Below are positions 1-56,092 of a stretch of DNA of 56,092 nt, in pieces. The DNA comes from Chloroflexota bacterium (GTDB taxonomy: Bacteria > Chloroflexota > Dehalococcoidia > Lucifugimonadales > Australimonadaceae), in assembly GCA_028874795.1 (NCBI GenBank), contig JAPPHT010000009.1, positions 1 through 56,092 on the forward strand. The letters are read 5' to 3'. The notes beneath the pieces are model-generated. The model was not told the DNA's origin. It ran no database searches and saw only the letters and a program-made list of their open reading frames with translations. Positions within the stretch are counted from its first letter, which is position 1; each line of letters starts with the position of its first letter. The translations under genes were made by a program, and so were the position numbers.

Positions 1-1859
1 TCGCTGAACGGCCCGTAGAAGTCGTGGAGGAAGGCCACCCACTCCTGCTTGCCGTTGGCGACCTCGTCCAGTTGGTCTTCCATGCGCCCGGTGAAGTTCA
101 CGTCCATGATGTCCGGGAAGTGGGAGACCAGTTGCCCGCAGACGAGTTGTCCGAGGTTGGTGGACCGCAGCACGCGCCTCTCGCGCGTCACATACTTGCG
201 GTTGACGAGCGTATTGATGATCGCGGCATACGTGCTGGGGCGTCCGATGCCCTGCTCCTCCAGCGCCCGCACCAGGCTTGCCTCCGTGAAACGCGGCGGG
301 GGCTGTGTGAAGTGCTGCTCGGGGGTAAGCCCGGCGCAGTCGAGCGGCTGTCCCTGCTGCAGCGGGGGCAGCACGCGGGAGTCGTCGTCCTCCGCGTCGC
401 GTTGGCTGCCCTCGTCGCGCTGTTCCATGTAGAGGACACGGAAACCGGGGAAACGCACGACGGAGCCGGACGCTCGGAACAGGTACGCGGGCTTGCCCGC
501 TGCCGCCGCGTGGACATCGACGCGGGTCGAGTCCAACACCGCGTCGGCCATCTGGCTGGCCACCATCCGGTTCCAGATCAATTCGTACAGACGAGCCTGT
601 TCGGAGGTGAGGTGTTGCCGGATGGACTGGGGCGTACGCCTGATGGCGGTCGGCCTGATCGCCTCATGCGCCTCCTGAGCGACCTTGGACCGTGAGGTGT
701 AGCGCCTCGGCGTACGGGGCACGTAGTCCTTCCCCCAGCGCTCCTCGATGTAGCGGCGTGTCTCCTGGATGGCGCCGGGCGTCACCTGCGGCGAGTCCGT
801 CCGCATATAGGTGATGAGCCCCTGTCGACCCTCCGAGCCGATAGCGATGCCCTCGTAGAGCTGCTGGGCGACGGTCATCGTCCTCGTTGCCGAGAACCCG
901 AGCCGCCGTGACGCCTCCTGCTGCAAGGTGCTCGTGATGAACGGCGGAGCGGGCCGCCGGTTCACCTGCCGCGTGGTGACCGAGTCCACGCGGTAGGCCG
1001 CGCCCTCCAGGTCGCTGAGCACGGCGTTGGCGGCGGCTTCGTCCGGCAGGGAGATCTCGTCTTTCCGGTCGACGAGGCTGCGCAGCGAGGCGGTGAACGA
1101 AGCGTTATCTCCTGTGAGGAGGGCCGCCTCGATCGACCAGTACTCGACAGGGACGAACGCATCGATCTCCTTGTCCCGCTCCGCGACGAGGCGAAGGGCC
1201 ACGGACTGCACGCGTCCAGCGGAGAGGGCGTTGCCTGAGTCCAGGTCCTGGGCGTTCAGCATGTTCCGGCTGCTCAGCCGGTTCAGCTCCTGCCCCACCA
1301 GCGGTTTGAGGAGCGGGCTGAGCTTGAAACCCACGAGCCGGTCCTCAATCCGGCGCGCCTGCTGCGCATTCACGAGTTCCATGTCGATGTTGCGCTCGTT
1401 GGCGAACGCTTCCTTGACGGCGTCCTCGGTGATGGAATGGAAGACGACGCGGCGCACCGGCTTGCTCCGCCAGCCCGCGGCCTCCAGGACGTGCCAAGCG
1501 ATCGCTTCGCCTTCGCGGTCAGGGTCGGTTGCGAGGAAGACGTCGTCAGCGCTCTCGCCCGCCGCGCGGATCTCGTCGACGACCTTGCGCTTGTCCTCCG
1601 GCACCTCGTACCACGGGGCGAAGTCCCGATCGGGGTTCACGCCGAGCTTGCGCTTCGGAAGGTCGCGGACGTGACCCATCGATGCCTTTACGGTGTAATC
1701 GCGCCCGAGGAACCTGCCGATCGTGGCCGCCTTGGCGGGGGACTCCACGATGACGAGGTGGCGCGATGCCGTGTTGCCACTGTTGGCGCGCGCGGTCCGC
1801 CCTGCGCGGCTGCTTCTCTTGCCGTATGACGTCTTTCGAGTGGTGGATGCTTTTGCCAT
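1..1859 (-). CDS. topA: DNA topoisomerase I (type IA), 3' part beyond the window
   Basis: This enzyme relaxes negatively supercoiled DNA by cutting one strand through a 5'-phosphotyrosine link. About 619 residues are visible and the frame is still open at base 1, so the end, including any zinc fingers, lies outside. A basic leader of about 25 residues precedes the TOPRIM start (HLVIVESPAKAATIGRFLG). The acidic TOPRIM motif ATDPDREGEAIAWH follows. The catalytic tyrosine is in GLITYMRTDS (complement of about 800-825). The visible end reads FLHDFYGPF, as expected late in the core. The ATG at 1859 is the first start in frame. The gene lies 42 bases after dprA on the same strand and is probably the last gene of a MOSC-dprA-topA operon. 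Confidence 0.96.
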   Translation of the reverse strand, partial: MAKASTTRKTSYGKRSSRAGRTARANSGNTASRHLVIVESPAKAATIGRFLGRDYTVKASMGHVRDLPKRKLGVNPDRDFAPWYEVPEDKRKVVDEIRAAGESADDVFLATDPDREGEAIAWHVLEAAGWRSKPVRRVVFHSITEDAVKEAFANERNIDMELVNAQQARRIEDRLVGFKLSPLLKPLVGQELNRLSSRNMLNAQDLDSGNALSAGRVQSVALRLVAERDKEIDAFVPVEYWSIEAALLTGDNASFTASLRSLVDRKDEISLPDEAAANAVLSDLEGAAYRVDSVTTRQVNRRPAPPFITSTLQQEASRRLGFSATRTMTVAQQLYEGIAIGSEGRQGLITYMRTDSPQVTPGAIQETRRYIEERWGKDYVPRTPRRYTSRSKVAQEAHEAIRPTAIRRTPQSIRQHLTSEQARLYELIWNRMVASQMADAVLDSTRVDVHAAAAGKPAYLFRASGSVVRFPGFRVLYMEQRDEGSQRDAEDDDSRVLPPLQQGQPLDCAGLTPEQHFTQPPPRFTEASLVRALEEQGIGRPSTYAAIINTLVNRKYVTRERRVLRSTNLGQLVCGQLVSHFPDIMDVNFTGRMEDQLDEVANGKQEWVAFLHDFYGPFS

Positions 1860-1901
1860 GTTTCCAACATACGGGCAGGGGCGATGCTGTTGTCAAGTGA
1901 G

Positions 1902-3011
1902 TTAGGAGACGGATGCGGTCCTGGCCCGTATGTAGTTCATCCGTCCCACCTGTAGAGCGGAGCCCTTGATCTCCATGACGGCGAGGGTGCTGCTGGCCTG
2001 GGTGATGGGTATGCCGGTGCTCCGGCTCAGGTCGTCTATGTGCTGCGGCTCGTGGGTGAGTACATCGAGCAGCCGTGCCTCTTCTTCCGTATCAGCAGCG
2101 ATGCCGGGAAGCGGCTCCTGTCGAGGCGCCCCGCTGACGTGCAACTCCTCCAGCACGTCCTCGACCCCCATCACGAGCTTTGCGCCTTCCTGGATAAGAG
2201 CGTTGGTGAGTTCGCTCTCCGGTGAGTAGATGCTGCCGGGGACGCAGAGTACCTCCCGGTTCTGCTCCAGAGCCGAACGGACGGTGAGGCGTGCGCCGCT
2301 CTTGAGGCCGGCCTCGATGACGACTGTCGCGGCGCTGAGGCCGCTGAGCAGCCGGTTGCGGCGAGGGAAGTGCTGCGCGTCCGGCTTTGAGCCGAGAGGG
2401 TACTCGGAGAGCACTGCCCCGTTGCCCAGGATCCGTTCGAACAGCGACCGGTGTTCGGGCGGGTAGACGACGTCCAGGCCGGAGCCGATGATCGCGACCG
2501 TTCTGCCTCCCGCCTTGAGGGCTGCGTCGTGCGCGACACCGTCTATGCCCCGCGCAAGTCCGCTCACAACGGCTACGCCCGACTCCGCCAGCCCGCTTGC
2601 AAGCTGGCGGGTGACTTCCTTGCCGTACGGGGTGGGGCTGCGCGTGCCGACGATCGTGGCGCGCACCTCGTTGTCGGGCTGCAGCGTTCCCCTGACGTAG
2701 AGGATGGGGGGTGGGTCGTCTATGTTGCGGAAGAGGCGGGGATAGTCGGAATCATGCCACGTGAGCACTGTTACGTCGGCCTTGCGCACCTGTTCGAGCT
2801 CGCTTTCGGGTTCGACGACCCGCCGCACCTGCTCGATGGCGCTGACGACTGCCGGGGTGAGGCCTGACGAGCCGAGCTCGCTTCCTGAGGCTTCCCACGC
2901 AGCCCTGAGCGAGCCGAACCGCTCCTCCAGCAGGCCGATGCGGACGCGTCCCACCGTCGGTACGCGGGAGAAGGCTATCCAATACGGGAGGTCGTGCTCG
3001 ATCGTGGTCAC
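1902..3011 (-). CDS. dprA: DNA-processing protein DprA
   Basis: DprA loads RecA on incoming single-stranded DNA during natural transformation. The 369-residue length is normal. The Rossmann-like core shows VSGLARGIDGVAHDAAL, IIGSGLDVVYPPEH and FPRRNRLLSGLSAATVVIEA. The last ~65 residues (DVLTHEPQHIDDLSRSTGIP onward) form the usual winged-helix domain. Translation probably starts at a GTG at 3011 that overlaps the MOSC stop in a GTGA arrangement, implying translational coupling. The pairing with topA just downstream is a common bacterial order. No other competence gene is in view, so actual transformation is not shown. Confidence 0.96.
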   Translation of the reverse strand: MTTIEHDLPYWIAFSRVPTVGRVRIGLLEERFGSLRAAWEASGSELGSSGLTPAVVSAIEQVRRVVEPESELEQVRKADVTVLTWHDSDYPRLFRNIDDPPPILYVRGTLQPDNEVRATIVGTRSPTPYGKEVTRQLASGLAESGVAVVSGLARGIDGVAHDAALKAGGRTVAIIGSGLDVVYPPEHRSLFERILGNGAVLSEYPLGSKPDAQHFPRRNRLLSGLSAATVVIEAGLKSGARLTVRSALEQNREVLCVPGSIYSPESELTNALIQEGAKLVMGVEDVLEELHVSGAPRQEPLPGIAADTEEEARLLDVLTHEPQHIDDLSRSTGIPITQASSTLAVMEIKGSALQVGRMNYIRARTASVS

Positions 3012-3670
3012 TGCGTCTTCTGCCGTCTGATGCGCCGCATGCGGCGTTCTGCATGGCGCCGCTGGTCAGGAGGGAGGTCGTGCACTGCGAGCACTCGCTC
3101 TACGTCCTCCTCCGATACGCCTTCCGCGTGGCGCACGTCGCTCAGCAGCCGGATCGAGATCCGGGCGGGATGCGGTTCGACGAGCACCGCCTCGTCGCCT
3201 GTTTGCACCGGTCCCTCCTCCAGGACGCGGTTGTAGAAGCCGACGCGCCCGCTTCTCCGGAAGCGCGCCGCGAAGTAGCGTATGCCCATCTTGTGGTCCA
3301 GCTTGTAGCAGGGGGACCGCGGCTCAGTTACCTGGAGCAACGCTCCGCCAACCTGCCAGACGTCGCCGAAGCACATCACGTCGGAAGAGGCGCCCTGCAC
3401 GGTGAGGTTCTCGCCGAACCAACCGAAGGAAGCGGGCTCGCGCTTCAACTGCGCAGCCCAGAAGGCGTAGTCCTCGAACGCATACACGTAGACTGCCGCA
3501 TCAGGACCGCCGTGGACGGTGGGGTCGCCCTGGGCGTCGCCGTCCACGTTGAGGCGGCGCACCATCACCGGGCCCTCAACCGGGCGCTTGTGTATGGCAG
3601 ACATGACGTCGCCCCTGGCGGTCCCCTTCAGCAGTCGGGGCCTGGCGACGTTGACTGAGACGAGTTGCAT
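3008..3670 (-). CDS. MOSC domain-containing protein (YiiM-like)
   Basis: MOSC domains bind a molybdenum cofactor or sulfur carrier. The YiiM group reduces N-hydroxylated compounds in characterised members. The sequence opens with MQLVSVNVARPRLLKG, has the family pattern GDPTVHGGPDAAVYVY and FGENLTVQG, and contains the cofactor-region motif EPRSPCYKLDHKMGI with the conserved cysteine. I chose the ATG at 3670 (220 residues). The longer frame would begin at 3745, next to a tRNA, with residues unlike the family. The stop overlaps the dprA start. The function is known only at family level. Confidence 0.88.
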   Translation of the reverse strand: MQLVSVNVARPRLLKGTARGDVMSAIHKRPVEGPVMVRRLNVDGDAQGDPTVHGGPDAAVYVYAFEDYAFWAAQLKREPASFGWFGENLTVQGASSDVMCFGDVWQVGGALLQVTEPRSPCYKLDHKMGIRYFAARFRRSGRVGFYNRVLEEGPVQTGDEAVLVEPHPARISIRLLSDVRHAEGVSEEDVERVLAVHDLPPDQRRHAERRMRRIRRQKTQ

Positions 3671-3749
3671 GTCCGTTCCGCTGTGATCCTTGGATGCGGC
3701 GTATTCTGGCGGATGTTGGAGCGCAGGTACAGTGGCGGGTGTCACATGC

Positions 3750-3840
3750 TGGCGGAGAGGGCGGGATTCGAACCCGCGAGAGACTTTCGGCCCCTACACG
3801 ATTTCCAGTCGTGCCCGTTCGGCCACTCCGGCACCTCTCC
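3750..3840 (-). tRNA. tRNA-Ser (anticodon GGA)
   Basis: On the minus strand the acceptor GGAGAGG pairs with CCTCTCC, followed by discriminator G and an encoded CCA (3750-3752). The anticodon loop CTGGAAA gives GGA. The T arm has GGTTCGAATCC. The long variable arm of a class II tRNA is present between the anticodon and T arms, which fits serine. Confidence 0.97.
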
Positions 3841-3903
3841 GCGCTGCGTGAAGCGCGCCGGATACAGGAACCGACTATCCGGCGGGTGATGTGTTGCGAT
3901 GGC

Positions 3904-3994
3904 TGGCGGAGAGAGTGGGATTCGAACCCACGGTGGAGGAAGCCCCCACAACGGTTTTCGAGACCGCCGCCTTAAACCGCTCAGCCATCTCTCC
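3904..3994 (-). tRNA. tRNA-Ser (anticodon CGA)
   Basis: On the minus strand the acceptor GGAGAGA pairs with TCTCTCC, then discriminator G and encoded CCA (3904-3906). The anticodon loop CTCGAAA gives CGA. It has a long variable arm and a normal T arm with GGTTCGAATCC. A TAGAAT hexamer about 10 bases upstream (complement of 4005-4010) is a plausible -10 for this gene. It lies 63 bases upstream of tRNA-Ser(GGA) on the same strand, and the two may be co-transcribed. Confidence 0.97.
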
Positions 3995-4053
3995 GTACCA
4001 GTCGATTCTATCACGGGGCGGAGGGCTGGTTGCTGCAGGCGGGACACCGCTTC

Positions 4054-4083
4054 CTTGACACTCCATCAACCTCATCCGTACCA
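4054..4083 (+). promoter_or_regulatory. Candidate sigma-70 promoter for glmU
   Basis: A perfect -35 hexamer TTGACA (4054-4059) is followed after 18 bases by TACCAT (4078-4083), which matches the -10 consensus at four of six positions. It points toward glmU, 128 bases downstream. The perfect -35 is the main support and the -10 is weak. Confidence 0.35.
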
Positions 4084-4211
4084 TCGCAGCGTTGGCGGAG
4101 CGTATCCGGCAGCGGCCCCGTGGCGCGATCCCGGGGCGCTGCACAGCGAGGCGGCGACAAGAGTCCGTCCGCACAGGAGTTTAGAGGGCTCGCGACCGGA
4201 GTCGGTCGCCG

Positions 4212-5621
4212 ATGCAGACAGAGATGGGTGCTTGGACAGCCATCGTGCTGGCAGCGGGCAGGGGCACTCGTATGAGGTCGTCCCGGCCTAAGGTTCTGCA
4301 TACGGTAGCGGGCGTTCCGATAGTGTCCTACGCGGCCGATGCGGCGCGTATCTCCGACTTGAACGAGGTCATCGTCGTGGTGCGGCCCGACGACCGTGAG
4401 GAGGTCTCTTTGGCGGTTGGCGGGGGCGCCGAATGCGTTGAGCAGCCGGACGCTCTCGGTACGGGCCACGCACTGACCACCGCGCTCATGGCCGTCTCCC
4501 AGGAGTCCCAGCATGTGCTCGTCATCAACGGCGACGTACCGCTCGTTCGGCGGGAGACGGTGCAGGCATTGGCCGCGTTGCACGAACGGCGAAGGGCGAC
4601 CGTCACGCTGCTCTGCTGCGTCATGGATGCAGTCTCGGTCCAGCAGGTTGGACGCCTGCAACGGGGCGCCCGTGGCAAACCGATAGGCGTGGTCGAGGCC
4701 GAGGACGCACCGATGCCTCCGAAGGGAGAGGTTGAGGTGAACGTCGGGGTCTACGCGTTCGAAGCGCGGTGGCTTCGCCGGGCCCTGGCCGATCTGAAGC
4801 CCCGACACAGCGGCGAGTTCTACCTGACCGACCTGGTCCCCCGCGCCGTTGCGGACGGGAGACGTGTCGAGGCATACGCGTCGCAGGACAAGGACGAAGC
4901 GCTGAGCGTCAACACGCGCCATGACCTGGCGCGCGTGGAAGCGGCCGCTCAGCGCCGCCTGCGAGACGAGGCGATGACCGCCGGGGCGACGCTGGTTGAC
5001 CCGGCAACGGTGTACCTCGACGCAAGCGCGCAGTTGGGAGAGGACGTCACGGTGCACCCAAACACGTCCATACGGGGAATGTCCCGCGTGGGGCGGGGAG
5101 CGTCCCTGGGCCCGAATGCCTTACTACGGGACGCAGACGTAGGACCGGAGGCGCACGTGGGTCCGGCCGTGGTGGAAGGTTCGGTACTGGGACCGCGGGC
5201 CAGTGTGGGACCGTTCTCGCACATCCGTCCAGGGTCGGTACTGGAAGAAGATTCTTACGTCGGCTCGCACGTGGAGATCAAGGCGAGCAGAATCTGCGCA
5301 GGGGCGCACGTTGGCCACTTCAGCTACATCGGGGATGCGGTGGTCGGTGCGGGCGCCAACATCGGCGCCGGGACGGTGACGTGCAACTTCGATGGTAAAT
5401 TCAAGCATGAGACGGTGATAGGAGAGGGCGCTTTCATCGGCAGCGACAGCCTGTTGATCGCACCGGTGAAGGTGGGAGCTGGGGCCCTTACGGCAGCAGG
5501 GGCGGTCGTGAACAGAGACGTGCCGCCGGGCGGGCGGGTCGCGGGTGTTCCCGCGAGGCCGCTGGGATTGAGGAACGGAAGGGCGCTTGTACAGAAGGAG
5601 GAGGGAGTATCCCTTGGATAG
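4212..5621 (+). CDS. glmU: Bifunctional UDP-GlcNAc pyrophosphorylase / GlcN-1-P acetyltransferase
   Basis: GlmU makes UDP-N-acetylglucosamine for peptidoglycan. It acetylates glucosamine-1-phosphate with its C-terminal half and couples UTP with its N-terminal half. The nucleotidyltransferase signature AIVLAAGRGTRMRSSRPKVL is at residues 9-28, with QPDALGTGHAL and INGDVPL further on. The second half is a left-handed beta helix of hexapeptide repeats containing VEIKASRICAGAHVGHFSYI and GAGANIGAGTVTCNFDG, the acetyltransferase core. The 469 residues are full length. A start at the ATG at 4224 (MGAWTAIVL) is equally possible. The next gene begins inside its last codons. Confidence 0.97.
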   Translation: MQTEMGAWTAIVLAAGRGTRMRSSRPKVLHTVAGVPIVSYAADAARISDLNEVIVVVRPDDREEVSLAVGGGAECVEQPDALGTGHALTTALMAVSQESQHVLVINGDVPLVRRETVQALAALHERRRATVTLLCCVMDAVSVQQVGRLQRGARGKPIGVVEAEDAPMPPKGEVEVNVGVYAFEARWLRRALADLKPRHSGEFYLTDLVPRAVADGRRVEAYASQDKDEALSVNTRHDLARVEAAAQRRLRDEAMTAGATLVDPATVYLDASAQLGEDVTVHPNTSIRGMSRVGRGASLGPNALLRDADVGPEAHVGPAVVEGSVLGPRASVGPFSHIRPGSVLEEDSYVGSHVEIKASRICAGAHVGHFSYIGDAVVGAGANIGAGTVTCNFDGKFKHETVIGEGAFIGSDSLLIAPVKVGAGALTAAGAVVNRDVPPGGRVAGVPARPLGLRNGRALVQKEEGVSLG

Positions 5622-6894
5622 CGGCGATACGGCATTAGGAATCCTACTGATACTTTCGATAGTGGTTTTCATGGGGCTGCACGCAGGAGTTGCGCTGTTG
5701 CCCCTGCTGAGGCGTGCAGCCGTGCGCGACGCCCTGCCCCGCTGGGGCGCCAGCGTGTCGGCGGTGCGCCACCTCCGTACCCGGCGCCAGGCCTACGAAG
5801 AGTTGATCTCGTTGCTGCTGCTCATGAGCGCGGCGGCCATATCCGCATCTGCGCTGGCGCTGGTCATCAGGGCGTTCTCACTGCACTGGACGGCGTTGGC
5901 CGGTGTGCTGATCGGCCTCTGGCTGCTCTTGCTCCTGCTCGTTCCGCTGGTGAAATACATGGTCGAGCGCCTGCCCGTGGCGCAGTTGCTCATGCTGTGG
6001 GTCGTCGGGCAGACGTTGCTCTGGCCGCTCCTGCCCATCCGGCGGTTCTTCCGCTCGGGCCTGCGCTTTGCCGGCGCCGAACAGGAACCGGACTCGAACG
6101 GAGGCAACGGACACGAGAACGGGAGCACGTCCCGAGACGTACATGAAGAGATCGCCGAGGAACAGCTCGCCTATCACGAGCAGGAGATGATCCACGCGAT
6201 ACTCCACCTGGACGAGACACTCGTGCGGGAGATCATGGTGCCCCGGGTGGACATCGTCAGCGTGGAAGCGGACACCTCGGTGGAACGCGCGGCGACGCGG
6301 ATGCTGGACAGCGGGCACAGCCGATTGCCGGTATACGAGGACGTGCCGGAGAACATCATCGGCATGCTCTACAGTCGGGACCTGCTCGCCGCCGCGCTGG
6401 CCGGCGTGCCGGACCAACAGCTGCGCGACCTTATGCGGCCTGCGTTCTTCGTGCCGGAGAGCAAACGAGTGGACGAGATGCTCACAGAGTTTCAGGCGCG
6501 TCGCATCCACATGGCCATCGTCGTCGATGAGTACGGCAGCACGGCCGGCATCGTGACCGTCGAGGACCTGATCGAGGAGATCGTCGGTGAGATCGAGGAC
6601 GAGTTCGACAAGGGCCAACCGGACATCCAGTGGCTGTCCGAAGAGGCAGCACTGGTCGAGGCCAAGATGCCTGTTGACGATTTCAGCGAGAAGTTCGGCG
6701 TCTCGGTGGAAGCTGACGGTTTCGATACCGTCGGGGGCCTGCTGTTCAGCCGTCTCGGGAAGGTCCCGGCCGTAGGGGACCTGGTTGTGGAGAGCGGGTT
6801 GGAGCTTCGCGTGATGACAACGATAGGCCGACGCGTCAAGCGCGTCAGGGTCTCGCCCGCTCCCGCGGACGTCGTCGCGTCAGAAGCAGGCTAG
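5614..6894 (+). CDS. Membrane protein with CBS pair and CorC/HlyC domain (CNNM/hemolysin C family)
   Basis: Family members are implicated in Mg2+/Co2+ homeostasis. At least three hydrophobic segments occupy the first ~150 residues (for example ILLILSIVVFMGLHAGVALL), matching a reduced DUF21 membrane domain. A CBS pair follows, starting at EIMVPRVDIVSVEAD and continuing through HSRLPVYED and VVDEYGSTAGIVTVEDLIEE. The C-terminal CorC/HlyC domain includes DGFDTVGGLLFSRLGKVP. I prefer the TTG at 5614, because AGGAGGAGGG sits just upstream. The first ATG (5587) has no ribosome site and gives a poor leader. The gene overlaps glmU by 8 bases, so the two are probably co-translated. Confidence 0.88.
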   Translation: MDSGDTALGILLILSIVVFMGLHAGVALLPLLRRAAVRDALPRWGASVSAVRHLRTRRQAYEELISLLLLMSAAAISASALALVIRAFSLHWTALAGVLIGLWLLLLLLVPLVKYMVERLPVAQLLMLWVVGQTLLWPLLPIRRFFRSGLRFAGAEQEPDSNGGNGHENGSTSRDVHEEIAEEQLAYHEQEMIHAILHLDETLVREIMVPRVDIVSVEADTSVERAATRMLDSGHSRLPVYEDVPENIIGMLYSRDLLAAALAGVPDQQLRDLMRPAFFVPESKRVDEMLTEFQARRIHMAIVVDEYGSTAGIVTVEDLIEEIVGEIEDEFDKGQPDIQWLSEEAALVEAKMPVDDFSEKFGVSVEADGFDTVGGLLFSRLGKVPAVGDLVVESGLELRVMTTIGRRVKRVRVSPAPADVVASEAG

Positions 6895-7325
6895 AGACCA
6901 CGAGGCAAGGTTCTCACGGCTCCGCCCTGGTCCGGGCACGGGCTGGGTAGCACACCATGCGTCGCAAGACGAGACCTATCCTTTGCCTGTGGCTCTAGAG
7001 GCTGCGCATCGCCTGACTTCGCCCCGGCCATCGTCCATGCCCGTTCGTAGTCATCTGGACTCCAGTGTTGCCCAGGACGAGAAGGATATGGGGGCAGATC
7101 CCCGATACCGGTGTAGGGGGCGTGTTCCCATGTCTGTGCTGAATGGTGGGAACGGCTGCATTGGACGAGGCGTGATCCCGCAAGGGTCTCAAGGGCGGAA
7201 AGAGGCCGGACGAAACGGCCGAAATGCGGGCTGAATGGATCCTACGGGCATGCGGCAGGCGTCGGAGGCGAAGCCACTCTGTGCGTGGGGCCAGACCTTC
7301 AACATGGCCCGTTCACGGCACAACA
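6895..7325. other. Intergenic stretch without a recognised gene
   Basis: No convincing coding frame or known RNA was found. The one open frame (6983-7234) has a composition unlike a real protein and no ribosome site. A small hairpin GGCCG/CGGCC with loop GACGAAA is at 7204-7220, and several GAAA tetranucleotides lie around it. It could be an unassigned structured RNA or the terminator zone of the CBS protein gene, but there is no U-tract. Confidence 0.4.
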
Positions 7326-7357
7326 AGAAGAGGCTCGGACGTATCCGGGCCTCTTCT
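7326..7357 (-). terminator. Hairpin terminator of the collagen-like gene
   Basis: A 14-bp stem with one G-U pair and loop CGTA is formed by 7326-7339 and 7344-7357. It is 30 bases past the stop codon of the minus-strand collagen-like gene. On that strand it is followed by TTGTTGTG, a modest T-rich tail. It may also stop transcripts arriving from the left. Confidence 0.7.
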
Positions 7358-7386
7358 GTGTGGTGCCTCTTCGTTCTATGTGGGGG

Positions 7387-7929
7387 TTACTTGACGGTGA
7401 ATGAGGCGCTGGCCTTGCCGCCGCCGTCACCGACGGCAACAACGGAGTAGTGGCCTTCCGCCAGCCCACTGCTCGTGAGCTCGACGGAGCCCATGCCGCC
7501 ATCATTCGCCGTTACCGCGCCCAGGGACGCCGATGAGCCGTCGCCTGCCATGAGCTTGACCTCGACCGACTCTCCCGCGAGGAAGCCGGACAGGAGCACC
7601 ATGTCAGCGATGGGCGTGTCAGCCGAGAAGTTCAGGCGCAACAGCGTCACGCCCGCAGTGGACGAGTCGCCGTCAACACCCGGGACGCCGGGGATACCGG
7701 GAGCGCCGGGAGCACCGGGAGCACCGTTCTCGCCGTCGGCACCGTCCGAACCGTCATCGCCAGCAGGGCCAGCGGGGCCGGCGGGGCCAGCGGGACCAGC
7801 AGCGCCATCGGCACCGCCAGGGCCTGCAGGACCGGCAGGGCCTTCGGGGCCCGTGCATGCGGCCAACACCAGGCCGAAGATTGCCACGAGGAGTACCAGG
7901 GACATGCTCTTGAGGCTGAAGCGGTTCAT
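7387..7929 (-). CDS. Collagen-like repeat lipoprotein
   Basis: This is a predicted surface lipoprotein of about 180 residues. A lipoprotein signal ([13 protein letters not shown]) ends in a lipobox cysteine. A stretch of about 26 Gly-X-Y triplets follows at once ([16 protein letters not shown], later [16 protein letters not shown]), the hallmark of bacterial collagen-like triple helices. The C-terminal ~80 residues look like a small beta domain ending FTVK. The ATG at 7929 follows GAAAGGGGG and begins MNRFSLKS. The frame is open further back to 8019, but that sits almost on the predicted transcription start. It has its own promoter and terminator, so it is monocistronic. Its binding partner is unknown. 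Confidence 0.88.
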
Positions 7930-8028
7930 CGAACCCCCTTTCCGAATCGTACGAGGTGGCCATCCGGGGGTCAGCTTCTTCTTTCTGAAGCCCACCACCA
8001 TCAAGTCCTTTACGAACAACCGTCATGA

Positions 8029-8057
8029 ATCATAGTAAGGCGATACTCGCAGGTCAA
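8029..8057 (-). promoter_or_regulatory. Sigma-70 promoter of the collagen-like lipoprotein gene
   Basis: Read on the minus strand, TTGACC (complement of 8052-8057) and TATGAT (complement of 8029-8034) are separated by exactly 17 bases, each one mismatch from consensus. Transcription would begin near 8022, leaving a leader of about 90 bases before the ATG at 7929. Confidence 0.75.
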
Positions 8058-8248
8058 TAGTTTTCGACGCGCTTGTAGGCCGCTTACGTGCATAGCCGAT
8101 TCCGGCGCTGTCGTGGAGCGCACGGTGTAAGCATACACCATGCCGCGCCGCTGGCGATACGCAGGTGGCGCACAGATCAGGTGCGAACGGTGCTGTGTCG
8201 GCCTATTTCGAGGGGTCAACAGCCGGCAGGGAGGACATCTGCGATGGG

Positions 8249-8276
8249 TTCAGGTGGTTCCCCGGTAGGCTATACT
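8249..8276 (+). promoter_or_regulatory. Candidate promoter of tRNA-Arg(CCG)
   Basis: A strong -10 hexamer TATACT lies at 8271-8276, nine bases before the tRNA. A weak -35-like TTCAGG is 16 bases further upstream (8249-8254). The rest of 8058-8248 shows no feature I can name. Confidence 0.5.
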
Positions 8277-8284
8277 TGGCGCAT

Positions 8285-8359
8285 GCCCCCGTAGCTCAGT
8301 GGATAGAGCACCGGCCTCCGGAGCCGGTGGCGGGAGTTCGAGTCTCCCCGGGGGTGCCA
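8285..8359 (+). tRNA. tRNA-Arg (anticodon CCG)
   Basis: The acceptor GCCCCCG (8285-8291) pairs with CGGGGGT (8349-8355) with one terminal G-U. Discriminator G and an encoded CCA (8357-8359) follow. The anticodon stem CCGGC/GCCGG holds loop CTCCGGA, giving anticodon CCG. The T arm is GGGAG-TTCGAGT-CTCCC, a complete cloverleaf. Confidence 0.97.
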
Positions 8360-8387
8360 CCTTCCGCTCCGAGTTCGCCGGAGCCGC

Positions 8388-11021
8388 ATGAGGTTCTTCA
8401 TGACCACGACGCCGTCCACCCGCCTGTCGGAGAACGTCCGCCCGGTGCACTACGGTCTGACCCTCGAACCAGACCTCGACGCGTTCACGTTCACGGGACG
8501 GGAGGAGATCGAGGTGACGATCGAGTCGCCCACCGCCGAGGTGACGCTGAACGCGTCCGAGTTGAACGTGTCCAGCGCCTTCGCGGACGCGGGGCAGGGC
8601 GCGACGCTGGAGGCGAGCGCGATCGAGCAAGACGAGGAGCAGGAGCGCGTGACGCTGCGCTTCCCGTCGGCGCTTCCGGCAGGAAGCGCCCTGCTGCGCC
8701 TCGAGTTCACCGGCGTGCTGAACGATCAGCTCCGTGGCTTCTATCGCAGCACCTACCCGGACAGCGAGGGTGTCGAGCGGCGCCTTGCCACGACGCAATT
8801 CGAGGCTACGGACGCCCGCCGCGCGTTCCCCTGCTGGGACGAACCCGCGGTGAAGGCAACCTTCGACGTCACGCTCGTCGTGCCGGAGGAATTGGAGGCC
8901 ATCTCCAACATGCCTATCGCTTCGACGGCATCTGCCTCCGGTGGACGCAAGGCCGTCACTTTCGAGCGCACGCCAGCGATGTCCACCTACCTGCTTGTGT
9001 TCGTTGTGGGCGACATGGCGTGCGTACAGGGCAACGCGGACGACGGCACACTCGTGCGCGTGTGGGCGACGCGGGGCAAGGAGGAGTTGGGCCGCTTCGC
9101 GCTGGAGAACAGCATCGCCGCGCTCCGGTACATGAACGACTACTTCGGTATCCCTTACCCCCTGGCGAAGATGGACCATATCGCTGTGCCGGACTTCGCC
9201 GCGGGCGCCATGGAGAACTGGGGCGCCATCACCTACCGGGAGACCGCGCTGCTCTACGACCCGGAGAACTCAGCGCCGCAGGCGAAACAGCGGATACTGG
9301 AAGTGGTCGCGCACGAGATGGCACACATGTGGTTCGGCGACCTCGTGACGATGGAGTGGTGGGACGACCTCTGGCTCAACGAGTCCTTCGCCTCCTGGAT
9401 GGGCGACAAGACGGTGGACCACCTCTACCCGGAGTGGGAGATGTGGACGCAATTCGTCTCCCATGACACGAACTCCGCGCTCGGGCTGGACGGCCTGCGC
9501 AACTCCCACCCCATCGAGGCGAACGTGGACGACCCTGCGGAGATACGGGAGCTGTTCGACGCCATCAGCTACAGCAAGGGCGGCTCCGTCCTCCGCATGT
9601 TGGAGGACTACGTCGGACCCGAGACGTTCCGCAAGGGGCTGCATGCGTACCTGAGCGGACACGCCTACGGCAACGCGCGCGGGGAGCACCTGTGGGCGGC
9701 GATCAACACGGCTGCGGAGGAAGAAGGACTGGGGCTTGGCGTGCCGGTCGTCCCGTTGATGGAGGCGTGGATCAAGCAGACCGGGTACCCCGTGCTGACC
9801 GCTGACATAGCGAGGACTGCGGAGGCGGCAGAAGCGGCGATCGCCCAGTCCCGCTTCCTGTACGACCACCTGCTCGGCGAGGCTGCGGACGCGGCGCTCT
9901 GGCCGGTGCCCGTTTCGATAGCGCACGGCGGAAACGGAGCGCCCTCCAAGCACGTGCTCTCCGACGAGAGTGCGACTCTCGCAGCCGGCGCCGGTGCGGG
10001 CTGGGTGAAGCTGAACGCAGGGCAGACCGGCTTCTTCCGCGTCGCCTATTCCGAGGACGAATGGCGAAGGCTAGGCGAGGCCATAGCTGAGGGTGCTCTG
10101 CCGCCCGTCGACAGGCTCGGCCTGCAGAACGACGCCTACGCACTGGTGAAGTCCGGCCATCTGCCCGCGACCGTGTTCCTGGAGCTGGCCGAGTCGTTCG
10201 TGGGCGAGACGGACGCCATCGTCTGGGGCGACCTCGCGGCGAACCTGCGCGGCCTGGAGAGCCTGCTCTCCTCCACACCGCACCTGGACGCGTTCCGCGC
10301 GTACGCGCGCTCGCTGTTCGCACGGATCGCGGCGCAGGTGGGCTGGGATGCCCAGCCCGGCGACGGTCACCTTGAGTCGTTGCGGCGGAGTATCGTGATC
10401 AACCAGTTCGGCGGCTACGGGGACGAAGGAACGCTTGCCGAGGCGCTGGCGCGGTTCCTCCGTCATGCCAGCGGCGAGGAGACACTCGTGCCGGACATGC
10501 GCGCCGCCGCATTCGGCCTCGCGTCGCAGCAGTCGGGACGGGACGTGGCGGATGCGCTCTGGCGGCTGTACGACGCCGCAGACCTGCACGAGGAGAAGGT
10601 GCGTATCCTGGGCGCGCTTACACGCACGCGGGACAGCGAGCTCCTCGCCGACCTGCTCGACAGGTCGCTGAGCGACCGGGTCCGCTCGCAGGACACGCCA
10701 ATCGTCCTCATCCAGGCGGGCGCCAGCCCCGACGGGCGCGAGCAGACCTGGCGGTTCGTGCAGGACAACTGGGGCGAGCTGGACCGGCGCTACGGCAAGG
10801 GCGGGTTCGCCATCATGCGTCTCGTCGGCATCGCCGCGGGGTTCGCGAGTGCCGAACGCGAGGCCGAGACGCGCGAGTTCTTCGAGAAGCACCCCGCTCC
10901 GTCCGCGGCGCGTTCCATCCAGCAGTCGCTGGAGAGCATACGGCTCAACACGAAGTGGCTGGAGCTCAACGCCGACACTGCAGGCGCGTGGCTCGCATCC
11001 CGTGTCCGGCTGGACGCCTGA
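8388..11021 (+). CDS. M1 family zinc metallo-aminopeptidase (PepN/aminopeptidase N type)
   Basis: M1 enzymes remove N-terminal residues from peptides in the cytoplasm. At 877 residues it is full length for the family. The exopeptidase motif GAMENWGA is at residues 273-280. The zinc site is HEMAH at 309-313 with the third ligand Glu332 in LNESFASWMGD, and Glu310 is the expected general base. The N-terminal beta domain contains FPCWDEPAVKATFD. The C-terminal half is the helical ERAP1-like domain. There is no signal peptide. The start could be ATG 8388 or ATG 8400 (MTTTPSTRL), the latter preceded by GAGG. The gene stands alone after a tRNA. Confidence 0.95.
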   Translation: MRFFMTTTPSTRLSENVRPVHYGLTLEPDLDAFTFTGREEIEVTIESPTAEVTLNASELNVSSAFADAGQGATLEASAIEQDEEQERVTLRFPSALPAGSALLRLEFTGVLNDQLRGFYRSTYPDSEGVERRLATTQFEATDARRAFPCWDEPAVKATFDVTLVVPEELEAISNMPIASTASASGGRKAVTFERTPAMSTYLLVFVVGDMACVQGNADDGTLVRVWATRGKEELGRFALENSIAALRYMNDYFGIPYPLAKMDHIAVPDFAAGAMENWGAITYRETALLYDPENSAPQAKQRILEVVAHEMAHMWFGDLVTMEWWDDLWLNESFASWMGDKTVDHLYPEWEMWTQFVSHDTNSALGLDGLRNSHPIEANVDDPAEIRELFDAISYSKGGSVLRMLEDYVGPETFRKGLHAYLSGHAYGNARGEHLWAAINTAAEEEGLGLGVPVVPLMEAWIKQTGYPVLTADIARTAEAAEAAIAQSRFLYDHLLGEAADAALWPVPVSIAHGGNGAPSKHVLSDESATLAAGAGAGWVKLNAGQTGFFRVAYSEDEWRRLGEAIAEGALPPVDRLGLQNDAYALVKSGHLPATVFLELAESFVGETDAIVWGDLAANLRGLESLLSSTPHLDAFRAYARSLFARIAAQVGWDAQPGDGHLESLRRSIVINQFGGYGDEGTLAEALARFLRHASGEETLVPDMRAAAFGLASQQSGRDVADALWRLYDAADLHEEKVRILGALTRTRDSELLADLLDRSLSDRVRSQDTPIVLIQAGASPDGREQTWRFVQDNWGELDRRYGKGGFAIMRLVGIAAGFASAEREAETREFFEKHPAPSAARSIQQSLESIRLNTKWLELNADTAGAWLASRVRLDA

Positions 11022-11073
11022 GGCGCCGCGCCTGCCGCGTCCCCACGAGCGAGAGCCCAGGCACGTGGTTTCA

Positions 11074-11103
11074 TTGTTCGTGGAAGGGCGGCTTTGCTAT
11101 AGT
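11074..11103 (+). promoter_or_regulatory. Candidate promoter of the sdhABE operon
   Basis: TTGTTC (11074-11079) and TATAGT (11098-11103) are 18 bases apart, and the -10 is one mismatch from consensus. The predicted start near 11110 gives a short leader before sdhA. Confidence 0.5.
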
Positions 11104-11148
11104 GGTTAGAACGTTTCGAGATTCCCAAGGCAGGTGAAGACGACATCC

Positions 11149-12855
11149 ATGGTTGACCATGACGTTCTGGTTGTGGGGGCGGGGCTGGCAGGCATGAGGG
11201 CCGCGATCGCGGCGCACCGGGTGGGCGCGAACGTGGCGATGATGAGCAAGGTGCACCCGGTGCGGAGCCACTCGAATGCGGCCCAGGGGGGCATCAACGC
11301 AGCGCTCCGCGGCGAGGAAGACTCCGTCGACTCCCATATCTTCGACACAGTGAAGGGCTCCGATTACCTCGGAGACCAGGACGCCATCGAGTACATGTGC
11401 ATCGAGGCGCCGGGCGAGATCATCGCGCTCGAGCACATGGGCGTAATCTTCAACCGCGACGACGAGGGCCGGCTGGGGACGCGCGCATTCGGGGGCGCCA
11501 GCTATGCGCGCACCTTCTTCGTGGCCGACATCACAGGGCAGGCCATCCTGCACGTGATGTACGAGCAGATCATGAAGGCGGGAGTGCGTTCCTACGAGGA
11601 GTGGTTCGTCACCGACCTCATCGTCGAGGACGGCCAGTGCCGCGGCGTCATCGCGATGGAGATGCTCACCGGCAAGCTCCGGGCGATCACGGCAAAGGCA
11701 GTGATCCTCGCCGCGGGCGGGGTCGGCAGGGCGTTCGAGCCGAGCACCAACGCTCTCATCTGCACGGGCGACGGCATGGCGCTTGCGTACCGCGCGGGCG
11801 CGACACTCCTGGACATGGAGATGGTGCAATACCACCCCACGACGCTGGCGGGCAACGGAGTGTTGCTCTCGGAAGCCGCGCGCGGCGAGGGCGCGTACCT
11901 GTTGAACTCCAAGGGAGAGCGCTTCATGGAGCACTACGCTCCCAAGATGAAGGAGCTGGCCTCCCGCGATGTCGTGTCGCGCTCCGAACAGACGGAGATC
12001 GAGGAAGGGCGAGGGGTAGACGGCTGCGTGCTCCTCGACCTGCGTCACCTGGGACGCGAGCTCATCCTTACGAAACTCAAGTACATCCATGAGGCCGCGC
12101 GCGACTATGCAGGCGTGGACATGGTGGAGGAACCGGTGCCCATCCGCCCCGGCCAGCACTACATCATGGGCGGCATCAAGACGGACGTGGACGCCCGCGC
12201 GTGGGACATCACCGGGAGCGCCGGATGGGACGGGCCCCGCGGCCTGTTCGCGGCGGGCGAGACGGCATGCGTCAGCGTGCATGGCGGAAACCGCCTAGGC
12301 GCGAACTCGTTGCTGGAGACGGTCGTCTTCGGGAAGCGCGCGGGCGAAGTCGCGACCGCCTATGCACAGGAAACGGCGGACTTCACCATCTCGGACGCAC
12401 ACTTCACGGAGGCCGAGGCGCGAATCAAGGCGCTGATGGACCGCCCGGATAACGGAGAGATGACCGCTGCATTGCGCCTCCAGATGGGCCGCGTGATGAA
12501 CGAGCACCTCGCGGTGTTCCGCACGGAGGAGGGGATGCAGACCGCGCTCAGCAGCATCCATCTGCTCAAGGAGCGGTACGCTTCCCTGCCGGTAAAGCAC
12601 AAGGGGAGCGTGTACAACACGGACCTCATCTTTCACATGGAGCTCGGCTACATGCTGGACGTGTCGGAGACGATCGCGGCGTCCGGCCTGCTGCGCAAGG
12701 AGAGCCGTGGAGCACACTTCCGGCGGGACATCCCGGAGCGCAACGACGTCGACTGGCTGAAGCACACCACTGCGCGCCTGAGCGACAGTGGCGCGGAAGT
12801 GGGAACGCTGCCGGTTGCCGTGACGCGATGGGAGCCGCAGGCGAGGGTCTACTAG
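11149..12855 (+). CDS. sdhA: Succinate dehydrogenase/fumarate reductase flavoprotein subunit
   Basis: This subunit carries covalent FAD and interconverts succinate and fumarate. The Rossmann start is HDVLVVGAGLAGMRAAIAA. The FAD-attachment region reads RSHSNAAQGGINAAL. The active-site stretch is QYHPTTLAGNGVLLSEAARG, and the late FAD motif is HGGNRLGANSLLETVVFG. About 568 residues match the family. I chose the ATG at 11149; an in-frame GTG at 11134 with a closer AAGG would add five residues. No Tat signal is seen, so the active site should face the cytoplasm. It heads the sdhA-sdhB-sdhE operon. Confidence 0.95.
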   Translation: MVDHDVLVVGAGLAGMRAAIAAHRVGANVAMMSKVHPVRSHSNAAQGGINAALRGEEDSVDSHIFDTVKGSDYLGDQDAIEYMCIEAPGEIIALEHMGVIFNRDDEGRLGTRAFGGASYARTFFVADITGQAILHVMYEQIMKAGVRSYEEWFVTDLIVEDGQCRGVIAMEMLTGKLRAITAKAVILAAGGVGRAFEPSTNALICTGDGMALAYRAGATLLDMEMVQYHPTTLAGNGVLLSEAARGEGAYLLNSKGERFMEHYAPKMKELASRDVVSRSEQTEIEEGRGVDGCVLLDLRHLGRELILTKLKYIHEAARDYAGVDMVEEPVPIRPGQHYIMGGIKTDVDARAWDITGSAGWDGPRGLFAAGETACVSVHGGNRLGANSLLETVVFGKRAGEVATAYAQETADFTISDAHFTEAEARIKALMDRPDNGEMTAALRLQMGRVMNEHLAVFRTEEGMQTALSSIHLLKERYASLPVKHKGSVYNTDLIFHMELGYMLDVSETIAASGLLRKESRGAHFRRDIPERNDVDWLKHTTARLSDSGAEVGTLPVAVTRWEPQARVY

Positions 12856-12936
12856 ACGCGCACAGCTTGCGCTCCTTGAGCCGGTCAGGGCGGATCCACA
12901 GTCGTTGTTGAGGATAGAGGGAGGAATCGAGACCAC

Positions 12937-13893
12937 ATGCAGGCGAAGATACGGGTCCAGCGTTACGACCCCGAAAGTTCCGATCAACCCCATCTGCAGG
13001 ACTACGACGTGGACGTGCCCGAGCACTTCTCAGTGCTGGACGCGCTCGTCAAAGTTCGCGAGGAGATAGACCCCAGCCTCGCGCTGCGTTGCTCCTGCCG
13101 CGCGGCCATCTGTGGGTCATGCGCCATGCGCGTCAACGACAGAGCGCGCCTCGCCTGCAACACGCGCATCACCTCCGTGGTGGACGAGAGCGGCGAGGTC
13201 AAGGTGGAGCCGATGGGCAACCAGCGGGTCGTGAAGGACCTGGTGATCGACCTGCAGCTGTTCTGGGGCAAGGTTCGCGCGGTGGAGCCGTACCTGCAGC
13301 CGGACCAGGAGCCGGAGGAAGAGTTCATCGCCTCCAACGAGTCCATGCTCAACCTGCTCACGCCCATGGGCTGCATCATGTGCGGCGCCTGCGTGTCGGA
13401 CTGCACGGCGCTGGAGGTAGACCAGAACTTCCTCGGCCCGGCGGCGCTCGCGAAGTCTTACCGGTTCGTCGCCGATCCGCGGGACGATCAGGGTAAGCAG
13501 CGCCTGAGCACGCTCAACGAGTACGGCGGCGTGTGGGACTGCACGCGATGCTATATGTGCGTCGAGGTCTGCCCGAAGGGCGTTGCGCCGATGGACCGCA
13601 TCATGGAGCTGCGGGAGTCGGTAATGCAGTCAGGAGCGCCGAGCACGCCGGGAGCACGGCACGTGGAGTCGTTCAGTCGTTCGGTAGCACGGACAGGCTG
13701 GCTCGACGAGGCGATGCTCGCAGTGGACTCCTGGGGCAAGTTCAACGTGCCGAAACTGTTGAGCGAGGCGCCGCTGGGCATCCGCGCGCTACGCAGGCGC
13801 AAGTTCCCGCTGCCCGCTCCGTTCCACCACAAGCGCCCCGGACATGAGAACGTGCGCCGCATATTCGAGCGCGCGGAAGCTACCAAGGAGTGA
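12937..13893 (+). CDS. sdhB: Succinate dehydrogenase/fumarate reductase iron-sulfur subunit
   Basis: This subunit passes electrons from the flavoprotein through three Fe-S clusters. The plant-type 2Fe-2S motif is CSCRAAICGSC with a further cysteine in RLACNT (residues ~52-74). The 4Fe-4S and 3Fe-4S type motifs are CIMCGACVSDC and CTRCYMCVEVCPKG. At 318 residues it is longer than the ~240 common in E. coli-type enzymes. The additional C-terminal ~80 residues follow MELRESVMQSG and may dock the HdrB-like subunit. GGGAGG lies about 12 bases before the ATG. The stop is two bases from the next start. Confidence 0.95.
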   Translation: MQAKIRVQRYDPESSDQPHLQDYDVDVPEHFSVLDALVKVREEIDPSLALRCSCRAAICGSCAMRVNDRARLACNTRITSVVDESGEVKVEPMGNQRVVKDLVIDLQLFWGKVRAVEPYLQPDQEPEEEFIASNESMLNLLTPMGCIMCGACVSDCTALEVDQNFLGPAALAKSYRFVADPRDDQGKQRLSTLNEYGGVWDCTRCYMCVEVCPKGVAPMDRIMELRESVMQSGAPSTPGARHVESFSRSVARTGWLDEAMLAVDSWGKFNVPKLLSEAPLGIRALRRRKFPLPAPFHHKRPGHENVRRIFERAEATKE

Positions 13894-13895
13894 CG

Positions 13896-14783
13896 ATGAA
13901 GTACGCTTTCTACCCCGGATGCGTATCGCGCGGCGGAACGCCCGAGCTGTACACGTCCACCATGGCCATCGCCAGCGAACTCGGCCTGGAGCTGGAGGAA
14001 ATCCACGGCGCAGCCTGCACCGGCGCCGGCGTGCTGCAGGAGAAGGGCCAGAAACTCGGCGACACGCTCAACGCCCGCACCTTCGCCATGGCGGAGCGGA
14101 TGGGGCTGACGACCATCCTCAACATCTGCTCCACCTGCCAGGGGGTGATGGCGCAGGCGAACCACCGGCTGCTTGCGGACCCGGACTACTTGGCCGACGT
14201 GAACCGGGAGCTGCGCTACGAAGGGCTCGAGTACACCGGTCGCGTCGTCATCAAGCACCTGGCCTGGGTGATCGTGGAAGAGGTGGGGCTGGATGCGCTG
14301 AAGAACCTCATCCGGAGCCCCCTGCGAGGACTGAGGGTCGCGCCGTTCTACGGCTGCTACATCCTGCGCCCGTCCTGGGCTCTGGGGTTCGACGAGAACC
14401 CCGGCCGCGAGCAGTACCTCGAGCAGATCATCGAAGCGTGCGGCGCGGAGCCCGTGAACTTCCCCGGACGGACCAAGTGCTGCGGCTTCCCCATCATGCT
14501 CATCAACGAGCGCAACTCCATGCGGATGGTTGCGAACCACACGACGAGCGCCCGCGAGCACGGAGCTGACACGATGGTGACGCCGTGCCCGCTCTGCCAT
14601 CTGAACCTGGACGGCCAGCAGCCCAAGGCCGCCGCCCAGCGGGGCGAGAAGATCAACATGCCCATCCTGCACCTGCCGCAGATGATCGGCCTTGGGATGG
14701 GCCTCTCACCCAAGCAGTTGGGCATGGGCCAGCACATCATCAGCACGAAACCGCTGCTGGACAAGGCCAGCGTTCACGCGTAG
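13896..14783 (+). CDS. sdhE: HdrB-like CCG-domain subunit (SdhE/type-E succinate dehydrogenase)
   Basis: In type-E enzymes and thiol:fumarate reductases a heterodisulfide-reductase-B-like subunit takes the place of the usual cytochrome b anchor. The protein has two CCG units. The first is YPGCVSRGG ... AACTGAG ... CSTCQG. The second is FYGCYILRP ... TKCCGFP ... CPLCHLN. The second keeps the Cys-Cys-Gly core; the first has Ala-Cys-Thr-Gly, so it may bind its cluster differently. I use the ATG at 13896, six bases after AAGGAG. No membrane helices are visible and no cytochrome b gene follows. The symbol means the archaeal-type subunit E, not the flavinylation factor. Confidence 0.85.
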   Translation: MKYAFYPGCVSRGGTPELYTSTMAIASELGLELEEIHGAACTGAGVLQEKGQKLGDTLNARTFAMAERMGLTTILNICSTCQGVMAQANHRLLADPDYLADVNRELRYEGLEYTGRVVIKHLAWVIVEEVGLDALKNLIRSPLRGLRVAPFYGCYILRPSWALGFDENPGREQYLEQIIEACGAEPVNFPGRTKCCGFPIMLINERNSMRMVANHTTSAREHGADTMVTPCPLCHLNLDGQQPKAAAQRGEKINMPILHLPQMIGLGMGLSPKQLGMGQHIISTKPLLDKASVHA

Positions 14784-14827
14784 CACCACAGGGCACGCTC
14801 GCCTGCCATACAGAGGAGGGGCGGTAG

Positions 14828-16099
14828 ATGATGTCGAAGGCGATCGCAGGCGTATCCGTCGTTGTGGCCATCGTGGCCCTGGCCGTGGCCGTTTATGCAT
14901 TGACGGGCAACGGCCCCCAGGAGGCCGCTCCGACCAAGGCCGACCGCGCTGCTTACACGGTCGCGTACGTGGACGAAGTGCTGCGCCGGTACGAGGAGGA
15001 CGGGCTCGATGCCACCATCACGTACTACAACTCCCAGGAGAGCGTGGACGGGCAGTGGTACGGCATCATCATCGACGAGAACGGCTACACCATAGGCCAT
15101 CCGCGCGAGGAGATCCGCGGGCGCGACCCGAGCCTTCGCGTCGACGCGACGGGCTATTTCTACGGCGACGACCTGTTGGGTGTGGGCGAGGACGGCGGCT
15201 GGGTGGACTATGTCTTCCTGAACCTGTCGACGGGCAACCAGGAGATGAAGCACACGTGGGCTGTGAAGCGCGACGGGCTCATCTTCGCATCGGGGTGGTA
15301 TGAGCGTTACATCGGAGCGCCGTTGAGCAAGTCGGACCCCGCGGCATACACGGTTGCGTACGTGGATGAATCGTTGCGCCGGTATGAGGAGGACGGCCTC
15401 GACGCGACCATCGCCTACTACAACTCTCAAGAGAGCGTGGATGGTCCCTGGTACGGCTTCATCATCAACGAGAACGGCTACACCATCGGCCACCCTCGCG
15501 AGGAGTTGCGCGGGCGCGACCCGAACCTGCGCGTTGACGCGACGGGCTACTTCTACGGCGACGACCTGCTGGGCGTGGGTGAGGACGGCGGCTGGGTGAG
15601 CTATGTCTTCCTGAACCCGTCGACGGGGCGTGAGGAGATGAAGCACACGTGGGCTGTGCAGCGCGATGGCCTCATCTTCGCCTCCGGCTGGTACGAGCGG
15701 CACATCGGTGAGCCGCTGAGCAAGTCGGACCCGGCTGCGTTCACCGTTGCGTTGGTGGACCAGGCCATAGACCGCTATGAGCGCGAGGGACGCGAGGCGG
15801 CGTTCGCCTGGTTCGACAGCGAGGAGAGCGAGGACGGGGCGTGGTACGTATCTGTGCTCGAGAACGGGCGCATCGCGGCTCACCCAACGGAGGGCCTGCG
15901 CGGCGATGAGGTGGCGCCTTTGACCGACATCAACGGGTACAACTTCGGGCCGGACCTTCTCGCCGCAACGGAGGAGGGCGCCTGGGTTACGTACGTCTTC
16001 CGCAACCGGGAGAGCGGCCAGGACGAGCGCAAACACTCCTGGGTCGTGCGCCACGACGGGCTGCTCTTCGTCTCCGGCTGGTACGAGCGGGACTACTAG
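14828..16099 (+). CDS. Membrane-anchored protein with three tandem Cache-like domains
   Basis: One N-terminal membrane segment (residues ~5-26, GVSVVVAIVALAVAVYAL) is followed by three copies of a ~120-residue unit at about 41-150, 162-272 and 283-423. Each unit runs YVDEVLRRYEEDGLDA, a short Trp-Tyr strand, GHPREEIRGRD, GGWVDYVFLN and DGLIFASGWYER. The last elements are typical of extracytoplasmic single-Cache sensor domains that bind small organic ligands. No histidine kinase, methyl-accepting or cyclase domain is attached, so it is more likely a ligand-binding or accessory protein than a complete receptor. Units 1 and 2 are almost identical in DNA over long runs, indicating a recent duplication. 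GAGGAGGGG precedes the ATG pair. It lies 44 bases after sdhE and may be in that operon. Confidence 0.75.
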   Translation: MMSKAIAGVSVVVAIVALAVAVYALTGNGPQEAAPTKADRAAYTVAYVDEVLRRYEEDGLDATITYYNSQESVDGQWYGIIIDENGYTIGHPREEIRGRDPSLRVDATGYFYGDDLLGVGEDGGWVDYVFLNLSTGNQEMKHTWAVKRDGLIFASGWYERYIGAPLSKSDPAAYTVAYVDESLRRYEEDGLDATIAYYNSQESVDGPWYGFIINENGYTIGHPREELRGRDPNLRVDATGYFYGDDLLGVGEDGGWVSYVFLNPSTGREEMKHTWAVQRDGLIFASGWYERHIGEPLSKSDPAAFTVALVDQAIDRYEREGREAAFAWFDSEESEDGAWYVSVLENGRIAAHPTEGLRGDEVAPLTDINGYNFGPDLLAATEEGAWVTYVFRNRESGQDERKHSWVVRHDGLLFVSGWYERDY

Positions 16100-16111
16100 G
16101 ACCCGCCGGGG

Positions 16112-16753
16112 TCACACGGTGGCGAAGCCGATGTCCGCTTCGTAGGCGGCCATGATCTCCGCTGCGAACTCCTGCAGCGACTCGAACGGGGCCGGGCCGG
16201 GAGGGACGTCTTCCTCGTCCGGCTCTTCGGCATCGAGCTCCCGCACCGCCTCTTCCTGCGAGCGGTTGAACGCGTTGCGCAGCACCAGGGCGGCTGAGCG
16301 CCGGACGTGGGCGAGGATGAGGCCGTACTCGAAGCTCATGCTCAGCGCGTTCTGCGCAGTCTCGATGTCGGCGTGCTCGGACTCTTCGAGGGCCTGCAGC
16401 AGGTCGTCGATGAAGTCCTCGGGCTCCAGCGGCTCGGTGGAGCGCCGAGCAGCGCCGACCTGTTGTTCCAGCGGCTCCCGGCACTCGGCGATGATGTGCT
16501 CCACCGCATCAGAGTGCGTCTGTTCGAGGATCTGCTCGATGCGTTCAGGGAAGTCGACGCCCACCGCGCAGCCAAGCGCGAACGAAGCCACCGCGGCCTC
16601 GGTGAGCGGGCCGCTGTCGAAGAACGGTTCGCCGTCGTGATCGTGGCGGGGCAGACCCTCCAGGTAGAAGACGACGATGACGTCCGTGAAGGCGGCAGGG
16701 CCTTCGGAGCCGCCGCCTTCGACGGGCTCCAGAGGGATGATGCGGTCGGACAC
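16112..16753 (-). CDS. Hypothetical acidic protein downstream of mdh
   Basis: This is a 213-residue, strongly acidic soluble protein that I do not recognise. It begins MSDRIIPLEPVEGGGSEG, has a hydrophobic strand TDVIVVFYLEG and then looks largely helical (FPERIEQILEQTHSDAVEHI). A run of acidic residues (ELDAEEPDEEDVPPG) precedes the C-terminal helix. Its start is four bases after the mdh stop, so it is the last gene of an icd-mdh operon. No catalytic motif is visible. Confidence 0.65.
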   Translation of the reverse strand: MSDRIIPLEPVEGGGSEGPAAFTDVIVVFYLEGLPRHDHDGEPFFDSGPLTEAAVASFALGCAVGVDFPERIEQILEQTHSDAVEHIIAECREPLEQQVGAARRSTEPLEPEDFIDDLLQALEESEHADIETAQNALSMSFEYGLILAHVRRSAALVLRNAFNRSQEEAVRELDAEEPDEEDVPPGPAPFESLQEFAAEIMAAYEADIGFATV

Positions 16754-16757
16754 GGCC

Positions 16758-17708
16758 TCAGCCCGCAGGCGCGTTCGCCATCACGTCAACGAGCTCGCGG
16801 ACCGCGTCGGCGGACTTGTCGAGCAGCGCCTTCTCGTCGTCGGTAAGGTCGAGCTCAACGACGCGCTCGACGCCGCCTGCGCCAAGGATGACCGGCACTC
16901 CCATGTAGATGCCGTCGATGCCGTACTCGCCCTCGAGCAGCGCGGCGCAGGGCAGGAGGCGCTTCTGGTCCAGCAGGATGGCGTCCACCATCTCGGCCGA
17001 GGCGGCGGAGGGCGCGTAATAGGCGCTGCCGGTCTTGAGCAGCGTGACGATCTCGCCGCCGCCGCCCTGGGTACGCTTGATGATGCGGTCCAGCGCCTCG
17101 GCGTCCAGCAGCTTGCTGATGGAGACGCCGCCCACCGTGGTGTACTGCGTGAGCGGCACCATCTGGTCGCCGTGCCCGCCCAGCACGTACGCCTGCACGT
17201 CCTTCACGGAGACGCCCAGTTCCCACGCAAGGAACGTGCGGAAGCGGGCGGTGTCCAGCACGCCGGCCATGCCGACTACGCGGTTCTTGGGGAAGCCCAT
17301 GCCGGACGCGATGGAGTAAGCGTGCTGCACCATTGCGTCGAGCGGGTTGGAGACGACGACGATGACAGCGTTCGGGGAGCGCGGCGCCACCTCCGACACC
17401 ACCGAACCCACGATCTTCATGTTCGTGAAGAGCAGGTCGTCCCTGCTCATGCCCGGCCTGCGGGCGATGCCGGCCGTGATGACGACCACGTCCGAGTCTG
17501 CAGTCTCCTCGTAGCCGTTCGAGCCCGTGATTGTCGCGTCGACGCCCAGCACCGGGCCGGACTGCGCGATGTCCAGCGCCTTGCCCTGCGGCATGTCCTC
17601 GACGACGTCCACGAGGACGACATCCATGTAGCCGCGCTCGAAGAGACGCTGTGCCGCGGTTGCGCCGACGTTTCCCGCGCCGACGACGGTTACTTTCTTG
17701 CGTGCCAT
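16758..17708 (-). CDS. mdh: Malate dehydrogenase (LDH-like type)
   Basis: This enzyme oxidises malate to oxaloacetate with NAD in the TCA cycle. The Rossmann start is [19 protein letters not shown]. The substrate loop is [16 protein letters not shown], where the paired arginines favour malate over lactate. The catalytic histidine is in [11 protein letters not shown]. The end of the protein reads [20 protein letters not shown] used the ATG at 17708 (316 residues), which follows AGGGG and begins [10 protein letters not shown]. The frame is open to 17753 but the extra residues look random. It lies between icd and a hypothetical gene. Confidence 0.95.
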
Positions 17709-17762
17709 CTGTTTCGTTCCCCTCAGCGTTCTACAAGTCCCACGGGGTACCAATCCGCAGTA

Positions 17763-17800
17763 CCCTCACCCTCACCCTCTCCCCTTGTAGGGAAAGGGGA
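17763..17800. repeat. CCCTCA direct repeats with a short hairpin between icd and mdh
   Basis: CCCTCA occurs in tandem and runs into a hairpin, TCCCCTT (17780-17786) pairing with AAGGGGA (17794-17800) around a seven-base loop. It resembles the C/T-rich extragenic palindromes scattered through many GC-rich genomes. It may damp read-through between the two genes. Confidence 0.45.
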
Positions 17801-17807
17801 CCAAACC

Positions 17808-19013
17808 CTAGTTCGCGTAGACGTAGCCTTCCCACTTGCTCTTGAGGCCGGAGTCGCTGACCGTGTCAACGACGTAGTCGCCGAACTCGCCGGTGGTCGC
17901 GCCGGTGTTGCGGCCCGTGGTGACGGCCTTGCGCTCGTACTGGCCACAGACGTCCAGCGCCATGTTCACCTTCTCGGCGACCTCGGGGAAGCCGATGTGC
18001 TCCAGCAGCATCGCGCCTGCGCGGATCATGGAACTGGGGTCGGCGTACTGGGCGCGGCCCTCGGTCACCATGCGGGGCGCGCTGCCGTGGATGGCCTCGA
18101 ACATCGCGCTGGTCGTGCCGATGTTGGCCGAGCCCGCGGTGCCAACGCCGCCCTGGATCTGCGCCGCCTCGTCGGTGAGGATGTCGCCGTACATGTTGGG
18201 GAGGGCGAGCACCTGAAAGTCGCTGCGTCGCGCGGTGTCGATGAGCTTGGCGGTCATGATGTCGATGTACCAGGCGTCCCAGGAGATGCCGGGGTAGTTC
18301 TCGGCGACCTCGCGGGCGATGTCGAGGAACTTGCCATCGGTCGTCTTGACGATGTTCGCCTTGGTGACGATGGTGACGCGCTCCTTGCCGGTCTTCTTCG
18401 CGTGGGCGAAGGCCGCGTCGATGATGCGGCGGGAGCCCTGCGTGGTGATGACGCGGAAGTCCATGGCGAGGTCGTCGGTGATGTTGATGCCGTTGGAGCC
18501 GAGGGCGTACATGTCCTCCGTGTTCTCGCGGAAGAAGGTCCAGTCGATGTTCTCGGCCGGGATGCGGACGGGCCGGACGTTGGCGAAGAGGTCCAGCGCC
18601 TTGCGCATGGAGACGTTCGCGCTCTCGATGTTCGGCCAGCCGTCGCCCTTCTCAGGGGTGTGCGTCGGGCCCTTGAGGGTGACGTGGCACTCCTTGATCT
18701 CCGCGAGCACGTCGTCCGGGATGGACTGGAGTTTGGCGGCGCGGTTCTCGATGGTGAGCCCCTCGATGTTGCGGAACTGCACCTTGCCGCTCTTCACCTC
18801 GTCGTCCAGGAGCTGTTCGAGGACGCGCTGGGACTCGTAGGTGATGGTGGGGCCGATGCCGTCGCCCCCCAGCATACCGATGACGATGGGGCTGATCTTC
18901 GAGTAGTCGGTGGGCGCGGGGGCCTGCTTCAGCCGCTCCACGCGCTCCAACTGCTGCTCCACCAGCCCCCCGAAGTGTTCCTTAGCCCTTTCGATAACGC
19001 TGTTGTCGGCCAA
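17808..19013 (-). CDS. icd: Isocitrate dehydrogenase (isocitrate/isopropylmalate family)
   Basis: This enzyme oxidatively decarboxylates isocitrate to 2-oxoglutarate. The start of the fold is IVIGMLGGDGIGPTITYES. The motif ESANVSMRKALDLFANVRP carries the Ser-x-Asn-x-x-x-Arg arrangement typical of isocitrate rather than isopropylmalate enzymes. FFRENTEDMYA, LPNMYGDILTDEAAQIQGG and AIHGSAPRM follow. I start it at the TTG at 19013, placed after GAGAAAGAGGTGG, giving 401 residues. The frame is open to 19286, but those 91 residues are low-complexity and fall inside a repeat element. Cofactor preference was not determined. It is the first gene of icd-mdh-hypothetical. Confidence 0.92.
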   Translation of the reverse strand: MADNSVIERAKEHFGGLVEQQLERVERLKQAPAPTDYSKISPIVIGMLGGDGIGPTITYESQRVLEQLLDDEVKSGKVQFRNIEGLTIENRAAKLQSIPDDVLAEIKECHVTLKGPTHTPEKGDGWPNIESANVSMRKALDLFANVRPVRIPAENIDWTFFRENTEDMYALGSNGINITDDLAMDFRVITTQGSRRIIDAAFAHAKKTGKERVTIVTKANIVKTTDGKFLDIAREVAENYPGISWDAWYIDIMTAKLIDTARRSDFQVLALPNMYGDILTDEAAQIQGGVGTAGSANIGTTSAMFEAIHGSAPRMVTEGRAQYADPSSMIRAGAMLLEHIGFPEVAEKVNMALDVCGQYERKAVTTGRNTGATTGEFGDYVVDTVSDSGLKSKWEGYVYAN

Positions 19014-19196
19014 ACCGCCACCTCTTTCTCCAGTTACGGATGGGCTGCAGCCCGCGCGCTGCCGCACGTTGCGAACAATCCAGTGGAGCGCGGGGGGCCG
19101 CTGCGTACGCCTGCCGTCCAACTGCGCGCCTTCACGACAGGCGGGGAGATTATACGGAGGAGCAGGTGTACCGGGCAAGCGCGGCGGGTCTGACCC

Positions 19197-19482
19197 GAAC
19201 AAGGTGTCCAAACGGCCCTGGAATCTGCACACCTTGTTGCTGGCGCTACGAGTAAACCTGGGGCTCCATTTGAACACCTTGAGCACCTTGCGTTGCTCTG
19301 CGTAAGGCCACGGCCTGCTTCCTGCAACAAGTGAACAAGGTGTGCAAAGATTTCAAAAGTTGTGCCGTCAACGGGTGTCTCATCCTGTTGCATCGTGTTG
19401 CATCGGGCCGGGATGGGATGGAGAACGGTCATGCAAACCAGCGTAAGGGTTGCGGTGGCGACTACGTAAGGGGCGGGTGTCA
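19197..19482 (+). repeat. Two-copy non-coding element, copy A
   Basis: This ~286-base unit is co-linear with 52573-52869. Conserved scaffold blocks are ACGAGTAAACC (19248), AAGGCCACGGCCTGCTTCC (19304-19322), ACGGTCATGCA (19425-19435) and GTAAGGGGCGGGTGTCA (19466-19482). Between them sit short repeats on both strands: GAACAAGGTGTCCAAA (19197-19212), TGCACACCTTGTTG (19226-19239), TTTGAACACCTTG (19269-19281) and GAACAAGGTGTGCAAA (19333-19348). The 13-base pair TGCACACCTTGTT/AACAAGGTGTGCA is a perfect inverted repeat. No coding frame fits. The rest of the 19014-19502 gap holds nothing else I can name. Confidence 0.8.
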
Positions 19483-19502
19483 GCAGTTGAGGGCGACAGG
19501 GC

Positions 19503-20177
19503 CTACTGCTCGCGCTCCCACCCGTCCAGCAAGCCGTTGCGCACCGCCCAGACCACCAGTTCCTGCTTCGTCTCGATCCCCAGTTTGTCCTGGATGCCGT
19601 AGATGGCGTTACGGACCGTCACCGGCTGATTGCCCCTGGTCTCGGCGATCTTCGCGTATGACAGCCCTTGCGCGAACAGCGTGAGGATCTCGCGCTCTCG
19701 CTCCGTGAGGCTGCCGGACCCCCGTGTCTCTTTCGGCTGCGCCGTCGCCCGGAGTCCGGCGAACGCGCGCCTGACGACACCGGCCGGTACGCGGTATTCC
19801 CCGGCGGCGACGTCGCTGACCGCGCGCAGCAGGTCACTCTTGCCGGAGTACTTCTGCAGGTATCCCATCGCGCCCGCGGCTACTGCCTCAACCGCGGCAT
19901 CCTCTTCGGTTGCGGCGGTGAAGACCAACACTCGCGTGTCCGGCAACGCCTCGGATATCTCCCGGCAGGCGTCGATGCCGTCCTTGAGCGGCATCATCAC
20001 GTCCATGAGGATCACGTCCGGCTTGATCTCCCGGGCCACTCTTACGGCGGCCTCGCCGTCTCCGGCCTCCCCCACGACCTCGAAACCGCCGGACCGCTCC
20101 AGCGCTTCGCGCAGGCCGTCGCGTACTATCTCGTGGTCATCCACAAGCATCACCCTGGTCCTTGTGACCGGCGCCAT
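19503..20177 (-). CDS. NarL/FixJ-family response regulator
   Basis: This is a cytoplasmic DNA-binding regulator controlled by phosphorylation. The receiver domain starts RVMLVDDHEIVRDGL; the phospho-acceptor is Asp59 in DVILMDVMMP, with the conserved lysine in GYLQKYSGKSD. A LuxR-type helix-turn-helix occupies about residues 155-215 (LTEREREILTLFAQGLSYAK). The gene starts right at the stop of the sensor kinase gene, so they form a two-component pair. Its targets are not evident; copy A of the repeat element lies just downstream. Confidence 0.95.
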   Translation of the reverse strand: MAPVTRTRVMLVDDHEIVRDGLREALERSGGFEVVGEAGDGEAAVRVAREIKPDVILMDVMMPLKDGIDACREISEALPDTRVLVFTAATEEDAAVEAVAAGAMGYLQKYSGKSDLLRAVSDVAAGEYRVPAGVVRRAFAGLRATAQPKETRGSGSLTEREREILTLFAQGLSYAKIAETRGNQPVTVRNAIYGIQDKLGIETKQELVVWAVRNGLLDGWEREQ

Positions 20178-21404
20178 CTATGTTCCTCCCCCGTGCGTGT
20201 CATACGGGACCACGCACGTCACGGTCGTGCCGCGTCCGGGGTCGCCGAGGACCACTTCGAGGCGCCCCCCCAGCCGCTCGGCGTCCGTCTGCATGTTCCT
20301 GAAACCGTGACCGCGCTCCGCGTAGCCTTCGGGCAGGCCGACGCCATCGTCCGATATGGACATCCGGAGGCCTTCGTCCTCGAAGTCCAGGGAGATGGTG
20401 ACCTTTCCTGCCTGCGCGTGCCGGAACGCGTTGGTCATCGCATTGTGGGCTATCGAGAAGAGCAAACGCCGGGTGACGGTAGGAAGCGGCGGCTCCCGGC
20501 CTGACTGGACCAGCTCTGTGGAGATCGACGTGATCGTGGCGAACGTCGCGGCGTGCGAACTCAGCACCCGGCTCAACTCCCGCCCCTCGAAGATGGGGCC
20601 TATATCGATGGGATGTCTCAACTCCCACGCCGTGGCCTTCGACAGCGCATGCGTAGCGTACAGCTTGGCGCGGAGCCCATCGCGGTCCTCATCCTCGCGG
20701 GCGTCCGCCAGTTCGATGGCGGTCTCGATGCCGATACCGATCATGTAGGTGGACTGCGCGATGGTGTCGTGCATGGTCTGGGACAGTCCGATCCGCTCGC
20801 GCTGGAGCTCCCGTTCCCGCTGCACGGCCTCTCTCCTCCTGATGCGCTCGAACCGGGAGACGAGGTTGACCGCTCCGACCACCCCGTACATGACGACGAT
20901 CCTGGTGAACAGGACCTTCTCCTCCTTGATGTCGAAGTCGACCCCCGGCTCCAGCAGCAGACTCATGGCCGCGTACCCAACCGCGACCACCGTAGCGCCG
21001 GCGAAGCTGAGCCTGGCGGACGTGAACACCGCAGCGAACATCGCCAGAGTGGGGTAGTAGAGCACGAAGAAGGTGTTCTGAAACCCGCTGCCGGAGACCA
21101 CGATGCCCGACGTAATCATCGTCACGTCCAGGATGCTGAGGGCAAGCGCCCAGCGCCACGTCACCGGCCGGCCGGACAGGACGCGGTAGTGGACGTAGGC
21201 GTTATAGGCCAGCACCGATACGGCGAACAGCGTGGTCGGCAGATAGGCGGGGTGGGCGAAGTTGGGCCGGTAGTTGAACTGCAACAGCCAGGCCAGCAGG
21301 AGGAACCATCGCACCCATAGCGAGACCCTCACCCCATACAGCAGGTCGTCCAGACCGCCCTGGTCGGGAGTCCGGCGGGAATCGTCAACGGTATCGCGCG
21401 GCAT
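20178..21404 (-). CDS. Membrane sensor histidine kinase (HisKA_3 / NarX-DegS type)
   Basis: This kinase should phosphorylate the adjacent NarL-type regulator. The first ~170 residues hold five or six hydrophobic segments (for example WVRWFLLLAWLLQFNY) with no large outer loop, so the signal may be sensed within the membrane. The dimerisation motif is GLSQTMHDTIAQSTY with the phospho-accepting histidine. The ATPase domain shows NAMTNAFRHAQAGKV (N box), SDDGVGLPEG (G1) and RGHGFRNMQTDAE (G2). The start is uncertain: ATG 21404 (MPRDTVDD), or TTG codons at 21413 or 21419 nearer to a GAGAGGAG site. Confidence 0.92.
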   Translation of the reverse strand: MPRDTVDDSRRTPDQGGLDDLLYGVRVSLWVRWFLLLAWLLQFNYRPNFAHPAYLPTTLFAVSVLAYNAYVHYRVLSGRPVTWRWALALSILDVTMITSGIVVSGSGFQNTFFVLYYPTLAMFAAVFTSARLSFAGATVVAVGYAAMSLLLEPGVDFDIKEEKVLFTRIVVMYGVVGAVNLVSRFERIRRREAVQRERELQRERIGLSQTMHDTIAQSTYMIGIGIETAIELADAREDEDRDGLRAKLYATHALSKATAWELRHPIDIGPIFEGRELSRVLSSHAATFATITSISTELVQSGREPPLPTVTRRLLFSIAHNAMTNAFRHAQAGKVTISLDFEDEGLRMSISDDGVGLPEGYAERGHGFRNMQTDAERLGGRLEVVLGDPGRGTTVTCVVPYDTHGGGT

Positions 21405-21419
21405 GGTCCGCAAATGCAA

Positions 21420-21688
21420 CTCCTCTCACGCTGTGTGGGTCCGCCCGGCGTGACGGTACTGCGATATGCGCCTTGTACGAAAGGTAGAAAGGTACCCCAC
21501 CGGTGAGGGTGCGAAGGAACCTTACGGCCCGTCACGAAAAGAAACAACATCGCCGGGCCAGGCCGGAACGCCGCACGAGTAACAGGAAGGGAGACTGGCG
21601 GATGGCAACGATGTCAGCCGGTGAATGTCAGCATAGCGTAATGACAGGCTCCCGGAAAGTCATCCTAACGTCATATACGTCTGCTGCG
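21420..21688. other. Intergenic region between divergent sensor kinase and surface-protein genes
   Basis: No gene is supported here. A frame open from 21503 runs into the remnant described next, but its residues are Arg-rich and look non-coding. Both promoters, for the kinase on the left and the lipoprotein on the right, must lie here or just beyond. No hexamer pair with good spacing stands out. Confidence 0.5.
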
Positions 21689-21784
21689 CGAGCACCGGAG
21701 CGCTCGCGCCCCTGCCGGCGCAGAGCAGCGCCGGACTACGACGCCGATAACGATGGCCCGATAAACGCCACCGAGAAGCAGTAA
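21689..21784 (+). pseudogene. Decayed fragment of the GLUG-protein 5' end
   Basis: The fragment repeats blocks from the start of the gene at 22561. The shared pieces are GAGCrCCGGAGCGCTCG, CGCAGAGCAGC and the run encoding DYDADNDG, which is DYDADDDG in the intact copies. The intervening signal-peptide region is shortened, and a TAA stops the frame 15 residues after the fragment's Asp-Tyr. It appears to be the relic of a duplication or of a deleted earlier gene copy. Confidence 0.65.
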
Positions 21785-21796
21785 GGGGGCTTTGAG

Positions 21797-22564
21797 ATGA
21801 AGAAGGCACAGGTGGGAACAACCTTGCGCAGCACGCTCTGCTGGGCGTTGCTGCTGCCGCTTGCCGTTCTGGCGACGACCGGATGTTTCCGCATAGAGAT
21901 TGCGTTCCTGGTGAACGACGACGGGTCAGGCGCCATCAGATACACCGTTGGCGTCAGCGACCAAGTGACGGCAATGATGGAAGCCGAAGGGATGGAAGCC
22001 GAAGGGGGCTCCCTCGTGGAGGAGGAAGACCTGCCACCGGGCGCTGAGGTCCATGACTACAGCGAGGATGGCTACACCGGCGTCGTCTTTACCGTGCCGT
22101 TCACCGACTACGCCGAGATCAAGTCCATCATGGAGTCCGTCGACGAGACGGACCAGGGAAGTGGATTCGGACTCGACCCGCCCGATATCAGCCAGGATGA
22201 GAATGGCGACTGGCGCTTCTCCATGCTCATGCCTGCTGCCTCGGAAGACGACGGTTCCGGGGACCTGCTGGGTATGGATGCCCTCTTGGGAGAGCTCCTG
22301 GCGGACGGGTGGTTCCGTGTGCGCGTCAAGCTCCCCGGAGAGCTTGCGGACCACAACGCTGACCGTGTCGAAAACGGCGAACTGGTCTGGCAGATGGGCC
22401 TTGACTCCACCGAGGAGCGGCAGTTGACAGCCCGCGCCACCTCGGGCGGCGGACTATCGATAGTCGCCATCGGCGCTGCTGCAGGCGTCGTGGTCATCGC
22501 CCTGGCTGCTGTCGCTGTCCTGTTCTTCACCAGGCGCGGTCCCGCAGGGAGGGCGACGAGTTGA
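21797..22564 (+). CDS. LppM-like membrane lipoprotein
   Basis: A 255-residue protein with a lipoprotein signal (LLPLAVLATTGC), an extracytoplasmic domain and a C-terminal membrane helix (GAAAGVVVIALAAVAVLFF) ending in a short basic tail. The domain begins FRIEIAFLVNDDGSGAIRY and ends in the pattern NADRVENGELVWQMGLD, which resembles the LppM fold. It is tethered at both ends. GGGGG lies about nine bases before the ATG. The stop overlaps the TTG of the giant GLUG protein (TTGA), so they are probably translated together and act at the same surface. Confidence 0.75.
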   Translation: MKKAQVGTTLRSTLCWALLLPLAVLATTGCFRIEIAFLVNDDGSGAIRYTVGVSDQVTAMMEAEGMEAEGGSLVEEEDLPPGAEVHDYSEDGYTGVVFTVPFTDYAEIKSIMESVDETDQGSGFGLDPPDISQDENGDWRFSMLMPAASEDDGSGDLLGMDALLGELLADGWFRVRVKLPGELADHNADRVENGELVWQMGLDSTEERQLTARATSGGGLSIVAIGAAAGVVVIALAAVAVLFFTRRGPAGRATS

Positions 22565-24108
22565 GCGCCAGCAGGGCGTTGCTGAGCGTGAGCGCCGGAG
22601 CGCTCGTCCTGCTCGCGCTGCTCTTGGCGCTGGCGGCCGGCGCGGTCGCGCTGGCGCAGAGCAGCACCGACTACGACGCCGATGACGACGGCCTGATCGA
22701 GGTCGCGAGCCTGGCGCAGCTGAACGCCATCCGCTGGGACCTGGACGGCGACGGCACGCCCGCTTCGGCCAACGCGTCGGACTACTCCTCGGCGTTCCCC
22801 AACGCGGCGACCGGCATGGGCTGTCCGCAGGCGGGTTGCACCGGCTACGAATTGGCCGCCAACCTCGACTTCGACACCAATGGCGACGGCAGTACCAACG
22901 TGGCCGGGGACGCCTACTGGAACGACGGCGCGGGATGGGAGCCCATCGGGACAGAGAGCGAGTCGTTCTCCACCACGTTCGAGGGGAACGACAACACTAT
23001 CGTCGGCCTGTTCATCAACAGGCCGGCAGCCGATCGAGTCGGGCTGTTCGGGGTTGTGAGCAACACAGGCGGCGTCATACGAAACGTGGGGCTTACCAAC
23101 ACGAACGTGACTGGCCGGGACTGGGTCGGTGGGCTGGTGGGTGAGAACTGGGGAACGATAAGCGCAAGCTACTCAACCGGAGGCGGGTTGGCCGGAGATC
23201 CCGTGTTCGGGTTCTATGTCACATACGGCGCCAGGGGGAATTCTGCCGGCGGGCTGGTGGGTAGGAACTACGGGACAATCACTGCCAGCTACTCGACCAG
23301 CTTGGTGTGGGGGGGAGAGGCTGGCGGATTAGTTTCGTATAGCGAAGGCACGATAGTGCTCAGCTACGCAACCGGCGGTGCGGCTGGAGAGAGCGGCAGT
23401 CGCGTTGGCGGGCTGGTCGGCAGCAACAACGGAACGGTAAGCGCCAGCTACGCAACCGGCCCGGTGAGCAACATCTATCATGCCGAACCCTTCATCAGTT
23501 CCGCTGGTGGGTTGGTGGGCAGCAACGACCCCCGTGGAACGATAAGCGCCAGCTACGCGACCGGCGCGGTGAGCGGCCCGGCTGATGTTGGGGGGTTGGT
23601 TGCGCTGAATTTCGGAACGATAGAAGCCAGTTATGCAACTGGCGGGGTGAGTTACACTCGCCAGGGTGGACCGGTCGGTTCTGACGACGACGTTGGGGGG
23701 CTGGTCGGCACGGTCGGTGCTAGTTATCGCGTCCCAACGACAACTTCCAGCTACTGGGACACCCAGACCACTGGCCAGTCCACCAGCGATGGCGGCGTTG
23801 GAAAGACGACCAGCGAGTTGCAGTCGCCCACCGGCTACACGGGCATCTATGCCGACTGGAACGTGGACCTGGACGGCGACGGCGACGGCGACGATCCGTG
23901 GGACTTCGGGACCTCTTCCGAGATCCGGTCATCGACTACGTCCCGAGCGTTCTCGCTACCCCCACACCAACCCCTACACCTACGCCAACTCCTACGGCCA
24001 CGCCCACGCCAATCCCAACCTCCACGCCCACGCCCACGCCAATCCCAACCCCCACGCCGACGCCGACACCTACAGGCGCCGACTACGACGCCGATGACGA
24101 CGGCCTGA
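22561..24108 (+). CDS. GLUG-repeat surface protein, N-terminal part of a frameshifted gene
   Basis: A TTG start overlaps the preceding stop and follows GGGAGGGCG. After a signal peptide ([17 protein letters not shown]) comes [20 protein letters not shown], an Asp-rich, possibly calcium-binding lead-in. At least five GLUG-type repeats follow ([18 protein letters not shown] and variants). The true reading ends near 23922 at WDFGTSSE. Beyond that the frame reads nonsense ([18 protein letters not shown]) to a stop at 24106. The sister domain downstream has [12 protein letters not shown] at this place; inserting one T between 23922 and 23923 restores SSEYPVIDYV and joins the two frames into one gene of about 1,418 residues. 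Confidence 0.85.
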
Positions 24109-26816
24109 TCGAGGTCGCGAGCGCGGCGCAGTTGAACGCCATCCGCTGGGACCTGGATGGCGACGGCACGCCTGCTTCGGCCAACGCGTCGGAATACACC
24201 TCGGCGTTCCCCAACGCGGTTGAGGGCATGGGCTGCCCGACCTCTGGCTGCACGGGCTACGAGTTGGACAGCGACATAGACCTGGGCGTTGCTCCGTACA
24301 ACACGGGCGCGGGATGGGAGCCCATCGGGACTTGGAGCGTGTCTCGGGATTTCAGGGCCACGTTCGAGGGGAATGGCAACTCGGTCTCCGGCCTGTTCAT
24401 CAACAGACCGTCAGCCAGTTTCGTCGGCCTGTTCGGCGGGGTAGGGATGGACGGTACGGGGACGATACGGAACGTTGGGGTGACCGGGGTGGACGTGACG
24501 GGTTCGGGCTACGCAGGCGGGCTTGCCGGGTGGAGCGGGGGAACGATCAGCGGCAGTTACGCAACGGGCACGGTGTCTGGTTCCGGTGAACAGGTGGGCG
24601 GCCTGGCCGGTTACAACGGGGGAGCGGGCACGATAAGCGCGAGCTACGCCGATGTGGCGGTATCAGGAAGCCAGGATAGCGTTGGCGGGCTGGTGGGCCA
24701 CAACGAGGGGACGGGGAGCATCACTGCCAGCTACGCCATCGGCGCGGTATCCAGCAGCGGCGACTTCGTCGGCGGGCTGGTGGGCGCGAACTTCAGCACC
24801 ATAAGCGCTTCCTACGCAACCGGTACGGCGTCCGGCAGGTCCGGGGTTGGCGGTCTGGCGGGCTCGAACAATGGAACGATAACCGCCAGCTACTGGGACA
24901 CCGAGACATCCGGCCTGTCCAGCAGCGACGGCGGCGAGGGCAAGACGACCTCTGCGTTGCAGTCGCCCACGTCCAATCACGGCATCTACGCCACGTGGGA
25001 CAGCGACGTGTGGAACTTCGGTACGTCGAGCCAGTACCCGGCGATCAAAAGGCTTGGCATAAGCGTTGCCGATCAGCGCAGCAGTGCAAGCGGCGCTCGG
25101 GGGAAACAGGGGGCGGCAACGCCTACTCCCACGCCAACACCGACCCCGACGCCCACACCGACACCTACGCCTACACCTACGCCTACACCAACGCCTACAC
25201 CAACACCTGCGCCTACACCAACACCTACGCCTACTCCGGGGGCAACGTCCGGTATCGACCGTGCCGCCCTGGAGGCCCTCTACCGCGCCACGGGCGGGGA
25301 CAACTGGACGAACAATTCGAACTGGTTGAGCGACATACCGCTCGGCCAGTGGCACGGCGTAACAACGGATGCCCAGGGGCGCGTCACGGGGTTGGACCTC
25401 AGCGGTAACGGTTTGACTGGAACGATTCCGTCGGAGTTGGGCAGCCTTGCCAGCCTGCAATCGCTGTATCTCAGCGGGAATGCGCTGAACGGAGCGATCC
25501 CGGAAGCACTGGGCAGCCTCCCACCCGGCCTGCGATACATGTCCCTCTCCGGCAACGCATTGACCGGGTGCATACCCATGGGCCTGCAGGACCTGGAAGA
25601 CGACGATTTCGGCAGGCTCGCGCTGGAGTTCTGCACGTCCGCGACGCCAACACCCCCGCCGCCCACGCCGACTCCTACGCCCACGCCCACGCCGACTCCA
25701 ACGCCCACGCCGACACCCACACCGACTCCAACGCCCATGCCGACGCCTGCGCCTGGTGGGGGTCCCACGGTCGTTCCTCCCTCGTTTCCGGTCCCGCCGG
25801 ACGTGACCGTGGCGACCCCCACGCCGACGCCGACAGCAACGCCGCGGCCCCGCCCGACGCCGACGCCCAGGCCAACGGCGACGCCTACACCTACTTCGAC
25901 GCCAACTCCCGTGCCCACTCCCACGCCCACGCCCGCGCCGGTGGTACACCGCGTGGATACGTCCACGCCGACGGCGGTGCGGTCCGACGACGGACAGGTG
26001 ACGCTCGATTTCCCGGCGGGCTCGCGAGACGGACCGTTCGGGGTGAGCGTACACGCCGAGGAGGACGAGGAGTCGTGCTCCTCCGAGGGCGCCGCGTCTG
26101 GCCTGGACCTCCCGTGCGTCACAGTTGACCTGTTCGACGCGGAGGGCAATGCGGAGACAGACGTGCAGCTGGACGCTCCGGCGGCGTTGACCTTCCAACT
26201 GGCCCCCGAGCAGGTGGCAGAAGTGGGCGGGGCTCCGCTGTTGACCGACCTGCACGAGAAGGGCGGTCTCCCGGTTCTGACGCGCCCGAGCGTCACCGAG
26301 GAGTGGGCGGAGATACCCTCTGCGCTGTTGCTGGACGAGAGCGGGGGCGCGGCGCTGACTGCGCCGGTGATCACTCTTGCAACGTTCACGGTCATCGTGG
26401 TGCGGGAAGTGCTCGTGTTAGTCAGGGAGGAGTCTGCCGTCGTACCCACGCCCACGACGCCGCCCGCGGCTGCCCCTGTGGCCACGCCGACGCCAACGCC
26501 TACAGCCACACCCACACCGGAAGCGGCGCCCGCCGGTTCGAGCGGCCCCCCGGTCGTGCTCCTGGGGATCGCGGCGCTTGCTGTCGCGCTGGCGTCGGCT
26601 GGCGCTTTCTGCATCATCTGCGCCATCACACGTCGGAGGCGGAAGACCAAGGATGAGAAGGACGTGGAGGAGACCGCAGAGGACGCGGCTGGTGACTCAC
26701 TGGACGATGCGGCCGAGGAGAGCGCGGCAGAGGAGGAGACAACAGAGGAGGATGGTGCCGAGGAAGACGTAGCCGGGGACTCGGGGGCTAATGCCGAGGA
26801 AAACTCAGAGGAGTAA
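23898..26816 (+). CDS. GLUG / Thr-Pro / LRR surface protein, C-terminal part
   Basis: Real coding probably begins at about 23923; the ATG at 23898 is an accident of the shifted frame. Domains in order: a Thr-Pro linker; a second DYDADDDG plus GLUG-repeat domain close to the first; a Thr-Pro linker; a plant-type leucine-rich repeat block ([33 protein letters not shown]); more Thr-Pro linkers; a beta domain containing [18 protein letters not shown]; a membrane helix ([19 protein letters not shown]); and a basic stop-transfer run. The last ~55 residues are an acidic cytoplasmic tail. It looks like a long stalked adhesin. No LPXTG signal is present; the helix anchors it. Confidence 0.85.
23952..24075 (+). 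repeat. Thr-Pro-coding minisatellite, first block
   Basis: The six-base unit CCNACN, coding Thr-Pro, repeats about 20 times with variants CCAATCCC and CCACCTCC. Similar blocks inside the same gene lie at about 25118-25239 (longest), 25649-25756, 25818-25941 and 26440-26525. These tracts are prone to length change. The first begins about 30 bases after the frameshift. Confidence 0.8.
25118..25239 (+). repeat. Thr-Pro-coding minisatellite, longest block
   Basis: About 19 Thr-Pro dipeptides are encoded by near-perfect CCNACN hexamers (ACGCCTACACCTACGCCTAC). It separates the second GLUG domain from the leucine-rich repeat block and would form an extended, rigid stalk. Confidence 0.8.
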
Positions 26817-26847
26817 TCTCTGCCGTGCAATACGCGCGGGCTTGCCC

Positions 26848-27027
26848 TCAGCCCCCCGCCATGGGGTTAAGGGGCGACTCCTCCAGGGGCACGACGTCCT
26901 CTCGGGTTGTGGTGCTGCTGTCCCACTCCTCGTAAGGGAGCTCCTCGGCGGCGTCGGCGGCCTCCTTCTCGTTGGAGGCTTCGACGGTGGTCCTGAAGAG
27001 GACCTCATGGCTGACCAGGAATTTCAT
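26848..27027 (-). CDS. Small 59-residue protein after the acyl-CoA carboxylase gene
   Basis: Translation from the ATG at 27027 gives [20 protein letters not shown], then [20 protein letters not shown] and an acidic tail ending LNPMAGG. The beta strand, then a '[12 protein letters not shown]' helix, resembles small DpnD/PcfM-like proteins, a weak match by eye. It begins 34 bases after the carboxylase stop on the same strand, so it is probably co-transcribed. The reading frame is clean, but the ribosome site (AGGTCTGG) is weak. Confidence 0.6.
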
Positions 27028-27061
27028 GCTGCCAGACCTGAGGGTTCGCGCCGCGGGAGCG

Positions 27062-28624
27062 TCACAGCGGGATGTTGCCGTGTTTCTTGGGCGGGAGGGT
27101 GTCGCGCTTGTTCTGGAGGGCGTCGAGCGCGTGGATCAGGCGGGGCCGCGTCTGTGCCGGGTCGATCACGTCGTCGATGAAGCCGCGCTCAGCGGCCTGG
27201 TAGGGGTTCGCGAAGTTGGCGCGGTACTCCTCGATGAGTTCCGTGCGGACGGACTCCGGGTCCTTGGCGTCCGCGAGCTGGCGGCGGTGGATGATGTTCA
27301 CAGCGGCGTCCGGACCCATCACGGCTATCTCTGCGGACGGCCAGGCGAGGTTGATGTCCGTCCGCAGGTGCTTGCTGCCCATGACGACGTAGGCGCCGCC
27401 GTAGGCCTTGCGGGTTATGACGGTGATCTTTGGGACGGTGGCCTCCGCGTAGGCGTAGAGAAGCTTGGCTCCCTGACGGATGATGCCCCGGTGCTCCTGG
27501 TCCTGCCCCGGCATGTAACCCGGCACGTCCGCAAACGTGATGATGGGGATGTTGAAGGCGTCGCAGAAGCGGACGAAGCGGGCAGCCTTCACGGAGGCGT
27601 GGATGTCTATGACGCCTGCGAGGTAGGCCGGCTGCTGGGCGACTATGCCGACGCTGCGCCCGCTGAGCCTGCCGAAGCCGACGATCATGTTGGGCGCGAA
27701 CTCGTGCTGGACGTTGAGGAACTCGCCGTGGTCCAGCACCCGCTGGATGACCTCCAGCATGTCGTAGGAGCGCGTGGACTCCTGCGGCACGATGTCGCGC
27801 AACTCCTCGTCGGAGCGGTCGGGGTCGTCGTCCTGGTCGCCCATGGGAGGGTCATCCAGGTTGTTGAGGGGGATAAAGCTGAGGAGGATGCGGATGGTCT
27901 CCATGCACTCCTCTTCGGAGTCGAGAGTGAAGTGGGAGACGCCAGACAGGGTGGCGTGGGTGTCCGCGCCGCCGAGGGCCTCGTGCGTGATCTCCTCGCC
28001 GGTGACGGCCTTGATCACGTCCGGCCCGGTGATGAACATCTGGGAGATGCCGCGCACCATGAGCGTGAAGTCCGTGATGGCGGGGGAATAGACGGCGCCG
28101 CCCGCGGACGGGCCGAGGATGGCGGAGATCTGCGGGACGACACCGGATGCGAGCGTGTTGCGCATGAAGATCTCGCCGTAGCCGGCGAGGCTCACCACGC
28201 CCTCCTGGATGCGCGCGCCACCGGAGTCTGATATGCCGATTATGGGCGCGCCGTTCCGCATGGCGAGATCCATCACCTTGCAGATCTTCTCCGCGGCGAC
28301 CTCGGAGAGCGAGCCGCCGAAGACGGTGAAGTCCTGCGAGTAGATGTAGACGGTGCGTCCAGCGATCTTGCCGTAGCCGGTTATGACGGAGTCGCCGGGA
28401 AACTTCTTGTCCGCTGAACCGAACTCGCTGGAGCGGTGGGTCACGAACGAGCCGAGCTCCTCGAATGAGCCGGGGTCCACGAGCAACTCGATGCGCTCGC
28501 GGGCGGTGAGCTTCCCGCGTGCATGCTGTTGTTCCGCGCGGGCGTCTCCCTCCGACGAACTGATCCGCTCCTTGCGGCGCCTGAGTTCCTCCAGAGCCTT
28601 GTTGGTGGTCTTCTCGGCGGTCAT
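27062..28624 (-). CDS. Acyl-CoA carboxylase carboxyltransferase subunit (propionyl/methylmalonyl-CoA type)
   Basis: It transfers CO2 from carboxybiotin to a short acyl-CoA, or runs the reverse in decarboxylases. The 520 residues match PccB/MmdA. Motifs include [15 protein letters not shown] near the start, [18 protein letters not shown] and [16 protein letters not shown] for the first crotonase-like half, and [33 protein letters not shown] and [12 protein letters not shown] in the second. I place the start at ATG 28624 after GGGGAG; the frame is open to 28969, but those residues are non-family. No biotin carboxylase or carrier gene is adjacent, so the partners are encoded elsewhere. Substrate cannot be settled by eye. 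Confidence 0.9.
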
Positions 28625-28983
28625 CGCATCTCCCCGGCGCGTCAGCGCCGTATCTCCGAATCCTACCATCGGCCCGTGCCCAACGAAAGCGGCGCAAGAG
28701 CTTGCGGAGGTCACGGCCGTCGGCAAGACACTGCTTCGGGAACTGTGAAAGCCGTGGCCGAGGCATCGCGCACCGCGCCCGGGACGATGCAAGACGGCAC
28801 CGGGCCTGTGAAGACCGCGGAAGCACCGGTCCAACGTCGCCCCCGAAACTGTGAAGGAGGGGCGCGCAGACCGTTGCGCGCCTGTGAGACGCCAGCCAAA
28901 GAGGTGACAAATCAGGCGTTGCCGTAGTAACATTGTCGTTTGGAGTAAGGTATGGCGGATAGCGTTCACAGGGCGGGACAGGC
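28625..28983. promoter_or_regulatory. Divergent intergenic region with four CTGTGA repeats
   Basis: No gene lies here. The heptamer CTGTGA(A/G) occurs four times on the plus strand at 28743, 28806, 28849 and 28882, each beside a GC-rich flank. The spacings of 63, 43 and 33 bases are near whole turns of DNA. The region separates the carboxylase gene from the sigma-like/FtsZ operon and may hold operators for either. Confidence 0.35.
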
Positions 28984-29664
28984 ATGACGAGCCACTACTA
29001 CCAGTCCGACGAGGAGATCATCCGGCGTCTGCAGGTGATCCTCCACGACCAGGGAGATGCGTCACAGGACCGCACGCGTCGGGAGAGCGGGATCCGCGAG
29101 GTACGCAACCTGACCGCCGAACTGGCGGAGCGCATCTACAGGGAACCCGATGCGTGGGGCATCGACGAGATCCCCATGGAATACCGTGTGGACGCCGCTG
29201 CGGACACCCTGCTGCAGATGCTCTCCCGTGTGACCACGATGGGCAGCCCCAGGAATATCCGTGAGTGGTTCGTGAATGCTGTGGAGGACCGGTTCAAGGA
29301 ACTGTGGAGCTCCGCGGACAAGGAGACCAGGGCGCGGGAGACCGAAGAGGCGACCGCGCGTTCACGGGAGAAAGCCGCGGAGACCGGACAGGGCGCTTCG
29401 GTCGTCTTCGAGGAGAACGCCGAGCTGTGGCAGCGTTTCGAGGGAGAGTTTCCCCGTGACGCGTTCGCCCTGCGGCTGCGTTACGAGTTGAACCGTACCC
29501 CGGATGAGATGGCTGTGATGTTGGATGCGCCGAGTGAACGCGCTATCACGATCCGTCTGAACCGGGCCAAGGAACGTTTCCGCATGTACTGCGAGCAGGC
29601 CGGGCTGAGCCAGCGGGAAACCGCGGGGATACTGGCACAGTTCGCTGAGGAGCGGACTTCGTGA
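28984..29664 (+). CDS. Divergent sigma-70-like / ECF-like protein coupled to HTH-FtsZ
   Basis: A 226-residue soluble protein. The C-terminal ~70 residues ([20 protein letters not shown], then [30 protein letters not shown]) follow the pattern of sigma-70 region 4, with a helix-turn-helix after an LRY segment. The centre ([20 protein letters not shown]) resembles the end of region 2. The N-terminal part is helical and charged. Conserved promoter-melting residues are not obvious, so it may be a sigma-like regulator rather than a working sigma factor. Its TGA overlaps the GTG of the next gene (GTGA), so the two are translationally coupled. Confidence 0.6.
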
Positions 29665-31154
29665 CACAGCGTCCTTCCTCCAGCACTTTCCGCTCAGGGA
29701 GGGGCCCCTGGGTGCGTTTCGCCATGGGCGCGGGAGAGCGCTGGTTCAACCTCTCCGGGCGCGTTACGACCGAGATGCGGCAGTTCGGCGCCTACCTCCG
29801 CCAGATGCGCTACCGCCAGGGGTACACCATCCACGAGCTTTCCGACGAGTTGGACCTCCCCTACGAGGAGATGCTCCTGCTGGAAGTGGGCCTGTTGAAG
29901 CCCTCAGAGGTGGCATCTCCGACCTGGGTGCGGCTGATGCGTCTCCTGGAAGGCAGGGAAGTGCTCGTTCGCCGCGAGCGCCAGGAAGACCCGGACTTCG
30001 ATGAGCTCGATCCGGACGAGGCATGGGCGGCGGGCGAAGACGAGGCCGACACGTTCAGCGGGACGGCGCTGGGCCTGGGCCAGGCGCTGGGCATGGCCAG
30101 CATCAAAGTGGTCGGTGTGGGCGGCGGCGGCTCCAATGCTGTGCGGCGCATGTACCAGCAGCGCGTCCCAGGCGTCGAGTACATAGCGGTCAACACGGAC
30201 GCTCAGCACCTCATACGGCTGGACGTACCCCGCAAGGTGCGCATCGGAGACCGGCTCACGCGCGGCCTCGGTGTGGGAGGCAACCCCGAGCTGGGGCGCG
30301 AGGCCGCGGAAGAGTCCCGCGAGGACCTGTACGACCTGCTCAGCGGGACCGACCTCGTGTTCGTGGCCGCCGGCATGGGAGGGGGCACCGGGACCGGGGC
30401 GGCACCGGTGATCGCCGAGATCGCCAAGGAGGTTGGTGCGCTCACCATCGCAGTGGTCACCAAGCCGTTCGGCTTCGAGGGACAACAGCGCTCCATCCAG
30501 GCGGACGAAGGCATCGTTCGCCTGCGCGAGCACGTCGACACGATGATCCTCATTCCGAACGACCGGCTCTACGCGGTGTCGGACGAGCGAATGACCGCCG
30601 AGAACGCGTTCCGGATCGCAGACGACGTGTTGCGCCAGGGCGTGCAGTCCATCGCCGAGCTGGTGATGGTGGCGGGAGACATCAATCTGGACTTTGCGGA
30701 CATCCGCGCGGTGATGGCTGGCGCAGGCTCCGCCTGGATGGCGATAGGCCACGGGCGCGGCAAGGACAGGGCGTACGAGGCCGCCCGCGCGGCGATGGCG
30801 AGCCCATTGCTTCACGTGCCTGTGGAGGGCGCTACGCGAGTGCTGCTCAACATCACGTACGGGCCGGACGTCACACTGCAGGAAGTGTACGAGGCTTCCG
30901 ACATCATCAAGGGACTGGTGGACCCGCACGCCAATATTATCTTCGGCATGATCACCGACCCGAGCATGGAGGACGAGGTCCGCGTCACTGTGGTGGCGAC
31001 CGGCCTTACCGGCGGCGACAGCGTGGTCTCACAGTCGCTCGACGAGATACTCCAAGGGGCTCTGGATACGGAGGACACGGGTAGCACCATGCCGGGGTTC
31101 CTGCAGCGCATCGCCCGGTTCTTCAGCAACCTGTTCGGTGGGAGGCGCAACTAA
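29661..31154 (+). CDS. ftsZ: FtsZ with N-terminal XRE-like helix-turn-helix and C-terminal amphipathic helix
   Basis: FtsZ is the tubulin-like GTPase that builds the division ring. The GTPase core spans about residues 146-450: VGVGGGGSNAVRR (150-163), the tubulin signature GGGTGTGAAPV (240-250) and the catalytic T7 loop NLDFADIRAVM (342-352), all intact. Ahead of it, residues 39-100 form an XRE-like helix-turn-helix (FGAYLRQMRYRQGYTIHELS, then DELDLPYEEMLLLEVGLLKP), joined by an acidic linker. The tail lacks a recognisable FtsA/SepF-binding peptide. It ends in GFLQRIARFFSNLFGGRRN, an amphipathic helix that could bind membrane. GTG 29661 is preceded by GAGGAGCGG. No other division gene is nearby. 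Confidence 0.92.
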   Translation: MTQRPSSSTFRSGRGPWVRFAMGAGERWFNLSGRVTTEMRQFGAYLRQMRYRQGYTIHELSDELDLPYEEMLLLEVGLLKPSEVASPTWVRLMRLLEGREVLVRRERQEDPDFDELDPDEAWAAGEDEADTFSGTALGLGQALGMASIKVVGVGGGGSNAVRRMYQQRVPGVEYIAVNTDAQHLIRLDVPRKVRIGDRLTRGLGVGGNPELGREAAEESREDLYDLLSGTDLVFVAAGMGGGTGTGAAPVIAEIAKEVGALTIAVVTKPFGFEGQQRSIQADEGIVRLREHVDTMILIPNDRLYAVSDERMTAENAFRIADDVLRQGVQSIAELVMVAGDINLDFADIRAVMAGAGSAWMAIGHGRGKDRAYEAARAAMASPLLHVPVEGATRVLLNITYGPDVTLQEVYEASDIIKGLVDPHANIIFGMITDPSMEDEVRVTVVATGLTGGDSVVSQSLDEILQGALDTEDTGSTMPGFLQRIARFFSNLFGGRRN

Positions 31155-32548
31155 GGTTCGCCGTAGACCGTCGTGTGCGGCTTGAAGGCCGCCCACGCGA
31201 ACCAGAGGTGGTCCTGGGCGTTCACCCGCTCGAGTTGACGCCCGGCCAGCGGACCGCTCACCGCTCTCCCGAGCACGTTCCACAAGCTGCCTGTTCCTTG
31301 GTCCGTGATGGCGTTCCCATCGGAGACGAACGTGAGTCGCTCGCTGTCCAGCGTCGGGCGGAACACTCCCGTGGCGCCCACGTCCTCGGCGTCCGGGATG
31401 GAGCGCGCGCCGATCGCCGAGGTTGTGCCGAACTCGAAGAAGACGACGATCTCCTCTCCTCCGACCCGGTGATGGACAACTCGTTCCTGCGCGAGGCGTG
31501 AGTAGGGGAAGGCGACGGCCTCGCCGTTGATCTCGACGGCTGCAACACGCAGTTTCGGCGGCAGGCGCCGGTCTGCTTCGCCGCGGAACAGGAACGGCTG
31601 GGAGTCCGGGTTGTCATAGTTCACATACGGGTTGGTCCCGTAGCGGGAGCTGAACCCGGACGGGGCAAGAGTGAGTCCGTCCAGGTGCTCTGCTGCGAAG
31701 GTTGCCCACGAGACGATCTGCGCGGGCACGAACCGGAGCTGCGCGCCCGCGAGTTCTCCCGCGATGGCCTCTCCAGTGAGCTGCTGCCACCAGCTCTGCG
31801 TCTGCCGGTCCCACATGACGAGATCGCTGTTGCGGAGGTTGCCGGAGACGCCGAAGTCGTAGACCGTCCCGTCCAGAGTGCGATCGAAGACGACGGCGGA
31901 GTTGCAGAGCGGGCAGTAGGTCGCGCTGACGGGGACTCCTCCGAGTTCGTCGTTGACGATCTCGTGCCGGGTGAGGACCTGCAACGGGTATGCCTTCGCC
32001 TCCCCGTTCAACTCGAGCGCGATGACGGGTTCCGCGTCGGCGAGCCACTCGTTCGCCTCCGTCACGGAGACGAACCGGGGGTCGTCTATGGGCGGGATGC
32101 CGTCGCGTCCCACGCCACCGGAGATGACCTCCTCGTACGGGACGGTGTGGAAACGGAAATCGGTCTCCCAGACTCGGGTGGATAGGTGGGCGAGGCCGTC
32201 GGCGTAGCTGGCGTCGACCGCGACGCCGTAGGCGTTGCAGCCGTCGCAGGGCTCGACCACCGGCGTCGGGACGAGGGCTGACACGGCGGCCGTCGGCGTG
32301 GGAGACGAAGAGGGGACGAGCGCGGATACTGCAGCTGTCGGCGTCGGTGATGACGAGGGAACGAGCGCTGAGACAGCGGCGGTTGGCGTAGGCGCTCCTT
32401 CACCCGCGGAGGTGGGGATGCGCGCTTCGGCGGGCGTCGGCAGCGTGTCGGTCGAGACGCAGGCGCCGAAGGCGACGGCGAGCGCGGCGCACACGATGAA
32501 CAACGCGGGCGCCGTCGCACGCCGGCGAAGTATCGCCAGATGCTGCAT
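31151..32548 (-). CDS. DUF3179 lipoprotein
   Basis: An extracytoplasmic lipoprotein of unknown biochemical role. The signal peptide ends AALAVAFGAC. A low-complexity linker with three copies of a 15-residue Thr-Pro/Ala-Val-Ser unit follows. The DUF3179 domain (about residues 100-460) contains ALELNGEAKAYPLQVL, VSATYCPLCNSAVVFDR and SGNLRNSDLVMWDRQTQSWW. The two cysteines in CPLC are a family hallmark and could bind metal or form a disulfide. I use the ATG at 32548 rather than the longer frame (32626). Its stop overlaps the convergent ftsZ stop by four bases. Confidence 0.88.
   Translation of the reverse strand: MQHLAILRRRATAPALFIVCAALAVAFGACVSTDTLPTPAEARIPTSAGEGAPTPTAAVSALVPSSSPTPTAAVSALVPSSSPTPTAAVSALVPTPVVEPCDGCNAYGVAVDASYADGLAHLSTRVWETDFRFHTVPYEEVISGGVGRDGIPPIDDPRFVSVTEANEWLADAEPVIALELNGEAKAYPLQVLTRHEIVNDELGGVPVSATYCPLCNSAVVFDRTLDGTVYDFGVSGNLRNSDLVMWDRQTQSWWQQLTGEAIAGELAGAQLRFVPAQIVSWATFAAEHLDGLTLAPSGFSSRYGTNPYVNYDNPDSQPFLFRGEADRRLPPKLRVAAVEINGEAVAFPYSRLAQERVVHHRVGGEEIVVFFEFGTTSAIGARSIPDAEDVGATGVFRPTLDSERLTFVSDGNAITDQGTGSLWNVLGRAVSGPLAGRQLERVNAQDHLWFAWAAFKPHTTVYGEP
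32268..32390 (-). repeat. 45-bp tandem repeat in the DUF3179 linker
   Basis: Nearly three 45-bp units (starting at about 32268, 32313 and 32358) encode PTPTAAVSALVPSSS in tandem. Third codon positions differ between units while the peptide is kept, so the repeat is not brand new. Confidence 0.8.
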
Positions 32549-32552
32549 GGAG

Positions 32553-33017
32553 CTACGGGGCCTGTGCTGGACGACCGCCAGCGGGCCAGGGATTGTGGAA
32601 CGTGATGCCGGATGTGATGTACGCACCCTCTTCGTCCGCGCCGGTGAAGTCCTTGAGGATCTGCGTGATGGTCACGTCCAGCGTTGCGAAGTACTCTCCG
32701 GCGCCTGTGAGGTGCGCCGGTATCTCCTTCGCGGCGCCCTTCACGTAGTAAGTAAAGCGTTCGTCCACGAAGACGATGGTGATCTTGCCGTTCTCCCGCA
32801 TGTTGCGAGTGGTGGTGCTACCGTTGTAGGTGACGACGCGGATCGTGTTGGGGTCCCGCGCGCCCACCTCGCGGAAGGAGAGCAGGGCGGGGTGCGGCCA
32901 TCCGTTCCCATCAGCGGTGACGATGAGGATGGCGCGCCCGCGCTCAGTGGTGACGTCCTCGTACCAGAGGGCGTCGAAGAGGTCGGAGGGAAGTTCCGTG
33001 CCGATATCGTCGGACAT
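32553..33017 (-). CDS. Pyridoxamine 5'-phosphate oxidase-like flavin-binding protein
   Basis: A 154-residue split-barrel protein of the PNPOx-like superfamily, whose members bind FMN, F420 or heme. Visible features are GRAILIVTADGNGWPHPALL, the strand IRVVTYNGSTTTRNMRENGK and ITIVFVDERFTYYVKG. It lies between DUF3179 and ubiX on the same strand, six bases from the ubiX stop. Cofactor and substrate cannot be read. A link with the UbiX/UbiD flavin system is possible but only from position. Confidence 0.75.
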   Translation of the reverse strand: MSDDIGTELPSDLFDALWYEDVTTERGRAILIVTADGNGWPHPALLSFREVGARDPNTIRVVTYNGSTTTRNMRENGKITIVFVDERFTYYVKGAAKEIPAHLTGAGEYFATLDVTITQILKDFTGADEEGAYITSGITFHNPWPAGGRPAQAP

Positions 33018-33023
33018 GACTGT

Positions 33024-33608
33024 CTAATCGCCGGAGGAGGGGTCCTTGCCCTCCCAACGCTTGAACTGGGTGTTTTCGATGCCGAGGAGGTCCAGCACCT
33101 TTCCGACAGTGTGGTTCACGATATCGTCTATCGTCTGGGGGCCGGAGTAGAAGCCGGGGATGGGTGGCAGGATGACGCCGCCCATGTCCGTGACCGCGAG
33201 CATGTTGAGGAGGTGCCCGCGGTGGAGCGGCGTCTCCCGGGCAACGACCACGAGACGCCGGCGCTCCTTGAGGCAGACGTCTGCGGCGCGGGTTATGAGG
33301 TCGTTGTTGTAGGAGTTGGAGATGCCTGCGAGCGTCTTCATCGAGCACGGCACGACCACCATGCCGTCCGTCTTGAAGGAGCCGCTGGAGACGCTGGCGG
33401 CCATGTTCCGCGGGTCGTGGACGACATCGGCCATCGACTTGATGTCGTCTATGTTCCACTGCGGCGCTTCATACCTGATGGAGAGGTGAGCACCTTCCGA
33501 AAGGATGAGATGCGTCTCTACGTCCGGCATGTTGCTGAGCGCGCGCAGCGTGTAGATGCCGTAGATTGGGGCCGACGACCCCGTGATGCCGACGATGATT
33601 CTTGGCAT
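33024..33608 (-). CDS. ubiX: UbiX-family flavin prenyltransferase
   Basis: UbiX attaches a dimethylallyl group to FMN and makes the prenyl-FMN cofactor needed by UbiD decarboxylases. The start is PRIIVGITGSSAPIYGIYTL. Further motifs are VVVPCSMKTLAGISNSYNND, ERRRLVVVARETPLHRGHL and GGVILPPIPGFYSGPQTIDD, all typical. I use the ATG at 33608 (194 residues). The GSSAPIYG segment differs slightly from the usual GASG(A/S). It sits directly downstream of a UbiD gene, the usual pairing. Confidence 0.93.
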   Translation of the reverse strand: MPRIIVGITGSSAPIYGIYTLRALSNMPDVETHLILSEGAHLSIRYEAPQWNIDDIKSMADVVHDPRNMAASVSSGSFKTDGMVVVPCSMKTLAGISNSYNNDLITRAADVCLKERRRLVVVARETPLHRGHLLNMLAVTDMGGVILPPIPGFYSGPQTIDDIVNHTVGKVLDLLGIENTQFKRWEGKDPSSGD

Positions 33609-33671
33609 GGTTCTCTCGCGTGCGTCTTGTGTGGGGAGACACCCTGGCCGGCGTCTCCCCACACGCATGAC

Positions 33672-35147
33672 CTACGGGAGGCCGAACTCGTCCCAGCGCT
33701 CGCCCACCTTGTCCAGGATCGCCATCGTGGGCTTGGACGGCGGCGGGACCGGGAACTCTGTCGTCTTGTGCTCGCGCGTGGCGTCGATGCCCATCCCCTG
33801 CGAGGGCGGGATGAAGTCCATCTCCCCGGGGCGTCCGAGCGGTCGCGGCAGGAAGGCGCCCATGTGGACGTGCTTCGACGGCTCCGCGAACGAGACGATA
33901 CGCCACCAGACGTCGTTCCAGTCCCGCACGTCGCAGTCCTCGTCCACGACGACGACCCATCGGTAGCGGAGGTGGGAGTAGGCTGCGTCGATGATGTCCT
34001 TGGCTTGGCCCTCCTTCTCAATGGCGGCGCGAACGATGATGACGCCGCCCGCGCCCGCGTCCGGGAAGTGGACCTCCCTGATGTTGGTGAGGCCCGACTT
34101 GCTGACGAGCGTCTGCAGGATGGAGCCGGAGCGCATGAGCGGACGAGGGTAGTCCTCGATCCGCCCGCAGATGAGGCCGAAGTTGATGGGGTCCTTCCGG
34201 TGGGTGATGGCATTCACGCGGAAGACGAAGACCTCGTAGTTCTTGTTGTAGAAGCCGGAGGACTCTCCGTGCGGCCCGTCGTAGTAGCGCTCGCCGGCGA
34301 GGATCTCGCCTTCCAGGATGTACTCGGACTCTGCGGGCACCCAGACGTCGATGGTGTCGCACTTGACGAGCTCGACCGGGCGGCCTGCCCACGCGCCTGC
34401 GGCCTCGTACTCGGAGAGGCCGCTCTCGTTCTCAGGAACGGCAGTGCCTGCGGCGAGCACGAGCAGCGGGTCCATGCCGATAGCGATGGCACAGGGGGTG
34501 TTCTTCCCCTCGGCCTCGTTCTCCAGCACGTGGACGGCTCCGTTGCGGTCGCCGGCGCCGCCGTACGATGAGCCCCTGGGCGGGGCAGCGCCTACCTTGA
34601 AGTCGCCCTGGATCTTCACGGTCGTGTGGTTGCGGTCGATGATCATGGAGCGGTACTGCCCCATGTTGTGCGCGCCCGTCTTGGGGTCGACGGTGACGAC
34701 GCCCGCCGTGGTGGCGATATAGCGTCCGCCGTCAAGCTCGTGCCAGAGCGGAGTGGGGATCTCGCCGAGGTCGACGTCCTCACCGAAGACCTTCACCTCT
34801 TTCACGGGGCCGTCGTCCACCTTGACGGAAGGGAGGCGGTCGGCCATGCCTTGCTTGACGATGTCGTGGAGCTTTACCCAGTCCCTCGGCCCGTTGAAGG
34901 CGATGGAGAGCTGGTCCAACGAGTACATGATGTTCGTGACCAACTGCTTGTCCGGGTTGTCCTTGATGTTCTCGAAGAGGAGACCGGGCCCTGTGCGGAC
35001 GAGGTCGCGGTAGCTGATCGCGCCGACCTCATAGTCGAGGTCGACCTCGGCGGTGATGCGCTTGAGCAGGCCGCGCTCCTCCAGGATCATCATGTATTCG
35101 CGCATGCTCTTGTATGAAACAGGGTTTCTCTGTGCGGTGGTGGTCAA
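33672..35147 (-). CDS. UbiD-family (prenyl-FMN) decarboxylase, paralogue 1
   Basis: UbiD enzymes reversibly decarboxylate aromatic or alpha,beta-unsaturated acids using prenyl-FMN. The 491-residue length fits. The prenyl-FMN and metal region shows HNMGQYRSMIIDRN (Arg166) and SYGGAGDRNGAVHVLENE. The acidic catalytic motif is DGPHGESSGFY (Asp290, Glu295), with Asp in the first position where some members have Glu. The start is a TTG at 35147 after GGAGGAGAG. The next ATG in frame would remove conserved N-terminal residues. It precedes ubiX and shares high similarity with the UbiD at 35445. Confidence 0.92.
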   Translation of the reverse strand: MTTTAQRNPVSYKSMREYMMILEERGLLKRITAEVDLDYEVGAISYRDLVRTGPGLLFENIKDNPDKQLVTNIMYSLDQLSIAFNGPRDWVKLHDIVKQGMADRLPSVKVDDGPVKEVKVFGEDVDLGEIPTPLWHELDGGRYIATTAGVVTVDPKTGAHNMGQYRSMIIDRNHTTVKIQGDFKVGAAPPRGSSYGGAGDRNGAVHVLENEAEGKNTPCAIAIGMDPLLVLAAGTAVPENESGLSEYEAAGAWAGRPVELVKCDTIDVWVPAESEYILEGEILAGERYYDGPHGESSGFYNKNYEVFVFRVNAITHRKDPINFGLICGRIEDYPRPLMRSGSILQTLVSKSGLTNIREVHFPDAGAGGVIIVRAAIEKEGQAKDIIDAAYSHLRYRWVVVVDEDCDVRDWNDVWWRIVSFAEPSKHVHMGAFLPRPLGRPGEMDFIPPSQGMGIDATREHKTTEFPVPPPSKPTMAILDKVGERWDEFGLP

Positions 35148-35219
35148 CTCTCTCCTCCTGTGTTGTTGGATAGCCTGAAGCGGGGCACGGCGCTGCCGTG
35201 GTTGCAGCCGGGCCGGATG

Positions 35220-35417
35220 TTACGGGGAGAACTGAATGTCGACAGTGATGCGTTCGGGCAGACCGAACATTATCAGCAGCAAGACCGCCAAGGCCACGAC
35301 CGCCAGGCCGGCCAGCCAGAGTCCCATGCCGAAGCAGAACCCGTTGCAGAAGTTCAGCCCTGCGCCTTGTTGCTTGCCGCCTTCGCTGTCTATCAACCTC
35401 TCTGCCACATTTACCAC
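35220..35417 (-). CDS. Small single-span membrane protein between the two ubiD genes
   Basis: A 65-residue protein: a polar N-terminus with two cysteines (GLNFCNGFCFGMG), one hydrophobic helix (LWLAGLAVVALAVLLLIMFG) and a short tail. A GTG start at 35417 has a strong ribosome site (GGAGG, six bases upstream). I do not recognise the family. It might be an accessory subunit of one of the flanking decarboxylases or of the Tct transporter. Confidence 0.6.
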   Translation of the reverse strand: MVNVAERLIDSEGGKQQGAGLNFCNGFCFGMGLWLAGLAVVALAVLLLIMFGLPERITVDIQFSP

Positions 35418-35444
35418 GTCTGCCCTCCGTTCGTCAGCGGGGGT

Positions 35445-36911
35445 CTAGCTGAGGCCGAGCTCCTTCCAGCGGCCCGCGACATGCTCCATCATCTTCATAC
35501 TGGGCTGCGCCACGCCGGGGCGCGGGTGCTCGTACTCCTTGAACGGGTAGGTAGCGTCGAACGCCATACCGTAGCTTGGTGGGATGAACTCGACTGCCCC
35601 GGGGCCCGGGGCCCTGAAGACGTATTCGCGTCCGCGGTACATGTCGCGGTCGGGCACGACGGACGAGACGATGCGCCAGAGCACGTCGTTCCAGTCGCGC
35701 ACGTTGCAGTCCTCGTCCACGACGATCACCCAGCGGTAGCGCATGTGCTCGTAGGCGGCGTCGATGATCTGCTTCGGTTGTTCAGGGCTGGTGATCTGCG
35801 CGCGGATGATGAGGAAGCCGGAGCGTCCTGCATCGGGGAAGAAAACTTCTTTGATGTTCGTGAGGCCGGACTTCGCGACCAGCACGTCCAGCAGTGTATT
35901 GGAGCGCATGAGCGGGCGGGGGTAGTCCTCGACGCGCCCGCAGATGAGGCCGAAGCTGATGGGGTCCTTCCGGTGCGTGATGGCCTTGATCCTCACCATG
36001 AACGTGGAGGTGTACTGGTTGTAGAAGCCGGTCGACTCGCCGTGCGGGCCGTCGTTGACGCGTTCGTAGGGGACGACCTCTCCCTCCAGCACGATCTCGG
36101 CGTTAGCCGGCACCATCAGGTCGCTGGTCTCGCACTGCACGAGGTCGACGGGTCGGCCTGCCCAGGAGCCAGCGGCCTCGTACTCGCCGTGGCCGTTCTC
36201 GTCGTGGGGGACGGCGGTGCCGCAGGAGAGCGTGAGGAGCGGGTCCATGCCCAGCACGATGGCGCAGGGCGTCGGGAGGCCGTTCGCCTCGTTCTCGAGG
36301 ACGTGCGTCGCGCCGTTGCGATCGCCGGCGCCGCCGTAGTTGGAGCCGCCAGGAGGCTTGGCGCCGACCGGCCATTCGCCCATGATCTCGACGGTCGTGG
36401 TGTTCTTGTCGATGATCATGGAGCGGTACTGCCCCATGTTGAGGTTGCCGTTCTGCGGATCGCGCGTGACGAAACCGGCGGTCGTGCCGATGTAGCGGCC
36501 GCCGTCCTCCTCGTGCCAGCGCGGGGTGGGGAGCATGTCGAGGTCGACGTCCTCGCCCATGATCTTCACGTCCTTGACGGGGCCGGTGGAGACGGTGCGC
36601 GTGGCGGTGCGGTCCTGCATGCCCTCGTGGATGATGTCGCGGAGCGCGGCCCAGTCCGGGTCGCCGTTGAGGGCGAGGGCGAGCTGCGGCTCCGTGTACA
36701 TGATGTTGGCCACGAGCGGCATGCCGGGGTAGTCCTTGATGTTCTCGAACAAGAGGCCCGGCCCCTCGCGGACGAGCGAGCGGTAGGCGATGGCGCCGAG
36801 TTCGCCTTCCAGGTCCACCTCGGCGGTGATGCGCTTGAGCAGGCCGTTCTCTTCCAGCAGCTTCAGGTAGCCGCGCAGGTCGTCGTACGGAACACGTTGG
36901 CGCGTCGTCAT
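35445..36911 (-). CDS. UbiD-family (prenyl-FMN) decarboxylase, paralogue 2
   Basis: A second UbiD decarboxylase of 488 residues, co-linear with the one at 33672 (LNMGQYRSMIIDKN, NYGGAGDRNGATHVLENEAN, DGPHGESTGFYNQY). It differs in the C-terminal third, where RDMYRGREYVFRAPGPGAVE replaces the shorter segment of paralogue 1, so the substrates may differ. I use the ATG at 36911, placed after GGAGGAGG; the frame stays open to 37226 without family residues. The pair plus ubiX and tctABC on one strand suggests import and decarboxylation of a carboxylic acid. Confidence 0.92.
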   Translation of the reverse strand: MTTRQRVPYDDLRGYLKLLEENGLLKRITAEVDLEGELGAIAYRSLVREGPGLLFENIKDYPGMPLVANIMYTEPQLALALNGDPDWAALRDIIHEGMQDRTATRTVSTGPVKDVKIMGEDVDLDMLPTPRWHEEDGGRYIGTTAGFVTRDPQNGNLNMGQYRSMIIDKNTTTVEIMGEWPVGAKPPGGSNYGGAGDRNGATHVLENEANGLPTPCAIVLGMDPLLTLSCGTAVPHDENGHGEYEAAGSWAGRPVDLVQCETSDLMVPANAEIVLEGEVVPYERVNDGPHGESTGFYNQYTSTFMVRIKAITHRKDPISFGLICGRVEDYPRPLMRSNTLLDVLVAKSGLTNIKEVFFPDAGRSGFLIIRAQITSPEQPKQIIDAAYEHMRYRWVIVVDEDCNVRDWNDVLWRIVSSVVPDRDMYRGREYVFRAPGPGAVEFIPPSYGMAFDATYPFKEYEHPRPGVAQPSMKMMEHVAGRWKELGLS

Positions 36912-37000
36912 ATGGGCGCCTCCTCCTTCGCCGGTCGTTATGGGCGTGGCGAGTCTAGCATCGCGTGTCTGTGAGCGGCAAAGTCGCATCAAGGGCGGGG

Positions 37001-37579
37001 CTAGAAGATGCGGGTGAACATCTCGCTGAACGGGTATGCCACGCCTATCCAGCGGAAGAACAGCGGTTCGAACCAGAAGATATCGAGCGTCAGGTCCAGG
37101 ATGCCGACGATGAACGCCTCGAAGCCCAGCCCTGCGAGCAGCCCGTAGTACCACTTTGCGCGCGTCCAGAAGAGGAGGTAGGCGAAGACCCACAGCGGCA
37201 GGCCGATGTGGAAGCCGATGAGCCATACGAGGATGACGAGCACTACGATGGTGCCGAAGTAGAGCGCAGCGCGCCGCTTCTCTCCCTCCGGGTCTTCCCC
37301 GAGGCGGAAGCCGAGGTCCATGATCATGCCTTGCTCGATGGCCTTGCGCCTGCTCAAGACGGTGTACAGCCGGATGAACCAGAGCGGGGTTGCGATGGCT
37401 ACGGTGATGAAGGGGAGCCAGCGCCCCTCGATGCGGTGCGTGAGGTCGTTGACGAACACGATCGCGAGGACGGCGATGATTCCGAGCAAGATGAGCTCGC
37501 CAAGGACCTCGGGCGACCGCCAGGAGACCCTGCGTTGCGCCTGCGCGTTGTCGCGGGAGTCATCAGGACTCTGCGCCAC
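37001..37579 (-). CDS. tctB: Tripartite tricarboxylate transporter small subunit TctB
   Basis: TctB is the small membrane subunit of the TctABC secondary transporter. About four hydrophobic segments are visible (ELILLGIIAVLAIVFVNDL, GRWLPFITVAIATPLWFI, TIVVLVILVWLIGFHIG, LLAGLGFEAFIVGIL). I start it at the GTG at 37579, which follows AAGGAGGCAGCC and overlaps tctA by 17 bases, giving 192 residues. TctB is poorly conserved, so the call leans on topology and on the neighbouring tctA. Confidence 0.85.
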   Translation of the reverse strand: MAQSPDDSRDNAQAQRRVSWRSPEVLGELILLGIIAVLAIVFVNDLTHRIEGRWLPFITVAIATPLWFIRLYTVLSRRKAIEQGMIMDLGFRLGEDPEGEKRRAALYFGTIVVLVILVWLIGFHIGLPLWVFAYLLFWTRAKWYYGLLAGLGFEAFIVGILDLTLDIFWFEPLFFRWIGVAYPFSEMFTRIF

Positions 37580-39230
37580 CGGCTGCCTCCTTCGCAAGGG
37601 TCTGTTCCTGCAGGCGTTGTGCCCCGCGCTGTACGCGGAGCGAGAAGAAGACCGCCGCAACGACCACGACGAGGATGGCAAGGAACGGGATGCGGGTCAC
37701 CATTCCTATGCCCTCCGTCTGGATCGCCCGCGACATGAACGTTTCGAGCGGACCCGCGAGCACGACGGCGATGAGGATGGGGGGCCTCGGCCATGCGTAC
37801 GCCTTCATGAACATGCCCAGCGCTGCGAAGACGATCATGACGGTGAGGTCGGATATGTCAAGGTTCGCCTGGAATGCGGCGAGCGTGACGATGCCGAGGA
37901 CGAGCGGGGCGAGTACGAGTGGCGGGACCGCTGCGACTTTCGTCAGCAGGGGAGAGAACCGCAGCACGATGGGCACTACAAGGATGTTCGCCAGCACGAT
38001 GACGTAGACGAGGGAGAGGGTGAGGTTGAGGTGGAGTTCCGGGTTCACCATCGCAGGACCGGGCTGGACGCCGACGATGTAGAGGAACCCCAGGACGATC
38101 GCCATCGGCCCGCTGCCGGGGATGGCGAAGATCAGGGTAGGCATGAGGACGCCGCCGTCGGTTGAATTGTTGGACGATTCCGGGGCGATCACGCCGCGGA
38201 TGTCCCCGGTGCCGAAGGTCTCGACAGCGCCCTTCTCCGTCTGCCGGGCCTGGGCGTAGGCTAACCAGTGAGCGGGAGTGGGGCCCAGGCCCGGCATCGC
38301 GCCGATGAAGACGCCGATGAGCGACGAGCGAGTGATGAGCCACTTGTGGCGCAGCGCTTCGCGCATGCCCCTGGCAACATCACGGTTGCCCTCCTTGAGC
38401 ATCTCGCTCAGTCGTTCCTTCGCGACCGGGGTGTTGCTGATGACGAGGTCCGCAATCTCCGGTATGGCAAACAACCCCACCACGACAGGCACGATGTTGA
38501 TGCCGTCGTAGAGATAGTCGATCCCAAAGGTCGCACGGGTCTCGCTGGCGATGTTCACAAAACCGATCATCCCGATGAACAGGCCGAGGCAGGCGGTGAG
38601 CATTCCCTTGACGAATGCCCCTGCGCTGACGATGGCGACCGCGCATATCCCGAGCAATGCGAGCAGGAAGAACTCCGCGGAGCCGAAGTGGCGCAGCAGC
38701 TCCCGAGCGAACGGGAGCACGGCAAGCAACGCGAAGCCGCCGATGATGCCTCCGATGAGCGAAGACGTGTACGAAGCGCCGAGCGCGTATCCGGCGTAAC
38801 CCTGCCGTGCCAGCGGGTAGCCGTCGAGTATCGTCGCCTGGGACGAGCGCGCGCCCGGTATGCCGAGCAGTATGGAGGGTATCGGCTCCGTCAGGTCGTT
38901 CGCGGCCATATACCCGATGACGACCGGCAAGGCGATGAACGGGTTATCGATCTCGGTGGCAAAGGCGAGCACGACGACGAGGAAGGGGAGGCCGCCACCG
39001 GGCATGAGGCCCGAGATGATCGCGATCGGAATCATGAGGACGAACGCAATCATGGGCCAGGAGACAGGGATGCTCAGGCCGAACAGCGAAACGTGGTCGT
39101 GGAGGCCGAAGAGCCGGTTCGCGCCGTCTGCCGCTGCGTCGAAGAACGCCCGGTCGACCGTTATCACATAGCCCCACACGAAAACGGCCAGAAAGACGAT
39201 GCCGATGGTGAGGGGGATACGGTTGACCAT
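37563..39230 (-). CDS. tctA: Tripartite tricarboxylate transporter permease TctA
   Basis: TctA is the large permease of a cation-coupled carboxylate importer fed by a binding protein. The 555 residues hold about 12 hydrophobic segments. Conserved loops include ISGLMPGGGLPFLVVVLAF, ANDLTEPIPSILLGIPGARS, FIGAMPGLGPTPAHW and LIFAIPGSGPMAIVLGFLY, the duplicated P-G loops of the family. The N-terminus is about 50 residues longer than usual and seems to carry an extra helix. It overlaps tctB and follows tctC after 212 bases containing a hairpin. Confidence 0.92.
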   Translation of the reverse strand: MVNRIPLTIGIVFLAVFVWGYVITVDRAFFDAAADGANRLFGLHDHVSLFGLSIPVSWPMIAFVLMIPIAIISGLMPGGGLPFLVVVLAFATEIDNPFIALPVVIGYMAANDLTEPIPSILLGIPGARSSQATILDGYPLARQGYAGYALGASYTSSLIGGIIGGFALLAVLPFARELLRHFGSAEFFLLALLGICAVAIVSAGAFVKGMLTACLGLFIGMIGFVNIASETRATFGIDYLYDGINIVPVVVGLFAIPEIADLVISNTPVAKERLSEMLKEGNRDVARGMREALRHKWLITRSSLIGVFIGAMPGLGPTPAHWLAYAQARQTEKGAVETFGTGDIRGVIAPESSNNSTDGGVLMPTLIFAIPGSGPMAIVLGFLYIVGVQPGPAMVNPELHLNLTLSLVYVIVLANILVVPIVLRFSPLLTKVAAVPPLVLAPLVLGIVTLAAFQANLDISDLTVMIVFAALGMFMKAYAWPRPPILIAVVLAGPLETFMSRAIQTEGIGMVTRIPFLAILVVVVAAVFFSLRVQRGAQRLQEQTLAKEAAGGAES

Positions 39231-39405
39231 GAAGACGTTGCCTCGACCCGGGTAAGGACGCTTGCGAAATGCGCCGCTACGCTACGCGGGGTGTGGGAGC
39301 GCGTCAATAGCGTTCCCCTCCGCCGTCGCTACGGAGGAAGCTGAAGTCCAGGCGTGTGCATGGGCAGCGAGCGCATGCCGCGACGAATGGCGTGCGCGTT
39401 GCAAG

Positions 39406-39435
39406 GAGAGGGCGGGCTCGCAAGCCCGCCCTCTC
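39406..39435 (-). terminator. 13-bp perfect hairpin between tctC and tctA
   Basis: GAGAGGGCGGGCT (39406-39418) pairs perfectly with 39423-39435 around loop CGCA, eight bases past the tctC stop. No T-tract follows. It probably protects the tctC mRNA end or ends part of the transcripts, giving more binding protein than permease. Confidence 0.75.
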
Positions 39436-39442
39436 GTCCGCG

Positions 39443-40744
39443 CTAGCAGTTGCGCGATTCCTGCGGCACGCCGTAGAGGTCGGCGAACAACTGGCACGCC
39501 CCGGTACTGAAGTCCTTCGCCTTCTCGATGTCGGCCTTGAGGATGGTGGGGTCGCCGTAGTTGACCTCTCGCGAGAGAGCGGCTGCGTCCGCCTGGAACC
39601 CAGCGTCCTCCGTTACATCGCGGAAGACGCGCCGCCAGGTCTGCACGATCTCGTCAGGCGTTCCGGGTGCGAGGACGAACATGCGGGTCATGGACTCCAG
39701 GTTCTGCGCGAGCAGGAAGGCCGCCTTCTGCTCATCGTTCGGGTTTACCGCGTCGAACAGGTGTGGAACGTCCTCTGACCGCAGCCCTGTGTTCATCTGG
39801 TCCAGGAAACTCTGGCTGATCGGCGTGCGCCAGTAGAACAGCGGCATCAACTTCTGCTGCTCGTACCACTCGGGGAAGAACGGGTCGATGAAGAATGTGT
39901 CGCACCGGTCGGTCGCGTCGAGTTCGTTGCGGTCGATCGCCGCCTGGACGTCCGCCGTTCCTTCGTAGCCGAGGACGACCCTGACGGGCGCGCCGAGAGC
40001 TTCCGCGAACTGTCCGCCGATGGCATTACCGCCAAGCGCCGACGTTCCGAAGGTGATGGGCCTGCCGAGGGCAAGCACGTCGTCCCAGTTCTCGGCAACC
40101 TCACGGCGGACGCACAGCGCTGCGTGCGTCTGGATGAAGTTCGGAGTGCCGAGCATGATGACTGTGTTCAGGTCGAAGTCGTCCAGGTCTGCGCCTGCTG
40201 CCTCAGCCGCAGGGTGACGGTTCGCCATCGGGTGCGTGGTGAGTCCGTCCGGCCGGGAGCGCATCGTTTCCTGGAGGGCGCGGAGAGCGCCTCCGCCTGG
40301 CAGGTTGGAGACGATGACATTCGGGTTGCCGGGCATCAGCCGCTCGACAGCCTTCGCGACCAGCCGGGAGTAAGCATCGTAGCCGCCGCCGGGTGAGAAG
40401 CCGACGATGATCTTGATGGTCTTGCCGGAGAAGTAGCCCTCAGCGTCAAAGCCTTCGACCACGGGGATCGGAGTCGGCGTGGGGCGCTGGGGAGCGGCAG
40501 TCGGCGCGGCCGTGGCAGGAGCTGCCGTCGCACCCGCGGGCACTGGCGTCGGTGTGGCGGCTGGGCCCGAGTCCGGGGCTGGGTCTGGGGCCGGAGCATC
40601 CGGCACCGGCGTCGCGGTTGGCTGTGCGGGGGCTGCGGGCGGAGAAGTTGGGGTTGGTTCAGGATCGCCGCCGCATGCAGTCAGACCGGCAAGCACGGCG
40701 ATTCCGAGCACCAGAAGTGCGATGGTTCTGCTGGCCCAGGACAT
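39443..40744 (-). CDS. tctC: TctC-type substrate-binding lipoprotein
   Basis: This is the extracytoplasmic receptor of the TctABC transporter. It has a lipoprotein signal ending VLAGLTACGG, then a ~60-residue Pro/Ala/Thr linker (PAQPTATPVPDAPAPDPAPD). The binding domain begins GYFSGKTIKIIVGFSPGGGY, the usual TctC lead-in, and includes NVIVSNLPGGGALRALQ. GGGAGGAGATTC precedes the ATG. Binding-pocket residues do not tell the ligand. It is the first gene of tctC-tctA-tctB, and its promoter region faces a divergent oxidase gene across a palindrome. Confidence 0.9.
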   Translation of the reverse strand: MSWASRTIALLVLGIAVLAGLTACGGDPEPTPTSPPAAPAQPTATPVPDAPAPDPAPDSGPAATPTPVPAGATAAPATAAPTAAPQRPTPTPIPVVEGFDAEGYFSGKTIKIIVGFSPGGGYDAYSRLVAKAVERLMPGNPNVIVSNLPGGGALRALQETMRSRPDGLTTHPMANRHPAAEAAGADLDDFDLNTVIMLGTPNFIQTHAALCVRREVAENWDDVLALGRPITFGTSALGGNAIGGQFAEALGAPVRVVLGYEGTADVQAAIDRNELDATDRCDTFFIDPFFPEWYEQQKLMPLFYWRTPISQSFLDQMNTGLRSEDVPHLFDAVNPNDEQKAAFLLAQNLESMTRMFVLAPGTPDEIVQTWRRVFRDVTEDAGFQADAAALSREVNYGDPTILKADIEKAKDFSTGACQLFADLYGVPQESRNC

Positions 40745-40805
40745 GAATCTCCTCCCTTATACGCGAAAGCCCGCGCCGGGCCTGTGCCACACGCGCGGAT
40801 GTGCG

Positions 40806-40819
40806 GATGCTAGCATCCC
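40806..40819. promoter_or_regulatory. Palindromic operator candidate
   Basis: GGATGCTAGCATCC is a perfect 14-base palindrome in the 129-base divergent gap between tctC (minus) and the sarcosine-oxidase-like gene (plus). It sits about 60 bases from each start, a natural place for a dimeric regulator. Confidence 0.4.
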
Positions 40820-40873
40820 ATTTCCTGTACGGCAACCATCGTCTGCGGTGTCGATGCAGGTATGGAGGAAGCA

Positions 40874-42013
40874 GTGACGACTGAACGGGTCTACGACGCT
40901 ATCGTGGTCGGGGTGGGCGGCATGGGCAGCGCCACGGTGTACCAACTGGCGAAGCGCGGGCTCCACGTGTTGGGGCTGGAGCGTTTCCGCATCCCGCACG
41001 AGATGGGATCGTCCCACGGCATCACGCGCATCATCCGGCTCGCGTTCCACGAGGGTCCGGCGTACGTGCCACTCGGTCGACGGGCGTACGAGCTGTGGAA
41101 CGAATTTGAGGAGCAGTCGGGCGAACGCGTGCTGCACGTCACCGGCTCAGTGCACGCCGGCGATCCCGGAGCGTTGGCGTTCGAGAACACGCTCCGGGCG
41201 TGCCGTGAGCAGGACGTGCCGCACGAGGTACTGACGAGCGCGGAACTCGCCGCTCGCTTTCCCGGCTATGGCCTGCCTCGTGAGATGACAGCGATCGTCC
41301 AGCCGCAGGGAGGCTTTCTCACGCCGGAGCACTGCGTCGAAGGGCATGTGGCCGTGGCGCGCGGCCTGGGCGCCGAGGTACACGAAGAGGAGCGTGTGCT
41401 GGACTGGGCGGCGTTCTCCGGCGGCGTGCGGGTACGGACCGAGGCTGACGTCTACGAGGCGGGTTCCCTGGTGCTCACGACCGGGGCGTGGGCGAGCAGG
41501 TTCCTGCCGGAGCTCGCAGGCGTCGCCGTGCCGGAGCGCCAAGTTATGGCGTGGTTCGAGCCCGACGACCCCACGCTGTTCGCGCCGTCCCGGTTCCCAG
41601 TCTTCATCGTGACGCTGGACGGCGACGAATACTACGGTTTCCCGGAGTTCGGCGTGCCGGGTCTCAAGCTGGGTAAGTTCGACAACACGGGCATCGCAGC
41701 CGATCCCGACGCGCTCGACCGAGCGTGGCGCGCGGACGATGAGGAGATGTTGCGGGACTTCCTGCGCCGTTGCCTTCCACGGGCGGCGGGGCGCCTGCTG
41801 CGGATGGCGGTCTGCATGTTCACAAACTCACCGGACCGGCACTTCATCATCGGGCAGCATCCGGCTTGGCCGCAGGTGTCGTTCGCTGCGGGGTTCTCAG
41901 GGCACGGCTTCAAGTTCAGCAGTGTGATCGGTGAAATCATGGCGGACCTCGCCGAACGGGGAGAGAGCCGCCACGACATCTCGCTGTTCGCTCCAGCGCG
42001 CTTCACGTCGTAG
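40874..42013 (+). CDS. FAD-dependent amine oxidase (monomeric sarcosine oxidase / SolA-like)
   Basis: Family members oxidise N-methyl amino acids such as sarcosine or N-methyltryptophan, releasing H2O2. The FAD fold starts YDAIVVGVGGMGSATVYQLA, followed by GLERFRIPHEMGSSHGITRI, a strong family motif. Later motifs are GGFLTPEHCVEGH, LVLTTGAWASRFLPEL and FAAGFSGHGFKFSSVIG. I chose the GTG at 40874 because GGAGG lies five bases upstream; the ATG at 40862 has no ribosome site. It is divergent from tctC and overlaps the convergent MFS gene by 11 bases. Confidence 0.88.
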   Translation: MTTERVYDAIVVGVGGMGSATVYQLAKRGLHVLGLERFRIPHEMGSSHGITRIIRLAFHEGPAYVPLGRRAYELWNEFEEQSGERVLHVTGSVHAGDPGALAFENTLRACREQDVPHEVLTSAELAARFPGYGLPREMTAIVQPQGGFLTPEHCVEGHVAVARGLGAEVHEEERVLDWAAFSGGVRVRTEADVYEAGSLVLTTGAWASRFLPELAGVAVPERQVMAWFEPDDPTLFAPSRFPVFIVTLDGDEYYGFPEFGVPGLKLGKFDNTGIAADPDALDRAWRADDEEMLRDFLRRCLPRAAGRLLRMAVCMFTNSPDRHFIIGQHPAWPQVSFAAGFSGHGFKFSSVIGEIMADLAERGESRHDISLFAPARFTS

Positions 42014-43220
42014 CGTGGGACCGAGGGGAGGCCGCGTCTGTGAGTGGCGTCCTGGGCGGTCGGGGCTTCGGCGACAGTGCCAGCAGCATGAACCCCACCA
42101 GCAACCCGCCTGCGGCCGCGAGCCATCCCGTGGCGAAGCTCGTTGTGTCGAAGAGGACCCCCAGGGCAGGCGTGCCCAGACCGGTCATGAAGAGGGTGAG
42201 CGGGGTCGCCGCGCCCCGTACCGCGCCGATGTGGTCGCGGCCGTAGTAGGCCGGCCAGATGTGCGTCTGCATGAGCATGCCCACGCCCAGGCCGATGCCC
42301 ACGAACGCCGCGCCCGCGAAGCCGTGCCACGCCGTCGAGGCGACCGACGCCACGAGCATACCCGCGGCAACGGCGGCGAAACCCGCCATCGCAACGTAGC
42401 GGGCCTGCAGGCGGTCTATCCACGGGGCAACGAGGATGGACGCGCCCACCTGTGTGAACGCCTGGGTTGAGAAGGAGATGGCGGCCACCTGCGGTGGGAT
42501 GTCCAGCGACCGCAGGAACGCGACCCAGAACACACCGATGGTACCCATCGCAGCCATGAGCAGCCCGTACGCGACGCTGATGCGCCAGAAGGCGCCGGTG
42601 CGCATCGCCTCCCGCACGGTCCAGGAGTACTCCGGCCGGCGCGAGCGCCAGGCGTGTTCATCGGTCTCAAGAGAGATGGACTCGCCGTCGGGCAGCAGGC
42701 CGAGGTCGGACGGCTGGCTGCGTATGAACACCAGCGAGATGGCCGCGATGGAGAGCCCGCCCACTGTCCCGAGGACGAGCCACGCGTCCCGCCACCCCAC
42801 CGCGTCGATCAACATCTGGGTGAGCGGACTGGCGATGCCTATTCCGAACGGTATGCCGGGGAAGAAGAGCGACATCGCCCTGCCCCGCTTGCGCACGAAC
42901 CACTTCGCGATGGGGATGGTCAGGAAGAGCGTGCTGCTTCCCCAGAAACCCATCAACCCGGCGAAGAGGGTGAGGCCGATCATCTGCCAGCCCGCGCTGA
43001 TCATGCCGAGCGCGGCGGCGCTGCCGCCCAGCATGACTCCCCCGACCGCGAGCGGTACGCGGGAGCCGCGGCTGTCGATGAGGCGTCCGATGAACGGGCC
43101 GGAGGCCGCGAACCCCAGGAGACGCGCGGAGAGCGCCCAGCCGAATGCGCTGTTGCCGAGGCCAAGCTCCTCGCTCATGGGCGCAACGAAGATGCCGAAG
43201 TTCCCGACGCCCAGGAACAT
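42003..43220 (-). CDS. Major facilitator superfamily transporter
   Basis: A 12-helix MFS carrier related to the oxalate/formate and monocarboxylate type. From the ATG at 43220, 405 residues are read (ARLLGFAASGPFIGRLIDSR, KWFVRKRGRAMSLFFPGIPF). Upstream in frame, codons for SGPFYGWVIVAALSVAGGFS encode what looks like the true first half of helix 1. No ATG, GTG or TTG precedes it before the previous stop; a CTG at 43313 overlaps the upstream TGA. The start is therefore uncertain and may be non-standard. It is downstream of a hypothetical secreted protein on the same strand. Confidence 0.88.
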   Translation of the reverse strand: MFLGVGNFGIFVAPMSEELGLGNSAFGWALSARLLGFAASGPFIGRLIDSRGSRVPLAVGGVMLGGSAAALGMISAGWQMIGLTLFAGLMGFWGSSTLFLTIPIAKWFVRKRGRAMSLFFPGIPFGIGIASPLTQMLIDAVGWRDAWLVLGTVGGLSIAAISLVFIRSQPSDLGLLPDGESISLETDEHAWRSRRPEYSWTVREAMRTGAFWRISVAYGLLMAAMGTIGVFWVAFLRSLDIPPQVAAISFSTQAFTQVGASILVAPWIDRLQARYVAMAGFAAVAAGMLVASVASTAWHGFAGAAFVGIGLGVGMLMQTHIWPAYYGRDHIGAVRGAATPLTLFMTGLGTPALGVLFDTTSFATGWLAAAGGLLVGFMLLALSPKPRPPRTPLTDAASPRSHATT

Positions 43221-43309
43221 GCTGAAGCCGCCAGCTACGCTCAGGGCAGCGACGATGACCCAGCCGTAGAACGGGCCCGACGAGCGGCGCGCCTGCCTTG
43301 TCGCGATGA

Positions 43310-44134
43310 TCAGCCCCCTTCGCCGGTTCCTGCGCCGGGAGACGCTTCCGGCTCCCCTGCGGTCGCCGATATCACGGTCTCCTGGGAGTCGAGGACCCGT
43401 TTGCCGTCGTCCTGCACCGTGTAGCGGCTCGTCCTGATGAGAAGCGGGTTCGTCTCCGCGAACTCGATCACATAGAGCGACACGCGTGAACGGTCCTCAT
43501 AGCGGAAGCCCGGCTGGCCGTTCACGAAGGACCTGCCGACATAGGTGTAGCCTCGCTCCTCCTGTAATATACGGGGGAACTCCAACCGGGCGCCCACCCA
43601 TCCTGCCACGTCCCACCGGTCCCCAGGTTCGGTGTATTCCTCCGGGGGGCACGGGTCTTCCAGCGGCCCGGTGATGATGGAGTCGTCGAGGAGGGACCTC
43701 ACCACGGGCGGCGTGCCGTCAACGGCCCGGATATCTCCCGTGACGTCCGCTACGAGTCCATCGCTGCCGGGCGTGATGACAGTCATGGATATCACGCTCT
43801 CCGGGTAGATGGCGACGTAGTTGCTCATGCAGTCGAAGCGGCCGAATGTGTGTCCGCCCTTCTCGAACATCTCGGTCACGAGTACGAACGGCCTCTCCGG
43901 GCTGATGTCCGGCAGCAGTTCCGCGCTGACTCTGGCTGCGCTCCGTTCCAGGGCTTCCAACGCCTCCGGGGCCGTCGGGGGACTGTCTCGCGGCACCTCT
44001 GGCGGCCACGTGGCCTCTGTCGGCGTCCTGCCGGGCGCAGACGGACTCAGCAGCGCGACGGCGGCCGCCGCTGCGCCGGCGAGGGCGATCAGGACGCTCA
44101 GCGCTGTTGCGAGGTTCAGTCTCATGAGGCGCAT
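43310..44134 (-). CDS. Hypothetical secreted or anchored protein
   Basis: About 274 residues from ATG 44134 (alternatively ATG 44125). An N-terminal hydrophobic helix (LATALSVLIALAGAAAAAVA) acts as signal or anchor, then a Pro-rich spacer and an extracytoplasmic domain. I do not recognise the fold. Features are FEKGGHTFGRFDCMSNYVAI, DPCPPEEYTEPGDRWDV and a repeated style of aromatic beta strands near the end (FRYEDRSRVSLYVIEF). The stop sits at the putative start of the MFS gene. Confidence 0.65.
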   Translation of the reverse strand: MRLMRLNLATALSVLIALAGAAAAAVALLSPSAPGRTPTEATWPPEVPRDSPPTAPEALEALERSAARVSAELLPDISPERPFVLVTEMFEKGGHTFGRFDCMSNYVAIYPESVISMTVITPGSDGLVADVTGDIRAVDGTPPVVRSLLDDSIITGPLEDPCPPEEYTEPGDRWDVAGWVGARLEFPRILQEERGYTYVGRSFVNGQPGFRYEDRSRVSLYVIEFAETNPLLIRTSRYTVQDDGKRVLDSQETVISATAGEPEASPGAGTGEGG

Positions 44135-44198
44135 GACAGACGACAGCCGCGGCCGAATGTCGACCGGACTCCCGGCATACGGACAGCTGCAGGGGACG

Positions 44199-45107
44199 TT
44201 ATTCCTTCTCTTCCTCGGCGGGACCGGTGAGCTTGCCGAGAAACTCCTCGACGGAGGGCGGGAGCGGTGGGAGGTCCTTCTTCTCCTCGGCCTGCCTCTG
44301 CTGCTCCCGCCTGCCACGCCTCGCGTCGTAATCGGACTCCAGCCGTTCGACGAGCGACTTCACCTGGGCGTTCCGCTGCATCTCGGCGGTGACGCGCGCG
44401 TACTGCTGCGTGTCGCGCTGGCTGACGGCGTACTCGGCAGGGAAGCCATACAGGGTGCAGAGCACCTGGAGCATCTTGGAGCGGCCCGCGAAATCGGCCT
44501 CGAGTTCCACGTAGTGTGGGAGCCTGCACATGAGCATCATGTTGTCTATGCCGCGTTCGCCGATGCGGTCGCCCACCATGTTCATGATGGACGTGGGCCC
44601 CTGGTACGGCCTGCGCCGGTTGCCCTCCACGCCTTCGACGTCCTCCAAGGGCTGTCCGTTGAGGGTGCCCATCACCAGGAGCGGTCGAGTGTGTGGGACA
44701 GCGTCGTACATCGCGCCGATGCGGCAGAAGCGGTCGACATTGAGATACGAGATGACTTCGACCAGCGCGTCGATGTACTCCTCCGCGTTGGAGTGCGGCT
44801 CCAGCATGTGGAGGAAGATGAAGTCGTGCCCTCCGAGGCCGGTCGCCCAGCGCATGTCCGCGTTGGGGACGCGCATCTTGCGCTTGCCGTCCTCGTAGTA
44901 GACAACCGGGCGGTAGCGTGTGAAGTCAAAGTAGTGTCCCGGCTTCGCGAGCGTGCCCAGATCACGGGCCCGCATGTACCGCTCCAGCCGCTCGATGCTC
45001 AGGGAGCCCACGCTTCCGGCGTCGATCCACGGCGTCAGAGAGGCGATGATATGGGGCGACCGCAACTCAGGCAGAGGCTCTTGTAGCTCGAACTCGCCGA
45101 CTCTCAT
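44199..45107 (-). CDS. PAC2 family protein
   Basis: PAC2 proteins share a fold with proteasome assembly chaperones; their bacterial roles are mostly unknown. The 302-residue protein shows SPHIIASLTPWIDAGSVGSL at the start, FDFTRYRPVVYYEDGKRK and later RPYQGPTSIMNMVGDRIGE with MMLMCRLPHYVELEADFAG. The C-terminal ~50 residues are a charged, probably coiled tail (RRGRREQQRQAEEKKDLPPL). It lies between a hypothetical gene and the hydrolase, with gaps above 60 bases on both sides. Confidence 0.85.
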   Translation of the reverse strand: MRVGEFELQEPLPELRSPHIIASLTPWIDAGSVGSLSIERLERYMRARDLGTLAKPGHYFDFTRYRPVVYYEDGKRKMRVPNADMRWATGLGGHDFIFLHMLEPHSNAEEYIDALVEVISYLNVDRFCRIGAMYDAVPHTRPLLVMGTLNGQPLEDVEGVEGNRRRPYQGPTSIMNMVGDRIGERGIDNMMLMCRLPHYVELEADFAGRSKMLQVLCTLYGFPAEYAVSQRDTQQYARVTAEMQRNAQVKSLVERLESDYDARRGRREQQRQAEEKKDLPPLPPSVEEFLGKLTGPAEEEKE

Positions 45108-45182
45108 AGCCCTATGGTGTTCCCCTTTCGTGAGATTTGCAAGTGCTGTGGAGCACCGTAAACCGGGACCCGCGCGCTTGCT

Positions 45183-46052
45183 TCACTCTCCTTGGAGGAA
45201 TCGCATGATGATGCCGGCCACCAACTCCGGTTGATCGCTCTGCACCTGGTGGCCGGCGTTCGGGATCCAGTGGAAGGGGACGTGCGGCAGCATCTTCTCG
45301 AGTTGCCTGCCGTACTCCGGTGAGGCGAAGTGGTCGTTCTCTCCCCACAGGAATATCGTCGGGATGAGTTTCGTCACCCAGGGAAGCGTCTCGCGCATCT
45401 CGTAGCCGATCTTGAGCAGCGGGTCGTTCTGGAACCGCTCGTTCGCTTCCTGGAAGCCCTTGTTCGTTTCCTGCAGTCCCGGCCGCCGCGCGACCTCCAG
45501 CCGCTGGTCGATGACCTGGTCGGTGATGGCCTCGTCGCGGTGGATGATGGCCTTGATGCGCATGCGCATGTCTTCCCGCGTTCCGCCCTGCCCGTAGTTG
45601 GCAGCCAGGTCAGTGCCGGCCATGCGGATGCGCTCTATCCCCATCGCCACCGCGATCGACCCGCTGCCGACCAGCACAATGCGCTCGATCCTGTCCGGAT
45701 GGAGGATGGCGTAGCGCGCCGCCGTCCATGCGCCCTGGGAGTTGCCCATGATCGAGAACCTGTCGAGGCAGAGCGTGTCGACGAAGTCTTCTAGCTGGTC
45801 CACCCTGCTGTGCAGGCCGCGCGGCGTCGGGACCAGGTCTGTGAAGCCATAGCCGCCGACGGCGTCCGGCGCCAGAACGTGGAAGTGCTCGCCCAACGCG
45901 GGCATGATCGTGTGGTTCGCTGAGACGCCGGACTGAGCGTACCCACCGCCGTGCAACTGCACGAGGACCGGACCGTCTCCTCCCGCTTCCACATAATGCG
46001 TGCGGAACGACCCCGTCCTCACCCACCTGGAGCGCCAAGCCTTCTCTGCCAT
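45183..46052 (-). CDS. Alpha/beta hydrolase (C-C bond hydrolase-like)
   Basis: A 289-residue cytoplasmic alpha/beta hydrolase. The oxyanion motif is VLVQLHGGGYAQSG. The nucleophile elbow is GNSQGA, the acid lies in FLWGENDHFASPEY, and the histidine is in IPNAGHQVQSDQP, so the triad is complete. The order and the AGGDGPVLVQLHGGG lead-in resemble meta-cleavage-product hydrolases. I use the ATG at 46052 (MAEKAWRSRW); the frame extends to 46553 over the neighbouring gene. It follows a split ThDP decarboxylase and may act on its product or substrate. Confidence 0.85.
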   Translation of the reverse strand: MAEKAWRSRWVRTGSFRTHYVEAGGDGPVLVQLHGGGYAQSGVSANHTIMPALGEHFHVLAPDAVGGYGFTDLVPTPRGLHSRVDQLEDFVDTLCLDRFSIMGNSQGAWTAARYAILHPDRIERIVLVGSGSIAVAMGIERIRMAGTDLAANYGQGGTREDMRMRIKAIIHRDEAITDQVIDQRLEVARRPGLQETNKGFQEANERFQNDPLLKIGYEMRETLPWVTKLIPTIFLWGENDHFASPEYGRQLEKMLPHVPFHWIPNAGHQVQSDQPELVAGIIMRFLQGE

Positions 46053-46102
46053 CTCTGCATCCTCCGGTAGCGACTGCTTGCCTGTGCCCGACCTCGCGAC
46101 TC

Positions 46103-46684
46103 TTACGGGCTGTTGTCGTCCGTGGGGCCGAAGCTCTTTCTCAAAGCCTTGATCTGCGAAGCCATCGGGACGCCCGCCGACCCCGCCGAGCGATCGTCTT
46201 CCCTGTCGATGACGAGGTTGACCAGCACGGGACCCGGCGTGTCGAGTATCCGCGGGAGCTGCTCCTCGAACTCGTCCCTGGTGCTCACACTGAAGGCGCC
46301 CTGGTACCCGGCCCCGGTTGCCAACACACAGAAGTCGAACACCCCGGCTCCGGGCAGGGGCTGGTTGCCTGTGGTCTCGTGCACGCCGTTCGCGAAGATG
46401 AAGTGGTAGAGGTTCCGCGGCCTGGCGTGGGCGATGCTGACGAGACTGCCCAGTTGCATCAAGAGGCTTCCGTCCCCATCGAGCACGAAGACGTTCCTGT
46501 CCGGGACCGCGAGAGCGAGTCCCAACCCGAGCGACGAAGCGCTTCCCATACACCGCTGCGCGTCGAGATGGTCGAACTCGCCCTGGCCCGCGTTGTGCCA
46601 GGGAACGATGGACTGCATGGTCGCGACGCTGATTGCGCTTCCGCGTCCGTTCGCAAGGACCTCGATGGCTTCCTGCCGTCGCAT
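46103..46684 (-). CDS. ThDP-dependent decarboxylase, pyrophosphate-binding (beta) subunit
   Basis: This is the half of a thiamine-diphosphate decarboxylase that binds the cofactor's diphosphate. The motif FVLDGDGSLLMQLGSL and the following IFANGVHETTG supply the GDG...N Mg-ThDP site. Upstream, QRCMGSASSLGLGLALAVPD is typical. At 193 residues it matches the beta subunit of two-part 2-oxo-acid decarboxylases such as sulfopyruvate or phosphonopyruvate decarboxylase. GGAGGAGG lies upstream of the ATG. The substrate is not determinable. Confidence 0.85.
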   Translation of the reverse strand: MRRQEAIEVLANGRGSAISVATMQSIVPWHNAGQGEFDHLDAQRCMGSASSLGLGLALAVPDRNVFVLDGDGSLLMQLGSLVSIAHARPRNLYHFIFANGVHETTGNQPLPGAGVFDFCVLATGAGYQGAFSVSTRDEFEEQLPRILDTPGPVLVNLVIDREDDRSAGSAGVPMASQIKALRKSFGPTDDNSP

Positions 46685-46729
46685 GACGTCCGTGTCCTCC
46701 TCCCGACCGACAGGGGCCGGACGACCCTG

Positions 46730-47266
46730 TCAGCTCGTCGGCGCTCCGATGATGACTGCGGCGGGACCGGAGTCCCGGTGCGCTCTCTCGAAGGCGGCCG
46801 CGATGTTGCCGATGTCCTCAGGCCCTTCGAGCGGGTAGTGCGGCACGTCCCAGGCTTCGAGCGTCGGGGCGAGCAGCCTGACGGCGCGGTTCCGGCTCTC
46901 CGATGCGGGAAGTCTTACGTCCCGTCCGAATTGGCCCACAAGCATGAGTGTCGGAGCCTGGGCGTCCAGTGTGATCGCCTTGATGGCGTTCAGGGAGGCC
47001 AGGACGCCGTTGTTCTGGATGCACAGCATCGCGTTCACTCCGCCGGCGTAGAGGCCCGCATTGACGCCCATCGCCTCGTCTTCCGTGCACACGGTCAACA
47101 GCCGGGGCTTTTCGAGTTGCGCCAGCAGCTCCAGGACGGTCCGCTGCACCGAGTCCGGAACGGTGATGACATACTCGATGCCCAGGCGCAGTATCTCGTC
47201 CACGACGGCCTGGCCCGGCACCGGGCGTGCCACGGCTTCGTCCTGCGTCGTCAATCTGCTCTCCAA
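46730..47266 (-). CDS. ThDP-dependent decarboxylase, pyrimidine-binding (alpha) subunit
   Basis: The partner half of the split decarboxylase. It contains VVDEILRLGIEYVITVPDSV, the conserved glutamate region LTVCTEDEAMGVNAGLYAGG that activates ThDP, and MLCIQNNGVLASLNAIK. The first start is a TTG at 47266; a second TTG at 47254 has GGAG six bases upstream and may be correct. The gene order alpha-beta-hydrolase on one strand suggests a short catabolic operon together with the tandem Rid gene just upstream. Confidence 0.83.
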   Translation of the reverse strand: MESRLTTQDEAVARPVPGQAVVDEILRLGIEYVITVPDSVQRTVLELLAQLEKPRLLTVCTEDEAMGVNAGLYAGGVNAMLCIQNNGVLASLNAIKAITLDAQAPTLMLVGQFGRDVRLPASESRNRAVRLLAPTLEAWDVPHYPLEGPEDIGNIAAAFERAHRDSGPAAVIIGAPTS

Positions 47267-47282
47267 CCGTGCGTGCGGCGCT

Positions 47283-48458
47283 TCATCGAGCCCCCGCAGT
47301 GCCCACCAACGCTACCTCGACGCCTTCTTCCAGTTCGGCTCCGGCGACACCGATTGCGGGGCAGTCATTCCCGAAGACGTTCTTCGCGATCTCGATGAAC
47401 TCGTCCTCGAAATAGATGTCCCGCAGGTGTACCTCTATCGACAGCGTTCGGTCCATGCTCGTCCCGGCGCGCGCCAGGACCGCTTCCAGGCAGCGCAGGG
47501 CCTGGCGGGCCTGAGCCCGCTTGTCCGCGCACAGTTCGGGCAGCAACGCGCCCGAGTCCGCGTCCCGGTTGCCGGCGAGGCTGCTGACGAAGACGAGGTC
47601 GCTCGCGATAACCGCCTCCGCCACGTCCGTGTCGTGGGGCGCCCAGCGGACCTCCTTGTCCACTCCGGGCGCCACGGCGACCCCTCCCAGTTGGATGAGC
47701 CGGTTGGCCAGTTCCCCCAGCGCCAGCGCGAAATGGGCGAAGGGGATGCGGCCGCCGAACATCTCCTTGGTACACGTCCGGAAGGAGCGGGCGTCCTCGA
47801 CGTTCCTGCGGAACCCGGCGTCCAGGCGCACGAAGTCCGTCAATGGAGCGGGCACCTCGTCCATGTAAGAACGCAGCGTCTCGAAGTTGTTGAAGTGTTG
47901 GCGCCGGAACGCGTCAGGGGCGTTGATGGGCACCTCCTCGCCCGTGAACGGGTTGGCGAACCCGCCAACGCCGAACGCGTAGAGGAAGTCGCCGGCCCGG
48001 ACGAGCCGTGCCGATTGCCCGCGCCGGGGTTGGGGGACCACTATCTGCCTGGGGACGTCGCGCGTGAGACCGATCGCCATGGCGGTGATGGCGTTGAAGT
48101 CCGCCATCTTTGCCTGCGCGCCCCAGGCGACCGCTTCCGAGTGTCCAACCTCGCCGAAGTGGTCCGGCCAGACTGCCATGCGCTTGAGGCTCCACTCCTG
48201 GCCGCTGGTGAAATGCAGTATGCGAATGATGCTGTCGCCGCCCATCCCGGCGCGCTCCAGGCGACGCCGGATCCGGCCGAAGGCGTTTTGGCACTGTTCG
48301 ATCGGCTTGTAGACGAGGTCGAATTGAAGCTCCTCCGTCTCCGGGTCGCGGCAGCCGTCGGAACCCGAGAGGAACAGGTGAGGGCCGTACCGGACGAGGG
48401 CAGGGAATCCCCGGCCTCGCTCGTCCCACAGCAGTATCTCTTTGTCAGCCACAGGCAT
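47283..48458 (-). CDS. Tandem Rid (YjgF/RidA-like) protein
   Basis: Rid proteins hydrolyse reactive enamine/imine intermediates or act in amide catabolism. The 391 residues contain two Rid-like halves. The first is about residues 20-130 (HLFLSGSDGCRDPETEELQF, AFGRIRRRLERAGMGGDSII). The second is about 280-388 (DLVFVSSLAGNRDADSG, ARQALRCLEAVLARAGTSMD, VEVALVGTAG). The middle may be a degenerate third unit. The catalytic Arg typical of RidA is not clearly placed in either half. Its position beside decarboxylase and monooxygenase genes suggests clean-up or a hydrolysis step in the same pathway. Confidence 0.75.
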   Translation of the reverse strand: MPVADKEILLWDERGRGFPALVRYGPHLFLSGSDGCRDPETEELQFDLVYKPIEQCQNAFGRIRRRLERAGMGGDSIIRILHFTSGQEWSLKRMAVWPDHFGEVGHSEAVAWGAQAKMADFNAITAMAIGLTRDVPRQIVVPQPRRGQSARLVRAGDFLYAFGVGGFANPFTGEEVPINAPDAFRRQHFNNFETLRSYMDEVPAPLTDFVRLDAGFRRNVEDARSFRTCTKEMFGGRIPFAHFALALGELANRLIQLGGVAVAPGVDKEVRWAPHDTDVAEAVIASDLVFVSSLAGNRDADSGALLPELCADKRAQARQALRCLEAVLARAGTSMDRTLSIEVHLRDIYFEDEFIEIAKNVFGNDCPAIGVAGAELEEGVEVALVGTAGAR

Positions 48459-48479
48459 TCTCCCTGGCGTGAGTCGTGT

Positions 48480-48785
48480 TCAGACCGCGGACTCCGGCGC
48501 CAACTGTTCCGCCTCCAGGTTGTAGAAGTCCTGGACGACCTCGACGTACGGCGTGTCGCCCGCGGGACCGGCGCCTCTGGAGGCCTCACGATAGGCTGAG
48601 AAGGACGGCTCGTCGTCCCAGCCGGTTATCGTGACGAGCTTGTGATCGTTCTCCGCAGCGACCGTGCGGTACCGGAACACGAAGCCGGAGGACGCTCTCA
48701 TCCGGTCGCCGTTGGCGTCGAGGCGTTCTTTGGCCTCGTCCAGCCTTCCGGATTTGATCAGATGGGTGCCGACTACGAGGAACAT
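48480..48785 (-). CDS. Antibiotic-biosynthesis-monooxygenase (ABM) domain protein
   Basis: A 101-residue dimeric alpha/beta barrel of the ABM type, which includes cofactor-free monooxygenases and heme-degrading enzymes. Visible elements are MFLVVGTHLIKSGRLDEAKE, SGFVFRYRTVAAENDHKLVT and TGWDDEPSFSAYREASRG, the usual W..e..f..h pattern. The ATG at 48785 follows GGAGGGTG. It lies between the amidohydrolase and the tandem Rid gene, 21 bases from the latter. Confidence 0.8.
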   Translation of the reverse strand: MFLVVGTHLIKSGRLDEAKERLDANGDRMRASSGFVFRYRTVAAENDHKLVTITGWDDEPSFSAYREASRGAGPAGDTPYVEVVQDFYNLEAEQLAPESAV

Positions 48786-48835
48786 GGACGCACCCTCCCT
48801 TCGGTTTATCGGGTCCCGCTTGTGAGGCGTGAGGC

Positions 48836-49996
48836 TCAGGCCCCGTTCTGGTCCGGGCCCTTGATGTTGAAGAAGGCGGCGGTCCTGTCCCACACGACCG
48901 TGCGCTTGAGCGCCGGGTCCATGCCAGCGAACATCTCGTCCAGCGTGCGCTCTGAGTACGGCCACGTGCCCTGCTCGTGGGGGTAGTCGCTGCCCCAGAC
49001 GGCGCTGTCGCAGATGTAGTAGTCCGGGTCGGCCAGCATCTTGGTGCCCAGAAAGTCTTCCTCGAACGTAAAGGTGATCTGTCGCTTGATGTACTCGCTC
49101 GGCATCAGGGTGAGGTGGACGTCGGACTGCGGCTCCGCGGCGTTCAGGTAGCGCTGCTCCATCGTCCTGTCCATCCACTGGATGTCGAACGGGATCCACC
49201 CGAGCCGGCATTCGCCGAAGGAGTAGCGGAGGTTGGGGTGGCGCTCGAACACGCCGCTGAAGATCAGCTGCGCCAGATAGGGCGAGATCGACTTGGGGGC
49301 CTGCGGATAGTGAGCGAGCCGCGCTCCGCGGCGGTAGGGCGGCCGCGGCGTGCCCTTCTTGTCGCCGACATGGGAGCAGATCACGATCCCGGTCTCTTCA
49401 GCCGCGGTCCACAAGGGCTCCCATGTCTCTTCGAAGATGGGTTCGGGAATGTCGAAGAGCACAAACTCGACGGCCTTCGCTCCCTTGTCCGCCATGCGGT
49501 AGACCTCAGGGGCGCAGAGCTCCGGGAAGCTCGCTGTCAGCGTTGGGAGGACGATCAGCCGGTCGGGGCTCGCCGCCGAAAGCTCGAGCACCCAGTCGTT
49601 GTGGATCTCCCAGTAGGCCTTCTCCAGTTCCGGGTCCCTGAACGTCTCCTTGCGCGTGTTGCCCGTGTAGAAGACGCCGGCGTAGGTGCCGTCCATGTCC
49701 ATGTGCCGGAGCATGATGTCCGGGTCCGACCCGAACTTGCCCTCTTCGACCTCGATGACGAGCGCATCCGCTGCGCGGCTCGCCCGGAAGTGTGTCCTGG
49801 CGTGTTTGGCCCTGTCGTTGCCGTCCGCGGCGGCAGCGTGGAGGTCTCCCTCCCACTCCCACATCGTGCCCTTGTCCGTCTCGACGACCTTCGGGCCTAT
49901 GTCGCGGAGCCTTGCCGGCAATCGACTCTGGAAGAGGTCGCCCGGGTACCAGACGTCACTCAGGTGGTTGTCTGCCGAAAGGTTGGTGTACTCCAT
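48836..49996 (-). CDS. Amidohydrolase-2 family protein (ACMSD/OHCU-like decarboxylase or hydrolase)
   Basis: A TIM-barrel metal-dependent enzyme, 386 residues from ATG 49996 (AAGGAGG upstream). It begins NLSADNHLSDVWYPGDLFQS, where the usual HxH of strand 1 is reduced to Asp-Asn-His. ICSHVGDKKGT supplies the next histidine. HPNLRYSFGECRLGWIPFDI and AVWGSDYPHEQGTWPYS supply the late Glu and the conserved Asp of this branch. Relatives decarboxylate aromatic acids or hydrolyse ring products. The substrate is unknown, but the context is catabolic. Confidence 0.85.
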   Translation of the reverse strand: MEYTNLSADNHLSDVWYPGDLFQSRLPARLRDIGPKVVETDKGTMWEWEGDLHAAAADGNDRAKHARTHFRASRAADALVIEVEEGKFGSDPDIMLRHMDMDGTYAGVFYTGNTRKETFRDPELEKAYWEIHNDWVLELSAASPDRLIVLPTLTASFPELCAPEVYRMADKGAKAVEFVLFDIPEPIFEETWEPLWTAAEETGIVICSHVGDKKGTPRPPYRRGARLAHYPQAPKSISPYLAQLIFSGVFERHPNLRYSFGECRLGWIPFDIQWMDRTMEQRYLNAAEPQSDVHLTLMPSEYIKRQITFTFEEDFLGTKMLADPDYYICDSAVWGSDYPHEQGTWPYSERTLDEMFAGMDPALKRTVVWDRTAAFFNIKGPDQNGA

Positions 49997-50196
49997 AGCC
50001 GGTGCCTCCTTCGCCACCTGACCATCGAACCATCCGCCTCCGTCACCCACTGGTCCCAGCCGGTCCATGCCCTCTCGCGACCGGACTCTCCCCCTCCGGC
50101 ACGGTGCCCATGGGGAGTGGCCGCAACGTACCATCGGCCCCTGGGCGTGTCAACGCGAGGCAGCCCGTTCGAGCGAGGGGAGACGCCGCTGTGGCG

Positions 50197-52515
50197 CTAC
50201 CTCTGCGCTTCCCGCGTGGCGCGCCAGACGCGCTCCGGGGTGAACGGGATGTCCACCATGGGCGCGCCGATCTGGCGCAGCGCGTCGTGGACGGCGTTGG
50301 CGAGGGCGGCGGGACTCGCGCACGACGGCATCTCGCCGATGCCGCGCACGCCCATCGCGCCGTTCTTCGCTTCTGTCGCATGGGTCTCGACGACCATGTG
50401 CGGCAGGTCTTCCGCCAGTGGCATCGCGTAGTCCATGAACGACCACTCGCGCGGGCGGCCGTCGTCCGCGTAGGAGACGGCCTCGCACATCGCCTCGCCG
50501 AAGCCCTGCACGACGCCGCCGTGGATCTGGCCCTCCACGATGAGCGGGTTGACGAGGTTGCCGACGTCGTGCACGGCAACGAAGTCGCGGACCCGAACGT
50601 CTCCCGAGTCCCGGTCGATCTCCACGTAGGCGATGTGCGTAGCGAACGCGAAGCTTCCCGGCGGCAGCGTGTAGGTCGAGTAGTGGCGGAAGCCGCCGTC
50701 CGCGCTCCCCGCCATACCGGCGAGCCTGCCGAGCGGCACCGTACGGGACGGGTCCGATCGGGAGACCGCGGCACCGCCTTCGAGCGCGACGTCGTCCGCA
50801 GGCGTTTCGAGCAGGTGGGATGCCGCGTCGACCAGCTTCTCACGGGCCTGCTGCGCGGTCTGGTAGACAGCGTGTCCGCCGATGACGAGCCCCCGGCTCG
50901 CGTAGGTGCCCGCGCCGGGCCCGAATGGCACGATGGCCTCCGTGTCGCCGTGGAGGACGCTTACCTCGTCCGGCGCCACGCCAAGCGCGTCCGCCGTTAT
51001 CTGGGCGAACGTTGTCGCGTTGCCCTGCCCGTGGGGTGAGATATCCGTAGTGAGCCGGACGAGGCCGTCCTCGTCAACCTCGACCGCGGCGGCGCTGGAT
51101 CGCGCCGCGTCGCCTCCCGTGCCACCCGAGCCCTTCGTGGAGAGAGCGATGCCGAGCCCAACGGTGCGCCCCTCGCTCCGCTCGCGGTCGCGCCGCGCCA
51201 CGAGGTCGCCGTACCCGGCGACCTCAAGTGCCCGGTCGAGGACCGGCTCGTAATCGCCGTCCACGTAGGGCGTGCCGGAGGCGGTCGTATACGGGAACCG
51301 GTCCGGAGGGATGAGGTTGCGGCGGCGCAGTTCGACGGGGTCGATGCCGAGTTCCTCGCCGACGAGGTCGAGGATGCGCTCCATGCAGAAGGTGCCCTCC
51401 GGCTGTCCCGCGCCGCGGTAGGACGTGATGGGAGGGCGATTCGTCATCAGGCAGACCTGCTCACCGTCGTACGCGGGGACGTGGTACGGGCCGGTGAGAC
51501 GCTTCGCCGCGTTGTCCGGCGATGTGAACGCGCCGCTGATCCAGTACGCGCCAAGGTCGGACAGGAACTGCGCCCGGATCCCCAGGACGAGACCGTCGTT
51601 CGTCACCGCCGCCTGCACGTGCGCTTCCAGCCCGCGCGCGTGTGACGAGTGGATGTTCTCGCTGCGCTCCTCCACCCACTTCACGGGCCGCTGCAGCCGC
51701 ATCGCCAGGAGGATGGCGGCGACCTCCTCCGGGTAGACATGGTGCTTGTGCCCGAACCCGCCGCCCACGTCCGGCGTTATGACGCGCACGTGGCCCGGCA
51801 AGGTGATCGCCTCCTCGATGTGGTGGGCAGTGTCGTGCGGCGACTGGTTGGACGACCAGAACGTGAGGTCGCCGGACTCGTCGAACCGGGCGATGCACCC
51901 GCGACCTTCCATCGGCATCGGCGCGAGGCGCGGTATGACGAATGATCCCTCGACGACCCTGTCGGCGGCGGCGAACGCACCATCCACGTCGCCGTCGCCC
52001 GTGCGCTGCGACGCTCCGACATTCGATCCGATAGCGGGATGCATGGTCGGGTAGCCGCCTTCCGCCGCGCGCCGCAGGTCGTTGATCGCCTCCAGCGGCT
52101 CGTAGACGACCTCGACACGCGCCGCGGCGTCCGCGGCTTGGGCGGCGGTCTCCGCCGCCACGGCGGCGATGGGCTGCCCGGCGTAGAGCGCCCGCCCGAG
52201 CGCGAGGATGGGGTGCGCGCCACCCCGATTGACCTGCAACCCCGGCCTGCCGATGCTCTCCAGCACGGCGCCCTCTTCGACGTCGTCCGCGGTAATGACG
52301 GCGAGCACGCCCGGCATGCCGAGCGCCGCGCTCGCGTCGATGCGATCGATGCGCGCGTGGGCGTGCGGGCTGCGGACGATGGCGGCGTGCGCCATGCCCG
52401 GGAGCGTCATGTCGGCGATGAAGGCGCCGTCGCCGCGCAGCAGGCGGTCGTCCTCGAATCGGAGGATGCTGCGCCCTGTCCAGGGCGAGCCGGTGTAGGG
52501 AGCTTTCGTAGTCAT
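50197..52515 (-). CDS. Molybdopterin-binding subunit of a xanthine dehydrogenase/CoxL-like hydroxylase
   Basis: The large subunit of molybdenum hydroxylases, which oxidise aromatic heterocycles, aldehydes or CO. The 772 residues begin GRSILRFEDDRLLRGDGAFI. Motifs include GGGFGHKHHVYPEEVAAI, the active-site loop TSYRGAGQPEGTF and the C-terminal glutamate in GVRGIGEMPS. The SYRGAG loop matches the form-II/hydroxylase type, not the Cys-containing loop of true CO dehydrogenase. No FAD or 2Fe-2S subunit gene is adjacent, which is unusual. Copy B of the repeat element begins ~58 bases upstream of its start. Confidence 0.92.
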   Translation of the reverse strand: MTTKAPYTGSPWTGRSILRFEDDRLLRGDGAFIADMTLPGMAHAAIVRSPHAHARIDRIDASAALGMPGVLAVITADDVEEGAVLESIGRPGLQVNRGGAHPILALGRALYAGQPIAAVAAETAAQAADAAARVEVVYEPLEAINDLRRAAEGGYPTMHPAIGSNVGASQRTGDGDVDGAFAAADRVVEGSFVIPRLAPMPMEGRGCIARFDESGDLTFWSSNQSPHDTAHHIEEAITLPGHVRVITPDVGGGFGHKHHVYPEEVAAILLAMRLQRPVKWVEERSENIHSSHARGLEAHVQAAVTNDGLVLGIRAQFLSDLGAYWISGAFTSPDNAAKRLTGPYHVPAYDGEQVCLMTNRPPITSYRGAGQPEGTFCMERILDLVGEELGIDPVELRRRNLIPPDRFPYTTASGTPYVDGDYEPVLDRALEVAGYGDLVARRDRERSEGRTVGLGIALSTKGSGGTGGDAARSSAAAVEVDEDGLVRLTTDISPHGQGNATTFAQITADALGVAPDEVSVLHGDTEAIVPFGPGAGTYASRGLVIGGHAVYQTAQQAREKLVDAASHLLETPADDVALEGGAAVSRSDPSRTVPLGRLAGMAGSADGGFRHYSTYTLPPGSFAFATHIAYVEIDRDSGDVRVRDFVAVHDVGNLVNPLIVEGQIHGGVVQGFGEAMCEAVSYADDGRPREWSFMDYAMPLAEDLPHMVVETHATEAKNGAMGVRGIGEMPSCASPAALANAVHDALRQIGAPMVDIPFTPERVWRATREAQR

Positions 52516-52572
52516 GCGCGGATTCTAACGGCGTTTCTCATGACTGCACAGGACAGGGTTGAGAGGTGGGAC

Positions 52573-52869
52573 ATCAAGGTGGCCAATCGTCTCCGAATCC
52601 TGGCCATCTTAATCGCTTCTCACGAGTAAACCGAGCAGTCAATCTGGCCACTTGGCCACCTTAATCGAGGGCATTTCCAAGGCCACGGCCTGCTTCCCGC
52701 GATCAAGGGGGCAAGGCGGCCATACAAAACAAAGTCTGGCGACGGAGCCATAGACTTCGTTGATAGCTGAGGACTCGAGCTATAGGCGCGGTCTATAGGT
52801 GCAGCGTGGGCGACGGTCATGCACCCAGCGTAGCGGACGCGGGGTCGACCGGGTAAGGGGCGGATGTCA
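52573..52869 (+). repeat. Two-copy non-coding element, copy B
   Basis: Co-linear with 19197-19482. Scaffold blocks are ACGAGTAAACC (52622-52632), AAGGCCACGGCCTGCTTCC (52679-52697), ACGGTCATGCA (52813-52823) and GTAAGGGGCGGATGTCA (52853-52869). The short repeats here are ATCAAGGTGGCCAAT (52573), TGGCCATCTTAATCG (52601), TTGGCCACCTTAATCG (52652) and GATCAAGG...GGCGGCCAT (52701-52722), in the same places and orientations as in copy A but with a different motif. A hairpin ATAGCT/AGCTAT is near 52763-52783. No coding frame fits. Confidence 0.8.
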
Positions 52870-53096
52870 CAGGACGAGGCAAGAGAGACAACAAGGTCTG
52901 TCGTCCCGGCCGAGGAGAATACGTGTCGTTGGGCCCCTTGCGGGTCTCAACGGAGCACGGGGCCGGCGAGCCTGGACCGCAGGGAGCGGACCGCGGGCAC
53001 TCACTTGCAGACGCGATAACGCTACTCTAGGATACCGAACGCCTCGTAGTCTCCGCCGGTGTTAGTCGAGTCTGACGACTGGAACAGGAGGACGGT
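52870..53096. other. Intergenic stretch upstream of the thiolase-like gene
   Basis: Nothing coding or structured is recognised between the repeat element and the thiolase-like gene. The ribosome site AGGAGGACGGT lies at its right end. A promoter must be here, but no well-spaced hexamer pair stands out. Confidence 0.4.
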
Positions 53097-54272
53097 ATGG
53101 CAACGAATCTGCGGGGCAGGTACGCAATCGTGGGGGTTGGCAACAGCCCGCTCGGTAAGGTGCCGGAGATGAGTTCCCTCGATCTCTTCGTCATGGCGGC
53201 GAAGCGCGCGATCGACGACGCAGGGATCAGCAAGGACGAGATCGACGGCCTCATCACCCGTGGCCCGGACGACGTCAACGTCCACCACCAACGGGTAGGT
53301 CAGCTGCTCGGCCTCAACGTCGATTTCAGCACGAGCACGGACAACGGCGGCGCCAGCCAGATCCTCAACGTGGCCATGGCCTGCATGGCGATAGACGCGG
53401 GGATGTGCACGACGGTGCTCTGCGGCTACGGCCGGGACGCGTGGTCGCGCACCCACCGGAACGAGACGGCGAGGATGCGCGTTGCGACCACCGACCCCTC
53501 GCTCGCAAGGCAGGAGTTCGGGCCGGAGTTCGGGCTCTTCGGGGCGCCGGCCAACTACGCACTGGCAGCCCGCCGCCACATGCAGCTGTTCGGCACCACG
53601 AAAGAGCAGCTCGGGTCCATCGCAATCGCATTCCGCGAACACGCCGCGAGGAACCCGGAAGCGTTCGTCCGCGACCCGTTGACGATGGATGACTACCTGT
53701 CAGCCCGCTTGATCGTGGACCCGCTCAGCTTCTACGACTGCAGCATCTTCGCGGACGCCGCCGGGGCGGTCATCGTTACGTCGCTCGAACGCGCCCGCTC
53801 GCTCAGGCAGCCGCCCGCTCATATCCTCGGGTTCGGCTTCGGAAACAACCTGCGCGGCTGGCACCACGACGAGAACATGGTCGACACAGGCGCCAGGCGG
53901 GCCGGCGAGACGGCTTATCGAATGGCCGGGGTCAGCCCGGGCGACATCGACGCCGCACAGATCTATGACTGCTTCACGCACATGGTGTTGCTCCAACTGG
54001 AGGACTACGGCTTCTGCGAGAAGGGAGAGGGCGGGCCGTTCGCCGCAAGCGGCGCATTGACGCTCGAAGGCCGGCTGCCGACCAACACGTCAGGCGGGCA
54101 ACTGTCCGAGGCACACGCGGAGGGGATGCTCCAGGTTGTCGAAGGGGTGCGACAGGTCCGTCACGACTATGGGCCGGACCGCCAGGTCAGGGACGCGGAA
54201 CTGGTGCTGGTGACCGGACACGGCGGAGCCACGGTCTGCCAGTCCGCGCTGGTCCTGGGGAGAGACCGCTGA
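53097..54272 (+). CDS. Thiolase-like protein of the SCP-x / Ltp2 group, nucleophilic Cys missing
   Basis: A 391-residue thiolase-fold protein (YAIVGVGNSPLGKVPEMSSL, AIDDAGISKDEIDGLI). Where true thiolases have the acylated cysteine, this one reads STDNGGASQILN. Where they have Asn-x-x-Gly-Gly...Gly-His-Pro, it reads NTSGGQLSEAHAEGM. This pattern resembles Ltp2-type steroid side-chain retro-aldolases, which work with a DUF35 partner. That partner follows directly, its ATG overlapping this stop (TGATG). It may therefore cleave a C-C bond by a retro-aldol step or act as a lyase rather than a thiolase. GGAGG precedes the ATG. Confidence 0.82.
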   Translation: MATNLRGRYAIVGVGNSPLGKVPEMSSLDLFVMAAKRAIDDAGISKDEIDGLITRGPDDVNVHHQRVGQLLGLNVDFSTSTDNGGASQILNVAMACMAIDAGMCTTVLCGYGRDAWSRTHRNETARMRVATTDPSLARQEFGPEFGLFGAPANYALAARRHMQLFGTTKEQLGSIAIAFREHAARNPEAFVRDPLTMDDYLSARLIVDPLSFYDCSIFADAAGAVIVTSLERARSLRQPPAHILGFGFGNNLRGWHHDENMVDTGARRAGETAYRMAGVSPGDIDAAQIYDCFTHMVLLQLEDYGFCEKGEGGPFAASGALTLEGRLPTNTSGGQLSEAHAEGMLQVVEGVRQVRHDYGPDRQVRDAELVLVTGHGGATVCQSALVLGRDR

Positions 54273-54688
54273 TGGCCGACTACGCCAAACCGGTCCCGGC
54301 CCCCTCCACGTCCACGCGGTTCTTCTGGGAAGGATGCCGGGCCCATCAGCTCGTCCTCCAGCGGTGCTCCTCCTGTGACGCGTTCAGGTTCCCGCCCAGC
54401 GTCATCTGTCCCGAATGTCTCAGCACGGACTGGGAGGTGGCGCCCCTCAGCGGACGGGGGACCGTACACACTTTCGGCGTGTACCACCGCCTGTATCACA
54501 AGGCCTTCGAACCTGAACTGCCGTACGTGGTAGGCATCATCGAGCTGGAAGAGGGGCCGCGGCTGTTGAGCAACGTCGTCGGCTGCCGCCCCGAAGACGT
54601 GTACTGCGGGATGTCCGTTCGAGTCGTCTTCGAGGACATCACGGATGAGGCAACGCTGTACAAGTTCGAGCCCGACAGCCCACCGTAG
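54272..54688 (+). CDS. DUF35 OB-fold / zinc-ribbon partner protein (ChsH2-like)
   Basis: Such proteins bind acyl-CoA and form a complex with thiolase-like enzymes. The zinc ribbon is Cys32, Cys35, Cys46 and Cys49 (CSSCDAFRFPPSVICPEC). The OB fold follows with GRGTVHTFGVYHRLYHKAF and ELPYVVGIIELEEGPRLLSN. At 138 residues it has the usual single-domain size. Its start overlaps the stop of the thiolase-like gene, so the two are made together. Confidence 0.92.
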   Translation: MADYAKPVPAPSTSTRFFWEGCRAHQLVLQRCSSCDAFRFPPSVICPECLSTDWEVAPLSGRGTVHTFGVYHRLYHKAFEPELPYVVGIIELEEGPRLLSNVVGCRPEDVYCGMSVRVVFEDITDEATLYKFEPDSPP

Positions 54689-54743
54689 CTCACGGGACAG
54701 GAACGGACCCGAGCCGCGCAGAACGTTGTAGAGGGGTTCCCGT

Positions 54744-55922
54744 ATGGTCACAGCCCTGGAAGGCACAGTCGTCGTCGAAGTGGCAGGACATGTTGCCGCG
54801 CCGTACGCGGGCAGCCTGCTGGGCGACCTGGGATGTGAGGTGATCAAGGTCGAGTTGCCCGATGGGGGCGACACTCACCGAGGCCGTAATCCCAAGTACG
54901 AAGGCTACGGTCCGAGTTTCCGCGCGCTGAACCGGAACAAGAAGAGCCTCACCCTCGACCTCAAGAAGAAAGAGGGGAGGGAAGTCCTGCTGAAGCTTCT
55001 CGACAGGGCCGACGTGTTGATCGAGAACTTCAGACCGGCCACCCGCAGTCGCCTGGGCCTCGACTACGAGGCGCTGGCCAAACGCAACCCGCGACTGATC
55101 CATTGTTCCATCTCGGGATATGGACAGAGCGGGCCATATCGTGACAAGCCCGGCTTCGACACCATCGCCCAGGCGCTCAGCGGGATGCTCAATCTCGTGA
55201 CCGACCGGGACGCCCCCAAGGTCGTCGGCGTCTCGCTCACCGATCACTCCACCGGCATCTTCGCGACGTACGGGATAATGGCGGCCTTGTTAGCCCGGTA
55301 CAGAACGGGTCGCGGCCAGTTCGTGGACTCGTCGCTGTTGCAGGTCACGCTGTCCTTCATCGAGTCCCACGTGGTCGACTTCCTGAACGGCGGCGAGTCG
55401 GTGTCCCGGGACAACTTCCCGAGAGGCCGCATCTACTGCTTCCTCGCAAGCGACGACCTGCCCCTGGTCATACACCTGTCAGGGCACCAGGAAGCCTGGG
55501 AGGCATTCCTCGACGCCGCGGGACGCTCCGACCTGCTGGACAACCCCAGGTTCGCAACGCGCCGGGACCGCTCGGAGCATCACTGGGAGATCGTCGACAT
55601 CCTCGCCGAGAGCTTCAGGCAGCGCCCAAGGGCACACTGGCTGGCGGCGCTCGACGCCAACCGCGTTCCCAACGCTCCTCTGAATTCCATCGAGGAGGTC
55701 TTCGAGGACCCCCAGATCCAGCATCTCGGCTTTCCCAGGGAGATCGAACACCCCTCCTACGGGCAGACCCGCCTAATCGGCAGCGCGGTGAACCTATCGG
55801 AGACTCCGGCTGCCTTCCTGGCGCCGGCTCCCCTGCTGGGAGAACACACGACCGAAGTGCTCCAGGGCCTCGGGTACGACGAGGAGGAGATCCGTACCCT
55901 GCGAGACCTGGGAGCGATCTGA
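54744..55922 (+). CDS. CaiB/BaiF (family III) CoA-transferase
   Basis: It moves CoA between carboxylic acids through aspartyl-CoA intermediates. The start is VVEVAGHVAAPYAGSLLGDL, then GCEVIKVELPDGGDTHRG and LNRNKKSLTLDLKKKEG. SISGYGQSGPYRDKPGFDTI includes the conserved aspartate after PGF. The C-terminal part (GEHTTEVLQGLGYDEEEIRT) is standard. The 392 residues are full length. AGAGGGG lies before the ATG. It is followed nine bases later by a second family member, as in heterodimeric transferases. Confidence 0.94.
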   Translation: MVTALEGTVVVEVAGHVAAPYAGSLLGDLGCEVIKVELPDGGDTHRGRNPKYEGYGPSFRALNRNKKSLTLDLKKKEGREVLLKLLDRADVLIENFRPATRSRLGLDYEALAKRNPRLIHCSISGYGQSGPYRDKPGFDTIAQALSGMLNLVTDRDAPKVVGVSLTDHSTGIFATYGIMAALLARYRTGRGQFVDSSLLQVTLSFIESHVVDFLNGGESVSRDNFPRGRIYCFLASDDLPLVIHLSGHQEAWEAFLDAAGRSDLLDNPRFATRRDRSEHHWEIVDILAESFRQRPRAHWLAALDANRVPNAPLNSIEEVFEDPQIQHLGFPREIEHPSYGQTRLIGSAVNLSETPAAFLAPAPLLGEHTTEVLQGLGYDEEEIRTLRDLGAI

Positions 55923-55931
55923 GGGCATCTC

Positions 55932-56092
55932 ATGACAGCCGCGCTCGAAGGCATCAAGGTGATCGACCTCTCAGGTCACGTGGCGGGGCCGGACGGCGCC
56001 CCGCGACGGGGGGGCCGGGGGTGGGGGGTAAAAAAAGTGGGGGGTGACCAGCAGGGGGGGGGGGCCCGGGGCGGGGCCCCCCCGGGCCGGGG
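55932..56092 (+). CDS. Second CaiB/BaiF CoA-transferase, truncated and corrupted at the window end
   Basis: The first ~20 residues (MTAALEGIKVIDLSGHVAGP) match the N-terminus of the family and of the gene before it. After about 55995 the sequence becomes runs of G and C with one A-run and no longer codes the expected YGASLLGDLG continuation. The start is clear; the rest cannot be trusted. It may form a heterodimer with the preceding gene product. Confidence 0.7.
   Translation, partial: MTAALEGIKVIDLSGHVAGPDGAPRRGGRGWGVKKVGGDQQGGGARGGAPPGR

Follow-up and report, generated by a model that had tools for sequence, protein, structure and literature searches.

A family of short intergenic elements with concertedly changing repeats and a putative cognate ATPase in sponge-associated bacteria

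Layout of the two copies in the window

In this work we focused on a 56,092-nucleotide stretch of a Chloroflexota genome (assembly GCA_028874795.1, contig JAPPHT010000009.1), called the window below, which bears two copies of a short element, copy A (19197-19482) and copy B (52573-52869). Each comprises four repeats, R1 to R4, in the orientation + - - +, interspersed with conserved scaffold blocks, and R3 and R4 each consist of about two 9-base units (Table 1). The blocks ACGAGTAAACC, AAGGCCACGGCCTGCTTCC, GGTCATGCA and GTAAGGGGCGG start at 19248, 19304, 19427 and 19466 in copy A and at 52622, 52679, 52815 and 52853 in copy B. An initial annotation of this DNA, made from the letters alone, had reported the same intervals, the same repeat orientation and four blocks at matching spacings. 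Intervals, orientation and blocks are borne out; its spacings of 49-50, 56-57, 121-134 and 40-41 bases are replaced by 47/46 (A/B) from R1 to the first block and by 56/57, 123/136 and 39/38 between the blocks. It was also right that the copies are non-coding: neither contains a convincing gene, and the right end of both is the 5' region with the ATG of a lost ATPase gene. Copy A, with 283 bp, is slightly off the commonest form, and its tail is made of GTTGCAT repeats, while the tail of other copies is a CCATAGAC...GTCTATGG hairpin. Both copies have a promoter-like site towards the gene on their left, and the ATG of copy B's left neighbour lies 6 nt after the -10 of this site.

Table 1. Features of element copies A and B and of their left flanks
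Feature	Position	Strand	Basis or remark
Copy A R1 GAACAAGGTGTCCAAAC, left edge of the element	19197..19213	+	orthologue left flanks homologous to ~10 bp from the edge
Copy A R2, inverted, GCACACCTTGTT	19227..19238	-	changes in concert with R1, R3 and R4
Copy A scaffold ACGAGTAAACC	19248..19258	+	conserved in the 43-copy alignment
Copy A R3, inverted, two 9-base units GAACACCTT GAGCACCTT	19269..19292	-	concerted-repeat analysis
Copy A dyad core AAGGCCACGGCCTGCTTCC	19304..19322	+	sequence
Copy A R4 and junction block TTTCAAAAGTT, right boundary of the exchangeable cassette	19323..19361	+	orthologous-locus comparison
Copy A tail GTGTCTCATCCTGTTGCAT...GTTGCAT variant	19362..19426	+	resembles the ATPase gene 3' end in gene-bearing copies
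Copy A right end, start codon (CAT 19430-19432) and 5' region of the lost ATPase gene, terminating in GGGGCGGGTGTCA	19427..19482	-	
Copy B R1 ATCAAGGTGGCCAAT	52573..52587	+	sequence
Copy B R2, inverted, CTGGCCATCTTAATCG	52600..52615	-	concerted-repeat analysis
Copy B scaffold ACGAGTAAACC	52622..52632	+	conserved in the 43-copy alignment
Copy B R3, inverted, two units	52643..52667	-	concerted-repeat analysis
Copy B dyad core AAGGCCACGGCCTGCTTCC	52679..52697	+	sequence
Copy B R4 and junction block (..ACAAAGT)	52698..52735	+	orthologous-locus comparison
Copy B putative tail cruciform CCATAGAC..GATAGCT..AGCTAT..GTCTATAGG	52748..52799	+	read from the sequence
Copy B right end with the lost-gene ATG, terminating in GGGGCGGATGTCA	52815..52869	-	
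Promoter-like TTGCCC-18-TATAAT of copy A's left neighbour gene	19148..19178 (approximate)	-	-35 ~21 bp from R1
Promoter-like TGTGCA-17-TAGAAT of copy B's left neighbour gene	52520..52550 (approximate)	-	-35 ~24 bp from R1

The element family and its ATPase gene

Copies A and B are not the isolated pair for which they had been taken but part of a family of elements of ~295 bp. A profile search based on sequence only identified 25 full copies in the source genome. Four sister genomes have about 25-30 each and a fifth has none; in other genera the same search yielded nothing beyond fragments near the E-value limit. Outside the genus nothing was obtained when the class was sampled for the ATPase gene and the phylum for the element itself, and the family is so far confined to this one genus of sponge-associated bacteria. 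The core AAGGCC(AC/GT)GGCCTGCTTCC recurs in the source genome and in four SAR202/Dehalococcoidia-type MAGs. Copies devoid of a gene, termed solo copies, mostly measure 293-298 bp from R1 to GTGTCA, and about a dozen copies of ~1.8 kb (range 1.72-1.87 kb) carry one gene. The edges of the element, determined by eye from 116 entries and from the flanks of orthologous loci, are GA(A/C/T)CAAGG on the left and GGGGCG..TGTCA on the right. Among 43 aligned copies the GAG of the scaffold ACGAGTAAACC is invariant and its ACGAGT near-invariant. No transposase, recombinase or nuclease was found within the element, and a free circular or plasmid form was not seen, observations that weigh against the mobile reading given below.

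In some copies R4 runs into the 3' end of a gene on the opposite strand. Complete gene-bearing copies (e.g. L050 and L051) contain a single gene of ~510-545 codons between the R1-R4 cassette and the right end; its 5' region and ATG match the right end of the solo copies. The 295-bp copies are most likely gene-less derivatives of the gene-bearing form. In the source genome there is no gene-bearing copy with the repeat type of copy B.

The protein comprises a zinc-ribbon-like N-terminus, called from cysteines read by eye in the alignment, a RecA/AAA_25-type ATPase and a C-terminal winged helix. AAA_25 (PF13481; E 6e-13 and 2e-14) is the sole family passing the Pfam cut-off; weak matches were obtained to DnaB-like replicative helicases, to TniB-like PF05621 (E 0.008) and, across the C-terminus, to phrog_296 'DNA transposition protein'. 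The full-length structure model (pLDDT 51.8) is too poor for use. The C-terminal winged helix was modelled with a pLDDT of 84.8, and its best fold matches are of the PadR/LmrR type, with an E of only ~0.015. Viral contigs, phages and plasmids contained nothing close to the ATPase, the matches being distant, at ~28-41% across some 80-100 residues in the P-loop part. The protein looks like a replication protein (Rep).

Several variants were observed. L070, L074 and L078 (G001, G003) belong to a second clade of the ATPase that shares 47-49% identity with P0002. Their layout is the same, with the core GGCCACGGCCTTGTT and repeats of their own, and L070 also shares the right-end motif. In L051, L058, L063, L068, L069 and L073 the ATPase linker (A2 columns 420-450) contains an in-frame VIPAKAGIQS-like insert, whose source seems to be the interspersed repeat GTCATTCCCGC..GGGAATCC. 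The tails of L095 and L096 and the L096 insertion site contain insertions of a different interspersed repeat, CCCTCACCCCAACCCTCTCCCAGAGGGAGAGGG. L034/L243:7490-7704 (G001:C65) is a right half-element only, which starts inside R3; it shares the orientation of a full copy located ~2 kb before it, from which two host-like genes separate it. At L235:4132-4188 a right-end-like sequence lacking the left cassette is found beside genes that are phage-like by eye. In L045 (JAPOOH010000290.1) the gene of a large serine recombinase adjoins a truncated ATPase C-terminus; this recombinase was set aside as a candidate mover, having been seen at this one locus and beside a truncated ATPase gene.

Concerted repeats, recognition helix and cassette exchange

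The repeat unit consists of AAG followed by 5-6 variable bases, and R3 and R4 contain about two such units 9-10 bases apart. Repeat similarity was compared with that of permuted partners in 116 entries, of which 115 are elements and one (L146_4042) is a false match left in the set. The z value was 20.2 for R1-R2 and 18.9, 18.2, 19.2, 18.8 and 19.3 for the remaining five pairs, as opposed to -0.6 and -0.5 for the spacer and flank controls. The ungapped match between R1-R4 of the same element was 9.4-10.4, versus 6.2-6.6 for permuted partners. The concerted change of the repeats, which the initial annotation had attributed to something other than random drift, is thus real and not drift.

The recognition helix of the winged helix tracks the repeats in the 16 gene-bearing copies (Mantel r 0.53, p 1e-4; partial r 0.64). 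TLV was found with AAGRRTGTC (5/5), TLF with AAGRGTGCC (3/3), SKGTLR with AAGGTGTGC (2/2), (A/T)(R/K)RTLR with the GGCC type (2/2) and H with ATTCC/AATCCC (2/2). At helix position 46, V goes with ..TGTC, F with ..GTGCC and A with ..ATGCC; further types are SKG..R with ..TGTGC, (A/T)(R/K)R..R with ..GGCC and K with ..GTTC/GTGC. Residue 46 ranks first and residue 43 third in variability within the domain. The rest of the C-terminus correlates with the repeats as well, and since helix and repeats are linked within the same small element, shared ancestry accounts for part of the correlation. Ancestry does not explain the mutual agreement of all four repeats. Because the recognition helix tracks them, R1 to R4 are most likely binding sites of the element's ATPase protein, a putative role read from sequence comparison. 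Among the causes proposed in the initial annotation, sites co-evolving with a cognate binding protein is the one that fits best. A few related genomes provide ~115 target sites together with 16 recognition helices that match them, a natural series in which the joint change of specificity in a DNA-binding protein and its full set of sites becomes legible, nearly like a code, and testable.

Many copies have a counterpart, similarly oriented, at the orthologous locus in sister genomes. There, homology of the left flanks extends up to ~10 bp from R1 and the tails, from the junction block TTTCAAAAGTT to GTGTCA, are mostly 65-90% identical, while the whole ~165-bp R1-R4 cassette, spacers included, can be unrelated. 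In the clearest cases the identities of tail and spacer are 0.87 and 0.45 (L187/L189), 0.89 and 0.62 (L134/L164) and 0.88 and 0.43 (L176/L185), spacer values of 0.43-0.62 being background; some pairs of the same locus and type have spacers that are just moderately conserved. Cassettes at different loci are up to 92% alike, and the value for gene-bearing L051 and solo L157 is 0.91. The repeat cassette is exchanged en bloc at fixed chromosomal places, and flank and tail are inherited. This exchange was missed in the initial annotation, as was the position of the elements upstream of promoters.

Interpretation and genomic position

We favour as probable a mobile module resembling a Rep protein and its origin, of which copies A and B would be gene-less, non-autonomous members, i.e. 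putative orphan origins (~25 per genome). This reading is based on the gene with its C-terminal winged helix, on the ~165-bp region directly downstream of it and on the swapping of specificity modules. The cassette, which immediately follows the stop codon and comprises R1-R4, the ACGAGT block and the dyad core, would be the protein's cognate recognition region, probably an origin or another assembly site, and the right end of the element would be the promoter region and start codon of the ATPase gene. The earlier likening of the central dyad to a recombination or replication site stands in part, as an origin-like region, by analogy with rep genes encoding a C-terminal winged helix and having their origin just downstream. 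The C-terminal recognition helix would read the 9-base unit (AAG and 5-6 variable bases), so that a shift in specificity would force a change at all four sites. Both ends are retained in the 295-bp copies, which for mobilisation in trans would rely on a matching protein made elsewhere; its role in replication or mobilisation, like its binding to the repeats, we infer. The simplest account of the in-place replacement of cassettes would be a swap in two steps: a new element lands at the left edge of the resident one, and the old cassette is then lost via recombination in the shared tail. L105 retains an older R1 remnant to the left of its own R1. More tentatively, and with more doubt than conviction, the elements may constitute a new mobile class, in which a Rep-like ATPase moves itself and gene-less orphan origins to promoter-upstream sites without a known transposase or recombinase, and which diversifies by cassette swaps in step with the recognition helix. 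If such an ATPase does mobilise gene-less copies, this would be an element class whose mobility is independent of known transposases.

Known systems share some of these properties. In PLE satellites the RepA DNA-binding domain covaries with the repeats of the origin and the modular pair is swapped between elements (PMC8263062), which resembles the pairing of recognition helix and repeats seen here. However, PLEs have an integrase, many genes, one copy per genome and a covarying N-terminal RepA_N domain, whereas the present element has one gene, a C-terminal winged helix, ~25 gene-less copies and no integrase that we could find; Pfam gave no RepA_N match in its protein, and no island genes with an integrase were found. 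The plasmid pRN1 has a poorly conserved, essential stem-loop origin, flanked by conserved sequence, just downstream of a rep gene encoding a C-terminal winged helix (PMC4234260), resembling our element in this domain and in a key region just 3' of the gene. The Rep protein of pRN1 is composed of a prim/pol and an SF3 helicase, in contrast to the zinc ribbon and RecA/AAA_25 domain seen here; no prim/pol and SF3 helicase were detected among Pfam matches, and no free plasmid is known. The iteron-type rep/oriV of SGI1, a chromosomal element, has its oriV downstream of rep (PMC7433901), and in our element as well a rep-like ATPase gene adjoins repeats, putative sites that appear to match its DNA-binding domain. 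Unlike a direct iteron array, they are arranged + - - + within 160 bp around a dyad core, and most copies are gene-less. The element was not classified as a MITE, REP, PLE or pRN element, since the defining features tested were not found.

The elements could instead be ordinary MITEs moved by an unrelated transposase encoded elsewhere, the ATPase being a passenger or an accessory regulator of the MuB/TniB type. They are indeed short, intergenic, multi-copy and gene-less with larger relatives, as are MITEs and REP/RAYT elements, they have hairpins and conserved ends, and the weak TniB-like and phrog_296 matches point in the same direction. Yet neither terminal inverted repeats nor target duplications were seen by eye at the ends of the 116 entries or in the flanks of orthologous loci, the gene between the ends encodes an AAA_25-type ATPase with a winged helix and no known transposase of the DDE or Y1 type, and the recognition region tracks the element's own ATPase. 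The IS200/IS605-type Y1 transposase (PF01797) occurs in only one of the six genus genomes and in none of G000 and G002-G005; it is unsupported as the mover. We regard this explanation as unlikely.

The genomic position of the elements bears on a third reading, in which they are host regulatory cassettes, i.e. promoter-upstream operator arrays with winged-helix ATPase regulators, rewired by cassette exchange. A left gene could be called for 90 solo elements, and 80 of these lie upstream of it, the gene reading away from the element; right neighbours are randomly oriented (39 : 48). In 20% of the copies a promoter-like site pointing towards the left gene was found 10-48 bp from R1, versus 0% on the other strand and in shuffles, and the loci are conserved across species. 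Against this, the neighbour gene calls depend on a GC3-based heuristic, one locus has a gene-bearing copy in one genome (L051) and solo copies in others (L137, L156), and G002 and G003 lack an element at the L096 locus, the genes on either side being contiguous there. Such a regulatory role is rather improbable to us, and we retain the Rep-and-origin-like module.

When only one flank was conserved between orthologous pairs, it was the left in 34 cases and the right in 3. In four genome stretches the difference corresponds to DNA inserted at the right end of the element; three of the inserts carry, respectively, a C5 methylase with a Vsr endonuclease and a GIY-YIG protein, an N6/N4 methylase with an Mrr-like domain, and a PIN_10/DUF433 pair. 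The elements mark insertion places of restriction-modification and toxin-antitoxin genes in sponge symbionts, which are reported to be rich in such genes (PMC5649159). Simple recombination between two element copies was rejected because of the asymmetric flank conservation, and so was an inverted right-end partner enclosing cargo for every element, as few were convincing (L104, L139, L146, L238, L239). In L087 (G000:C23) a second right-end sequence lies ~650 bp beyond the element, before a small unrelated gene, reminiscent of a portable promoter whose start is leaderless (-10 TACGCT, 6-7 nt, ATG).

Base pairing in RNA or single-stranded DNA, with R1 pairing with R2, R3 with R4 and the structure under selection, had also been put forward as the cause of the concerted change. 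The + - - + layout could form two hairpins, and the excess of own over same-type match is largest for R1-R2 (1.39). However, the consensus fold of 43 copies, from an alignment that was not structure-based, has 3 pairs, no compensatory change and -3.66 kcal/mol; covarying base pairs were not seen in it. R2-R3 (1.21) and R1-R4 (1.01), which have the same orientation and are not pairable, agree as well as the pairable R3-R4 (1.01). Given these two observations pairing is not the driver; in addition, separate stems need not share one sequence, and an Rfam scan of the window detected tRNAs only and no family match to the elements. We consider base pairing very unlikely, and the concerted change is better accounted for by the putative cognate protein.

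Assembly errors in multi-copy sequences, at least some of the genomes being MAGs, are hardly credible as the source of the cassette differences, since five assemblies at one locus (L105/L121/L129/L187/L189) have different cassettes, each between a shared flank and a tail that can be aligned, the divergence between cassettes of different loci is at least 8%, and G003 consists of just ~20 contigs.
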